From Neckera pumila (Eukaryota; Streptophyta; Bryopsida; Hypnales; Neckeraceae), in NCBI GenBank assembly GCA_963969595.1, contig OZ018412.1, positions 16,432,501 through 16,496,500 on the forward strand: a DNA stretch of 64,000 bases. The letters run 5' to 3'. Shown one piece after another: positions 1 to 64,000 of this stretch. The translations under genes were made by a program, and so were the position numbers. Positions within the stretch are counted from its first letter, which is position 1, and each line of letters begins with the position of its first letter. The notes beneath the pieces are model-generated. The model did not search any database and had not been told where the DNA came from. It worked only from the letters and a program-made list of their open reading frames with translations.

Positions 1-59
1 TGGAATAAATGTTGTTTTGCACAATTTATAAAAATAAAAAATTAAAATTAAAATTAAAA

Positions 60-220
60 AATTAAAAAAATTCAGCTCCCTTATCCGGACAGCAACCCCC
101 TTACCCGGGCAACAACCATCATACCTGGGCAGCAACCACCACCCGGGTTTCCAACCCAAGTGGGCAGCCAGAATTGAACACACGACCTAGGTCATGACTT
201 TGGCCAATGCACCATGTTCT
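60..220 (-). mobile_element. tRNA-derived SINE, minus strand
   Basis: Read on the minus strand, this segment starts with a tRNA-like pol III promoter: an A-box-like TGGTGCATTGGCC (214 to 202) and, 33 bases on, a B-box-like GTGTTCAATTC (181 to 171). A body follows with three imperfect ~27-bp units of the form CCGGGYAR-GG-GTTGYTGCC, then an A/T-rich tail. A/B box spacing and order match tRNA-derived SINEs rather than a real tRNA: there is no acceptor-stem pairing. The 3' end and target duplication were not resolved. Confidence 0.55.
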
Positions 221-314
221 AATTCACATGCATATTAAAGATTTAAAAATTTACTTGTACACTTTGTGCGATTTTTTTTCATTTTTTTTGTTAATTCAGC
301 AGACTTTGGTGGCT

Positions 315-625
315 GTTTGGGCATAGTAGAATTATTTTTTTCAAAAAACTTTGAACTAATAAAGGTTGGGAAATGAAGCCAGCTTCCATCTCCAAAAGTC
401 GGTTTGCAATTTGAAGTTTTACTTAAAAGTTATGGACAAAATTTAGAGAGGGTGTTTAAAAATGTCAAAGAAAATTTCCATTCCAACCCCTCTCTGAACT
501 TTGCTCATAACTTATTATTGGAGACTTCAAATTGCAAACGGATTTTTGGAGATAAAAGTTGGCTTGATTTCCCAACTTATGTTAGTTCAAAGTTTTTTTG
601 AAAAAAACATTCCGGTATGCCTAAA
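315..625. mobile_element. Fold-back MITE, copy 1 (family M1)
   Basis: A 311-bp inverted-repeat element. The left end reads TTTGGGCATAGTAGAATT; the right end is its imperfect complement, finishing in ATGCCTAAA. The arms extend well inside (ACTTTGAACTAATAAA near 345-361 pairs with its complement near 580-595) and pair almost to the centre. A second copy lies at 20955-21277, so this is a dispersed family. A short open frame inside is a by-product of the arms. Confidence 0.75.
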
Positions 626-739
626 TGGCAACCAAAGTCTACTGACTTTAAAAAATACGGAATTGTGATTGATATAGTTTGAAAATAAAATTCCATTTTA
701 CATAGAATTCTAACCTTGGTGATTTTAACATTGCCCAAA

Positions 740-1790
740 TGCCAAAACAAATTTGAAGCTCTTCTAAGCCAAAATGAACAAAATGAACAAAAAAAAATTG
801 ACTATTTGGTTGATGTGGACGTTGTACAATGGGGTATTGTTCATTAACAAATTGTCTATTGTGCCATTCAAGTTTTGTTTGCATAGTATAGAGAAATATT
901 GGAATTTCTTGTCTTGCATAATTAATACTCAATTCTTACGCAATTCCAATAAAGTATACCAAATTTAAATTCCGAAAAATGCAAAATTCTATTTTTTGGT
1001 GAATTTTTGAAGCCAATTTGCATGATATTTGCATGATACATGATATTTTATAGAAAACAATTAATGATGATTTTTTTTAATTCTATGGTATAGATATTTA
1101 GGAAACATCTGTATGCACATCTTTCATGTTAAAAAACACCCCCTTAAGTAACAAAAATATTATCTAGAACGAGTTCCATATGAGGCGTCAAATGACCAAA
1201 CTTTGTAAAATAGATATTTTTATAATTTAAGTAGATTTTGGCAGAGTAATTGTATCATCATGACAAATTTAGTCACAATGTGCGGCTCAAATAGCAAAAT
1301 CTAGAAAAACTTCAGAAATATCTATTTGACAAAGTTTGGTTATATAATGCCTCACATTTAATTCTTCCTTGCTCATATTTTTGTCACTTAAGGGAGTGTT
1401 TTTTAATATGAAAGATGTGCATACGGATGTTTCCTATATATCTATGCAATTGAATTAAACAAATTTATCACCAATTGTTTTCTATAAAGTATTATGTATA
1501 ACCATGCAAATTGGCTTTAAAGATTCACCAAAAATGAAATTTTGCATTTTTGGAACTGAAATTTGGTATGCTTGATTGGAATTGCATAAGAATTGAGTAT
1601 TAATTATGTTAGACAAATCTTTCTTCTATACTATGCAAAGAAATTGAATGGCACAATAAGCAATTTGTAAATGAGTTGTATTGTACTAAACTATCCGAAT
1701 CAAAAAAATTTAACCATTTTGTTGACTTGTGCCAAATCAACAAAAAATTGTAAAAAAAAGATCTATACAATATCCAAATCAACCAAAATT
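740..1790. repeat. ~1-kb imperfect fold-back element
   Basis: Two long arms are imperfect reverse complements. For example GAATTGAGTATTAATTA near 1590 pairs with TAATTAATACTCAATTC near 920, and CATACGGATGTTTCC near 1420 pairs with GGAAACATCTGTATGCAT near 1100. The loop is near 1260. Outer limits are approximate. No coding capacity is seen in the arms, so a large non-autonomous fold-back transposon is the simplest reading. Confidence 0.65.
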
Positions 1791-2109
1791 TGGTTTTCAA
1801 TCCAATCCAAAATGTTATAAACTGCGCCCACTATTAGTTGCCCGATCTTGCTTCACGGTGTCTAATTTTAAATGGACAATCTTACATTTACAAAGGTTAT
1901 TCTTAACCAACAGACTACAACACTGAGTGATGTATGACTTGTTGAAATGGTTGTGGATTTTTTCATACTTAAAACTATTCATTGTTCTTGGGGACTTTTT
2001 TGCCATTTTATAAAAGATCAAAATTAAAAAGAATTTATTCTTTTTTTGCATTAGATTGTGTTGGCTCCTTGGTGCATCCCAAAAAAATTTCAAAACTTTG
2101 TGATTTGTT

Positions 2110-2530
2110 TTTCACAAAATTGAGATAGTTGAGAGTTGTTTTCTTTTCCACAATGGACTTTGGATATTTTTGGCAATGTAAAATTTTTTTTTTTTCATTT
2201 TCATTTTGGAGTACATCAAATAAGCATTTTTTTGTGTCTGAAAAAAAATTTGAAAAATTTGAAAACTATTTTTTTTGACAAAATTGTGATGGCTGGGAGT
2301 TGGGTTTTTTCCAAATTGGACTTTGGATAATGTTAGTGATGCTAAAAACTTTTTTTTGCAATTTTTTTTGCAGTACAACATGCAAGCTTTTACGTATTTT
2401 TAGAAAAATATTTGTTAAAATTTTCAGTTCTTTTTTCTATTTTGAAAAAATCATGATGGTTAGGAGCATTTATTTTTTCAAAGAGGACAGCGGACATTTT
2501 TAGCAATGTTAAAAATTGCTTTTTTTTGCA
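2110..2530. repeat. Diverged tandem repeat, ~165-bp unit, 2.5 copies
   Basis: The phrase GTTGAGAGTTG / GGCTGGGAGTTGGG / GGTTAGGAGCATT, followed by a T-rich stretch and CAATGGACTTTGGATAT-like sequence, recurs about every 165 bp. The units are strongly T-rich and diverged. Nothing else is visible here. Confidence 0.5.
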
Positions 2531-2579
2531 AAAAGATTTCACAACTTTCCTTTCAATTTTTTAAGAAATGCCTTCAATC

Positions 2580-2848
2580 AATGTTCATGTCATACGGATT
2601 CCGTACAAGTTGATTCAGGACGTAATCAGTGACGCTTTTGTCAAACATTACTTAGACGCTGAATCCGCATAGAATTGGTTACACACAATTTTTGTGCAAC
2701 ATTAACATGATGGTAATATACACGGAAGAGACACGATATACGTATAGTCATAATGGATATTGTTTACGTGCGGATGGGACACTCCAAAGCCCACGTAATC
2801 CATACGTTTATATGAACCAACAGAATCCGTACAACAAAAATGAACATT
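2580..2848. mobile_element. ~270-bp MITE with ~25-bp terminal inverted repeats
   Basis: The left end begins ATGTTCATGTCATACGGATT and the right end finishes CGTACAACAAAAATGAACAT, imperfect inverted complements sharing TGTTCAT and TACGGATTC. The interior has many CG steps in an otherwise AT-rich neighbourhood. The target duplication is not clear, so the superfamily is open. Confidence 0.55.
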
Positions 2849-4376
2849 CAGTCATATAGGAAGTTTGAGATGTACTTGGAAGAATATTTTGGAATTGATA
2901 TACAAATAATAGTTGAAGATTTGGAATTTAAAATTCAATCTGTACAATTAGATTCATCAATGCAATTATTAATATATTTTAATAAATTTTAAGAAAAAAA
3001 TTTCAAAATTCCTTCTAAATTCGATTACAAGCAAAATATTATCATTTTTTGAGTAAATTGTGTTGGAATGCATTTGAATTGAGTCTCTCTTGACATGCAT
3101 TGGGTTTTGTTTTGAAATTTTTGTATTATTTAAATCTATGACTATATTTTTGCAAATCTAGTTTTGACCTAGAATCAATGCATTTTTTTGCTTAGTCAAG
3201 TACTTGACATACTTCCACATTTGTAATTTTAGAAAAATAGATCCTCTAGTAACACCAAATCCAACCATTAGATAGGACAAGAATTTGATATAGTATCTTC
3301 ACAAAGTTGGATGACTTTCATCCAAGTAGTAATGAGCCACAATCTTGAATTTGAATCTGTTTGTTGTTAAAAAAATGGATGATGGCGTACTAAGGGACTA
3401 ATACTTCTTGCTGAAAACAACATATAACATTTGTATTTAAGGATGTATACTTCTTGATAAGGTATCAAATACAATAATACTAGCAAATATTATCACAATG
3501 CTAACATGTGAGCACATAGACGTGAACCTATGAGCCTTGAATTTAGTTTGATATAATAGATTATTCTTAGGCTACACAACAATATTATGTAACCTTTGTT
3601 ATTATGTATTGTATATAATAATGCTATCATAACAAAGGATACATTATATTGTTATGGTAGTGAATATTAATAATGATCAAATTTGCAAGCAATGTTAGTT
3701 CAATTTGGTCCAACGTTCACGGTCTTCTTAATATTTTCCAACTTTCACTATTTGGTAAATTTACCTTAGTTGTCCTTGGTTGGTCTTGAAATATATTTTT
3801 TTATGGTAACCAAAACCAATTTACATTTTTAAGGGCTATAGTATGTATTTTTTGCTTTTATTCATCTCAAGCTGTATACTTTTTCTCACATTCTAGACTT
3901 ATATTGGTACATTAATTATATTGTAGTAGCAGTTTTGATTTTGTTTTCAATAAAGAATTGGGCTCAATCAATTTTTTTACCAAATTTGTGAATCTAAACA
4001 ATTTTGTTGGAAAGCTTTAGTCAGTCTTAATCAGTCTTAATCAATTTGTTTGTAATAAGGTCAAAAATCTATGAGGTAAATAGTTCTAATGAAGAAGAAG
4101 AGTAATTGATGCTTGCATGTGATTCAAAGGACCAACTTGAGTTTAATCACTTAAGAACCAAAGATTCAAATTTTAAACAATGGATGAACGCAAACACATC
4201 CCAAGCCCATATTAGAGGAGATTTCGGGGTATTGGGAGACTGTGAGTTCCCCCACGTTCCTAGACTGTGGGAACGCAACTGCAGCAGTTGGCTGATGTGG
4301 CACAGCAAATGCCACGTCATTTTTGAAAAAAAAATAAAAAAATAGCTCAAAATGATATTTTGGTAAAATAAATATT
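2849..4376. other. AT-rich intergenic stretch with one hairpin
   Basis: No coding region or dispersed-repeat terminus could be supported. The only structure seen is an imperfect hairpin at 3578-3653: AACAATATTATGTAACC pairs with its complement ending ATATTGTT, arms of ~25 bp around an AT-rich loop. Confidence 0.6.
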
Positions 4377-4425
4377 TATTTATTAATTTATTTTAATTTA
4401 TTTTAATTTATTTTAATTTATTTTT
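4377..4425. repeat. (TTTTAATTTA)n minisatellite
   Basis: About four uninterrupted copies of a 10-bp AT-only unit. Confidence 0.85.
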
Positions 4426-4559
4426 TTGAAAAAAAGAGAATTTGACACACCTGTACCATCGTTCACTGAATCTAGGCAGATTGGAGAACGAGCTTGAAAC
4501 AGTCTTCCAAAGCCCTCGAAATCCCTCTAATGAAAAAATGTATTTTTTCATTCACATTT

Positions 4560-5230
4560 GACTGGATCCTAACATTAGATCCTAACATTTTGATCTTAAA
4601 GGACAAAAAACTTTTGTAAAAATCACAACTATATTTACTCTATGGATATGATCTATGGATTATATCCAAATGCTAAAGATCTCACTATATAATCAATTTT
4701 TGAAGGAAATTTCTATTTATTGAAAAATATTGATTAAAGCCGTAATAGTCGAAGCCTAAAGCGGAGCACCATTAGGTGCAATAGCTTCAGTATATGGCGC
4801 GTAGTGCCGTTTAGGGTGAATATAAAGGGATAACCTCTACTACTAGCTAGGACCTTTCGGTTTTTATAAAGAAATTTTTTTTTTGAATGGTTGACATAAT
4901 CCTAAACAACTAAGACCCAATCTCCAAGCAAAAATTATAGTGTTTTCCTCAAACAATGAGGATGGGTGGGTAGGATGGTGAAAATTCCACTTGACGGGCT
5001 GCTAGGCGGAACCCCGAATCCCCTCGGGACATAGTGCCGAGGATTGCCTGCCCTCAATCCCGCCTTGACAACTTTCGTTGATGGCTTTGTGAAGTTCTGG
5101 CAGCCAGATTCACCATTGCATGTCTGTCTTTTGCAGACCATTGTTTGACCTTCTTTTGCTTCTCTTCTGTATGGCTTTCAATTCTCTACAAGAATTTTTT
5201 TTAATTAGAAAAATCCCTGGACGGAGTGTT
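4560..5230. repeat. Family C fragment, then a GC-richer unclassified repeat remnant
   Basis: 4560-4740 resembles the interior of the fold-back element at 14337-15400 (shared GGATATGATCTATGGATTATAT-type sequence and the AAAATATTG stretch). 4740-5230 is GC-richer, with CGGAACCCCGAATCCCCTCGG and a poly-T run (near 4870), and looks like an old retroelement 3' remnant. No reverse-transcriptase motif was seen, so the class is not assigned. Confidence 0.35.
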
Positions 5231-5416
5231 ATAGAGTTTGCGGTGATGTTTTTACATTAGGGTTTTTGATGAGCATGATTGCTTGCAGTTGTTTTCTTGA
5301 TGAGGCCCTGTTTTGTTGTTGATTTGGCCCTTTTCTATAAGCCAAATTGCCTTCTGGTTGAATTTTGTGATGGCCAAGGGTTTGGTGTGTGGTAGAGGGG
5401 ACTAAGTGTTGTTTGT

Positions 5417-6470
5417 TAGGATTGTGTGTTGCATTCTTGATTGTACATTGTGACGTTGAAATATTTCCCAATTTTCTCTATGTATGAAGATTCCGGACTG
5501 TTGGTACAATAGCTTGGCAAAACTCTTCGCTGTGTAAATTTTCAACTTTAATTTATTGCAATTCACTATTCCTGATGCATCATTCATTTTAGTGTGCACT
5601 TCCCACTACAAGGGAGCAATGTCAATTCGGACATTTTTTTGTCAATTTTTTGTCAATTTGGACATTTTTTTGTCAATTTTTGGTCAATTCGGACATTTTT
5701 TGACAAATTTTGTCACCTCGAACATTTCAGTTAATTAGGAAATGTCAATTCGGACATTGTTTTCTTGTAGTGTCCATTTTCTCCTACAATACGGCATTCA
5801 TTCTTTGTACCCTAGCACGGTAGGTTGACAAGTATGTTCACTTTGACATTTCAATCCAAGTGCTTTAGAGAATATGAATATGGGCTCTCTCGAGAGGCGA
5901 AAATGGAAGTGCATACTAAAATGAATGGTGCATCAGGAATAATGAATTGCAATAAGTTAAAGTTGAAAATTTACACAGCGAAGAGTTCTGTTAAGCTACT
6001 GTACCAATAGTCCTTAATCTACATACATAGAGAAAATTGGGACATATTTCAGCGTCAGAATGTTCACTCTTTGTGCCCTGGCACGGCAAGTTGACATGTA
6101 TGTTCACTCCGACATTTCAATCCAAGTGCTTTGAGAAAATGTGAATATAGGCCCTCACAGGATTGTGTGTTGCATTCTTGATTGTATTGTGACGCTGAAA
6201 TATGTCTCGATTTTCTCCATGTATGAAGATTCCGGACTATTGGTACAATAGCTTGGCAAAACTCTTTGCTGTGTAAATTTTCAACTTTAACTTATTTCAA
6301 TTCACTGTTTCTGATGCACCATTCATTTTAGTGTGTACTTCCATTTTTTCCTGCAATATGGCGTTCACTCCTTGCGCCCTGGCACAGTATGTTCACTCTG
6401 ACATTTCAATTTGAGTGCTTTGGAAGAATGTGAATATGGCTCTCATGGGATTGTGTAAAGCTTAGCAGAA
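5417..6470. repeat. Local duplication: two direct copies and one inverted partial copy
   Basis: A segment beginning GATTGTGTGTTGCATTC occurs at 5417 and again at 6165. Both copies continue through AAGATTCCGGACT and GCTGTGTAAATTTTCAACTTTAA. Between them (about 5895-6060) a partial copy runs in the opposite orientation. A CACTA-type MITE at 5604-5772 sits in the first copy and is absent from the second, so it arrived after the duplication or was never in the second copy. Confidence 0.7.
5604..5772. mobile_element. CACTA-type MITE with 3-bp target duplication
   Basis: A 169-bp element with left end CACTACAAGGGAGCAATGTC and right end GACATTGTTTTCTTGTAGTG, imperfect inverted repeats starting with the CACTACAAG hallmark of plant CACTA (EnSpm) transposons. 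It is flanked by TCC on both sides (5601-5603, 5773-5775), the 3-bp duplication expected for this superfamily. The interior is a short tandem array of GTCAATTTGGACATTTTTT-like units. Confidence 0.85.
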
Positions 6471-6504
6471 CTCTTCGCTATGCAACTTTTGCAATGACAA
6501 TGAC

Positions 6505-6750
6505 AATGTCGCCGCAACAGCTTTTTATCTTGAAGAGTTGCAATTACTTGGTGGGTATCAAAGTTGCCACATACATTGGCGCACTCTATGCCAAAAATTG
6601 CATGGACAAGAGGGTTGCACTCATGGCCATGGAGGAGACCCAAGCTTTATAAACGGAAATAGTGGTTGTCAGGGCACGCACGGCTTCTCTTAATGCACGT
6701 TTGGATACATTTAGAGCCCAAGTGGCTGTCATGGGGCTTAAAAGGTGAGC
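6505..6750 (+). other. Possible decayed exon, unrecognised product
   Basis: One plus-strand frame reads as plausible protein, including GALYAKNCMDKRVALMAMEE and ASLNARLDTFRAQVAVMGLK, and ends at a donor-like AAAAG/GTGAGC near 6744. It is broken by one TAA between QAL and TEI (CAA to TAA would explain it). I do not recognise the family. It could be chance; nearby segments gave no matching exon. Confidence 0.2.
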
Positions 6751-7118
6751 ATATCTTCATCCTAGTGTTTTGTTTGTAATACATTGGAATTGGCTATGGC
6801 ACCTTGATCCATAGTATCCATGATGTCCACCCTTCAATTTTTTCTACATAAAGATACAATAAGAACAAGGTGAGGGATGCAAATAAAGGATGTAGTGTAA
6901 GCATACATGCACGTGGTTGCATATTAGTGGCTGTTGAACCTAGCAAGAACAATACTTCAGATGATTTGGGTGACAGGTTGTACAACCCATTTTCTAACCA
7001 AGTTCTCAAAGCTTTAATTACATGCCTCCCTCAAGTAAAATTGCAAAATTGAATGAGTTTTACGAACTGCTGGGGAGGATATCCATAGTTGTCACATTAG
7101 ACGGACCATCTATCCAAA

Positions 7119-7283
7119 GTCCAAACCGTTCAATATGTCTGCTTGTCCAAGACATCCAATGACCCTAATTTGCCCAATGTGACTACTTTTAGGTAGTTAC
7201 ATTTTTTGTCTGTCCGTCCAAACTGTTCAATATGTCCGCCCGTCCGGAACATCCAAAGTTCTTAAATTGCTTGATGTAACAAC
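7119..7283. repeat. Direct repeat of ~65 bp, two copies 98 bp apart
   Basis: GTCCAAACCGTTCAATATGT at 7119 and GTCCAAACTGTTCAATATGT near 7217 each lead into similar CCGTCC..ACATCCAA..TTGC..GATGTAAC sequence. Confidence 0.6.
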
Positions 7284-7610
7284 AATGAGGATATCTCAAT
7301 TAAGTCGTCACTTAAGGAAAGTCCGGGACTTGTCTCGGTAGTAGTCTGCACTCTAATACTATTTGAAAGAACTCCAGTTTAGCAGAAATGAAATCGTAAC
7401 CATTTTGTGCATGGAGGGACGAGAGCTACTCCAAAATTAGAAAATTTGCTAGAGAAAATTTATCATTATTTTCTTGTGAATACAGGCAGAGGATTGCCTT
7501 CTACCAATCCATTAAGCATTCCATAACTCTGTGAGATAACTCTTCACACATCGAGTGTTCCAAATAATTTGAAACTGCCTGTACCTAGATCATTTACTAC
7601 TAAAGTAGAG

Positions 7611-7813
7611 GTACTTGATACCAACTTCTAACCTAATGCCACCCAAATGTAGGGCGGTCATTGATTATAGAGTGAGAATCTATGACATTAGTACATGCCT
7701 TAACTTCACAATAAGTGAAGTTAAGGCATGTACTTATGTTATAGATTCTCATTCTAAAATCAACAAGGGTCTTTCGCTTGGGTGGTATTAGGTCAGTGGT
7801 TGGTATTGGGTAC
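7611..7813. mobile_element. ~203-bp fold-back MITE
   Basis: This is an almost full-length palindrome. The left arm starts GTACTTGATACCAACTTC and the right arm ends GTTGGTATTGGGTAC. The centre, around 7710, pairs TAGTACATGCCTTAACTTCAC with its complement over a 5-base loop. No coding capacity. The transcript would form a long hairpin, a potential small-RNA source. Confidence 0.8.
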
Positions 7814-8064
7814 GTCTAGCTTATTTCAATGTTACAAGGCTACTTGTGACCCAGTGTGTATCTGTGTGGGCTAACCTAAATTACCAATTGGGAGAGATAC
7901 AAATGAAGTGATAAATGTAAGAATCCACTCACTATTCATCTTGTTATTCTCAAGTCAAAATCTGGTGCATGATGTAAACATCTGAATCACCAAATCTGGT
8001 AAACTCTACTAAGGTGGGTACCTCCAAAACCACCACTAATTGCTTAAGTGCCTAATTACTAGTA

Positions 8065-9002
8065 TTAACCCTAAATGTTTTTGACTATATTTTCACCAAA
8101 ATCGTTCCAAAACTGCCATTTCTAATACAAGTACCAAATTTTAGAAAAAAAACATTTTTTAGACATGTAACCATAAGATCTTGTAGTACATTAGTTTAAG
8201 AAGATGTGGAAAATTTTCAAACTTTTCCACCATGTGGATTGCAAGATATTAACATTTGAATTGAAAAAAATCATTTTTTGATCACTGCAAAAATCCGGGC
8301 AGCTACACTTCACAAGGTCACATTTGTATGAAAAAATTTCTAAAATGGTGGTTACTCTTTGGATTCATTCTTCAAGACAAGTTGGCTACATGCTTGAAAA
8401 ACTTCAAATCATTTGGAATTAAACAACATATAGGAAAAAAACAGTAAGTAGGAAGTAATAGAGAATGACTCAAAATACTAAATTGTCAAGAATTTTGTTA
8501 TGGAATTGAAAAATGCCAATTCCAACGGTTGTAATATTGGAATAAACAATCTAAACTCATTGTATTTGTTTTTTTTCAAAAATGTTGAAAATTGAGTTAA
8601 ATAAAGGACTTCAAAGTTTATTTTGAGTAGAGATTCCATAACTATCCTTACACAAAAATTCTCATAACTTTTGACTCATTAATCCAAATGGAATGATTCA
8701 AAGCTTTCCAAATATATATAAATCTATAAAACCAATTTCAAATTTTTATTTTTCAAAAAAGTGATTTTTAAAGAATTTTTTTGAGCTGCTTGGGCTGCTC
8801 GCCGAGGACCGAAAATTACATATCATGGAATAACTTCTTACCCATATAGTCAAAAGTTATGAAAATTATTGGGCCTTGAAGCTATTCCTCGGGAACATCT
8901 TGTGTGAAAATTTCAAAGAAAAATAATAAAACTTCCATTCATAGTGAGCTGCCTAAAATTGCTCTGGTGCCAAAAAATGGTGTTTGGTCCTTTAGGGATT
9001 AA
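8065..9002. mobile_element. TTAA-terminated element, family A, 938 bp
   Basis: Begins TTAA-CCCTAAATGTTTTTG and ends TTGGTCCTTTAGGGA-TTAA, so both ends carry TTAA next to (C)CCCTAAA. Length and interior match the copy at 31067-32006 in reverse orientation. TTAA at both junctions plus a C-rich terminus is the signature of piggyBac-type insertions; the superfamily assignment is inference, as no transposase is present. Confidence 0.75.
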
Positions 9003-12000
9003 ATTGTTCAAATTTTTATATTTTCTTATTGGCAAGTGAAAGAAGGTTCCAATACACAAAAGAATGCAACATTTGGATATTGTATGCAAAAGTTATGATG
9101 GAACAAAGTTTGATTCTAAAAGCATTTCTTCTGCATAGGTATATAATTGATTCTAGAAATCTTCACAAAGTGTAGATGGCGGTTTCATGTCAATGGCGCA
9201 TATGGGGGTGCTTACCCTATAAACCTATGGCCAATTCTATTCTTTTTATGTCAAAACTTTGTTTAGGACCGTAGTATTGGGACTATTAGAAATACTTCTT
9301 CAATTTTGCTAAGGGCTTTTAGAAATCGTGAGTCTTTCATTTCTATTAAAATCCTAGGAGATTGTGCAACAATGTGTCCATCGAGTAAGGTAGAAGGTAG
9401 AAACACCTAAAAGCAACATTTTCTTTTTTCTAACACTGAAAAATAGCCTTGAATGAACATTTCCAAGACTCAAATCCACCACCACTTTTCAAATGCACTC
9501 AATGAGAGATGAGGAGATTTTTTAAGCAACTAGTGAAACTTGACTACATTTCATTCTTAAAGGGTGTCCATTCAAGTTGAGCCTAGTATTAAGTGTAGGC
9601 TATCATACTCGGCTAATAGGCCCAATAAAGCATCAAGATTTGAATTTTTTTGGAAATTATTTGGGGGAGTTGGAAATCAAATAAATGAATGTTGCAAATA
9701 CCTAAAGATTTGAAAATGGTGAGAACCAAATCACCTAATGTCAAAATTTTAAATTTTAAATTTTTATTAAAGAATATCATGCACAATCAGATATTAAAAT
9801 ATTTTTGTTAAGTGATATTAAGGGCTAATTCTATTGATATATTGTGAGTAAGAAGGGTTGTAGAGGTCCTTGTACAGTGAAGTTCACTGTTCTTCATCAG
9901 TTGTCAAAGGTTATGAGATATTTGAAGCAATGCGGGAGCTCAAAGAATTATTGAAGTAATTGTGTTAAACTTGAAACTTGAAATTGCATTTAAGCATTGT
10001 AAATTTTTCAAAATGCAGTTAATAAAAATTGTGAAAAAATAAGTTAAATTTAAACTCTAAAAAATTTGTTTGTGCTTTGAAGTCTCTAATAGAAAGTTAT
10101 AGAGGTCTAAAGTTGAGTTATGAAAATAATTATTGCATTATTTTGACTTGACTACAAGCGGTTGAGCTCTTTCATGTCTTATGACATATCCCACATGAAT
10201 TATTGTACCTCCAAAAGCGCCCCATTGCACGGCCCTCTCTTCTTCTCTCATACAATGATTTTGCAGCATGGTTGGCAAGGTTCAAGACTTAGGGTTTAAT
10301 AGTAGATGAAAGCCATGCAAACTTGTTGTAGATCAAGGCCATCTTCTTAAATTGGACAGCAAACAACGGACAACCAATTATCCTTTGTAAGAAGAATCTC
10401 AAAGTGCCCGTCTTCTCTAGTGGCAATGTTAGAATGCCCTTGCCCAAAGATCCGGTGAAACACACCTATATGGTCATGAGCCATAGCAATATAGTCACAA
10501 AACCAGTTGGAAGAGCAAATTGAGAGAAATTAAGAGAGATTAGCTTATCTTGTACTATGTTATGACCTTAGTCCACTCCTCTCCTAAAAGCCATTGCAGT
10601 CCACTTCTCTTCTAAAAGTGTCCCGTTCCATGGCCCTCTCTTTTCCTCTCTCAAGCAATAATTTTGGAGCATGGCTAAAAAGATTTAGGTTTTAGATTTG
10701 CATGATGGATAAAAGCTATCTATACAAGTACTATAGATTGCATTAACCTTGGTGTAGATCAAGGTCATCTCCATCAAACAAACGACAAACAACACACCTA
10801 CAAGGCAATGAAATTTTGAAAAATTGAATATAAAAGATAAATTTTTTATTAATTTTAAAAGTTCTTGTTAAAAAATTTTCCAACTCTAATTAACTATTTG
10901 GCATGAAATGTTGACTTTGATTGCCAAATATTGTATTTCAACTTTTCAACTTTGAAAATTTGTATAATATTATTAAAGTGTCAAAAATTACAAAACCACT
11001 TGGGTGCATTTTTCTTGAGTTTGTTAATAATCTTATTAATTATTTTGGTCACTAAACCATTGAAGTAGTGGGACCAAAAAAAAGTGTTGCTTTCAAGTGT
11101 TTCTACCTAGTGCATTTGTAATTGCCACTAACACCAATTGATCATCTTTATTATTATTAAACAAAAATTATTTTCATTGGATGTGATTGGCAAGTGTCCA
11201 ACGCTATATTGTGTAAAATTTTGGACATCGTGTGAATGTGTTATTAATTTTTTAAAGTATTGTCAAGTAGTGGATCAAATAATTGACGCTAATCTCTCAT
11301 AAGCTCTCATGTTTTGATTGTATACATCTTCTGTAATCAATATCTAGTTTTGGTGTTATTTTTTCGTCCAAATTTAAATGATGTTTTTTGGACAATAATG
11401 ATTATATGTAGGTGTATATTCCAAAACTACCATTTGCCTAATTTCTCCAATAATAAGGTAAGCATTAAAAGAGAAATGGGGCCTCAAGAAGGCTGCCAAA
11501 GTCTACATTGAATAGGAGTTTTAAGGAGAACCATATTGATTAATTGATATTTCACACTAAGATAGTCTACTCTTAAACCAACCATTTAAGAGCTGATTGC
11601 CTTTTCAGGAAAGCTAAATTCTTAAAAACAATTTTCAGTAAATTTGCATAGGAAGAAAATGGAATTGGCATCAATCCAAGTTGTTTCATATTTTTTGGAC
11701 CTTTGTAAAGTTAGTTATAAATTTTTGAAGTTGAACTGCAATGGTCACTAAAACCGACCACTTCCTGAAATGTACACTACTAGTGCATTGAAAAAAGCAA
11801 AATGTATGTTTGTGTCATAATTGCTTTTAGAGCACGCTTGCTTTTAGAGCAGACTACCTTATATAAATATCTACTTTGGTTGTACATCAATAGTTATTGA
11901 AGTATGTAGGGCCCATAAATCATGTTTCAAACATCTACATTTTTTCACAGTAAGTTCTTTTAATTGTTTGGTCTTCTTAATACCCCTATTCCGTGTAGAT

Positions 12001-12091
12001 CAGTAGTAATGTCACTATTGCACCAAGAAAAAAAAAATCAAGAAATAACAGTCCTAGCTGGTCGAATTTCAGCCAACAAGGACTATAATTA
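9003..12091. other. Intergenic, with a ~250-bp imperfect direct duplication
   Basis: No coding region could be supported. Segments near 10170-10440 and 10555-10800 are related: both carry CTTATGACATAT/CTATGTTATGACCTTAG, ..GCACGGCCCTCTCTTCT / CCATGGCCCTCTCTTTTC.., GCATGG, and TGTAGATCAAGGCCATCT / TGTAGATCAAGGTCATCT. The remainder is AT-rich unique-looking sequence. Confidence 0.5.
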
Positions 12092-12675
12092 TTAACCCTT
12101 AAAGGACCAAACAATGTTTTTTTGGCAACATAGCAATTTGGGGCAGCTCACTATGAACGGAGTTTTTATTTTTTTTCTTTGAAAATGACACAAAACATGT
12201 GCCCAAGGAGTAGCTTTAAGGCCCAACAATTTACATAACTTTTGACTTCACGGTTAAAAAATTATTGCATAATATGTAATTTTTCGCATTTGGCGGGCAT
12301 GGATTCCAAATCTACCCACAAACTGGAATTCTCATTAATTCTCACCTCATTAAATAAAATGGAGTGATTCAAACTTTTCCACTATTAAATGTTTCCTTAG
12401 AACCACTTCCAACTTTTTCATTTTTCAAAAAAGAGATTTGTGAAGGAGTTTTTTGAGTTGCTCGGGCTGCCCGCCAAGTAATGGAAACCACATATCACGC
12501 AATAACTTTTTAACCGTGTAGTCAAAAGTTGTGAAAATTGTTGGACCTGAAAGCTATTCCTTGTGCACACGTTTTGTGAAATTTTCAAAGAAAAATAAAT
12601 AAAAATTCCATTCATAGTGAATTGCCCAAAACGGCTATGATGCCAAAAAACGGTGTTTGGTCCTTTAGGGGTTAA
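12092..12675. mobile_element. TTAA-terminated fold-back element, 584 bp
   Basis: Left end TTAACCCTTAAAGGACCAA, right end TTGGTCCTTTAGGGGTTAA. The arms (~270 bp each) are imperfect reverse complements: GGCAGCTCACTATGAACGG pairs with CCATTCATAGTGAATTGCC, and the inner ends pair near GGCGGGCA. The arm sequence equals the right end of family A, so this is an inverted dimer of one family A terminus. Confidence 0.75.
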
Positions 12676-12769
12676 ATTATTAAAAAAAAAATTAGTAGGT
12701 GATGTCACTGCTAGTCCAGTTTTGCAACCCTCTTCAAGCCCCATTTTTCTTGTAATGTGATCTCACCAT

Positions 12770-12900
12770 ATGGATATGATCTATAGATCATATTTTACAA
12801 ATATTATTTGATACTCATCATTAAATTATTATTCTAGAAAACAATTTACAGAATCTTCACAATTTTCAAAATTTGAACTCTCCCCTGGTCCTTAACTGGT
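12770..12900. repeat. Family C fragment
   Basis: Similar to the ends of the element at 14337-15400 (ATATGGATATGATCTATAGATC followed by ATTATT-rich sequence and CTTCACAATTTTC). Truncated on both sides. Confidence 0.45.
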
Positions 12901-13262
12901 CGAAATTGCCACATTTACATTTGTAAGGTCAAGTTTGTTGTGAATTGGGAGACGGGCCAAAGGGGATGGATGTAGGAAATTTCCAACTCCACCCATAGAA
13001 ACAAAAATCGGGCCAATCTGAGACTCTATGTAGGCTCAGGGTTGAAATAAGTGATGATTTTCTAGTTGGAAATACAACATTTGAAAACAGAGATGCATCA
13101 TAATAAACCAGATTGCGCTATAGTTTGCCACAAAATTCACTACCACATAGTAAATCATTCATTCGGCACCCATTGATATGGTTGGATCTTTGATAGGCAT
13201 CATTTTGCTTCAACCAAAAAACGCATTGTCCACCTCCAAAATCAACCATAGTCCTTAAAGGG

Positions 13263-14040
13263 TTAATCCCTAAAGGACCAAAGCCTTTTTTTTGCCAAAA
13301 GACATTGAAAACTGCCATTTCTATAGCAAAGAATAAAAAAGTTTCAAAATTGATTTTTTTGCACATCTAACCATAGGATCTTATACCTAATTTGTATAAG
13401 AATGTGTGGAAAAAATTTCAAAATTTTTAATTATACAAATTGCAAGATACAGTAGAACCTCCCTAAGTTGATTCTCCAGAAGCTAATAAACCTCTGTAAT
13501 TTTGTCAGACCGGTCCCGGACTTGTTCCCATAACAAAGGTTATGACTAAAAATGACCCTCCATAAGCTAATAAACCTCCCTAGTGTAATCTTGTTAGACC
13601 ATTTGAAACTGATCCGAGACTGATTAGTTTAGAGAGGTTCTACTGTATCTGTGTTTAAGGTGAAAAAAACAAGTTTTTCAGCACATTGCGGGACTAGATT
13701 ATTTGACTTTGAACCTTTTTAACTTTAATTTTTGCACTACAAAGTTTTAAACTTTAAATTTTAATGTTAGAAAAGTGAATTTAGAGTCTAGGAGAAAAGA
13801 AATTCAAAAACACTTAATTTTTATTCTTTAAAAATTGTTAAGTAGAAATAAGTACGAGATAGAAGGAAAATCTAAATTATTAATAACTCTAAAATATGAA
13901 TTAAAATGCACTAATCACAATGATGAGATTGTTCTAACAAGAAAACTTTTTTTTTTGACAAATTGTAAAAATTGCATTTAGAAACAAATTCTACAAGTTA
14001 TTTTTTCTAGAATATGCTTTAATTGCCAAAAAAACGTGAT
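13263..14040. mobile_element. TTAA-terminated element, family B, truncated at its right end
   Basis: Starts TTAATCCCTAAAGGACCAAA and follows family B (compare 24830-25755 and 43450-44376) until about 14040, after which the sequence diverges and the expected right terminus is missing. Immediately left, TCCTTAAAGGG abuts it, possibly a second terminus. A pogo-type MITE at 13450-13645 is nested inside. Confidence 0.65.
13450..13645. mobile_element. pogo-type MITE nested in a family B element, TA target
   Basis: A 196-bp element with ends CAGTAGAACCTCCCTAA and TTTAGAGAGGTTCTACTG, flanked on both sides by TA. The CAGTAGAACCTC terminus and TA duplication are characteristic of pogo/Tigger-like elements of the Tc1/mariner superfamily. 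Removing it and one TA restores the family B context (TGCAAGATATCTGTGTTTAA; compare the uninterrupted copy at 43450-44376). Confidence 0.85.
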
Positions 14041-14336
14041 TCCATGTTTCACATAATAGTTCATTTTTTGTAAATTCCATAAAAATTAGTTTAAAGAAGA
14101 GAAGAAACTTTGTAGACTACTGCCTTCCTCTTCTATAGTTAAATCACTAAATGCCTAAAGACAATTATGAATGTTGTAGATTTTGTTTGAAATTAAATAA
14201 AAAACCGTAGTTTTCATCAAATTTTTTAAAATTGTAATCATACAATCTTAAATTAGACGTGCCTTGAATCTTGTACTAGGAAAAAGAAATCATAATAATA
14301 TCACATATAGATTGTAAGATTATAATGTTTAACCCC

Positions 14337-15400
14337 TTAACCCCTAAAAGACCGGAGGGGTGTCCTGATTTCCAAATTGTGAAGATCTATTATAAAATGC
14401 AATTTAGAAGAATATTTTAATGATGACTCTCAAACAATAGTTGTAAGATGCTATTTATAGATCACATCTATACAATTTAATCAACAAAAATGCATACCAA
14501 TATTTTTAAAATTTGAGCTAGAAATTGAAAATCCTTTTTAAAATCAATCGTAGATTGAATATTTGTAACTTTTAAAAGATTTTTTTTCTTGTAAGTTCAA
14601 AATACAAAGTTTTAGTTATAGTGATTTTTGTTTGAGGCTAGACCTTCTGATTCCTTTTTAATTATATAATAGTTTGCAAAGCAAAATCTTCATAATTTAA
14701 ATTGTACAAATGCTAAAGAACTAATATAAGAATCTTCAAAAAAATTGGGGGAATGCAAAAACGCATTTTGATGAGTTTGGGATGTGTATTCTATTCATTT
14801 GTTGTTCAAAATTTGAACTCATGGTCTTTTAGGGGAAAAGGACCATGAGTGTAGATTTTGAATAACAAATGAATGGAAATACATCTCAAACTCATCGAAA
14901 TGCATTTTTTCATCCATCAATTTTTTTTGAAGATTTGTATATTAGTTCTTTAATATTTGTATCATATAAATTATGAAGAGTTTGCTTTGCAAATATTCTA
15001 TAATTCAATAGGTATTGGGACATCTGGCCTCAAAAAATAACTTTTTCAATTCAAAAAATGCTCCTTCAAAAATGACTTGAATCAAAATATAAAATAAAAA
15101 TCTTCAAAAATACTATGACAGATTTTAGCATTTTGAACTTGTAGAAAAAAAATCCTGTAAAAATCATAAATATTCACTCTACAATTGATTTTAGAAGAAA
15201 TTATCAATTTTTGGTTTCACATTTTGTTGAAAAATATTGGTTTTATGTATTTGTTGACCCAACCGTATGGATGTGATCTATAAATCATATTTTACAACTA
15301 TGGTTTGAGAATCATTATTAAAATATTGTTCTAAGTTGCATTTTATAATAGATCTTTGCAATTTCAGAAATATGGACAACCCTTTGGTCCTTTAGAGTAT
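14337..15400. mobile_element. Family C: ~1.06-kb fold-back element with a TTAACCCCTAAAAG end
   Basis: Left end TTAACCCCTAAAAGACCGG; right end CCTTTGGTCCTTTAGAG with the final TTAA degraded. The two halves are long imperfect reverse complements around a centre near 14835, where TTTAGGGGAAAAGGACCAT itself recalls the family terminus. The element may therefore be two inverted halves joined through an internal terminus. No coding potential. Confidence 0.65.
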
Positions 15401-16289
15401 CTCATGTAGCCCTCCAAGTATCTCCTCTCCTCTAATTTTTGGATGATAAGCAATCAATTCTAGTGTATGTCAGGCTCGACCTTTACTTTCACCCACCAAA
15501 TAATCCATATTTGAAGGAGACCTTTGTTTTCACTACATGCTATATTTTCTCTTGAGATTAGCAATTGTCATAGCTTACTTATTGCTTTTGCAAGATCTTG
15601 AACTTGTAATTGGTTGGAAATATATTTAGTGAGTTGTACCGTTTGGGATTCAATTAGACAGATCTCGATTGAAGGAACAGTAATGAATATTGAAATTTGG
15701 AGCACCACTGTAACATTCAATATCGCCACTTTGGCACTTCATTAAAAATGAAAAAAACAAACTGATTGAAGTTTGAAGGAAGAAAATGGCTAGTACAAGA
15801 GCCCGTGGAATATCTGGAACCTCATTCACACTACCACACCCTGGAGTCAGTCGTCTCTCCCAAAGGAAACTATGACGCACGCGCCCCCACACAAAACACC
15901 GACGGAGCTTCTTCACAAGGCAACGCTTCCAGCCTCATGCTCAAATCTCGCAGACGGACCCCCGCCACACTTGTCCTTCTAGTGTCAGTCGCCCTAAGTC
16001 AACATCTTAACCGCCTCACACCTCTCCTCACTTGCTTCTCTACACACAGAACGCGAAAAAAGAATCATTCGAAGCGTAAGAGATCACTCGAAGTTTGAGT
16101 TCCATATCCCCGTGTTAGGGTTTCGCATTCGCGGTGTTGGCCACTCTCTCTTACTCTCTTAATTTAGTTTGTTCCCAATCCACCTCGCGATTCTCTTTTC
16201 TAGTTTCAATTCTCTTGCCTGGAGAGGGACGCCTAAGACGAGACGAGACGTCGAACGGGGTTTTAAGTTTTGAGCTTAGTTGCGTCCCG
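15401..16289 (+). promoter_or_regulatory. Upstream region and leader of the SMAP gene, with a telo-box
   Basis: GC content rises sharply from about 15780. The leader contains TTAGGGTTT (16115-16123), the telo-box motif frequent in promoters and leaders of plant growth-related genes, and pyrimidine-rich CTCTCTCTTACTCTC (16143 onward). The transcription start is not determined. A frame at 15766-16098 is read as non-coding leader because it is not continued into the gene. Confidence 0.5.
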
Positions 16290-19200
16290 ATGGCGGACGA
16301 CGAGCGGGTGCCGTACGAAGATGGTGGCTTCGTGGAGCGCTTGAACGGCGAGAGGAGGCGCGAGGTATTTCGTTTTTTTGCGTTGATTATTCCGGTTTCA
16401 ATTTCGCTTAGGTTTGGCTTTTGTTGAGGTGATTGTGATGCGGTACAATGAGTGTGCAATAGGGTAAGTGTCTTAGTGACTGCATTTTGTGTCGGGTTGT
16501 GGATTTTGAGGTTTCTATGCTGGTTCGTTATTCGATTGTGACGGAGCAGGTCGTTTGGAGTAATTTTGCATGAAATTGGCGTTGTGTTTTTGATTTCTGT
16601 ATCAAATTATTTATTTTTAGGAGCTTAGTGGGGAGAATTAGTGTCGGGTTTATACTTTATGAGCGAGTGCTAGGTTTGGTATTTGGGGGAGTTACCTTGA
16701 TTAATGATTTGTGGTTCTTACTGGTGCATCTTTGAAAAGCATGTCTCCAGTGGTAGCGGCTTTGATAACGAGGCCAGCATCGTTCTGTGTATGCTGTTTT
16801 CTAATCAGCTCTCTGCATTGAATGGGGGTGTTTATTGCTATTTGTGTTTCCCTTCGTGTTCGTAGCTATCGAGGGATTTAGGTCAAGGAGCACTAGTGCA
16901 CTTCTATAATGTTTAGTAGAGTTTGACAGTAGGTTTTCTTATTCTGTAATTTATCGAATATTTGTATGGTCACCGAGTCGATGACTCTTTATGGATGATG
17001 GTTTTTGTAAGTCGACCAATTTCTTGTGAATGGGTTTTAAGACTTATATGTAGTAAATGAGACTGATGATGTATCTGCTCCAAATCATATATGTAGGTGG
17101 ACTTAGAGCTACGGAACAGAGCCCTCTCTTGTACGGTCGTTTATCTATGAAACGGAGTTTGTATTCAGGAGCCGGGAACTGTACTACTACCTCCTTCTGG
17201 CAGAATAGATTAGCCTGTGCTACTACAGGTCCTGCGTGTGCATCTTCGCTTGCTGGAGGAGCATGAGTGATGTGCTTTGTTTTATATTTCGTTGAGCCTG
17301 TGTCTATGTTGCAGCGTGCCACACGAGATTCTGACAGAGACAGAGAGAGGAATCGGGAGAGAGATCGAGACAGAGGTAAAGATCGTCGCCATAGAGACGT
17401 GGACGTGAATCGTGAAAAAGATCGTGGAGGCAAGGATAGAGAGAGGGAGTTGGACCGCGAAAAAGACCGAGTCAGGGATAGAGAATGGGACATGGACCGG
17501 GAGCGTCATCGCAGCCATGATCGTGAGAGGTGAGCGTCTCGGAAATCGTTTGCTAATTGAGATTCTAGTTTCTGATGCTACTAATCTTTGCATGGAAAAC
17601 AATACACGTAGTAGACTTGGGAAATATTTCGGACTCTTTGATTCTCTTCTCTTCTCTCCTTGTCCCCGTTTCTGTTGTTCTGAATGTCTTTTTTAATCCT
17701 ACGTCTCAGGTTGTGATCGATATGCTGTCTTTAAATCCATTCTTGCATACAGACGTGGTCGAGAGTATGGCGGAGATCGAGATAGGAGGCAACGTCATCG
17801 GTCTCGATCCTCCTCTCGAGGACGGTCACGGGATGTTTCTAGATCGAGGTCTCGTTCACGATCGCGTTCAAGGAAAACAAGTGGATTTGACAGAGCTGCA
17901 CCAGGTGCAGGAGTTGCTTCAAGTGGTACAGGACCAGGTTTGTTCATCTACTGGGACTAGAATATGGTATCGAACCAGCTGTAATGACGAACTTGATCGT
18001 GGTTGTGTTGATGAACTTGGTTTTTAAAGAAATTGGCAATTGATCTTGGATGCCATTAGCACTCGAATGGGAGGGCACGACACATTCTATATCGTCTTAC
18101 TGTTTTTTGAAGTTGAGCGGTTTGAATAATTTTGACTTGGACTTGACTTGGTATCTTATTATGAATTGGTTTATGGTTGCAAATTTTCAGGCATTCGATT
18201 TCAGGCTGCTAGTAATGGGAATTTTTTGGGGGAGTTGCAACCCCAGCAATCGAGTAAGGTGGCTGTAGATGGTGCATTACGTAGTAACCTCGGTGCTGAC
18301 TCTCAGCAGTCAGAATTTCATGATGGTGAGCTGCAAGGCAACAAGTCAGCAGCTGTTCCTGTTACGAAGCTTGGGAAAAGCTCGAAGTGGGGGCCTGCTC
18401 CTTCAGAGGATGCTATGTCCTCAGAAGTTGCTAATGATTTTGAAGCTGCAAAAGTGGCTGCCATTCGAGCAGCCGAACTTGGTAAGTTTGGTTGTGGCAC
18501 CGATTCAAATGATTATGGGTTTCTTATATTTGATGCACGAGAACCTCTTTGTTTTTAGTTAGGGTAGGAGTAAATTACGACTAAGTGTGTAGCTAGTGTC
18601 TTCTGCAGATGGTAGGTTAGTAGCTGTTGAGTTTACTGTCCAATGTGAGCTTGGTTGTAACAAGAAAAACATGCAGGATCTTTTCTTCTCTAGGGTTGAT
18701 GTATTCTTGCTATAGAGCATAATAGTAGTAATATTAAGAATATATTTAATGCTTGTCACTAATACAGTTGATTGTTATTAGCATTGTTGAAATACGATTG
18801 TATCATCACCTTTTGTTTTGCTTGCCCGTCAAAGTAAAATTGATGCAAGAAAGAATTGTAAGGACCCTTGGTACTTATTCACGGTCATGTCTTGTTATAC
18901 TGTGATATGCAGTCAACAAGAATTTGAGTTTGGCAGGATTTATGTCTGCGGACCACAAGAAGAAGCTGCTTTGGGGGGGCAAAAAGGCTCAGGTGGAGCA
19001 GGTAGACCTACTTGCATGTCAACCTAAATTAGATTTGGTTATGGTGAGAAGGAAAGTTCTATTTTTGCGCACTTTTAGAGCAGAACGTTGGAAATTGGGT
19101 TCTTTTCCTCCGGTTCAAGATATTTCTTGTTTGCAAGTAGTATCCTTCTTTAATGTACAGTCCTCTCTGTTCTTTATTTTCTGGCCATCAGATTTTTTGA

Positions 19201-19656
19201 ATACCAATTGTCATTTTGCTAACGCAAGGTGCACTGTTTTTCCTTCCTTTTGGAAGCCTGGCTGAGAACTTAGCAAATTGATATACAGGAGCCAGTTGTA
19301 GCAGCGGCGGGAACGAATCGCTGGGATACCGTTCATTTTTCAGATAGGGATCGGATGGAGAAGTTTCACAAGCTCATGGTAAGCACTTGAAAGGTTGTGC
19401 GTTTGTGTCAAATGAAGTATCCTTCACACGTTTGTTGAAAAAGAATTTCTCGTCATTGTTGGGCTTCGTCCTTATTATCATATTGATTTTGCAGGGTGTT
19501 AAAGGTGATGTTAAAGAGAAGGAGCCACCGCCACCAGCTCCCGGCACAGCTATCTTTACAGAGGAGAAACAGAGAGCGCTTCAGGAGGATCTGGAGAAGC
19601 AGTTCACTCAGGGACTGCGACGACGAGATGGCCGAACTGTTGGATTAGGTTTATAA
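16290..19656 (+). CDS. RD/RS-rich SMAP-domain nuclear protein, seven exons, 360 aa
   Basis: Exons: 16290-16364, 17315-17529, 17753-17937, 18191-18481, 18937-19001, 19289-19378 and 19495-19656. All introns are GT..AG and the phases join in frame to 360 codons plus TAA. Exon 1 (MADDERVPYEDGGF) gives the start. Residues 26-97 are RD/RE/RK repeats, 98-145 classic RS repeats. A linker (KLGKSSKWGPAPSED; then MSADHKKKLLWGGKK at ~257) leads to the C-terminal SMAP domain at ~287-359, with NRWDTVHFSDRDRMEKFHKL and the ending RRRDGRTVGLGL. SMAP proteins include metazoan RSRC2 and plant arginine/serine-rich coiled-coil homologues; RS/RD repeats suggest a nuclear, splicing-linked role, but no specific activity is established here. 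All exons are intact and GC-richer than the surroundings. It is the only clearly functional gene in the window. Confidence 0.92.
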
Positions 19657-20495
19657 AATGACACGGTTATATTCAGTTGATGTAAAGATTGGGTACGACA
19701 AAGAGGTTCTCACTTTTGTCTTGGGAATGCCATGCTGTTCAGTAAACCTGCTTCATGAGCAATATGTGCAAAAAGGTAGCGAATCAATCATCACAGCTCT
19801 ATGGCTGTTCAGTAGATTGCATCCACCTGAGTCATGTCCTTTTATGGAATTAGGATCAGGATAGGATTTCGGCTTGATCTGCTTTGCTAGGAACATTCAC
19901 CTCTGAATCCGGTATGGAATGCGTCTGGAGAGCAGAGTCTTACGTAGAACCAACCCTGAACATTTGTCATCTTTACGGCTTTCATGTTTTCGTAGAATCG
20001 TATCTTACAGATTGAGGTGATGAGTGTAATTATTTGTATGCGTTTGTTATGATATTGGAGGCTTTGTTTACAGGAACAGAGTAAAGACACGGATGTCTTG
20101 AATCGCCTAGTTCTTTTCTTAATTCAATTTGGCATTCATTATGAATAGTAATTACTGATATATATATCTCCTTTGAATGATGGTTTTCGGCAGTGGTGGC
20201 TATATTGTGCAACTTCTGTTTCAGAGTTGGACTGACCGTTCCTAGTAGTCGAAATTTTCTTGTTTGAGGTCGTAGTAGTGCTAAATTTTCTTGTTGTAAG
20301 AGTGTTTTTCGCCGTGTTACTTCTCTACCGGTTGCATTGGCGTTTACGGTACTGAAGACCTCACTTCCAGTAAATGGCAGCACTGGTTTCTCGAAGGAGG
20401 TTGAGTATAGCTCCACCTGATTTTTTCCACCAGGGTTGAAGTAAATGATTTCTCACATTTATTTTCTGAGGTTTTATGCCCTGGTGTCATCCTAC
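19657..20495 (+). other. 3' flank of the SMAP gene
   Basis: Non-coding sequence after the stop, still GC-richer than the distal repeats and probably containing the 3' UTR. No unambiguous polyadenylation signal was located. TTAA-element sequence begins at 20496. Confidence 0.4.
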
Positions 20496-20572
20496 TTAAC
20501 CCCTACAAATCCATGACTATGTTCTCACCGAAAACGCTCAAAAACTGCCATTTTTATACAAATCCATGACTA

Positions 20573-21677
20573 CCGTAGGTGTAGGGCAGCTTCGCCCACT
20601 GCCAAGGCGAATAATTAATTAATTTCAAAATTCAGTGTTCACCATCTCAAAAAGGAATTTTTTGAAATTCAACTTTTTGGAGAATTAAATAATTGTAGTT
20701 TCGCCTTTCATCCAACCTTTAACTTAGATTTTCTACCCTAACACAACTCTTGCCCTCATACATGAGTTTCTTGTACAACTTTTAAAGCCACTTAAAGTGT
20801 GTAAGGAAGTGAGAACACAAGTTCTTTATACATTTAGGATGGTAAGAGGTAGAACAACCCGTGTGGGATATGTAAATTAGGATTAGAAAGAGCTCAACCA
20901 CACATAGTCAAGTGAAAAGTAGGCATTGTGTTAAAAGTAAAATTTCAGACTTCATTTAGGCATAATAGAATATTCTTTTTCAAAAAACTTTGAACTAATA
21001 AAAGTTGCTAAATCAAGCTAAATTTTATCTCCAAAAATCCGTTTGAGATTTTGAACCTTTAATCAAAAGTTATGGACAAAATTCATGAAGGGGTTAGAAA
21101 GGACATTTTCTTTGACATTTTCTTTGACATTTTCAAACATCCTCTCTAAATTTTGCCAATAACTTTTTATTGGAGGCTCAAAATTACAAACGGATTTTGG
21201 GAGATCAAATTTAGCTTGATTTAGTAACTTTTATTAGTTCAAAGTTTTTTGAAAAAGAGTATTCTACTATGTCTAAATGTGGTCTAAAGTTCTACATTGA
21301 ACACAATTCCTGCGTTTTGACAATGAATAATTCTCATACTCTCATCTCCAAATTGTCCCATATCCTTTGAGGATTCATAATGGACAATGGATTTCATTAT
21401 AAAAATAACTTCTCCACCCTTCATTCTCATAGAATGCCATTGAGGTAATTCCTTCACATTGTCATCAAAAAATTTCTTGATGGTGAATAGCACATGGACT
21501 TTGTGTTCACTTTCAATTCTAAATTTATTTAATGTTTTGCTCATGTAATTTCTAAGTATTTCGCCATTTATTTCATTTCATTTTACTTATTTTCGCCAAA
21601 TATTCAGCATAATTTCCAAAATATTTCGCCATCAGTTTTCTGAATTATTTTTAGGCAAAGCTGCCCTACACCTACGG
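20573..21677. mobile_element. 1.1-kb nested element, ends CCGTAGGTGTAGGGCAGC, TA target
   Basis: Left end CCGTAGGTGTAGGGCAGCTT, right end AAGCTGCCCTACACCTACGG, near-perfect 24-bp inverted repeats flanked by TA on both sides (20571-20572, 21678-21679). It interrupts a family A element and itself carries fold-back MITE M1 (20955-21277). The TA duplication fits Tc1/mariner-like insertion, but the terminus is not one I recognise. No transposase is visible. Insertion order: family A first, then this element; M1 entered it at some point. Confidence 0.8.
20955..21277. mobile_element. Fold-back MITE, copy 2 (family M1)
   Basis: Ends TTTAGGCATAATAGAATATT and TATTCTACTATGTCTAAA. Arms and interior (TATGGACAAAATT, CAAACGGATTTT) match the copy at 315-625. 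It is nested inside the element at 20573-21677, giving a three-level nest. Confidence 0.75.
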
Positions 21678-22879
21678 TATGTTCTCACCGAAAACGCTCA
21701 AAAACTGCCATTTTTAGTACAAGTATCCAAAGCTTTTTTTCAAAGCTTTTTTTCACACATGTAACCGTAGGATCTTGTAGTATGGTGACTTGAGAACATA
21801 TGGTAAAAATTTCAGGAATTTCCACCACATGGATTGCAAGATATAAGCATTCAAATTCACTAAAACCATTTTTTTGGCCCTGCAAAAAACAGGACAGCAG
21901 CACTTCACAAGCTCACTTTTTGATGAAAAAATCAAAATGATGGTGCTTCTTTGGATTTTTTTTCCTAAACAAGTTGGCTACATGCTTGAAAATTTTCACT
22001 TCATTTGGAATTGTACAACATATAGGAAAAAAATAGTAAGTAGATCGTAGTAAAAAATGATTCAAAATACAAAATTGTCAAGAATTTAATTATGGAATTG
22101 AAAAATGCTAATCCCAATGGTGGCAATGTTGTAATAAATAATCTACATCCTAGGATTTTATTTTTTTCAAAAAATATTGAAAATTGAGTAAGATAAAGGA
22201 CTTCAAAGTTTATTTTAGAGTAGAGACCCATAACTGCCTGCAAACTTAAAATCTTCATAACTTTTTACCCATTGATCAAAATGGGTTGATTCAAAGCTTT
22301 TCACATATATATAACTCTAGAAAACCAATTTCAAATTTTTGTTTTTGAAAAAAGTGATTTTTTTTATTTGCTCGGAATGCCCAATTACGAAAAAAAGTAA
22401 CATATTAGGCCATAACTTTTTACTCGTATTTCCAAATGTCATGAAATTTGGTGCATATGAAAGATATTCCTTGCCCCCACCTTCTATTAAAATTTCAGCC
22501 AAAAATATGGAAATCTCTAGTCGTACGTACCTGCCCAAAATTTCTATACAGCCAAAAAATGCATGTTGGTCCTTTAGGGGTTAACAGCAGTTTTTATTTC
22601 ACCTAATTTATTGCAAAAGCTAGACCCCGGGATCCTATTATTGGCTACAGACATTTAGTTGGTATCATGCAAGGAAGCATTGTTTCTCTCTGTTGCTCAT
22701 GCTCACCTACAACCCATCTTGTAATTCCCATCGTCATTTTTCATATAGGGTTTGTAGGTACATTGCATTGAATCTGTGTATTGTGTGTTTGTCTTTTGAG
22801 TGGATAGTGTAAATTTCACTCGTACTCAATTTGAATAATTTGTCAGTGGTCAGATTAATTTTCCCACCTCACTCCCCTC

Positions 22880-23816
22880 TTAACCCCTAAAGGCCCAAGG
22901 CAATTTTTGGTTCCGAAACCACTGAAAATTGCCATGTCTGTTGCAATCACTCAAGAAATTAAAAAAACAAAAAACAAAAAACAAAAAACAAACTAGAATC
23001 TAATCATAGGATCTTGTACTTCACTTGTCTTAGAATATGTGGTAACAGTTTCATGAAGTTTGACCGTACGGATTGGAAGATATTAGCATTTGAAGTTGAA
23101 AAAAAAAAAAAAATTGAGCTGCGGCTTGCAATTTCAGATGACTTTGACGGCCATTTGTAGATTTTGTTTGCACTGCACACCATTGGGTTAAATTTTTTTA
23201 ATCCTGAACATTTGAGTTGAGAATTGGGGAAATTTTTTTCAGAATGTCAAAATTTGAATTTCACATATAAGAAAATTGTTAAGTAGAAGTAGGTTCAAAA
23301 TGGAATGAAATACTAAATTGTTAATAGATCTTAGGTGGACTTAAAACACCATAATCCCAATGATGGGATTGTTCTTGCAAACAAATTTAACTTTTTCAAA
23401 AAAAATTTGAAAAAATTTGAAAATTGCATTTGAAATGAATTCTATAAGTTGTTTTTTGAAGAAGATGCTAGATTGCCTTAAAAACAAGATTGTCTATAAC
23501 TTTCTCATTATGAGTCCAAATAGAATGAATCAAAGCTTCAAATGTAGACAAAAACATAATCTTTGAGAAAAAAATATTAAAGAAAAAAACACAATATTTT
23601 ACATTTTTTTTTTTCTGCCAGCGAGTTGCTTTTTTGACTTTGGATGGCATAACTTTTGCTCCCAGGCACCGATTGAAAAAAAAATTTATATTTTTAGAAA
23701 GCTAATGTAATTCCCTATCTTCAGAAAAGTTTCAAAAAATTAGCCCAAAATTTCAGGTCACACAAGCTTGCCCGAAATCTCAAATGTCCCTCAAGGGGAC
23801 TTTAGGCCTTTAGGGG
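22880..23816. mobile_element. TTAA-terminated element, family B
   Basis: Left end TTAACCCCTAAAGGCCCAAG; right end GGCCTTTAGGGGTAGA, where TTAA has decayed. The interior follows family B (ATAGGATCTTGTACTTCACT; CATAACTTTTGCTCCC). It includes a polymorphic-looking (AAAAAAC)n run at 22962-22991. Confidence 0.7.
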
Positions 23817-23999
23817 TAGAAACACCCAATAGCGTATCTGTACCTAATCTTTGTTCCTAGATGGACATTAAACCGTCCTTAAACTTCTATTGAATGGTCT
23901 TTGACGTGTGTCATAAATTTTTCTCCTCTCTTCACTGTAATTGGATAAGTGTTGAATTTGTCAAAATTCAGATTTGGGTCCACCTACATGATGGTTTTA

Positions 24000-24279
24000 G
24001 TGGGTTTACCAATTTCGAATTTTTTATTTTCAAAAAAGTGTTTTTTAAAGACTTTTTTTGAGCTGCTCTGGCTGCTTGCCAAATGCAAAAAATTACACAT
24101 CATGCGATAACTTTTTACTTATGTAGTTAGAAGTTATGAAAATTGTTGGGTCTTGAAGCTACTCCTTGGGCGTATATTGTGCGCAAAGTTCAAAGAAAAA
24201 GAGTCAAATTTCCATCATAGTGAGTTGCCCAAAATTGCCTTATTGCTAAAAAAAGGTGTTTGGTCCTTTAGGAGTTAAG
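24000..24279. mobile_element. Family A right-end fragment
   Basis: Matches the last ~280 bp of family A (GAGCTGCTCTGGCTGC..TTTGGTCCTTTAGGAGTTAA). The left part is missing, with no left terminus upstream. Confidence 0.65.
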
Positions 24280-24829
24280 GAGCTGTTAGTTTTAGCCTCC
24301 TTATGAATAATACAATTGGAGATTTGGTTTTGCCCTTAGCTTTTGATAACTTCCAGGAGGTTGCTTCAAAATTTTTGGGATTTTACAAAATTCCACGATG
24401 ACTGTATGAAATGTCAACCGCCTTTGAAACTAATGGTAAATTCATAGAAATTATCCAGAGTGCAATAAAATCTCACTAAAAATCAAAATAGTGTTTTGTG
24501 CCACAGATAAGCGACTTGTTAAGTTTGAAGACTTTTTGATAGTCAAAAGTACTAGAATCAGCACTGATATCAAATTTAACAACATAATGGCGGGCGTATC
24601 AACCGGCGTATTAAAAGTTTACGGTGTTTGAATGTTACAAATGAAGAGTCTTTTCTTACTTCCACAAACCTTCTAGACAACCCTAGCTAGTTAGTTTTCT
24701 TGGAAAATGGGAATTGCAATAGCTACAGTTCTTACCTTCCTTTGTAATTATCGTAAGTCCAAGGTTAAGATTTTGAGGTCAAATTGGGATAATTTTGGAT
24801 TTTAAATCTCTTATAATACTAAAAGAACT
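24280..24829. other. Intergenic, no feature seen
   Basis: AT-rich sequence between two TTAA-terminated elements. I see no coding frame, repeat terminus or simple repeat. Confidence 0.5.
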
Positions 24830-25755
24830 TTAATCTCTAAAGTCCCAAGGCCATTTTTTTTGTCAAAAAGCACTCAAAGCTTCCATTTTTGCTATGATCA
24901 CCCAAAAACACAAAAAAAATAGTTTTTTAGAATCTAATCGTATGATCTTGTACTTCACTTGTCTAAAATCATGTGGTAAAAATTTCATGAAGTTTGACCA
25001 TATAGATTGGAAGATACTAGCATTCTAAGTTGAAAAAGAAAGTATTTTTGAAAGCTAGCATGCAATTTCAGATGAATTTTACCTCCATCTGTGGAACTTT
25101 TTTGCATTACAAACTTTGATTTTAAAATAATTTCTATTGAAGAGTTGAATGGAAAGTCTAGAAAGAAAAATTCAAAATAAACAGCTTGATTTTCATTCTT
25201 TAAAAAATTGTTAAGTAGAAGTAGGTCCAAGATTGAGAAAAAACTAAATTGTTAGTAGCTCCACAATGGAATTGAAATACAATAATCCCAATGGTGAGAT
25301 TGTTTTAGCAAGCAAACACAACCTTTTGACAAACTGTGAAAAATTGTAAAAATTGCATTTAGAAATGAATCCTACAAGTTATTTTTTCAAGAAGATGCTT
25401 AGATTGCCCAAAAAAACAAGATTGTCCATAACTTTCTCATTATTAGTCCAAATAGAATGAATCAAAGTCTCACATGTAGACAAAAATATAATATTTTAGG
25501 AAAAAAATATTCAAAAATTCATTTTGACTTCTTGCAGTTTTTTTTGTGATGCCCGCTAAGTTCAGTTCTAGGCTTTTGTGGTATAACTTTTACTCTTGGT
25601 CACCAATTGAAATAAAAATTGTATTCCCACATAGCTAATCAATTTTTCTATCTTATGAGAAAGTTTCAAAAAGTTTCATATATAAATCGAGGTCACAGGA
25701 ACTTGCTTGAAATCCAATTTGTCCCCTAAAGGGACAATGGGACTTTAGGGGTTAA
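24830..25755. mobile_element. TTAA-terminated element, family B, 926 bp
   Basis: Left end TTAATCTCTAAAGTCCCAAG, right end GGGACTTTAGGGGTTAA, TTAA intact on both sides. It is almost the same length as the copy at 43450-44376 (927 bp), and the two align along their whole length, making these the best templates for the family consensus. Confidence 0.78.
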
Positions 25756-25779
25756 TGCAACCCATGTAAATATAACAAA

Positions 25780-26284
25780 TTAACCCTGGAATGTCGAGAC
25801 TCATAGGAGGAGTGCAGTGTGGTCAACAAACAACAAAATTTTTGGAGAATCATGCTTGATAACTCTTGCAAGAGATTATAAGAAGTAACCGTAGGATCCT
25901 CACCCTTAAATGAATTTTCCAATACTTTCCAATACTTTTAAAATCAACTGCCCCCTTTTTATTTTTATTAAGAACAAAGGCATAACGTCGAATCCATTCC
26001 CTACTGCCCTGTAATGGTTTTTGGCTTGGACAACACGATTTCAGCACAAAAGTTACTTGGGGCACATCAAAATTTTCAGACAATCTATACAAGTTTCAAT
26101 CCACACATTTTTCACTCCCACATGCACTTTCCAAAAGAGATGTTGTCACCGCTAATGGATGCCAAACTCATATTGAGAACTTGGGAAAATATGGATGAAT
26201 AGAATTTTATTACTCTCCGTTGTCTAAGACTCTTTGACTTTGTTCATTGTCCACTTTTTGGACGTCGGAGCGCTTAGGGGTTAA
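25780..26284. mobile_element. TTAA-bounded element with a distinct interior, ~505 bp
   Basis: Starts TTAACCCTGGAATGTCGAG and ends GACGTCGGAGCGCTTAGGGGTTAA, so it carries the same TTAA-CCC terminal code. The interior is unlike families A-C, is less AT-rich, and holds an 80-codon minus-strand frame (25850-26092) that I cannot assign. It could be the remnant of a coding relative of the family; that is inference only. Confidence 0.45.
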
Positions 26285-29200
26285 AGAAGTTATATTTTTT
26301 GCACACCTCAATAAAATTAAGGTGTCCATAATTCATAATTTGGCTTTTAGAATTGTTTTTTGTGCCCATTTGATTTCTGCCTGACTAGTTAATTCAATTA
26401 GTGTGAGATACACTCTTGATTCTATATTTGATATGTCTACAGGAAATCAATTTATTCTTATTTTTTAAGAGACTATGGGCTAGAAAGGAAATGTTTTTCT
26501 TGCCTTTATGTTACTAAAATATTAGAAATAGGTTTTGCATGAGTAAAAAAATGAGATATAAACAATTAGTGCATCTAACAATAATTCAAGTAACTTTTGT
26601 AGTTTCATGTTTAGAGGCAAAGTTGACAACTATATGGATGTAGTATTTGTAATTTGTTGTATTTTGTGAAACCTTTTAGTTTGTATCAATGAATTTGAAA
26701 TGAGGCAAATACTTGTAGCAGTCAAAACAATTACACAACAACAATTTTCTTAAGGGTTTCCAAATCAGACATCCAAATTTTTTGGAAGGTCACACTATTA
26801 CACCTAAAATTCCCAACTAAAGCCACAAAGTACAAAATCCAAAAATTAATTGACATTAGATAGGTACCACCAAATAAAGGGAATATTGATTGCATTGAAT
26901 TCTAGAACTTTAATCCTATAAAGACAAATTCTATGACACAAATAGTCAAATTCATATTTTTTACATGTGATTACTTATCTTCTAGGTTGCTACTATAGGA
27001 ATGACATTTTATATTGTTGTTTTAAAGACAAATCAACATCACATTTCTACTAGAATTCTTTGAGTTGTAAAATTTGAAGACACTTTGTAAAGATTTGTAA
27101 TTACAACTTTTGAACAAATCAAGAAAATTCATACTAGAATACAAAAGCAAAAAATTTCACCATAGTTTTATATTTCACCCTGTTGTAGAACATTGTAGCA
27201 TAGACCAAATTTTCATATTATTTTTTTTCAAGAATGAGGTTGAAGAATTACCAAACTACAAACAATAATAAAATATACATTTTTGAGGGTCTCTTTAAAT
27301 TTTCAAGTGAAATCATCAAACTACTTTTGAAAATTACATTTGCTAGTTGTTTCTAAAGCAAAAACAATAATTTTGGACTTTTAATTCAAGTGTTGAAGAA
27401 ACAGAATGCCAAAATATCATCCAAACAAATCAAGACTATGATTGAGGATCCTTGAACAAGGGTTATAATTGAAATAAAGATCATTACGGCATTTCTTGCA
27501 ATCACCCCACACCTAGATTTTATTATGCCACAATCTATGCTCTTCAAATGAGAATGATTATATACAAATTTGTAATATTGTGACAATGCTTTAAAGTATG
27601 TAAGATATTTGACTTTAGTTTGCACTCCTTATTTTAATTTAAAAAATGTGGTAAGCATGCAATGTAATAAAAAATTTAACAAAATAAAGATATTCCAATG
27701 ATATTTGGATGTTAGTTATAGGGGCTTGTGTAATTAATTGTCGAACCAGGTGGTCTAAGACTAGCCTGTTTTGCTTCCAAAACAACCGTTAAGCTTAGGG
27801 TCATGTTATGTAATTATATAGGTCAATTATGGAAAGACCTCCCTAGCCTGCATTTCACTAAAATTGTTAAGTTGAGAATTCAATGTTTTTTGGACAAGTA
27901 TGAGAATTTTATTAATAGGTACAATTATATAATTGTAAAGAGGTCTCTTTATGAACCATGGAGATGTCTTTCTATAATTTGCATAATGCTCATTTAACCT
28001 CGTTATAATCAATCTTTCTATAATGTCATTTAAATTTAAATTAAATATCATTGAATTCTTTATAGTTCAAAATATAATTTAATTATATTATTGTATTATT
28101 CATATCTTCATGCAAATCTTTTGAAGGCAAAAAGAGCTCATAACAAAAAATCCTCACTTTGTTTTTTATTTTGCTTCATCCAACTACGATTTATTAATCT
28201 TTGTTTGGTATTTCAAACTATAAACTTATAACATAGCTTCTAAAAAGATTTCACTTCATTTATTCATTGATGGCTTCATTTTTACTTCTTCGAATTAATT
28301 AATTAATTAATTAATGTGATAAACATCTTATGTTGCAAAAATAATTGTTGAATCCACATAAAGCTATTTTCACAATCATTCTAATAAAAGTATAATTATC
28401 ATAGTAAATTGATATTTGTTCATTCACATAACATTATAGAGGGCCAAAAATTCTCTAGAACATCAAAAACAAATAAAAATGATGAATTTTGCTAAAATGA
28501 TGGTTAATAAAATTAAATGATAGAAATATAAAATATTTATGAATATCAAATTAAGCATTAAAAATTTTAGTATGAAAAAGAATAATTTTTTTCTTTCGTC
28601 AAATCATGAATGAATGAATGTCCATAAATGAAATATTAAAAATCATGTATATTAATCTTTATATTGGAGATTATGGTTTAATTCTCTAGTTCAAATGAAT
28701 ATGAAGTTTTCAAATCATTAGAACATCAAATTCAACAATGCTAGTCAAAATTTTAATTCATTTATATATGCCATCATATATTGAAATCATTTGAATAATC
28801 GCATTTTAATTGGACAAAGTCTATAGTTTTAAAAAATTTGAGGTAATAAGTTTATTTTTTAAATATTTGTTAATTCATGAAATTAAAAAAGAAATTAGGA
28901 AAATTTTATAATAATTTAAATTAATTAATTTTCATCTAATACAAATAATTTTATACTATTAAAATTTTATTTTTGAAATTATACATATGTATGTGTATAT
29001 ATCACCATATGACAATATACCACCTGTGAAAATATTTTTATGCATCACTCTTACATCGAATAGAATAAAAATTGTTTTTTCTATTATAGAACACCAAAAT
29101 GCATCAAGAAATCATGTAGAAATATTAAATTATTGAGAAAAAGTGAATATAATGATGCCCAAAGCATGATATAGTGAATGAATTGAAAAAAATGGAAAGG

Positions 29201-31066
29201 AATTAAACCACTACTCAAAGATAACTCTGTTAGAGATTTAATAGAATAATTTTACTTTGGTGGATGAATTAGTTTTTTATATTTTTTGGTAGCTATATTT
29301 GTCTTTTTAGAATTCACGCATCTAGTTTTAAATATTTAAGTATGATTGGATATAAAACAAATTTTTCAATTGGTACTTGAGATTCTTTTTTGCAATAGTA
29401 TTTTAATGGTTATCCAATGATTAATTATATTATGCAAATTTGTATTATTTTCTTATAATTTCTACATAATTTACGATTTGTTGTTGCTTTATAATTTTCA
29501 TTTTAATATTGTATAAATAGCACATCACAATAACATTTAAATTTTGCATTGGTATTATTATATTTTTAGTTCACCGTAGTAATGCTTGTAATTTGTAGAG
29601 GCTTAAAAATTTAACAATTTCTTTACATATAAATTGAAATGTAGGATTTTTCCTTATTGTGCTCATTACATGCATTGAAAAAATATCAGTGCTTATTACA
29701 TGCTCACTGATATTTTTTGTATATAATCTTATATGAGATTTTGTTTTTTTATTATATATTATATATATTTTGTATCTCATCTATGACTATAGATTCTTTA
29801 TGTAGTTTCATTTTGCTTATTGTAAATGCAATTTTTCAAAGTTTTTTTTTTCTAAACATTTTTAGGGCATCCAAAAACGTCTTTCATTATTTTTAGGTGT
29901 AGAAGCTTTAGTCTTTACTATAACTACTTTATTTGCTTCAACAATAGATCGTTGGGGTTTCTTAGCCTTTTTATTTTTGGTTAGACTCTTAATTTTTGGC
30001 ATAATTGGTACTCTAGGTTTTGGTTCTTTCTTTTCTATGCTTCTCTCTCTTTTAACTTCTATATGTTTTCTCATTTTGCTAGTCGTATCTTTAATTCCAA
30101 AATTTCTTTCCATATTAAATTTATTTCTAACAATTTTTGTATAATATAATTCACATCCTAAAATTTTCAACAAAATTGTATCAATTTTTAAAATTCAAAT
30201 GGAAAGGATCATCTTTCAGTATGTATTTTTATAAAAAATTAATTGAAAAGAAAAATTGATTGCAATCAATTTTACTCTGAAAGGTCATGACCCATGCTAA
30301 TAAAAATTTGTCTTTTGAAGAAAATGGAAAGATTAATAAATATCTTATATCTAATCTTAATGAGATTTTTGTATTTAATATTTTGAAATCTTGAATGTAT
30401 TCATAAGTATAAACAACTTCATGGTCTTTAAAAATTAGTGTTTGCACTAAAATATCCCTACATTTTACTTACTTTGTGACTACAATTAGATTAGGTCAAA
30501 ATCACAAGAAAACTGTGTATTCACAAAATCACATATCTATTTGAAGGATCTTTGATTTACAAATTCTTTTGCAAAGTCACAAAATTCCATATCCGTTTGA
30601 AGGATCTTTGATTTACAAAAAAATCTAAGAACTATTATTCAATTCAAATATTGTATGCACAGATTATATTCATTGGTGTATCTGTATGTATAAGATTTAT
30701 ATGCAATATGTGTAGCATACTATAATTGTATGTGGATATATATATATATATATGTGGTTGCATTTACGTACTTGGATAACCAAAACACACTCTATAAAAC
30801 ATCAATTCTTATATCAACCTTTATTCATACAGCCAACATTCAAATGGCTACCACAACCATATAAAACTCTAAGTCAAGTATGCTATAGCTTTTTAGAAAG
30901 CTTATAACAATTTACACAAACACTTTGAATACTAGCCTCAAAATCTTTTAGAATTTGTCCTTTTATGCCTTGCTAAAGTTGGTATTCCTAGATTTAGTGG
31001 CAATTCAACATGTCTTCATTCCTAAGCATGTTGAGGTTGCATACAAACTCTACATACATTATACAA
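26285..31066. other. 4.8-kb very AT-rich block
   Basis: No TTAA-terminated element or recognised gene lies here. Visible items: (AATT)n at 28291-28314; (AT)n at 30735-30754; a ~62-bp tandem pair at 30523-30622 (TTTGAAGGATCTTTGATTTACAAA twice). A Lys/Arg-rich 103-codon minus-strand frame at 29862-30173 (KKEPKPRVPIMPKIKSLTKN) resembles no family I know and may be chance. Confidence 0.5.
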
Positions 31067-32006
31067 TTAACCCCTAAAGGACCAACATGTGTTTTTTGGC
31101 AACATAGAAATTTTGGGCAGGTACGTGTGACTAGAGATTTGCATATTTTTGGACCAAATTTTAATAGAAGATGGGGACAAGGAATATCTTTCATATGCAC
31201 AAATTTCATGACATTTGGAAATATGAATCAAATGTTATTGCATAATATGTAGTTTGTTTTTCAACTTGGGCAGTCTGGGCAGTCCGGGTAGATCAGAAAA
31301 AAATACTTTTTTCAGAAATAAAAATTTGAAATTGGTTTATTGGATTTATACATACATAGAAAGCTTTGAAACATTCCATTTTGACCAATAAGTCAAAAGT
31401 TATGAGGAGTTTTAGTTTGCAGGCAGTTATGGATTCTCTATTCTAAAATAAACTTTGAAGTTGTTTAATTTATTCAATTTTCAAAATTTCTTGAATAAAA
31501 ATAAGATCATAGGATGTAGATTGTTTATGACAACATTACAACCATTGGGATTGGCATTTTTCCATTCCAAAACGAAAATCTTAACAATTTAGTATTTTGA
31601 ATCATTCTCTACTTCTTTCTACTTACCATTTTTTTCCTATATGTTTTACAATTCCAAATGAACTGAAAATTTTCAAGCATGTAGACATCTTGCCCTGAAG
31701 AATGGTTCCAAAGAAGCACAACTATTTTGGAAATTTTTTCATAATGATCTGACCTTGTGAAGTGCAACAGCCCGTTTTTTCGCAAGGCAAAAAAAAGATT
31801 TTTTCAACTTCAAACGCTAATATCTTGCAATCTACATGGTTGAAATTTCTAAAATTTTTTCCACATCTTTTCAAACCAAAGTAATACAAGATCCTATGGT
31901 TACATGTGTCCCAAAGTGATATTTTTCAAAAATTTGATATTTGTAATATAAATAGTAGTTTTGGAGCAGTTTGGGTGAGAACATAGTCAAGGAACTTTAG
32001 GGTTAA
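31067..32006. mobile_element. TTAA-terminated element, family A, 940 bp, reverse of 8065-9002
   Basis: Left end TTAACCCCTAAAGGACCAAC, right end AAGGAACTTTAGGGTTAA, TTAA intact on both sides. It aligns end to end with 8065-9002 in the opposite orientation. A short open frame near the left end repeats one antisense to 22317-22538, because both lie in the same family. Confidence 0.8.
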
Positions 32007-34785
32007 GTTCTAGAAAGCAAACACTATCATCTGTAACCCCTCTACTTTTCAAAACTTAATACCCTCTAGTCAATTTCTTGCAAGTGCTCAAAATTTCTAC
32101 CCTTCAACTTGGTGGCATCTAACTCTCCTTCATCCAGCTAGCAAAAAATTTCCTATACTAATTCCAAATGAAGCAACTCAAGCAAGCAATAAATAACAAC
32201 TTCTAATAAAAATCTTATTTGAAAGAGAACATACTTCTAAAATTTCATTCAATCCAAGTCATATACAATTGTTCTTGTTTCTCAAAGATACGACTCAGAA
32301 AACACACCATAAGGATAAGGAAGAAGAAAAGGCCCTCTTTACTCTACCTCAAGGAGGACACATCAATCTATATCTTTGCTATATGGATTTTCAAATTTAT
32401 CAATTCGCTACTCTTTTTACCCCCAGTATCTCTATCTATAACCTTATCTTAGCTACAAAATCTCAAAGGTCACAAAAAAGATTAAAACAAGCTTCAGCCT
32501 TCTATTAAACAATTTAAATAAACTTAAATCAAATGTGAAAACCTCTCAAATGACAAAAACTCTAGAAAATGAAACCCAACAATCATCAAATAGAGGCAAC
32601 AAAAGCCTCATGAAAGCAAAATAGTTGACAAGCCGCAAACTTGATTAGTTGGCTAAATTTTTGCCGCCTCAATCAATCTAGTTTTGAGTTCCATTGGACT
32701 TATTGAGCAGCGTGGACGGCTTATGACTTGGCATTGTAATGGAGATGATGCTCAAAAATTGTATATCCAATTAGTTGTGATAAGACACAAGACACCTAAG
32801 AGATTAACAAGCTCTATCATTGTACGAAATTGTGGTTCTCAACACTACTTCTTCCTTTTTTTACGATTCCTTTTTTTTGTGTGAATCAAATCCAATGAAA
32901 ATAATAAGAGTAAATCTTACCACATAATGGAACAATGTGCACCGCAACAATGCATGTCATTTTAAAAAAAAAAATTTCACCATATAATTAAAACCAACAA
33001 CAAAATAATTCCAACAAATTCTAATTTGGATAATTCAATATGTAAGTAGATTATTTTGTCCATTTTGAGTTACAAATCTATATTTTATTCACCATCTTTC
33101 AAATTTTAAGTAAGAATCCTATTTCTATTGCAGTTAGTTTATAAATCCTAGAATTTTGGATCTTATTTGGAAAACACAACTAAATTATTTTTTATACCTA
33201 TGATTATACCTATGAGTTTTATCAAATTCAGTATTTTTCAACCATAAAACCTACCTTTAGTTTTATTGTTGGATCAATACAAATGTTATGTATATATGTA
33301 AGGATTTCTTTTAATACATGGGGGATCAATACAGAAATAGTACTATAGGGCCTATTCAAGTGGTATGAAAATTGCAGTATTGGAAAACCAATTGGGCCAA
33401 TTTAAGGCTTTTCTTTCTCTTCTTGCTTCAAGTGACAACTCTTTGAAGTTTTTGGAATTTTATAATGATATAATAACAAAATCTTTAATCTTTAAAAGCT
33501 ATGACTATGAAATTTTAACTTTAATGAGGTTATTAGCAACTTCAAGAGAAATCAAACCCAGATCATTCAAAAAAAAATTGACACATATAAATGCCAATCA
33601 TTCATTGCCTCACAAAAACCTTCATTTCTTACTCTTGAAAACTTGAGGCAAGTCTTGGTGGTATAGATGGCAATTCAAGGACCAAATGTAAATGAAAATT
33701 AGGCAAAATTACTTGTGCTTTTGTTGCTCCACTTTAGCGCCATTTACTCATTATAAAGGTAAATCCATTCAACACTGTTGAGAGAACATTAATCCCAACT
33801 TTGACTCTAATATAGTTAATTCTATAAAATTGTTCTATATTCTAATGAAAACTTGTACTGAAATTGTGGGTCATCATACATTGTTAAAGAATAACAAAAA
33901 TTGACTTTTGAACATACCTTAATTTTCTTTCTCTATTTCATATAATTTCATAGTAAGCTCTTAAAAATGTCTATTATTTACCTAGTGGGTGTCTAAGAGT
34001 TTTATTGGAGATTATTGAAGAATCTAGACTAGGCTTACAAGGTAGCCAAATCTTATTCCTTTTCCATTCCCAATTTTGATCCCCCAAGAGTATACCTCAA
34101 TCAATTCTTTTCAACTTTTCTTCCAATTTCAAATCCAAATGCATTAATCAATCATATTGTTGGTTGTAAATCAAATTCAAGCATCCTGCAAGGTTGATTG
34201 AAATGTTGGTTATAAATATCAACTTATGTTTGTTGTTCACACATTTATGCACATTTACACAATGAGTTTTTTGAATTCTTTTGGATAAAACTCAATCAAT
34301 TTTAGCTCTTGTGCTACCGAAATTTCTAATCTATTACATTAGTATTCATGACCCAAAAACCTTCAAGGGTTGGAATAAGATTCTTCTATATTACCATACA
34401 CAAAAATTCAAGTCTTTCATCTCTAAGAATTCTACAAAAAATTATGAAACAACTTAGGTTTGGTTTTCTCTCAAATTTTTTTTTGCCAAAATGATTGTTT
34501 AATATGGTCTCATCTATTTATCACAAGGACATACTCTTCAGCATCAGTTCTGGTGGTAGTGTAGTGGTGGTGGTGGTAGTGGTGTAGCATTTGTGATATG
34601 CAAGAGTGGCATTGTTAGATTAGTCACACTAATTTTCATACTAACCAATCATTCACCTATACTAATTAAACAAAAAAGGTGTAATTGTGAGGCTCTATTT
34701 TAGGTAAACTTATTGATCACTTGGATTGGACATCCTTACTCCAACCAAACCCTGATGGCATTGTGAAATGTGAGTGCGGTTGTAG
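32007..34785. other. Intergenic, no supported gene
   Basis: AT-rich sequence with short, unconnected open frames (for example 33365-33646) that match nothing I recognise. A (TGG)n-like microsatellite lies at 34551-34588. Confidence 0.45.
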
Positions 34786-35353
34786 ATTGAACTAGTGTGC
34801 CTTGTCTTGTTGCCACAATCTACTAATAAAATAAAAATAAAAGCAATTTTTAAAATTTTTTAGTTCATAAAACTTCAAAATTCAATATCTTTTTTGCCAT
34901 GAATCAAAACTCATTGAAACAAAGGCCTTGTACCCCTCTTCACAAAGAGCTTTCTGACAATACCAAAAATGCGACATGAAGACGCACGGTTCCGGAGATC
35001 TCACCATAACCAACCAACCAACCAATCAACCAACCAAAAAAACCAACCTCATTGAAAGTATGGATTTGGAAACTTGGATTTAGAAACCAACGTCAATGCC
35101 ATAGTCTTTGTCCAAAAGACAAAGCCAACAACATTTCAATGTTACATTCTTTCCTCTCAAAAACATCATTTCGACCATCCACCTCGTTGAGGGGAAAAAA
35201 AGAGAGAAAAAGTGGCACTTTTGGTTGCATCTACCTATGGATGTATGTATGTATAGACTAGTGTACCCTCTATTGTTGCCACAACCAGAATGAAAATAAA
35301 AATACTAGTGTACCCTCTATTGTTGCCACAACCAAAATAAAAATAAAAATAAT
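34786..35353 (+). repeat. Repeated retroelement-like 3' tails, GTTGCCACAACC(AAAATAAA)n
   Basis: A unit CTAGTGTACCCTCTATTGTTG followed by CCACAACCA-AAT-AAAATAAAAAT occurs twice in tandem at about 35258-35352, with related tails at 34789-34835 and 43208-43265. A conserved end followed by short A-rich tandem runs is typical of LINE or SINE 3' ends. A (CCAA)n run sits at 35010-35046. Confidence 0.5.
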
Positions 35354-35800
35354 TTTCTAATAATTTTTTATATGCCCCGTTGGAAACAAAGACGCTCCCA
35401 ACATTCGGAACGTCAGCACCTAACAAGGAACTTTGGGAACGCTGGATTAGGGTTTGCGCCGACCGCTGTGGCCTTGGAGAATGGTGCTATAGAGATCTGA
35501 ATTATTGCTGCGGGGTCCCTAGGATGGCATTGTCAATTGGTACGTGCCTGACACTCATTGAGGGAACTTGCAAATTTGCACTGATGTTTGATCGCCAGAA
35601 ACGGTGTGATGATCAGACAATGCCAGACTACGTTGAATGTACGCAATAGTTTTGCAAGTTTGCAAGTGGGGAAGGGTATTGGTATTTGGTTGCAAAGTGA
35701 GCGGCTATTGGTGATGAGGCTTTGGGTTTGAGGTTTTGGAATGAAGTTGAGGAAGGGTTGGGTCCGACGAAGCTTCCGAAGGTATAGATTTTTACGTATA

Positions 35801-35913
35801 GGGCAATGCCCTTATCGTCGGGCATTGTGCCAAATAATTGGCCAACGAGGAGGGCGGAGCCCAATGAGGAGGGCCGATTATTTGGCGCAATGCCCGACGA
35901 TAAGGGTATTGCC
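35801..35913. mobile_element. 113-bp GC-rich fold-back element
   Basis: The left arm GGGCAATGCCCTTATCGTCG and right arm CGACGATAAGGGTATTGCCC are near-perfect inverted complements extending ~43 bp (through CCAAATAATTGGCC), with a short loop. The flanking GC-richer sequence (35390-36020) has open frames on both strands but no recognisable product. Confidence 0.7.
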
Positions 35914-36792
35914 CGACATAAAGCACAAGCAAAATTCAATGAAAACCCAAATGATAAATTGGAGCCGGATGAAAAATTTGTAATCCCCAATTACACGGGT
36001 TTGCCCACGTAATCGGGCATTATGGCTCAGAAACTTCCCTGCAGAATGAACGGGAGAAGTCCCGCAAGTGGTTTACGATCTGGTTTGAGTTTTCAGGCAT
36101 AGTTCTGGTCCGGTTATCAGCTTTCCGTTTACCGTGTAGTTCTGGCATGCTGGTGAAGGTTACCGCAGGAATAGCAATTGAGACGGGAGTTTGTGGGAGC
36201 GAGGTGCAACAAGATGCATTGATTTGTAATGTTGTATATTTTGGTGGGTGATGTCCGTTGTATAGCATTTTTTTCCTATCCAATGCACAATTAAATAAAT
36301 GTACACTGTAATTTTGTCCTTAGTTGCAGTTAGGACGGTCATGGTATTATTACGTAATTATTGGATCTGGTCAGGCGATGTAATGAGCTTGAAGATGTTT
36401 TTCAGAGAAAAAATGTTTGAGGCTTAAGGTGACTACACCTAAAATCGCACATTGGATATTCTTGCCTAAAATGTACTTCTACTATTCATGTGATTCTATG
36501 ATCGCTTTTAGGTGCACCTATTTTCAGCACTTTGAAAATTCATAGTTTATTCACACGGTGTCCAAAAAATGCATTTTAAGACGATATAGGATCCCGTTTT
36601 GACTACCAATGGGACCCCACAAATTTTTTTTCCAATATAATAGTGAAAACCATACTGAATTGCTTAACTGTGCACTTTAAGGGACAGTTACCTTACTTTG
36701 ACTTTGGTTTGTGAATTTCAAGAAGCTTTATTGTGGGTGGATGAGGTAGCTCACATTCCTCACAAGGTTCCAAATTTGAAGGAAGGTGTTAC

Positions 36793-37273
36793 ATGCTTTG
36801 GCACTCTTTGCGAAAGGAAGATCAATGTGCAGCTCTTGTTGTGGGCCATTACTGCCATGACCACCTTATGTTCCATGGTGAAGAGGTTGTGTATGGTCTT
36901 GGGGGATCTGTCTTGTATATCACCAATGTCTTTGAAGCCCTTGGTATGGAATGTTTATCAATTTTTGTTGTATTGAAAGAATTGCTCACTTGTAGGTAGC
37001 TTCAAAAGTTGGGCCAGACTTCTTGTATCTTTCACAGATCACCCTCCACCTGAAACCATTGATGATCAACAATTGACTAAATTTTTTGCGAACTTCACAA
37101 AAGGGGAAGAGAGGATTTTGAAGGCTGAAAATATATGGGCACTGATCAAACTAATGGATATAATTGACATGGAGTATGAGCTAGATCTTGCAGTGGGGAT
37201 TGCTTGCGAAGTTTTGCCTGAAACCTTGAAGCTTATGGTGGATGTTTCTTGTTATGTGGTGGTTGATGTGCAG
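36793..37273 (+). pseudogene. Decayed inositol 3-kinase (PfkB family) fragment
   Basis: The frame from 36793 reads CAALVVGHYCHDHLMFHG and GLGGSVLYITNVFEALGMEC, matching the N-terminus of plant myo-inositol 3-kinase (VVGNYCHD..LGGA.SFISNVL). A second frame gives VASKVGPDFLYL (36996 onward), and a third gives NFTKGEERILKAENIW and DLAVGIACEVLPETLKLMVD, then VVVDVQ at a donor-like CAG/GTTTGT (37273). Frames change at least twice, and the ATP-binding C-terminal half, including the GAGD motif of PfkB kinases, is absent downstream. The kept exon boundary argues for a duplicated genomic fragment rather than a retrocopy. Homology is fairly secure; function is very unlikely. Confidence 0.72.
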
Positions 37274-38056
37274 GTTTGTATGCCTTGGCTTGATGCTTGT
37301 TGTAGTTAGGCCTAATTAGATCCAGGATTTATTACAAATCTTTAATAAGCCAAATTTTTGAACACCAGTCTATCCACGCCCAACACCAAACCATGGAGAT
37401 GAAGGCCTCGATTGCAACAAATGCATACTTCCCCACTACAGAGGTTAAATTCATGAAATCCACCTATTGTGGTCAATAATAACTGTTTAGAAATTCACGT
37501 TAAACAAATAGGTTGAGCTCATTTAGTGGACTTCATTAAATTCTGCTACGATTGCTTCCATATATATAAAGAATCATGCGAATTTTCCACAACAGAGATT
37601 GCAATGACCTTTGCTCATCCAAAATCGAAGTTAGCTTATTGCCAAAATCAAACCACTGTACCTGGGCTACTGCATTGAGGTTCAAAGACCCCAACTTGAA
37701 CGCCATAACCTGCTCACTTCACAACCATGTTTCTCAAACACCAATCTCCTCTCCAATAAAACAAATTTCAAGTTCCTAATAATTCCTGCAATCAACAAAT
37801 AGCGCTCCTGCAAATCAGAATTTCCCAAACCTCCTAAACCCTCCCAAACCCCTCCCTTATGAAGACAAAAAACGGAACAGCAAAAACCCAATACCTGCAC
37901 TTCAGGGAGCAATGGTGAGGAAGTCACGAGGGCATTCAAAAATGGAGTAACTAAATATTCTTCTCCTGGTAACTGTGACGAGATCGTGGTTTAGGGTTTA
38001 TTTACACACTTGAGTCACGGACAGAGAACGAAATTTACACAGAACCTCCTGTTGTC
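37274..38056. other. Region after the kinase fragment, possible minus-strand first exon
   Basis: GC content is higher than the surroundings. On the minus strand, 37939-37895 reads MNALVTSSPLLPEVQ followed by a donor-like CAG/GTATTG, which could be a short first exon; no partner exon was found. Otherwise no gene seen. Confidence 0.2.
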
Positions 38057-38071
38057 TGAGTATCAGTTTTT

Positions 38072-38387
38072 TTTTGTTTTTTTTTGGAAACCCAGAGTTT
38101 ATTCCAAGATAAAACAAACAACGGAGACCGAGGGCAGAGCCCTGGCAAAAAGAACCAAGCCAGAAAGGAACACCAAATCACAGGAAGACCACCTAAAGCT
38201 ACATGAAGGAACCGCATTCTGGTTTCTTCATCTGCCAAGTGATCTCTCTACCTCTACACGAGCCAAAGAAGGGGGTCCTAAGCCAAGTACTATCAAACTT
38301 CCTCAGGAACTTGTGCGATTTCGCAGGCAATCTATCACAGAGGATGGTGGTCCGAAGCCAGGCAGTCCTCCCATGATCAAGTGCCAT
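38072..38387 (-). mobile_element. Retroposed 316-bp insert with 15-bp target duplication and A-rich tail
   Basis: TGAGTATCAGTTTTT flanks the segment on both sides (38057-38071 and 38388-38402). The left end is T/G-rich (complement: an A-rich tail with one C), preceded on the minus strand by AATAAA (in GGAATAAACTCTGGG), so the inserted copy runs on the minus strand and ends in a polyadenylated tail. It is GC-richer than its surroundings. This is a target-primed retroposition product: a truncated LINE end, a SINE, or a processed mRNA fragment. No reverse-transcriptase motif or pol III box was seen. Confidence 0.82.
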
Positions 38388-38402
38388 TGAGTATCAGTTT
38401 TT

Positions 38403-39480
38403 GAAATAATTACTTCAAATAAACCTGTGTGCTGATATCTTTATTTTTTCTTTTGTTTGTGTGTATTAGAAATGAAGATGGGCGACTTTGAATGAGGTCC
38501 AACATTAATATGGGAGGGCCTACCTACATTGGAAAGAAGAATAAGATCCCCACCCTTGTGGTTTACATTTCATGCCAACGTATACATAACTTTTCTACAT
38601 CTCTAGAGAAATTGAAGTCCTGGTCTTTACTTAACCAGGTGTGGTTTACTTTTCCCTGAGTTGACACAAGGGCCTTGTCTTCATGAGGATAATTTTTTTT
38701 CCACAATTTGATTGTTCTTCAAGTTCTTTGAGAAAGAGTTTAAAATCGATAATCTCTCTCTTGTTTGATTTGGCTAGCTTGGGGTGCATGCTCTACTAAA
38801 AACCTACACTGTCTGAAGGAGTCTGAAGAAGGTGCAGGCTTTAATTTTATTGATGGTCACTAACATATTGCGGCTGTTATTTGTGTGAGAGAGGAAATAG
38901 AGAGCTTGTCAACAAATTGAAACAAAAACATACGGATGATCAGGGAAAGGATGACTCTGTGTGCCATCAAAAGGTGAGATATTTTTGCTGGCAATTTTTT
39001 TCTTCCTTAAATTGGCCATGTTCATGTTTTTAAGCATACGTCTGTAGTAGTGCTGGAATGATTTTTTCCTATTCCTTATAATCATTCATTTGAGCTCTTT
39101 GGGAGCATAGGTTGTAGGTTTTGTGGGATAGAGCCTTGGAGATGCAAATTTTCATGCATAAATTGGGAGAAGGGTCCAATCAACTGCCAGGGGTATTTTA
39201 TTATGCATTTTATCAGTTCATTTGAAGCAAAGTAATTTGCCAAGACTTCAATTCATTATCTAGGTTTGATCACCACCTTTATCAGACAAGGAAGGTTTTG
39301 CAATGCTTGCAGGCAACCTAATGTTGGTCAACATACTTGCAATAATGTGCTCACATTGCGATGCAGATGCAATCCAGACATGCTCTTCTCGAAAGTGATA
39401 ATCCATCTGAGAAAAGATATAATTCTTTAACTAGGTCCGTTGTAGCTGCTCTTAATTGCTCTTAATTAATTGGAATTGAA
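38403..39480. other. Intergenic, no feature seen
   Basis: Moderately AT-rich, with no open frame or repeat terminus that I can support. Confidence 0.4.
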
Positions 39481-39872
39481 AGAAAAGCATCCCCACTCCA
39501 ACTCAACAAGTGACTCAAACTGGGCAAATGGCCGTGCCCAGTCATAATGAGTACCCCACGGCATGCACGGCGAGGGCCAAAAAATGACCGGGCATGGCCA
39601 AATTTGAAGAGCACCTGGCCACATGAAGAGCCTTGCTTGTGACTCAATATGAGTTATTTTATCTTTGTTCCCAAGTTTCGAGAGACCTTTTCATTAATGA
39701 ATGTCTTTCCCAAATCGGCATGCATGAGGTGGCACTTGAGGGCCATGTAAACCCGGTTACCTGTGTTCGAAGCCCATATTGCCGTGGGGCACATGGGTCG
39801 GGCTTGGTCAAACCATGCTCCAAATGCTCCTTGGCCGTGCCATTTGGCCATCTCTGGAGTGGGGATGCTCTA
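39481..39872. mobile_element. ~390-bp GC-rich MITE with AGCATCCCCACTCC ends
   Basis: The left end contains AAGCATCCCCACTCCA and the right end TGGAGTGGGGATGCTC, inverted repeats; partial pairing continues inside (GGCCGTGCC near 39527 and 39833, CCCCACGGCA with TGCCGTGGGG). It is strikingly GC-richer than its flanks. The target duplication is unclear, so no superfamily is given. Confidence 0.65.
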
Positions 39873-40054
39873 AGCTTAAGTATTGGCATTCCCAGGAATT
39901 ACTAATCTGCTTGAAAATCATTGATGCTCTTCTTTTTGTTTAATATCACTTGTGTAACGGTAGGCAACAATGTGGGACCTTATTTTATTTATTTATTTGG
40001 TTGTACATAGCTTGCATTGCTTTGTTAGCTGGCCTGCCTAGATACTTTTTAGTC

Positions 40055-40447
40055 CATTTGTCTACTTACTATTTTTTTCCTACATGTTGTACGATTCTAA
40101 ATGATCTAAAAATTTTCAAACCAATGGCCAACTTTTTTGGAAAAAAGAATCCAAAAAAGCACTACCATTCTTGACATTTTTTCATAGAAAAATGAGCTTG
40201 TGAAGTACAGCTGCCTTGTTTTTTGCATGCCCAAAAAAATGATTTCAGGGAATTGAAATGCTTATATTTTGCAATCCATACAATGGAAATTTCTGAAATT
40301 TTTACCACTTGTTCTCAAGTCAACATACTATAAGATCCTATGATTACATGTGTCAAAAACAAGTTTTTTCAAAAATTTAGTACTTTTATTAAAAATGGCA
40401 GTAATCTAGCATTTTTGGTGTAAACATAATCATGGAACTTTAGGGGT
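40055..40447. mobile_element. Family A fragment, reverse orientation
   Basis: Matches the ATGTTGTACGATTC..ATCTTGCAATCC-type half of family A and ends GGAACTTTAGGGGTAAA, a decayed terminus. The other half is missing. Confidence 0.65.
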
Positions 40448-40779
40448 AAAGGCCAATATTTTTTAGCAAACTATCATCATTTTAAGCTTACCAATTAAAA
40501 ATAACATTCAACTTACACAATGATGATTGGAAGGATCTACCCTTTGAACCCGGACAAATTTCAATTCAAAAAATGAAGGATTCTACAATTGAACCTACGC
40601 TAGAAATGACCAATACTTCAACCTCTAGTTACCTACAAGAAGATGTTGTAAAAATTCTACCTTGCACAAGAAGATTTAAACATTAAGCATTCATTATAAA
40701 TAGTCTAAAGATAGTCTACATTATTGCAAATATTAGAGTTATTTTCAATATTTATAGATAAACACTATTGATAATCTTT

Positions 40780-41000
40780 ATAATAGATCCAACTTTCTTC
40801 AATATGTGATTTTATATGTGATTCTTTAGGGCCCACACATCTTTTTAATTCATTAAAACCCTGAAGTTCAAGAATTTTTACAGAATAATGTAAGAGGCTT
40901 TGATCTTGGTACAAATAGAAAGCTTTATGCACAAAGGAGTGCAAAGACTTTGTTTCATGGCGTTTGGACATGTAATGTGGAGATTGTGTTTTTTCTAAAT
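40780..41000. repeat. Family D dispersed repeat (also 42500-42790, 43270-43445, 44380-44790, 34855-34990)
   Basis: A sequence with TTTGGAATTCAATAACTTTC, CACCGTAGGTCCAAAC, ACGAAACAAAGTCCTTGTA and AGAAAGCTTTATGCACAAAG recurs at least five times between 34.8 and 44.8 kb, in both orientations. The copies abut TTAA-terminated elements or A-rich tails, so D may be the body of the retroelement whose tails end GTTGCCACAACC. No coding capacity was recognised. Confidence 0.5.
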
Positions 41001-41024
41001 TAAATGATAATTTCATTTCATTTT

Positions 41025-42495
41025 TTAACCCCTAAAGGTTTTTGACTATGTTTTCACCAAAATTGCTCCAAAACTGTCATTTCTAGTACAAGTACAAAAT
41101 TTTGGAAAAAAATAAATTTGGACCCATGTAACCATAGGATCTTGTATTGCACTGGTTTGAAAAGATGTAGAAAAAATTTCAGAATTTTGCACCATGTAGA
41201 TTGCAAGATAATAGCGTTTGAATTAACAAAAATGTTTTTTTTGTCCCTGGAAAAATTGGGCAGCTTCACTTCACAAGGTCACGTTTATATGAAGAAATGT
41301 CCAAAATGGTGGTAGTTCTTTTCTTCAAAGCAAGTTGGCTACATGCTTGAAAAATTTCAAATTATTTCAAATTGTACAACATATAGGAAAAAAATAGTAA
41401 ATTGAAAGAAGTAGAGAATGATTCAAAACACTAAATTGTTAAAATTTAATTATGAAATTATAGAATGCCAATCCCAACGGTTTTAATGTTGTAGTAAACA
41501 ACATACATCCTATGCTTTTATTTTTTTTGAAAAATATTAAAAATGAGTTAAATAAAGAACTCCAAAGTTTATTTTAGAGTAGGGAATCTATAATTGCCCG
41601 CAAACTAGAACACCTCATAATTTTCATCTCATAAATAAAAATGGAATGATTCAAAGCTTTCCATGTATATGTAAATCTAGAATCCAGTTTCAAATTTTAA
41701 ATTTTTTTTAAAAGTGACTAGCGATTGGCACTTGCTTTGCTATGCATTAAATATATTATTTTCATTAGTTTTTCATGTGATAGAATGTAGACAAACAAAG
41801 TATATATAATCTTTAAATGAAAATATTGACATCTTCATACAATATTCTTTGAAAAAAAAAATTTATATAGTGCAATATAAAGTAATTAAAGAAAATCTTT
41901 ATATCATAATTTTTACAAAATAACCTTTGCAAAGATGAAAATATTGCAATAAGAATAAATTAATCAAGTGAACAATGTAAGTAGAATCTTCACATTTGAA
42001 TATGTAGAGCAATGCTAGCGGTTGGTGCTTCTTTATTCTTTAATATCACATTTTAAAAAAACATGGAATTTATCTATAGTTTTAGTGTCTAGAAAGTTTC
42101 TTTGAATTTTTTTTAGAAGTATCCATTTGATTTTCAAATATTTCACAAAAAGAATACATAATATATAGTAGAAAGTATCCAATAGCTATTACAAAAGCAA
42201 TTGAATTTCTATAGTATTATTCAAAATTGAATTGTGATATTATAGAGGTCGTTGTGATTTTAGCAGTATGATTTTTCAGAAATTTTTTGAGCTCCCTCCG
42301 AGCATTGAAAATGACATATCATCTAATAACTTTTTAGCCATATAGTCAAAAGTTTTGAAAACTATTGGGCCTTAAAGCTACTCCTTGGGCACATGTTGTA
42401 TGAAAATTTCAAGAAAAGAAATAAAATTTCCATTTGTAGTGAGCTACTCAAAATTGCTATGTTGCCCATAAACGCCGTTTGGTCCTTTAGGGGAT
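41025..42495. mobile_element. TTAA-terminated element, family A, with a ~550-bp internal insert
   Basis: Left end TTAACCCCTAAAGGTTTTTG; right end TTTGGTCCTTTAGGGGATTT, where TTAA has decayed. Family A sequence stops near 41715 and resumes near 42265. The block between is AT-rich, unlike other repeats here, and includes two copies of a CTAGCGRTTGGYRCTT motif (41718, 42016). Confidence 0.68.
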
Positions 42496-42904
42496 TTAAA
42501 AAAAAAATCCATAACTTTCATAACTTTCACAACGTAGGTCCAAACACTACAAATTGGGTTCAAATAGGATGCTCTATGCACGAAAGAGTGTGTAAGGGCT
42601 TTGTTTTGTGGTGTTGGACACGTGATGTAAAACTTATGGTTTTTCCAAAATAATAGATAATTTAATTCAATTTTCCAATTCATAAAAGCTTTGGAATTCA
42701 ATAACTTTCACACCGTAGGTCCAAACGCCACGAAACAAAGTCCTTGTATCCTCTTTGTTAAGAACTTTTGAACAATACCAAACATTAGGAAACTAAAATT
42801 TTATTTTGCAAGGCTGAAAATTTTGTTTTTTTCCTATTTTTGCACTACTAAAATTACAGTGACAGTGACAATGAAGGTGGCACAGGAACTGAGTCTTATG
42901 CGTT

Positions 42905-42962
42905 AAAAAAAATAAAAATAAAAATAAAAAATAGTAATAATAATAATAATAATAATAATTTA
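42905..42962. repeat. (AAAATA)n / (TAA)n microsatellite
   Basis: An A-rich pentamer/hexamer run followed by about nine TAA triplets. It may be the tail of an adjacent retroelement. Confidence 0.8.
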
Positions 42963-43449
42963 AAAATAAATATGAAATAAATAAAGACACACAAATCTAC
43001 TGTTTCGGCAAGCAATCAACTTATTTGACTGCCCATTGGGGGACTTTTTCAAATTGGCAGACCAAACTTAGAAATAGCTTGGCATGTCAATCTGGAGTAG
43101 CCCTCTGGAGGGCTGAAAATTCTTGTAATGAATGCCACCTAGCGCCTCATGGTTTGTTAGATCTTACCAAATCAAACAAATTAAATCAAACAAAAAAACT
43201 TAATTTAAGATACGGTCTAGTAAGCTTTGTACCGTTGCCACAACCAAAATAAAAGTAAAAATATTTTTCAAATTTTTCATTCATTCAAACTTTGAAATTC
43301 AATATCTTTCACACTGTATAATGTGAGAGGTTGCGTTTTTAGTACAAATAGAAAGCTTTATGGACAAAGGAATATAAAGGCTTTGTTTCATGGCGTTTGG
43401 ATATGCAGTGTAAAAGTTATACTTTTTTCAAAATAAAAGATAATATAAT

Positions 43450-44376
43450 TTAACCCCTAAAGGACCAAGGTGATTTTCCTAAAAAAAACCACTCGAAATT
43501 GTCATTTCTATTGCAAAGACAAAAGAGCTTTAAAAATTGTTTTTTCTTTCATATCCAACCGTAAGATCTTATACTTGACTAGTATGTGAATATGTGGAAG
43601 AAATTCCAGAAACTTTGACCATGTAGATTGCAAGATATATGCATTTAAAGTGAAGAAAACAAATTTTTTGCACCTTGCTTGACTAGATTTTTTGGCTTTG
43701 AGTCTTTTTAGTTCAATTTTTTTGCACTATAGACTTTGATTTTCTACTTCTTTATGCTAAGTAGTTGAGTCAAGAATCTCTTGAAAAAATTTAGGATAAA
43801 AAGCACTTAATTTTCACTCATTAAAAAATTGTTAATAGAGGTGGTTCAAGATTGAAGAAAAAACAAAATTGTTAATAGCTTTTAGATGGAATTGAATCAC
43901 AATAATTCCAATGGTGAGATTGTTCTAGCAAGAAAATCTAACCTTCACTAACAATTTTTTTTGAAAAATTCTAAAAAGTGCATTGAAAAACAAATTCTAC
44001 AAGTTATTTTTTCAAAAAGATGCTTAGATTGCCTGAAAAACTAAGATTGTCCATAACTCCTTATTAGTCCAAATTAAATGAAATAAGGCTTCATATGTAG
44101 ACAAAAATATAATCTTTGAGAAAAAATTTGAAAAAAATTTATTTTGACTTTTTGTGATTTTTTTGGGGTTGTCTGCCAAACTCCAATTTTGCTTATTGTG
44201 CCATATTTTTTGCTCCCGGGCATCAATTAAAATAAAAATTACATATTCACAAAGCTCTTGCAAAAATACACAACCTCAAAAAAAATCCCAAAGAATATTA
44301 CAAAAAATTGAGATAGTAGGAACTTGCCCGGACCCGGTTTGTCCCTCGAGGGAACAAATAGTCCTTTAGGGGTTAA
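43450..44376. mobile_element. TTAA-terminated element, family B, 927 bp
   Basis: Left end TTAACCCCTAAAGGACCAAG, right end TAGTCCTTTAGGGGTTAA, TTAA intact on both sides. Full-length partner of 24830-25755. Confidence 0.8.
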
Positions 44377-44790
44377 TCTTAATTTAAAAGTCCATAACTT
44401 TTTCACCATAGGTCCAAATATTTAAGTTTTTTCCAGAACATAAGGTTCAACATATATTTAAAATAGAAATATATTTAAAATAAATAAAAAAGTTAAGATT
44501 AGGAAGTCAAAGTAGGACCCTTGGATAACCCTAAAGTGGTTTGAACTTCAAGAAAGAGCCACAAAATTGGCAAGAATAGAAAGCTCTATGCACAAGGAAT
44601 GCAAGGGCTTTGTTTTGTGGCATTTGGACATACGATGTGAAAGTTATGATTTTTCCAAAATAAAAGATAATTTAATTCAATTTTATGATCCATAAAAACT
44701 TTGAAATTCAATAATTTTCACACCATAGGTCCAAACACCACAAATAAAAGTTCTATAATCCTCTTTGCCAAAAGCTTTCTTATGGTACTA

Positions 44791-45219
44791 CAAACACCAT
44801 CAGACACCTTATGATTTCTTAGATCTCAGCATATCAAATAAACAAAATGAACAACCTAACTTAACCCTAAAACGGCCTGAAAGCCCTGTGCGGCCGTATA
44901 TTATATCACGTATTTGGTGGTATTTGATAGAAAAAAACCTTGACCAAATGCTTTTAAAAAGAAAGTGACTTAATAATCATGTAAGAACAAAGTCAACGCG
45001 TAAGAGCTTTGGAAGGCCGTGGTGTAAGGGGAGTAAGAACAAGTCAACACGAGAGTAGGTAGGTAACAATATATCACAATATATATTTTAATCCACAATT
45101 GAAGAATTTTAAGGCAAAATATGGGCCATATATAGAGACCCCAAGGGTTGTTCTAGGGTTAAGGTATCGATACATCTTTGAGGTGAATTTCCCCTGTGTA
45201 TATACATTATTCAAATGAA
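44791..45219. other. Intergenic, no feature seen
   Basis: Short unique-looking stretch with no supported gene or repeat boundary. Confidence 0.4.
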
Positions 45220-45520
45220 TTATCCCCTAAAGGGCCAAGGCCTTTTTTCTGTCCAAAAACACTCAAAATTGCCATTTCTATAGTAAAGAGTAAAAAAGTT
45301 GAAAATTGTTTTTTTTGCACATCTAACCTTAGGATCTTCTACTTTACTAATATGAGAAAGTGTGGAAAAATTTCAGAATTTTTGACTGCATCAATTGCAA
45401 GATATTTGTGTTTAAAGTAAAAAAAAACAAATTTTTTAGCACATTGCAAGACTAGAATTTTTGACTTTGAACATTTTTAACTTCAATTTTTTGCACTATA
45501 GAGTTTTGAGCTTTAAATAA
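45220..45520. mobile_element. Family B left end, cut off at the boundary of the large element
   Basis: TATCCCCTAAAGGGCCAAGG starts a family B copy that aligns with 13263-13760 up to GAGTTTTGAGCTTTAAA (about 45517). There it stops and unrelated sequence starting TAAGGCCTTATTCG follows. The missing right part is not seen elsewhere in the window. Confidence 0.65.
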
Positions 45521-46312
45521 GGCCTTATTCGTTAAATTGAGACATTATGGTCATTTTGAGACTTTGAAAACCGGATGCAAAGGGCCATTGACTCAATAGG
45601 TGTTGAACCCAACGATAACTATAGTCCAAGTTACGACAACAGTAGCAACTCTTGAAGGGTTTCGCTCTTTGATTTGAAATGAACAAGTGGAATCCTATCG
45701 AAAGATTTCAAAACAAGAAATGTTCTTCCAAATAATGAGCCACAAAGTACATTGAAGATGGAAAAGAGATCACATTTACATTCAGTAAGCTCAATTAAAT
45801 TGAGAATTTGAATACAGAAAGAGTACGACTGTACCTTCGCTCAGAATATCATTTGAAGTGAACAAATTATATAGCGCTGAGTTACTACTTTGATTCGATG
45901 TACTAGAATGAAAGAGGCTCACTATACAAAAAGCACTCTATTTTTGTAAATCTTTTTTCTATACTCGATTATATATGCTATTAATAATAAAGAAGGCTCG
46001 AAAGCTAAGGACTTTAAGAACTTGTCCTCCTTCCCTACACACCACTAGTTCCTGTACAATTTATCTTTGCTGCATCCAGGGCTTTCTGTTTCTCACGAGC
46101 TCTCATGATTTCTTCGTATCGGGAAGGATATTGCACATAGTGGCAATTCAATGCACCATCCAAGTTCACACTTGGCTCCTTCCGCTTCCGCTTACTTGCG
46201 CTATGAAGAATTTTGGAGGCCGAAAAAGACTTAGACTCTCAAGGAGGTAGACTTGGCAACAATATATTGGGATTGCTTATGTACGGACAATCAGATCCAG
46301 TTGATGTTGAGC

Positions 46313-46888
46313 TTAAAGATCGCCGCCGGTCTCAAATATACCTTTGCATATGAATGCCGTCGATGGAGGGTAGTCGTCTGACTCCAATGGATGGCAATGG
46401 ATGTTGCTGAGAATTGTCATGTCGAGGTAAGCAAGCTGCATCCTTGCTAGATTTAGGAATTTTGCAAGGCGTGGCAAAGAAGGCTCGACAACATCATCCT
46501 CAGGGCAAAGATGTACTACAGCTTTGTCGATTGGCAGGTTCAGTTTCTGGTTCATCGCAACCTCTGTCTGAGGAGCCGACGAGAATGACCCTCCTCCAGC
46601 CAAAGATGCTTGTTTCAGCGGGGACGGGGAGCAAACGGGTGTCCTGAGGGGTCCTCGACTCGGGGGACTATCCACGATGCCGTCCTCAACGTCCCCCTTG
46701 GAATAGTCTATGGCCGCGGATGTTGCATCTGCTGCTAAGCGCAGCAAGTATGGCTTTGAAACCAGAGCAAGGCCGCAACTCCCTCTTTCGGATTTGCTGT
46801 AGCTCGAGATTGACTTCTCCAACCCAGACTGTAGGGTCCGCGTCATCCTCCGCTTGGAGGACGGAATTTTCCAACAATCCTCTTCAAC
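46313..46888 (-). CDS. Terminal exon of the minus-strand unit, unrecognised product
   Basis: An uninterrupted 191-codon frame that starts right after an acceptor-like TTTATACAG (46897-46889) and ends with TAA at 46313. It reads VEEDCWKIPSSKRRMT, then KPYLLRLAADATSAAIDY, an SP-rich segment (PPSRGPLRTPVCSPSPLK), and LPRLAKFLNLARMQLAYLD near the end. I do not recognise the domain. Base composition matches the other minus-strand blocks and differs from the AT-rich flanks. It is the only stretch here without stops or frameshifts. It could be the 3' exon of the long unit upstream or a separate small gene. Confidence 0.45.
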   Translation of the reverse strand, partial: VEEDCWKIPSSKRRMTRTLQSGLEKSISSYSKSERGSCGLALVSKPYLLRLAADATSAAIDYSKGDVEDGIVDSPPSRGPLRTPVCSPSPLKQASLAGGGSFSSAPQTEVAMNQKLNLPIDKAVVHLCPEDDVVEPSLPRLAKFLNLARMQLAYLDMTILSNIHCHPLESDDYPPSTAFICKGIFETGGDL

Positions 46889-47290
46889 CTGTATAAATTA
46901 CACATTAACCCAAGGCAGAACACCAGCCAACATCCTCCATGCCAAAGAAAAATACATCCAATGAAATTGGAAGTCTGAAAGAAAAGACAATATCAAAATG
47001 TGAACTCCAAGCTCAATATATTATTTATACTATTTACAAATGAATGTACACATGAATGAATGAAACACAAAGTATCATTATGGATCTATCAAACTTTGCT
47101 CGATAGTCTAGTTCCTAGTACAACGACTCCGCTCTATGACTACGTTATCCGACGGAAGTTCGTAGCGCGATCTCGTGTTCTGCGCGGAAGTTTTCATCGC
47201 ATTGACTATTTGTTGGTAACAGAAGTCACCCGAGACAAGCGGCATCTGACCAATCCAATTGGCCTCTATGTACTCTCTCGATCGTCTCGG

Positions 47291-47619
47291 TCAGATGTCC
47301 GAGACGAGACGCCGGAGCCACGGTAGGAGGTCCTCCATCAAGAAGTTGTCCTTTTGCCTCTCGTGGTCCCAGGAATCAAGCAGAATGCTATTCCCCCTCT
47401 CATTGCACACACACTTTTGAGGAGTGTCGTCAAAGAGAAGGGTGTTGTTCGTGCCAAAAGACGTGTCTCCACTATGATTGAGTAACAACGTCTCAGAGAG
47501 GACCTTCATGAAGACCGGGCTTCTACCGAAGTGATAATATCTTCCTCGAGTGGTCTCTATCCTTTTGCACTCATTCTGGCTCAAGACATCAAAGGGGAGC
47601 CTGCAACGACTAAAAATGT
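47291..47619 (-). pseudogene. HAD-phosphatase-like (FCP1/NIF type) C-terminal segment
   Basis: After an acceptor-like AGCTGCAG (ending 47620) the minus strand reads IFSRCRLPFDVLSQNECKR, then GRSPVFMKVLSE, NNTLLFDDTPQKCVCN and FLMEDLLPWLRRL, ending TGA at 47291. This parallels the C-terminal half of NLI-interacting-factor/FCP1-like HAD phosphatases: W.Q..C, KPL..K.LS, NTLL.DDSPYK...NP, L..YL..L. The DD of LLFDDTP would be the Mg-binding motif. The N-terminal DxDxT nucleophile motif was not found upstream, so the domain is incomplete or split over undetected exons. Such domains act on phosphoproteins; its role in this element is unknown. Confidence 0.5.
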
Positions 47620-47982
47620 CTGCAGCTATGGGTTTGGCGTTAGACTTAGCGTTACTCAATCCATTTTTGATAGTAAATATTGTATATATTATTAACAAAA
47701 TTTATATAATATGTTTGCAAAATTTGGTTTTCTGCTATAGCACAGCAGAGCTGTACACTGTGGACTATGCTACACTACACTACACGCAAGGCAGTCGAAG
47801 ACGGTTTTGCCGTCAGCGCCAACAAATCAAGGAATGGCGACGCCATTCTGCAAAGCAGAATGAATACAAATGAACCACCAAATCTACCGGTAGTTTTGGT
47901 TGTTGCCATACACACAACACAATTCACTACAATTCTAAGTATTTTGGACTCAATCGAAATTATAAGGCTCAGTGGATTGTAC

Positions 47983-49574
47983 CTGAGCGGTTTCCACCGG
48001 TTGTGAACCAACACCCTCTTCAGTTTCCTCGACTGCAGGTACGTCAATCCCGAATGAGTACATGTCCTCCTCCCCCTCTCCGTAGTCCACTCTCTCTTCT
48101 TCAAGAGGAACTGGCACATCCAAGTGCTCAACATCCTCCGTGGAGGTACCACATGCTAGCCCCTCCATGGGAGGGGCTTCAATTGCCGCCTCTGCCATGC
48201 CTGCAGCGGTATCGTCAACGCGACAATTGCCCTAATCTCTTTGCACAGCCCCAAGACCCTCGGAAGGGTTACCAGGGTCCTGACTGACTATCCCAAATTC
48301 TGCTTGATTAGGAGACGTGACTACTGGGAATTGGGACGCAGGAGTGGAGGCCACCACGTTGTCTTGGGTGGTAGGGACCATGTTGGCTCTATACTTGACT
48401 CGAGTATCCGGCAGCCTAGCGACCAGCTCCATGATTTGGTGCTTGATATTTGGCGGTGGCCCTGATGAAGACTGCTGCTGAGGGGTGCACATCGGAGTGG
48501 ATGCGGGAAGGCTTTGAGATTGCCCCCATGGAATCGACTAAGACGGCATCATGGACATGATGAGCGCCATCTGCAAACAAAGTTCTACAATTTCTTTGTT
48601 GGATTCCGCCTAGATTGCTGCAATCTTCTTATTTGAACCTCCTGCACTTCAGAGATTTTGGCAGTGGACGCTTTGCTGCTAGCTACCGCTTCAGCCACTT
48701 GTTTGTCTTTGGCTTCTCTCTTCAACTTCCTTTGCCGCCCTCGTTCTCTAGCGTCATCCTCTTCTTGCCACCAACCCTTCTTTTTCTTCACGGGGACTTG
48801 AGGTGTTGGGACTATAGCCTCTGAGGCACCGGATTCAGTGACCGCCCGGCTGTCTTGTAATTGGGAGGCAACGGGTGCAATGATTGCTTGGCTGTCTTGT
48901 ACTGGAGAGGCATAGGGTCTTGCAACTGCCTGGCTCTTCTTTGGCACGCTCTCATCGTTGAACTTGTCGTCGTTGTTGGAAAAATTCCGGAGGTTTGTCT
49001 CCGAGACAGACGGTTGGGGCATTAAGAACCCTCTTCATATTTTTTTGCCATTCCGGGAGGTCGGCATCTTCTACCTCCATTACATCCGGGTCGGGTTGAT
49101 CCCTCTCGCTCGAGGGCCCGGCTTCATGGTCTTTCTGCACCCGCGAAGGCGCAGCAGGCTTCTTCCCCTTGCTCTGTCGGCTTGGTCCAATGACCACTCC
49201 AACCCGCGTGGTTGGCGGGTCTGTGGAGACGGAAGGACATTTTATCCAGCCATAAACCTGGAATATGTTTGACCCGTACTAATCGATACCTTTGACTCCA
49301 GGATCCATTGTATCGTGCGGGCCCGCGGACTCTGTTCTCCCTGTGCAGTACCTGGGAGTGGATTGGGTGAGTCAAGAGCCATTGGTGGTGATTGCGACGG
49401 TGTAGCACCGACATCCACAAGCCCACGACGTGGCGGCGGGACATACGTGATTGAATACGGCGAATTAGAGAATAAGAAGTCCCTCATGTCCATCCGCTTT
49501 GCAAAATAAGTGATTTTGGAATAGCTCTTCTCGTCGTCTTTGTCCACAAAGGCATCGAAGAATGCAACGAACAT
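47983..49574 (-). pseudogene. Long basic/coiled-coil to acidic exon of the minus-strand unit
   Basis: Coding sequence runs through three frames, changing near 49240, 49020 and 48630. In order: MFVAFFDAFVDKDDEKSYSK; a proline/serine-rich part; DADLPEWQKNMKRVLN; FSNNDDKFNDESVPKKSQ; a basic stretch VKKKKGWWQEEDDARERGRQ leading into an Ala/Lys/Glu-rich probable coiled coil (KQVAEAVASSKASTAKISEV); SIPWGQSQSLPASTP; then an acidic tail DVPVPLEEERVDYGEGEED ending at a donor-like CAG/GTACAA (47983). In-frame TAGs at 48540-48538 and 48234-48232 are each explicable as CAG to TAG. The start may follow a mutated acceptor (CTGCAA before 49574). A basic coiled coil plus acidic tail suggests a DNA-binding or assembly protein; no family is recognised. 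Confidence 0.5.
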
Positions 49575-49878
49575 TTGCAGCAGTCAGTCAGTGAATTAGT
49601 ATTGGGTTAAATGCAAAGATATCAAATTGTCAGGGACTGATTGTTTGGTTGTTACCGTCGACACAAGGATAAAAGAATGTTCTAACACTCAAAAAATTAT
49701 GTGTATCATTCAGCCGAGGATACAAACTGCCAAAGACTTACAATTGAGTTTAAGGACCACAGTTATACTTGGGTCGAGGATACCAATCCCAGGAGTTCAA
49801 AAGACGAACCTTTGCATCCAACATAAATTTTGCGCCTGTGTAAATGCCGAGAACATTTTGCTCGGGAGTCGCAAAGGC
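49575..49878 (-). other. Probable end of the methyltransferase-like region plus intron-like gap
   Basis: Just past the TAA at 49881-49879 the same frame continues with AFATPEQNVLGIYTGAKFML to about 49745, so coding sequence extends into this stretch. Further on it is non-coding and contains one near-palindromic TATACTTGGGTCGAGGATA (49763-49781), the motif clustered at 53.0-53.7 and 61.1-62.0 kb. Confidence 0.4.
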
Positions 49879-52800
49879 TTACAAGATATCTAAGTAGAAA
49901 TTCATCCAAAGTTCTGTTGGGCTAATCCTCCATTTGAACTCCGTATTCTTGGCGGGGTCCGCGTAATAAACATTCGATGCTTGAAGTGTGCCGTACTCCG
50001 TTTTCAAATAGCAGCGGACAGACAACGCAAAAATGTCCTCCTTCTTAAAGAGGAAGATGACACTATAAGAAACCCATGTTTTTTGGGATGTTTTTATTGT
50101 TTTTTGGAACGCATTATTGTAGACATTGAATAAAACAACCCATGTTTTTGTGTCAACAATGATGTTCAATAAAAGATCAAGATGTTTTATTGAACATCAT
50201 TGTTGACACAAAAACATGGGTTGTTTTATTCAATGTCCACAAAAATGCGTTCCAAAAAATAGTGAAAACATCCCAAAAAACATGGATTTCTTATAGTGGG
50301 AGCAGCACGGGCGGAGCAACACCACGACTTGTGATGTTGTTCAGCATTTCGGCCTTGCATGGAACATATGTCAACTGGATGCAATCATACTCCTTGAACC
50401 TCAGAGCTGCAAATGATGTTGCGGCACTCATGTTGTCCAAGTCCTCCAAAATGAAGAGCCAAACGTTGGGCTCTGTCATTTTTGGCTATAACTTGGTTGC
50501 CAAAAATTTGAAGAGGGGATCCAAGTCTGTTGCGGTACTTGTAGCCCCGGTTCTCGGAATGTCTCGGATGTCCAGCACGGCGAGGGGAACCTCTCGGGCT
50601 TAATATTGATACCGCATGCTAGTCACTAGAGATTTTCCAATAATGTCAACCCCTCGCATTTCCACGACCCCTTCTTCTCTGAAAGTTGATACTTCAACTT
50701 CATGAACCGCAGGAACATGTGATAGACTTTTGCAAATTCCTTCTTCATTTCCCTTACGTATTTTGTCCATGACCGTTCTGCAATCTTTTCTTGAAGTAAT
50801 CCAGCTTGGGATGCGTTAGCAGGAAGTCCCAACTTCCAGATGTGAAGTGGTGGCACTGTTTCCAGGACCTCCAATCTTCGATCACGACATCCCCCCCATT
50901 ATCTACAAATTTAAGTGAAGACTTGATGTCCATTAGATCCTAACATACGACCTTCTTGCATTTCTTGCGCTCATTCCAGTCCGGGTTTGACATATTGTCC
51001 ACGACCAAAATTTTTGGTTTGCCGAATGACACCTTTGGATACACCACTCTCCTTTTTGGTGTGACACCAAGGAGATGCTGCGCTTGCTCTTCAAAATCCT
51101 TGTCCGTGAAGCGTCCCCTGTACCTAAAATCTCCCTTTTGAGGGTGACCCTTTTGTAATGCTTTCCTTCCTTGTAAGGTTTAGTGTGATGGGATCAATGA
51201 TATCGCCATCAACTTGCTTTGCCAAGAATTGCTTCCCGAACTCAAAGATATCGTTCAGAAGCGTCATTATCTGGATCTCATTTTTTAGGTCCAAAGGGAC
51301 TTCCAATATTTGCGCCGTCCTTGTCTGGATTCAAGCTCTGGTATCTGTCAACGACCGCGTCTATGAAGTTGTGTGGAGACAGAGAATTACTGATGTTAGA
51401 ATGAGGTTGGAGAGGTTAATATTGGCGAAACTTCTGCTTAATGTCGACCCAAAGATATGGTCCCTTTCCCATCGGGCCCTCCGGTAATCAAGAACACGTT
51501 GTACGTGATTGACAACAAGCCTTTATTGTTGAGTTGAGTATAAAGATTAGGGGATATGATTTTACCTTGTAGTTGTTTAGGTTGTAGACGGAGTCGTTGC
51601 CTTGAACAGCATTGTCATTCTTCTCCGGTGTTGGGCGCTTGCAGGCAATCCAGATGTTCCAACAACTAACAATCTGGTTCCCCCATGTTGACTAAGCGAA
51701 TTCCAGGTGATTGGTTGCGTTGTAAAACTGGGATATCTTCCGCAGCTTATTTGCATCCAGTGTCCACACACTGGATGCATCCCATCTCTGAAGCTCCACT
51801 TATCTTTCTTCGCCGCATCCTGATATCTGGAGCTCTAATGATGCGGTGATTCTGTGCTGGCCGTTTATGATCATGAATCGGCTGTTCTTGATCTCTTCCC
51901 ATGATCCCGGCTTCCTTAAAAGCAACTCATCTTTTTCGTTGACTGGCGTGAGGCATACCTTTTGCCGTTGCCTTATGTCAACGAGCATGATGAGGAAGTC
52001 CTTATTTTTGTCAATCAAGTCTCTCTGGAGTGCGCAGATGACGTACTGGTCTTTCGCAATTATGCATTGTTGATGTCCACGCTCACTGTCGCGTTGTCGA
52101 AAAGGAAGCAATGCTAGTGTTCCACCCAGAAGGTTTTCTGAATGATTGCGTGCTTCTGGTAGTCTTCGACGGGTTCGGCGGTTGGATTTGCCACGACCTG
52201 GATAAGGGCTGACCCGGAACTTCCAGCCCTAGCGGCTTCTCCACAATTAATTTTCTTCCACTTTCTTGTGGACTCAGCTCTTGTGGAAGTCGATTTGTTT
52301 CTTTTTTTCTGGCTTGGTTTCACACCTTGATTTTCTTCTCCGGTTGCACCAGATGGAGGTATTTTTGCAGCACTTGTCAAAGAGCTCCTGTCACGAGTAG
52401 CTTTCTTCCCACTTCTGATAGGGGCTCCACCTTCTCTACCGCATATCGATAGAGAATCATGAAGATCAGCTGCAATCTGGTGGCGTTTGCTTGTGTTGTG
52501 GTGTCTCTCCAAGGGACATACCCAAGTGTCTCAAACTCTTCATTTAGGGAGTCCATTTGGAATCCCTCAAGGAAGGTCATTAGATTCTTTAGGTCAAATT
52601 TTCCGTAGCTAGAGCACACATTTATTACGATGGAGTGGCAGTGCTTTCTAACTACCAAGTTGTCATCTACTTCTCGGAGGGTGATGACTACGTAGTTTTT
52701 TTGGTGATGGCTAATGAACATGACCTTCTCGTTCATGTTCCAGGGGAGATACTTTGTTTGACCCTGAACTCTGTATATTAGATAAACAAAGTTTTTCCAC

Positions 52801-52976
52801 CTGTTCATCTCAAAACTCCATATCTGGATGTGATCTTTAAACTGCCAAAGGGTGCCGAAGCTGTTCGCCATTTTGATGATGAAAGGTTTATCCTCCAGTG
52901 GATTGACAAAGGGCTCTAGATGGTGCTCTGTCTTTCTGTAGTCGTAGGCTTCATTCTCATCCATTATTTGAGACCT
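49745..52976 (-). pseudogene. ParB/Srx-like plus DNA-methyltransferase-like protein, decayed
   Basis: The exon starts after TTTTGCAG (52977); the first Met is at 52964 (MDENEAYDYRKTEHHLEPFV). The N-terminal ~190 residues (WQFKDHIQIWSFEMNRWKNF, VVITLREVDDNLVVRKHC) are unrecognised. Then a low-complexity KKRNKSTSTRAESTRKW linker, FWVEH-HCFLFDNATVSVDIN, and a ParB/sulfiredoxin-type core ending NSRFMIINGQHRITASLELQ (about 51850). Next come RWDASSVWTLDANKLRKISQ, ILVVDNMSNPDWNERKKCKK, WTKYVREMKKEFAKVYHMFL, VWLFILEDLDNMSAATSFAA, ASNVYYADPAKNTEFKWRIS and NVLGIYTGAKFML. The last resembles the late motif I (VLDPFAGSG type) of ParB-linked N4/N6 DNA methyltransferases, but key residues differ. At least four frame changes, several stops (51802, 51694, 49881) and a MITE interrupt it. 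Confidence 0.5.
50061..50298. mobile_element. CACTA-like fold-back MITE inside the methyltransferase-like exon
   Basis: 238 bp; the left end CACTATAAGAAACCCATG and right end CATGGATTTCTTATAGTG pair along nearly the whole length (arms ~110 bp around AAAGATCAAGAT). Flanking triplets on the minus strand are TCC and TCA, a 3-bp duplication with one change. Removing the element and one triplet rejoins the host frame from APPVLL to IFLFKKED, showing that it inserted into a coding exon. Confidence 0.82.
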
Positions 52977-53008
52977 GCAAAATAGAATTTTAATTATGTT
53001 AAGCACTG

Positions 53009-53726
53009 ACTATACTCGACCCGACGATATGTTGAGAACCCTTAGGTCATCTGTTTGAACGTAGAGAAGGGCAATAGAGGAGCGCCATGATTGTGTTTAC
53101 ACTCGATCCGACTGTCATTTCTTTACTTCAAGGACGATTTTTTATCTTAGAAGATGTTAGTTTTTATTTTCTTATTTTTCTTGTATGCTGTTGCAATTGT
53201 TATATAGTTAGGGTGTTATTGTTGATTCGAGTATACTCGCAAAATTTTGTTCTTTCTTCCGCGGTTCCGCCTGGTTTATTTTATTTTTACGCTTTTACTG
53301 TTGGATCGAGTATAGCAGTCTTCTTTGCTTCTGGTTTGATGCGTTGTCTGCTTGGGCTGGCTGTTATACTCGACACGATTAAGTGGTGGTAATTTGCTTG
53401 TAGGTGCTTTCTGTTTTCAACAGTTATTTTTTAGTATGCTGTTTTTGCAGTTAGTGTGATCTACTCGTTTAATGTTTATTATCGAGTTGAGTATAGCAAT
53501 CTTTTTTCTTGTGATTTGATTCGCTCTTTGCGTTCTAAGGCTATTATAGTCGATCTGATGATATGGTGGTAAATTGTGTTGTTACTGGCATTTATTTTTA
53601 GCATTAAATCCTTGGACCTCACTAGGCTACTTACGCAATTAGTGTTTATGTGCCACTCTAACTGTTTATCATCGAGTCAAGTATACAAATACAATCTTCT
53701 GTGTTGACGGGTGATATCCTCGACCC
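53009..53726. promoter_or_regulatory. Cluster of TATACTCGAC-type near-palindromes upstream of the minus-strand unit
   Basis: About ten copies in 720 bp, for example TATACTCGACCCGACGATAT (53011), CGAGTATACTCGC (53228), GGATCGAGTATAGCA (53303), TATACTCGACACGAT (53366), ATCGAGTTGAGTATAGC (53481), ATCGAGTCAAGTATAC (53671). They occur in both orientations on an AT-rich background. The cluster is repeated at 61066-62042. Confidence 0.7.
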
Positions 53727-53730
53727 GAGA

Positions 53731-55654
53731 ATAAACATCATAACGAGGACTTCGTCAAACGCATGCCTTGTACTTCCTAAACCCTAATCTACAGCATCCT
53801 GACCAACGCTCCCTAAATTCTAATCCACAACATCCTGAGCAACATTCCCTAAATCCTAATCCAAAACTGCCAACTTAGCTACTAAGTTTATTGTTTGACA
53901 AGAAATCGCGCAAATGAAACGTACCTGGAAGCTAAACAACAAAGTTCCCCCTCAAATCCAAGAAAAAAGACAATAACACCCTCTGATTTTTGCCAAATTC
54001 TGCAATGACAATGGTAGAATTTAGATAATTGAGAAAACAAAAAACAAGACACAGAACATATGAAGGAAGGAAATGAAGAGCAACAACTCTGAAACAAAAA
54101 CCATCACAAGAAATTATTCAACAAAAATTTTTATAGCTGAACCCTAAATGCAATTGTCTGGAAAGGCATACCCTAAATTCAAATGCTAAATCTTGAATGC
54201 AATTGTCTATAAAGGCATATCCTAAATTTAGATGTTGAGCCTCAAAGCAAAATCGTCAAAGCAAAACCCTAAATCCCTCAAAGCAAAATCCTAAATCCCT
54301 TAATGCAAAATCCTAAAAGGAAATTGGATCTTCAAAGCAAATCCCTCAAAGCAAAACGCTGAAAGCAAATCGGATTTTTCAACTAAGCTAAATCTAAGCT
54401 CAACCCTTGAATCTAGACAAGCAAAATGCTGAAGGCAAACCCTTTTGTGAATGAATTCTCGACACCAACAACAAGGCATTTTTTTTAGTGCTACATGTGC
54501 GCCAATTGCACCAACACTCGCACTGCTTGTGTTTCCCAGCAAACCTTCTCCAAACCCGAAAAAGAAAACTCCCCGCGCTCCTCACAAAAACCAAAAATCC
54601 CTCACCGATAGAATGAAGAAAGCATAAAACAACCACTAAGAAACTTATGCACATCTGCAATCTTAGTCACTCCAGCACCCACCCTCCACTCGCTCTCGCT
54701 TTGGTCCAACACCGCACTATCACTCCTCCACAACACTGGTCCACCGCACTCCAACAACACTGGCACACAACAAATCCAAAAACAAAACTCTGGAGATGGA
54801 ATTGAAAAATAGAACCCTGCGCCGCTCTTCTCACTCTCCGAATGCTTGACACCTTGGCGATGCAATTGAAAAACAAAACAATGGTTACTTTTAGTAAAGC
54901 AAAAACGGTGCGACACTGCTTCCCCAAAACATGAAAGTAAAGGAAAAGAGAAAGCAAGAATGCACTGTAAGTACCTGCTTCAAACTAAAGGGATAAGTCA
55001 CACAACGCAGCCTACGCACTCGATCCGTTTGATTTCCAACGAAAAACTCAAAACTCAAAATTCAAAATCTCTTCTACAGAGCAAAATCCGAGGAGACAAT
55101 TGCAATCTCGCTTCGGGCTCTAAATCCTAAGTGTGAAATACAAGAATAGCCTCAGGAGCTCGCTGTTTTTCCTATAATGATAGTGAGATGTCAGGCAGCG
55201 AGCATCTGTTTGTCACGATAGGTTTGAAAAAGAAAAATTGCAGTTACTCAAAATCCTAAAATCCAACACTGCATCATAGCAGACAGACACCGCCCCAAAG
55301 TGAATTTATCTTCATAGATTCCAAACTCAACAATATAGGAATTTAATTGAGCTCCATGCAAATCGCGTCTCCGGCAAAAAACCTTAAGCAAATCCACGCA
55401 AAATCCCCCTCCAAGTAAGGTTCAAAACTGTTGCTACATGACTATATGCGACGCTCTGACAAAACCCTGGCGACGCAATGAAAACTCTCCGAATGCTCTT
55501 TGACGAAACCCTGGTGCACAATGCAAACAAAACCTGGCGCCGCCTTTGAAGGGAGATGACACCCACCCCAACCTGGTACGTTCCTTCCGAACCTCCTTGC
55601 CAAACGTGAATGTTATTGCCGAATCTCCTAAGCAAACCCCGAACCTACATGCCG
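53731..55654 (-). other. GC-richer leader-like region with minisatellites
   Basis: 53765-53880 is a ~43-bp tandem (CCCTAAATYCTAATCCA-AA). 54241-54370 is a ~22-bp tandem of TCAAAGCAAAACCCTAAATCC. 54600-55600 is relatively GC-rich, with minus-strand frames but no recognisable product or continuity. It may be the promoter/leader of the minus-strand unit. Confidence 0.4.
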
Positions 55655-56721
55655 AACCTCTAAAATTGCCATTTGGAATTGTTAAAGTACCAAATTTTGG
55701 GAAAAAAACGACTGAAAAACAAATGTAACCAAAGGATCTTATAGTATGGTGACTTGAAAGCATGCGGTAAAAATTTCGGAAACATCCACCGCATGGATTG
55801 CAAGATATAGGCATTGAAACTCAGTAAAATCATTTTTTGGGCCCTGTAAAATACGTGGCAACAACACTTTACAAGCTCACTTTCAATGAAAAATGTTTAA
55901 AATGATGGTGCCTCTCTGGATACTTTTTTTTAGAGAAGTTGGCTACATGCTCAGAAAATTTCACATCATTTGGAATTGTTCAACATAATTATTGGTAAAA
56001 AACAATTGTAGAGAATGATACAAAAAACTAAATTGTCAAGAATTTAATTATAGAACTGGAAAATCCCAATCCCAATGGTTGCAATGTTTGTTTCTTTTAT
56101 AAATTGGAAATTGAATAAGACAAAAGACATCAAGATTTATTCTAGAATAGTGAATCCATAGTTACCTGCCCGCAAACTAAAATCTTCAATTGTCTGCAAA
56201 CTAAAAGTTGTCATAATTTTTAATTCATTGATCAAAATGGGATGATTCAAAGCACTATATATAGGGATAACTCCAAAAAACGAATTATAAATATTTAATT
56301 TTTGAAAAAAGTAATTTTTTGATCTAATATCCGGTGTACCCAATTACAAAAAAAAAATAACATATTAGGTCTTAAATTCTTACTCAAATTTCCAAATGTC
56401 ATGAAAATTGATCAAAATGGGATGATTGAAAGCATTACATATTAATAGAACTCTAGGAAACCAATTCCAAATTTCTTTTTTTGGAAAAAGTAATTTTTTT
56501 TATTTATCCAAACTGCCCAACTACAAAAAAAAATAACATATTAGGCCATAACTTCTGACTCACATTTCCAAATGTCATGAAACTTAGTGCATATGAAAGA
56601 CATTCCTTGTCCATACCTTTCATTAAAATTGTAGCCAGAAATTTAGAAATCTCCAATCACACGTACTTGCCCAAAATCTCTAAATAGCCATAAAACGCAT
56701 GTTGGTCTTTTAGATGTTAAG
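55655..56721. mobile_element. Family A copy, left end lost, inside the large element
   Basis: Follows family A from GAACCTCTAAAATTGCC to GCATGTTGGTCTTTTAGATGTTAA (TTAA at 56717-56720). An internal ~190-bp stretch (GATCAAAATGGGATGATT) is duplicated at 56230 and 56408. Confidence 0.68.
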
Positions 56722-56865
56722 GAACAAAGTTTAGGGTTATAAATCATTTCTTCCACATACTTAGATATGGACTTGATTTTGAAGAGGACTATTTATGGCA
56801 AAGTGAAGATGACTACTTACAGCAATTTTTGAGTTAGTTTCCAACTGGCTAATTGATTTTCTACA

Positions 56866-58655
56866 TTTACTTCAATACAAATTCTATAATTTTATAGAAA
56901 TTGGATTCATTAAAGTATTATTGATGTTGAAAATTCAATTTTAAAATGACTTTTTAAACTATGTAAACACGTGTTTGAAATTTGGGTTAACATAAATCTT
57001 ATAATTATATTAAAAAAGTTTCCAACTTGTTGGATTACTTTTTTCAATTATTTCAATACTAACTCTATGACTTTTTAAACTTGGGTTCATTAAAACATAG
57101 TCAATATAAATTTATTTTTTATTCACATTTTAAACTATGTAAGTACGTGCATAAATTTACTAGGATGAAAATGAATTCTAAACTAATATGAAATCTAAAT
57201 TAATATAAAATCCAAATCCATGTGTCTCTTTTTAATGACTCATGAAGCTTTAGGCCTGTGAAATGCATGGCCAATTTATGTTCACAAACACTAAAATACA
57301 GCAAACGTTGTACTTTGAAGGAGTCATGGCAAAAATGTCATGCAATTTTTACGTAATTGCATAAAATCAAGTCCAACAGTGCAATCACAAATTCTTTATG
57401 TTTGGATTATTTACAGCTTGTCCATTTTTTTTTCATGGTCTTTGCATTCAAAGTTCATGACATTTGAGTCTTTGGTTCATTAAACTACAATCCACTGGCA
57501 ATTGATTTTTTTTGCTTTATGAATTATATTCAAGAAAATGGGGCTCTAATTTTTGTGCAATCACAAATTCTTTGTGATTGGATCATTTACAACTTGTACA
57601 TATTTTTTTTCATGCTCTTTGCATTCAAAGTTTATTACATTTGAGTCTTTGGTTCATTAAACTACAATCCACTGGCAATTGATTTTTTTTGCTTTATGAA
57701 TTATATTCAAGAAAATGGGGCTCTAATTTTTGTGCAATCACAAATTCTTTGTGATTGGATCATTTACAACTTGTACATATTTTTTTTCATGCTCTTTGCA
57801 TTCAAAGTTCATGACATTTGAGTTTTGGGTTCTTTAAACTATAGTCCTTGGGTAATGGATTTTTTTTGCTTTGTGAATTATATTCAAGAAAATGGGGTTC
57901 TAATTTTAGTGCACTCACAAATTCTTTTTGTTTGAATTATTTACAACTTGTACATTTTTTTTCATGCACTTTGCATTTGAAGTTCATGACATTTGAGTTT
58001 TTAGTTATTTAAACTACAGGGCATGGGTAATTGATTTTTCTTTTGTTGTGAATTATATTCAAGAAAATGGGGCTCTAATTTTCAAGTGCTCACCAAATCT
58101 TTATGTTTGGTTTATTTACAACTTGTATTTTTTCTTCCACGCTCTTTGCATTCTGATTTCATGACATTTTAGTTTTTGGTTCTTTAAACTACAGGGCATG
58201 GTATTTAATTCTTCTTCTTTGTGAATTATGTTCAATAAAATGGGGCTTGTAAATTATGTTCAAGAAAATTGTGAATTATGTTCATTTATTTCAATACAAG
58301 TTCTATAATTTTATAGTAACTGGATCCATTTAAATATTAGTGATGTTGAAAATTCAATTTTAAAATGACACCCTAAACTATGTAAATAAGTGCTTGAGAT
58401 TTGGATCAATATAAATCTCATAATTATATTAAAAAAATATCCAACTTGTTGGATTATTTTTTTCAATTATTTCAATACTAACTCTATGACTTTCTAGGAC
58501 TTGGGTTTACTAAAACATAGTCAATATAAATTTAGTTTTTATTCAGACACATTTTAAACTATGTAAGTATGTACATGAATTTACCAGGATTAATATGAAG
58601 TCTAAACTAATATCAAATCTAAATTAATATAAAATATAAATCCATAAATTTCTTT
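56866..58655. repeat. ~370-bp direct repeat (56866-57235 and 58284-58655)
   Basis: Both copies run through ATTCAATTTTAAAATGAC, TATGTAAA-A-GTG-TTGA-ATTTGG, TCCAACTTGTTGGATTA and AACATAGTCAATATAAATTTA. The second copy splits the 177-bp tandem array, so array and repeat were amplified together as a higher-order unit. Confidence 0.7.
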
Positions 58656-59530
58656 TTCACAGTCCTTGGGTAATGGATTTTTTTTGCTTTGTGAATTATA
58701 TTCAAGAAAATGAGGCTCAAATTTTAGTGAGATCACAAATTCTTTATGTTTGGATCATTTATAACTTGTCCATTTTTTTTTCATGCTCTTTGCATTCAAA
58801 GTTTATGACATTTGAGTTTTTGGTTCTCTAAACTACAGTCTATAGGTAATGGATTTTTTTTGCTTTGCAAATTATATTCAAGAATATGGGGCTCCAACTT
58901 TAGTAGGACTGTGGGATCACAAATTCTTTACGTTTGGATCATTTACAACTTGTCCATTTTTCTTTCATATGCTCTTTGCATCCAAAGTTCATGACATTTG
59001 AGTGTTTGGTTCTATGTAGTACAGGCCACGGAAAATTGATGTTTTTTTTATTGTAAATTATATTAAAAAGAGTTGGACTCTAGTTTTAGTGCGCTCACAA
59101 ATTGTTCATGTTTGGATTATTTATAACTTGTACATTTTTTTTTCATGCTCTTTGCATCAAAGTTCATGACATTTGAGCCCTTGGTTCATTGAACTACAGT
59201 CTACAGTCAATTGAATATTTTTTCTCTATGAATTGTATTCAAGAAAATGGGGCTCTAATTTAGTGCGCTTACAAATTGTTTATACTTGAATTATTTACAA
59301 CTTCTGCATTTTCTTTCATATGCTCTTTTTATTCAAAGTTCATGACATTTGGAAGTTTGGTTCTTTAAAGTACAATCCATGGGTAATTGGCTTTTTTTTT
59401 GTTGTGAATTATATTCAATAAAATGGGGCTCTAATTTTAGTGTGCTCACAAATTGTTTATGTTTGGATTATTTATAGCTTGTACATTTTTTTTTTCAAGC
59501 TCTTTGCACTCGAAGCTCATGACATTTCGA
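57385..59530. repeat. Tandem array, ~177-bp unit, about ten copies
   Basis: TCACAAATTCTTTATGTTTG-like unit starts lie near 57385, 57561, 57738, 57915 and 58090, then after the 58.2-58.66 kb interruption at 58733, 58916, 59095, 59268 and 59446. Each unit continues with ATGCTCTTTGCATTCAAAG, TTCATGACATTTGAG and ATTCAAGAAAATGGGGCTC. The second and third units are nearly identical, the outer ones diverged, as expected for recent unequal exchange in the middle. No coding sense. Confidence 0.85.
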
Positions 59531-60399
59531 ATTTTATTAAGAAATAATATATCTCATGCATGATTTTCATGAGATTCATTGTATAAACTATAGTGACAAT
59601 TTTGTTTAATTATTTTGAATGGTCTTAAATACGCAACCAACTTCATGAATGATTAAAGATGATGACTTCATTTGTCAGCACAAGTTGCAAATAGTTTAGG
59701 CATTACTTTTAAATGTATGGCTGCATTCAATTTACTACCCATGTTTTTTATTTTACATTGGAACCCGAAAAGAATGATCCCTACCCTGGATTTTAGAAAA
59801 TCACAAATGCATGAGTAAAAAACAAATGTGCTTGCAGGCTTTTTAAAAAAAATGTAAAAGTTGAAAATAGTCTAGGTATTACTTTCAAATGCATGGCCGC
59901 ATTCACTTTGCCATACAATTTCTTTCCATACGTAAATGCATTGTTTTTATGGTTTACAGATTTGTAGTTTATGAAAGTGCAAAACATGGCCCATTGGTTT
60001 TTTGTTCCGCAAACCTTAAACCTAAAATCCTAAACCCTAAATCTTAAATCCAAACCCTAAACCCTAACCCCATACCTTGATTCTACTCCTTAAACCCAGA
60101 AGCTTGAAACCGCCACGTATAAAGTCGCAAGGAATTTGTAAAAAGCAACAAAAATGAGGGTTTTTTGTTTGACAGCAAGACACGTGCAAAAAAGCAAGTA
60201 GAAAATTCATTGAGAACTGGAAAAAAGAGCACTCCGTGATTTTGTGAGTTAAGCACTTAGAATCGAATAAAGCAATTGCAGCAATAGTAGGGAATTGTCA
60301 GGAATGGATCGCTTGGTAGATCTTTTTAAAGCCTAGAACAGTTTTTGACGTGGAAAGAACTAAAAGCGCCCCAAAATTGGGAGGGCATTAATGTTTGTT
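59531..60399. other. Intergenic with interstitial telomere-like repeats (60022-60073)
   Basis: 60022-60073 contains degenerate and exact copies of the plant telomere unit (CCTAAACCCTAAATC, AAACCCTAAACCCTAACCCC). The rest is AT-rich with no supported gene. Confidence 0.7.
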
Positions 60400-62092
60400 G
60401 CCAGGCTTTTCAAACGTCAAATTCTAGCACCCGTTGCCTTCGAGCAATTTTGAATCTTCAGAGTTTCGCGCCTATCGACTTCAAAAAAATTTTAATCTTC
60501 TGATTTTCACGCCTTCTTTCCTTCTCGCGCCTTCCTTCCCGTGCCTTCCTCTTGCAAGCCTCCTCCTCCGCCAAACACCTTGACATCCCGTGCTTTTCTC
60601 TCTGGCGCAAGCAAGCGGCATCAGCGATTCACTTGCGTTGCTGCTTCTGCATCCCTCTCGTGCACCGCATTGCCTTTTGATCTGCGGGAGTAATTATGTA
60701 CCTCTCCCGATTCCATGTACTCCGTGAAGTGTGTGAAGGTTGCAACTTGTTTATCTAGATCCGTTTGTGGTAAGCAATGTTGTTCGTTTTCTAGTTTGCG
60801 TAGAACCTTGTTCTTCACGTTTCTGGACACCTCATTTCTCTCATTTTTGTTGCTTATCAAGCCTGCACGCATTTCATATTCTTTACTTCCCTAGATGAGA
60901 TATCAATGAGTAAATTAAAAATGTTTTGTTTGTGTAGCAATTTTGTATGCAGGCGTCACTCTCTGAGTTTCTCTGATGGTGAATCGCTATTGGCTCCACG
61001 TTTTGCGGCGAAAATGTCAAAAGTATTTTCAGGTATATTTGTATTTGTTTTGGAAACTATACACCTATACTTGAGTCGACTATAATCATTGAATGAGTTG
61101 TCATTTTAGAAACACCTTAATTGTCTCATGATTTCAGACACTGTAACAAAACGTACTGTAGTCAAGTCGACTATACAATGACTCATTTGTTTTTCTCGAC
61201 TGGATACAGTAGTCTATCACAAACTAGGGCTCAGGACCACTTTAGAAATTTGACCTGAACTATACTCGATCCGAATATAAGCATCGAACAATTTGTCATT
61301 TCAGGAACACCTTAATTATCTCATGATTTCCAGCACTGCAATAAAATGTAGTATAGTCGATTCGACTATATAATGATTCATCCATTTCACAACTGCCTAC
61401 TCCAGTCTATCAGAAATTATGGCTCATGACGACTTCTGAAATTTGACCTGACTATATTCGACTCGACTATACGGTAATAAAGACAATTGTTGATACAATT
61501 TTTCATCCAATGATAACTGTAATGTTACTCGTATTTTACCGTTTGTGGGAGACATTGGAGACCTTTCGCATGCATCTCTATACTCGTGTAGACTGAAACT
61601 ACTGTGTCTATAGTCGAGTCGACTCTAGATGGAGAGTCACACTTTTAGTATATTGCGGTTTCAATTTTTTACATAATTTTCTTCTTTTACTCTTCCACAA
61701 TTTCTATTGTTAGTGGTATAAGTAAGTTTGTGGAATGGCAAGTTTGTTTTCTTTTTAATATATTCGACATCTTTGTGTTCTCTAGGTCTTGTTCCTAACC
61801 TCCACTAAACATTCAAATATATCAATTGTACCGTCATTAGGAAGTAGTGTAATCTAGATTAGCTGGTAATGCCGCTTGAGGATGAAGATATGGAATGATA
61901 GTACTTCTTTATTTATAGTTGGCTCGACGATAGCTTGTTGTTTTGATTACATATTCCATTGTTTCTAGTACATTGTCTGTTACTTTGGAATGTAATCGAA
62001 ATGTTTCCGTAGTTACACTATGTTATACTCAAGTCGAGTATATTTATCATTGATGTCAGTTTCATTCATCATTTTGTTGTTTTAGGTTCACT
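60400..62092 (+). promoter_or_regulatory. Promoter/leader of the transposase-like gene with iterated palindromes
   Basis: 60400-60900 is a pyrimidine- and GC-rich leader-like stretch. 61066-62042 carries about nine copies of the TATACTCGAC-type motif, for example ACTTGAGTCGACTATA (61070), GTAGTCAAGTCGACTATA (61158), ATACTCGATCCGAATATA (61262), TATAGTCGATTCGACTATA (61347), TATAGTCGAGTCGACTC (61609) and TATACTCAAGTCGAGTATA (62024). An acceptor-like TTGTTTTAG/GTTCACT (ending 62085) precedes the first ATG by 7 bases, suggesting a leader intron. Confidence 0.6.
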
Positions 62093-64000
62093 ATGCATGG
62101 GCCTGAAGAATTTGCTAATACGGTTCCAGTTTTGCCTCCGCACGTGCCTCCGGATGTCGCTGTATGCAATGGAATCCCTCGTTCTTCATGGAACACTGAG
62201 GGAGTCACCCTGCAAAACGAAGCGGGTGATGATGTCGCACACACAGTTTGTCAGAACGTCGACCACGACCTCGTCATTGACACGGATGGGCGGCCCCTTG
62301 GTGACAACCGAGTTGCTGTTTAGATTGTGGAGTCTTTGTGCAAGGAGGAAGTTCCATCAGCTTGGATGTGGTCGATGCACTCTTGGGACATTCGAAGGGT
62401 CTTTTTGAACAATGCCAGTTTGTATGACCATGAGCAAACACACATATACAAAACAACTTTAAGCACCTTGAACCGTCGTGCTCGTGTTGGAGTGCGTTCT
62501 TATGAGAGTTCTCAAGTTCGGATTGAGGTCAGCCTTCCTTTTAAGAAAAAATCTCTTCTTTTTCAACAAGCAATTCTTCAAGTGTCTACACAATCATATT
62601 GCAAGAATAACTGTCTACAGCCTTTTCCCCGTTGAGAAATTCAAGCCATACGTTCTCAACTTCATGCAAACGACGGATTTTATGCCTGCTAGAAATGTCT
62701 TCTTGAAGTGCATAGGCAGATGCACACCAACGATGCCGGTAAAGAATGGGTAACCTTGAAAAAGATTGAGGTGTGTCCTGCCGCTTGGTGGAAGATTTAC
62801 GGAATTTTGAAGGCTACATTCTACAAGTACAAGCACAAGGCCATGTTTGGGAAGCAAGCGGAGGGGCATGGGAATTTGGGATCCAAAAAACCTCGTACGC
62901 ATATTGGTCAAGCTACCGCCACACTTTAGATGTTGGTTGTAAGTGAAGCTGACATGATGCCACACAAAACAAGGACACTAGGAACCGGAGAGAAAATCAC
63001 CACAATGGTGTTGCCCTCAACGTTTTATTGGAGCGACCAATTACCAAAAACCAATGAGGCTAATGTGGCTTTGAATTTACTGCCCATTTCTTCTAGTGAT
63101 TTGAGTAACATTAGGTGTGCTTCTTTTTTAGAGTATGTTGTGAAGGCTCCAGGAGATTCTTTTGCAAGGTGTGCTCAATGTGATATATATAGGCAATTGA
63201 GGAGCGCTTGCACACCACTTTCTCACACACAGAATAAGTATGCTACACTTTTGCAAACTCACCTTAGGGGGCAAAAGGCCCACAAAAAACTATAATATGC
63301 AAATCGTTATATTTCTGAGAAATACCTTGAAAAGATGCTCACCATTATCCATGATAAAATGGATCACTTGAAGACTGCTTCTTCCCATTTCTCTCACAAG
63401 ACCACGGTGATGGATTCTTTCATGAAAATGCCCGTCACTATTATTGGCATGATTGCTCATGGTCATGGCGATGTTTGGTACGCGCATTACGGCTTGGACT
63501 TTTTTCCAACAGACTCAAATCACACCATTGGATCCATTGCAAAATTGTTGCGTGATCTGGAAGGGCAACCAAAAAATTCATCACGCGAATTGCCTATAAA
63601 ATTTGACCACGATGGACTGATCAAAAACACCCAATCTACATTGACGTAGGCTGTGTTGGAAGGCTCGAAAATGTGCTTGGACTCCCTTTTTCCTCCTCCA
63701 TCTGAACCGATCCTTGCTCAACCTTTGCCACCTGTATTGACTCTGCAGCTTGACAATGCGTCAGGAGACAATAAGAATCGATGGGTTTTTGCTTTTTGCT
63801 CTCTTCTCGTTTTGAAGGGCATTTTTTGCGAGGTGTATATTAATTTCCTCATTGTTGGGCACACTCACGAAGACATTGATGCTCTTTTTGGTTGATGGAA
63901 CTCTATGTTGAAGACAAATAGCTACCAGACTATTCCAAGGCCCATGAAGTCCTTCATAGACTATGAAACACATCCTGTCATTCCTCACTTGATTGAAGAA
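62093..64000 (+). pseudogene. DUF7869-type transposase-like gene, seven in-frame stops, runs off the window
   Basis: One frame stays open in sense from ATG 62093 to the window end (636 codons) apart from seven stops: TAG 62321, TGA 62633, TAG 62690, TAG 62927, TAA 63293, TAG 63647, TGA 63893. There is no frameshift. The N-terminal ~75 residues are unrecognised (MHGPEEFANTVPVLPPHVPP). Motifs: WSDQLPKTNEAN (~315); a CxxC pair FARCAQCDIY (~360); IIHDKMDHLKT (~420); LQLDNASGDNKNRWVFAF (~552) and VGHTHEDIDALFG (~588). These are the landmarks of the DUF7869 family found in DNA-transposon proteins of many eukaryotes; D421/D424, D554 and the HTHEDID acidic residues would be the RNase H-like metal site (inference). 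All stops can be C-to-T of CAG, CAA or CGA. FG-stop-W at 63893 sits where an Arg is plausible. Confidence 0.8.

Follow-up and report, generated by a model that had tools for sequence, protein, structure and literature searches.

Element architecture

In a 64,000-nt stretch of the genome of the moss Neckera pumila (the window), a DUF7869 gene and a divergent minus-strand gene module form one mobile unit. As defined by both ends and by collinear copies, the element is 20,018 bp long, spanning 45519..64000 in the window and continuing for 1,536 bases beyond it to 65536 (position 1536 of locus L009). Its left end carries a 26-bp terminal inverted repeat (45519..45544, plus strand), 25 of whose 26 positions are matched at the right end. 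The repeat abuts a target-site duplication, AAAT (45515..45518), with its partner copy directly after 65536; the rightward extension suggested in an earlier note on this DNA thus yielded both the partner terminus and the duplication. That note had set the left end at 45521, which proved to mark a real element edge, although the true end lies 2 bases farther left, at 45519 (AAGGCC...). Among 58 genome matches to a probe covering 45521-46500, the window's own included, 33 begin at the first base of the probe. Within the window, the left-end string GGCCTTATTCGTT occurs once when up to two mismatches are allowed.

Many related copies of the 20-kb element are present in the same genome. Six copies were read with both ends, and the 4-bp duplication is perfect in five and has one mismatch in the sixth; elsewhere it reads GTAT/GTAT in three other copies and CATT/CATT in a fourth. 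Both gene blocks lie between matching ends in four of the six. Of the 79 loci of the minus-strand gene in the genome, 47 lie no more than 40 kb from a DUF7869 gene in divergent orientation, compared with a mean of 1.66 and a maximum of 9 in 1000 rotations. The second exon of the minus-strand gene follows on the same strand within 6 kb downstream at 65 of the 79 loci, at 63 of these within 712 bp. The phosphatase gene is divergent to DUF7869 at 47 of 58 closer DUF7869 loci and at 7 of 29 more distant ones, for which rotations gave a mean of 1.06 and a maximum of 5. The proposal of a single large element bearing both blocks is thus borne out by the two ends and their 4-bp duplications, by copies that are collinear, and by linkage across the genome. 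The opposing possibility that the blocks never occur together fails, since they co-occur in many genomic copies. As a separate observation, 29 of the 79 loci sit on one small contig that makes up 3.6% of the assembly.

The window copy itself is broken by frameshifts and stops. All motifs quoted earlier for the two divergent coding blocks are present. The DUF7869 gene (62079..64000, plus strand) is broken and runs on into L009. On the minus strand, the first exon of a gene with an NGQH[S] motif (51566..52964) is interrupted by frameshifts and stops, and the second large exon, also broken and of approximate limits (49800..51400), ends in a methyltransferase-like C terminus (NVLGIYTGxKF). It houses a CACTA-like foldback MITE (50061..50298) that is not present in any of the five other copies spanning that place. 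Low-complexity linker exon pieces (47950..49583, minus strand) are followed by the C-terminal remnant of an NIF/FCP1-like HAD phosphatase gene (47291..47701, minus strand). This remnant is without its N-terminal half, at the place where about 500 bp have been lost (47650-47660), a segment retained in six other copies. Farther downstream lies an exon-like ORF (46313..46897, minus strand); by inspection, a similar ORF occupies the same place in the copies C2_34.1 and C4_12.3. Tandem arrays of about 177 bp, common to other copies, separate the divergent genes (57378..59527). Clusters of palindromes lie upstream of the minus-strand gene (53010..53728, TATAsTCGAnTCGAsTATA) and upstream of the DUF7869 gene (61065..62043).

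DUF7869 is a putative DDD transposase

The motifs LDNASGDNKNR and GHTHEDIDALFG are on the plus strand in an ORF at 63650-63895, which matches Pfam DUF7869 with E=7e-26, as the earlier note had recognized. Four aspartates (419, 422, 545, and 587) are invariant in all 24 DUF7869 proteins compared. On a predicted model they fall in an RNase-H-like order, with weak fold matches. Between two copies, dN/dS for DUF7869 is 0.27 and 0.27, so that this gene, too, is under purifying selection. DUF7869 is most likely the transposase, putatively of DDD type, of a cut-and-paste element. A literature search found no paper naming DUF7869, and these results suggest a transposase role for this large family without a named function.

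Judging by published descriptions of Sola rather than by sequence comparison, we infer that the element fits the Sola superfamily. Physcomitrella Sola elements with 4-bp duplications have been reported (PMC9033089, PMC10741241), so the label "undescribed" that the transposon was given earlier may not hold for its backbone, which could be that of a known superfamily. As in accounts of Sola1 of Physcomitrella, the element combines a DDD-type transposase (putative here), 4-bp target duplications (perfect or with one mismatch, as above), and a moss host; its 26-bp inverted repeats fall within the 11-1124 bp reported, and some Sola elements exceed 15 kb (PMC10741241, PMC9033089). The accessory module and the palindromes set it apart, as they are unmentioned in the Sola passages considered (PMC10741241, PMC9033089). 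Accessory genes have parallels elsewhere. Kolobok lineages are likewise DDD/E transposons carrying lineage-specific accessory proteins, but these are exonucleases, an RecQ helicase, a His-Me nuclease, and KolX, a distinction by name only (PMC9587614). Sola2-Fanzor and viral methyltransferase-Mariner elements also pair DNA transposons with accessory DNA-acting genes (PMC3627910), yet with other genes and in other hosts.

Purifying selection on the minus-strand module

The earlier note had assigned the minus-strand protein to the ParB/Srx type on the basis of IINGQHR (minus strand, ORF 51800-52228). ParB/Srx-like proteins are expected to have a conserved arginine in their GxHR-type motif. Among 36 homologs, 33 have NGQHS, one has NGQHN, and two have neither; the arginine is private to the window copy, being found in none of the 36 homologs and in none of the six other copies with the motif. 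No homolog matched a ParB profile in Pfam at E<=1, and searches of Pfam, NCBIfam, and PHROGs profiles gave no credible ParB family match; one PHROGs ParB-like match (E=0.019) is not in the NGQH region. Lacking both a family profile match and the GxHR-type arginine in its homologs, the protein was rejected as a ParB member. The same profile searches returned no DNA-binding family match for this gene.

The methyltransferase assignment goes back to a short C-terminal motif. N6/N4 DNA methyltransferases have the catalytic motif DPPY/W. At the place where we would expect it by our own placement, the sequences read HPKL, HPKP, APPN, RPDK, and QPGD, and with no conservation of DPPY/W there an active methyltransferase was rejected. 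Over the candidate SAM motif I, NVLGIYTGxKF, the profiles of two arginine methyltransferases matched weakly (E 0.11 and 0.13).

The HAD segment stood up to scrutiny. LLFDDTP lies on the minus strand in the ORF at 47291-47701; this remnant alone has no Pfam match, and a related open frame in C2_34.1 matches Pfam NIF with E=1.7e-11 (44.5 bits versus a gathering score of 21.8). The gene shares with NIF/FCP1-like HAD phosphatases this match and the motifs VVVWSS and DDSP. The canonical motif I of such phosphatases is DxDx(T/V), whereas both relatives aligned have DLNG, and phosphatase catalysis is uncertain given this substitution.

As judged from its coding sequences, the module comprising the NGQHS protein, the methyltransferase-like exon, and the NIF/FCP1-like phosphatase is under purifying selection: dN/dS between two copies is 0.30 for exon 1, 0.14 for exon 2, and 0.25 for the phosphatase, and ranges from 0.10 to 0.51 for exon-1 parts of the window copy set against six relatives.

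Palindrome clusters and their proposed role

The palindromes are 19-21 bp long with the core TCGAnTCGA, and they occur upstream of the genes as well as between exons. Three arm types are counted, with subfamilies B, C, and L036 sharing one. Sites of the second type number 574. A motif cluster shared upstream of both blocks, as reported previously, was recovered: of the 26 half-site matches that the whole window contains, 24 are concentrated at 53.0-53.7 kb and 61.06-62.05 kb, against 0 or 1 when the element part was shuffled base by base ten times. The window copy contains 16 palindromes and C2_34.1 contains 26, versus 0-3 in 20 shuffles each. When L036-L038 were scanned for any 19-bp palindrome, leaving the core unspecified, 16 of the 18 found were these sites. 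Genome-wide, 40 window-type sites occur in 17 clusters (reversed control, 0), and all but one (39/40) lie within 15 kb of one of 355 element features, whose surroundings amount to 1.57% of the genome. Such palindromes also occur in contigs of another assembly.

We think it probable that this is a 20-kb moss DNA transposon with a DUF7869 transposase, a conserved module, and a candidate palindrome-binding protein acting either in a VANC-like manner or as an operator-type regulator. DUF7869 would serve a Sola-like, cut-and-paste element as its DDD transposase, and the NGQHS/methyltransferase-like gene and the NIF-like phosphatase would constitute its conserved accessory module. One element-encoded protein, with the NGQHS/methyltransferase-like one as the most likely candidate, would bind the palindromes. 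Binding could keep the element genes and small derivatives active against host silencing, as VANC does, or alternatively could regulate the element genes through an operator.

More tentatively, Sola-like moss giants may have evolved self-recognition independently of VANDALs: a protein made of the NGQHS region and a catalytically dead DNA-methyltransferase-like domain, partnered by the phosphatase, would bind the palindromes upstream of genes and between exons, whose arms changed between lineages around a common core, and so protect its own family from silencing, down to derivatives of 255 bp. VANC-type anti-silencing involves a protein that binds its motif and strips DNA methylation. The element resembles Arabidopsis VANDAL/VANC in a non-transposase protein encoded by the element and in short motifs clustered in its non-coding DNA that vary among related elements (PMC5735166, PMC10398659). 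Element-specific repeated motifs in non-coding DNA are indeed present here. The moss sites, which are candidate binding sites, differ in being 19-21-bp palindromes with a common core, and there is no sign of a common transposon superfamily. If true, this would add a second case, in plants, of a transposon that marks itself by its own short sites. As lineages share a core and differ in arms, matching between binding protein and site is directly testable, and such lineages could yield new sequence-specific DNA binders.

Two other readings of the palindromes are possible, each rather unlikely. They may be internal binding sites of the transposase, as in a Sola-like element, with the minus-strand genes otherwise employed, e.g., in DNA repair or chromatin signaling. 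Transposases often bind repeated internal sites, and a second-type site is retained beside the ends of a 255-bp derivative that keeps little else. Most sites, however, lie upstream of genes or between exons and not close to the termini, and subfamilies A and B have different arms although their terminal 26 bp are almost identical. Equally doubtful is that an element protein on the palindromes represses its own promoter and that of the transposase with no anti-silencing. The presence of sites upstream of each of the two genes, as well as between exons, accords with such an operator, and their near-perfect symmetry would suit a homodimer; retention of sites in the coding-free derivative is left unexplained, and it also counts against this reading that the minus-strand gene matched no DNA-binding family.

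An endogenous DNA virus or virus-derived element, to which the large size, the several genes, and the Mariner with a methyltransferase reported in viruses (PMC3627910) might point, is very improbable. It was rejected when viral contigs, scanned three times with alignments of the NGQHS exon, the second exon, and DUF7869, yielded no confirmed relative; terminal inverted repeats and 4-bp duplications are transposon traits, and of eight C2_34.1 ORFs scanned, only NIF and DUF7869 exceeded Pfam cut-offs. Chance proximity of two unrelated elements, or of an element and host genes, which the decay and nested insertion of the window copy and the existence of some loci with one block only could suggest, has a negligible standing and was rejected, as genome-wide linkage is far beyond that in rotations and most both-ended copies enclose both blocks between matching ends.

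Ends and copies of the element

The window lies at C5:16432501-16496500 in an assembly of 339.5 Mb and 18 contigs. The left end claimed by the earlier note is real: 33 of the 58 genome matches to 45521-46500 begin at probe base 1, the window's own included. The partner end, which that note expected further right, was located in the continuation beyond the window (L009) on the evidence of two other copies, which terminate at that position. The element is a unit of 20,018 bp (45519-65536) bounded by 26-bp inverted ends matched at 25 of 26 positions.

Six copies were read with both ends. Both blocks, the plus-strand DUF7869 gene and the minus-strand module, are present in the window copy (flanking 4 bp AAAT/AAAT) and in C11_0.66 (19,535 bp), C4_12.3 (18,637 bp), and C2_34.1 (19,179 bp), each flanked by GTAT/GTAT. 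In C6a (12,084 bp; TTTG/TTTA) and C2_15.3 (CATT/CATT), alignment is limited to the final portion of the DUF7869 side. No right end matching the pattern was found within the 30 kb examined for C9a, C11_4.8, C11_1.57, or C11_8.17; C9a and C11_4.8 have same-strand right-end matches ∼45 and ∼52 kb away from their left ends, respectively, and all four copies keep the minus-strand block at least in part.

Arrays of ∼177 bp, a satellite-like unit length, occupy window positions 57378-59527 between the divergent genes and are common to other element copies. A near-perfect foldback MITE with CACTA-like ends lies at 50061-50298, and comparison with two other copies that have the empty site suggests a 3-bp duplication, mismatched at one position. 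At C9:12701241-12756982 of the same genome (G000), two inverted element copies have first exons 33 kb apart and identical scores for each of four proteins searched, which suggests a recent inverted duplication.

Linkage of the two blocks

Whole-genome protein searches returned at least 94 matches to the first minus-strand exon (at least 79 loci after merging), 83 to the second exon, 120 to the NIF/FCP1-like phosphatase, and 87 to DUF7869 (scored from 944 candidates); these are lower bounds because only the best candidates were scored. A divergent DUF7869 gene occurs within 40 kb at 47 of the 79 detected first-exon loci, 25 of these partners at a distance of 8.5 to 9.3 kb, against a random expectation of 1.66 pairs (maximum 9 in 1000 rotations). 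Counting any orientation, DUF7869 lies near 53 of the 79. The second exon follows the first within 6 kb at 65 loci and within 712 bp at 63.

Phosphatase linkage was counted with 101 rows, short second pieces being left out by hand. A divergent phosphatase accompanies 47 of the 58 DUF7869 loci that share 58% or more identity with the query and 7 of the 29 below 58% (rotations: mean 1.06, maximum 5). The first exon was undetected at all 29 distant loci among the best candidates scored, and thus these loci either have the module less often or have one too diverged for detection; for one of them, a stretch ∼13 kb away matches the second exon at 32%.

Contig C11 (12.3 Mb, 3.6% of the assembly) carries 29 of the 79 detected minus-strand-gene loci; it may be a sex chromosome or another chromosome with little recombination.

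Selection and decay

Both genes are broken in the window copy, and both blocks bear the mark of selection. Between C2_34.1 and C4_12.3, dN/dS is 0.30 for exon 1, 0.14 for exon 2, 0.41 for the linker, 0.25 for the phosphatase, and 0.27 for each of two DUF7869 frames; C4_12.3 has one stop in exon 2, two in the linker, and one in the second DUF7869 frame. The window copy compared with six relatives gives 0.10 to 0.51 for exon-1 pieces, 0.22 to 0.38 for the phosphatase, and 0.28 to 0.57 for the linker; its three DUF7869 pieces give 1.10, 0.34, and 0.38 against one relative. A third subfamily (C) comprises numerous close copies, some of which are stop-free over matched stretches.

Relatives in other genomes

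An alignment-based search (7992 candidates scored) found at least 36 first-exon homologues at E ≤ 0.1; UniRef and nr contributed none of these 36. Three of the homologues perhaps share contigs with DUF7869 relatives; equal contig sizes alone (46150, 460842, and 212732) are suggestive, not proof. Of the 120 DUF7869 relatives listed, those with a named organism come solely from Ceratodon and Physcomitrium, which points to a moss as the probable source of the window. Three contigs filed as an uncultured cyanobacterium MAG (AVDCRST_MAG81; L036-L038), part of a different assembly, encode this plant-type element and are probably mis-binned plant DNA.

Palindromic sites

The palindromes are of three arm types around one core, with symmetry kept in each. 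The window form, TATAsTCGAnTCGAsTATA, is clustered upstream of both genes at 53.0-53.7 and 61.06-62.05 kb. Subfamily B (C2_34.1 and C4_12.3) has TTAtCTTCGAnTCGAAGaTAA; in C2_34.1 these sites lie upstream of both genes and between exons, and on the DUF7869 side they form an array with a 49-bp period. TTATCy-like arms recur in subfamily C (L035, L039), where 11 of 13 sites carry one core mismatch, and in L036; L037 and L038 have TTCAGC arms. B and C have common arms despite 38% protein identity; therefore, arm type does not follow protein relatedness in any simple way. A scan of L036-L038 without the core requirement found that 16 of all 18 19-bp palindromes are these sites, located upstream and between exons. 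Copies carry 26 (C2_34.1), 23 (C4_12.3), 16 (window), 8 (C11_0.66), 7 (C6a), 6 (C11_4.8), or 1 palindrome (C11_1.57, C11_8.17, and C2_15.3), and C9a has none in the stretch examined.

Genome wide, the window-type palindrome has 40 sites in 17 clusters (reversed control, 0), of which 39 fall no more than 15 kb from one of 355 element features; together, the neighborhoods of these features cover 1.57% of the genome. The B/C type has 574 sites (control, 0), and 33 of the first 50 listed are near known element features. One of the other 17 was read; it falls in a 255-bp derivative with element ends (L040:419-673), which has one exact-core palindrome and, by eye, a second with a core mismatch. No matching 4-bp duplication was found at its flanks.

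Possible role of the palindromes and classification

The unit with its ends, the linkage of its blocks, the selection, and the clustering of sites are demonstrated; by inference, DUF7869 would move the element, and an element-encoded protein would read the palindromes. Excerpts of PMC5735166 describe the VANDAL anti-silencing protein VANC of Arabidopsis as binding a short motif, with loss of methylation; its target motifs are often tandem repeats and vary between related elements. By analogy, an anti-silencing role fits the palindromes because they lie in non-coding DNA, have changed between lineages, and are present in the small derivative. They may instead be transposase binding sites or serve simple autoregulation. 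A limited search of open-licence literature found no publication describing the minus-strand module or the palindromes. The backbone is probably Sola, judged by features described in excerpts of PMC10741241 and PMC9033089 (a 4-bp duplication, a putative DDD transposase, and occurrence in moss).
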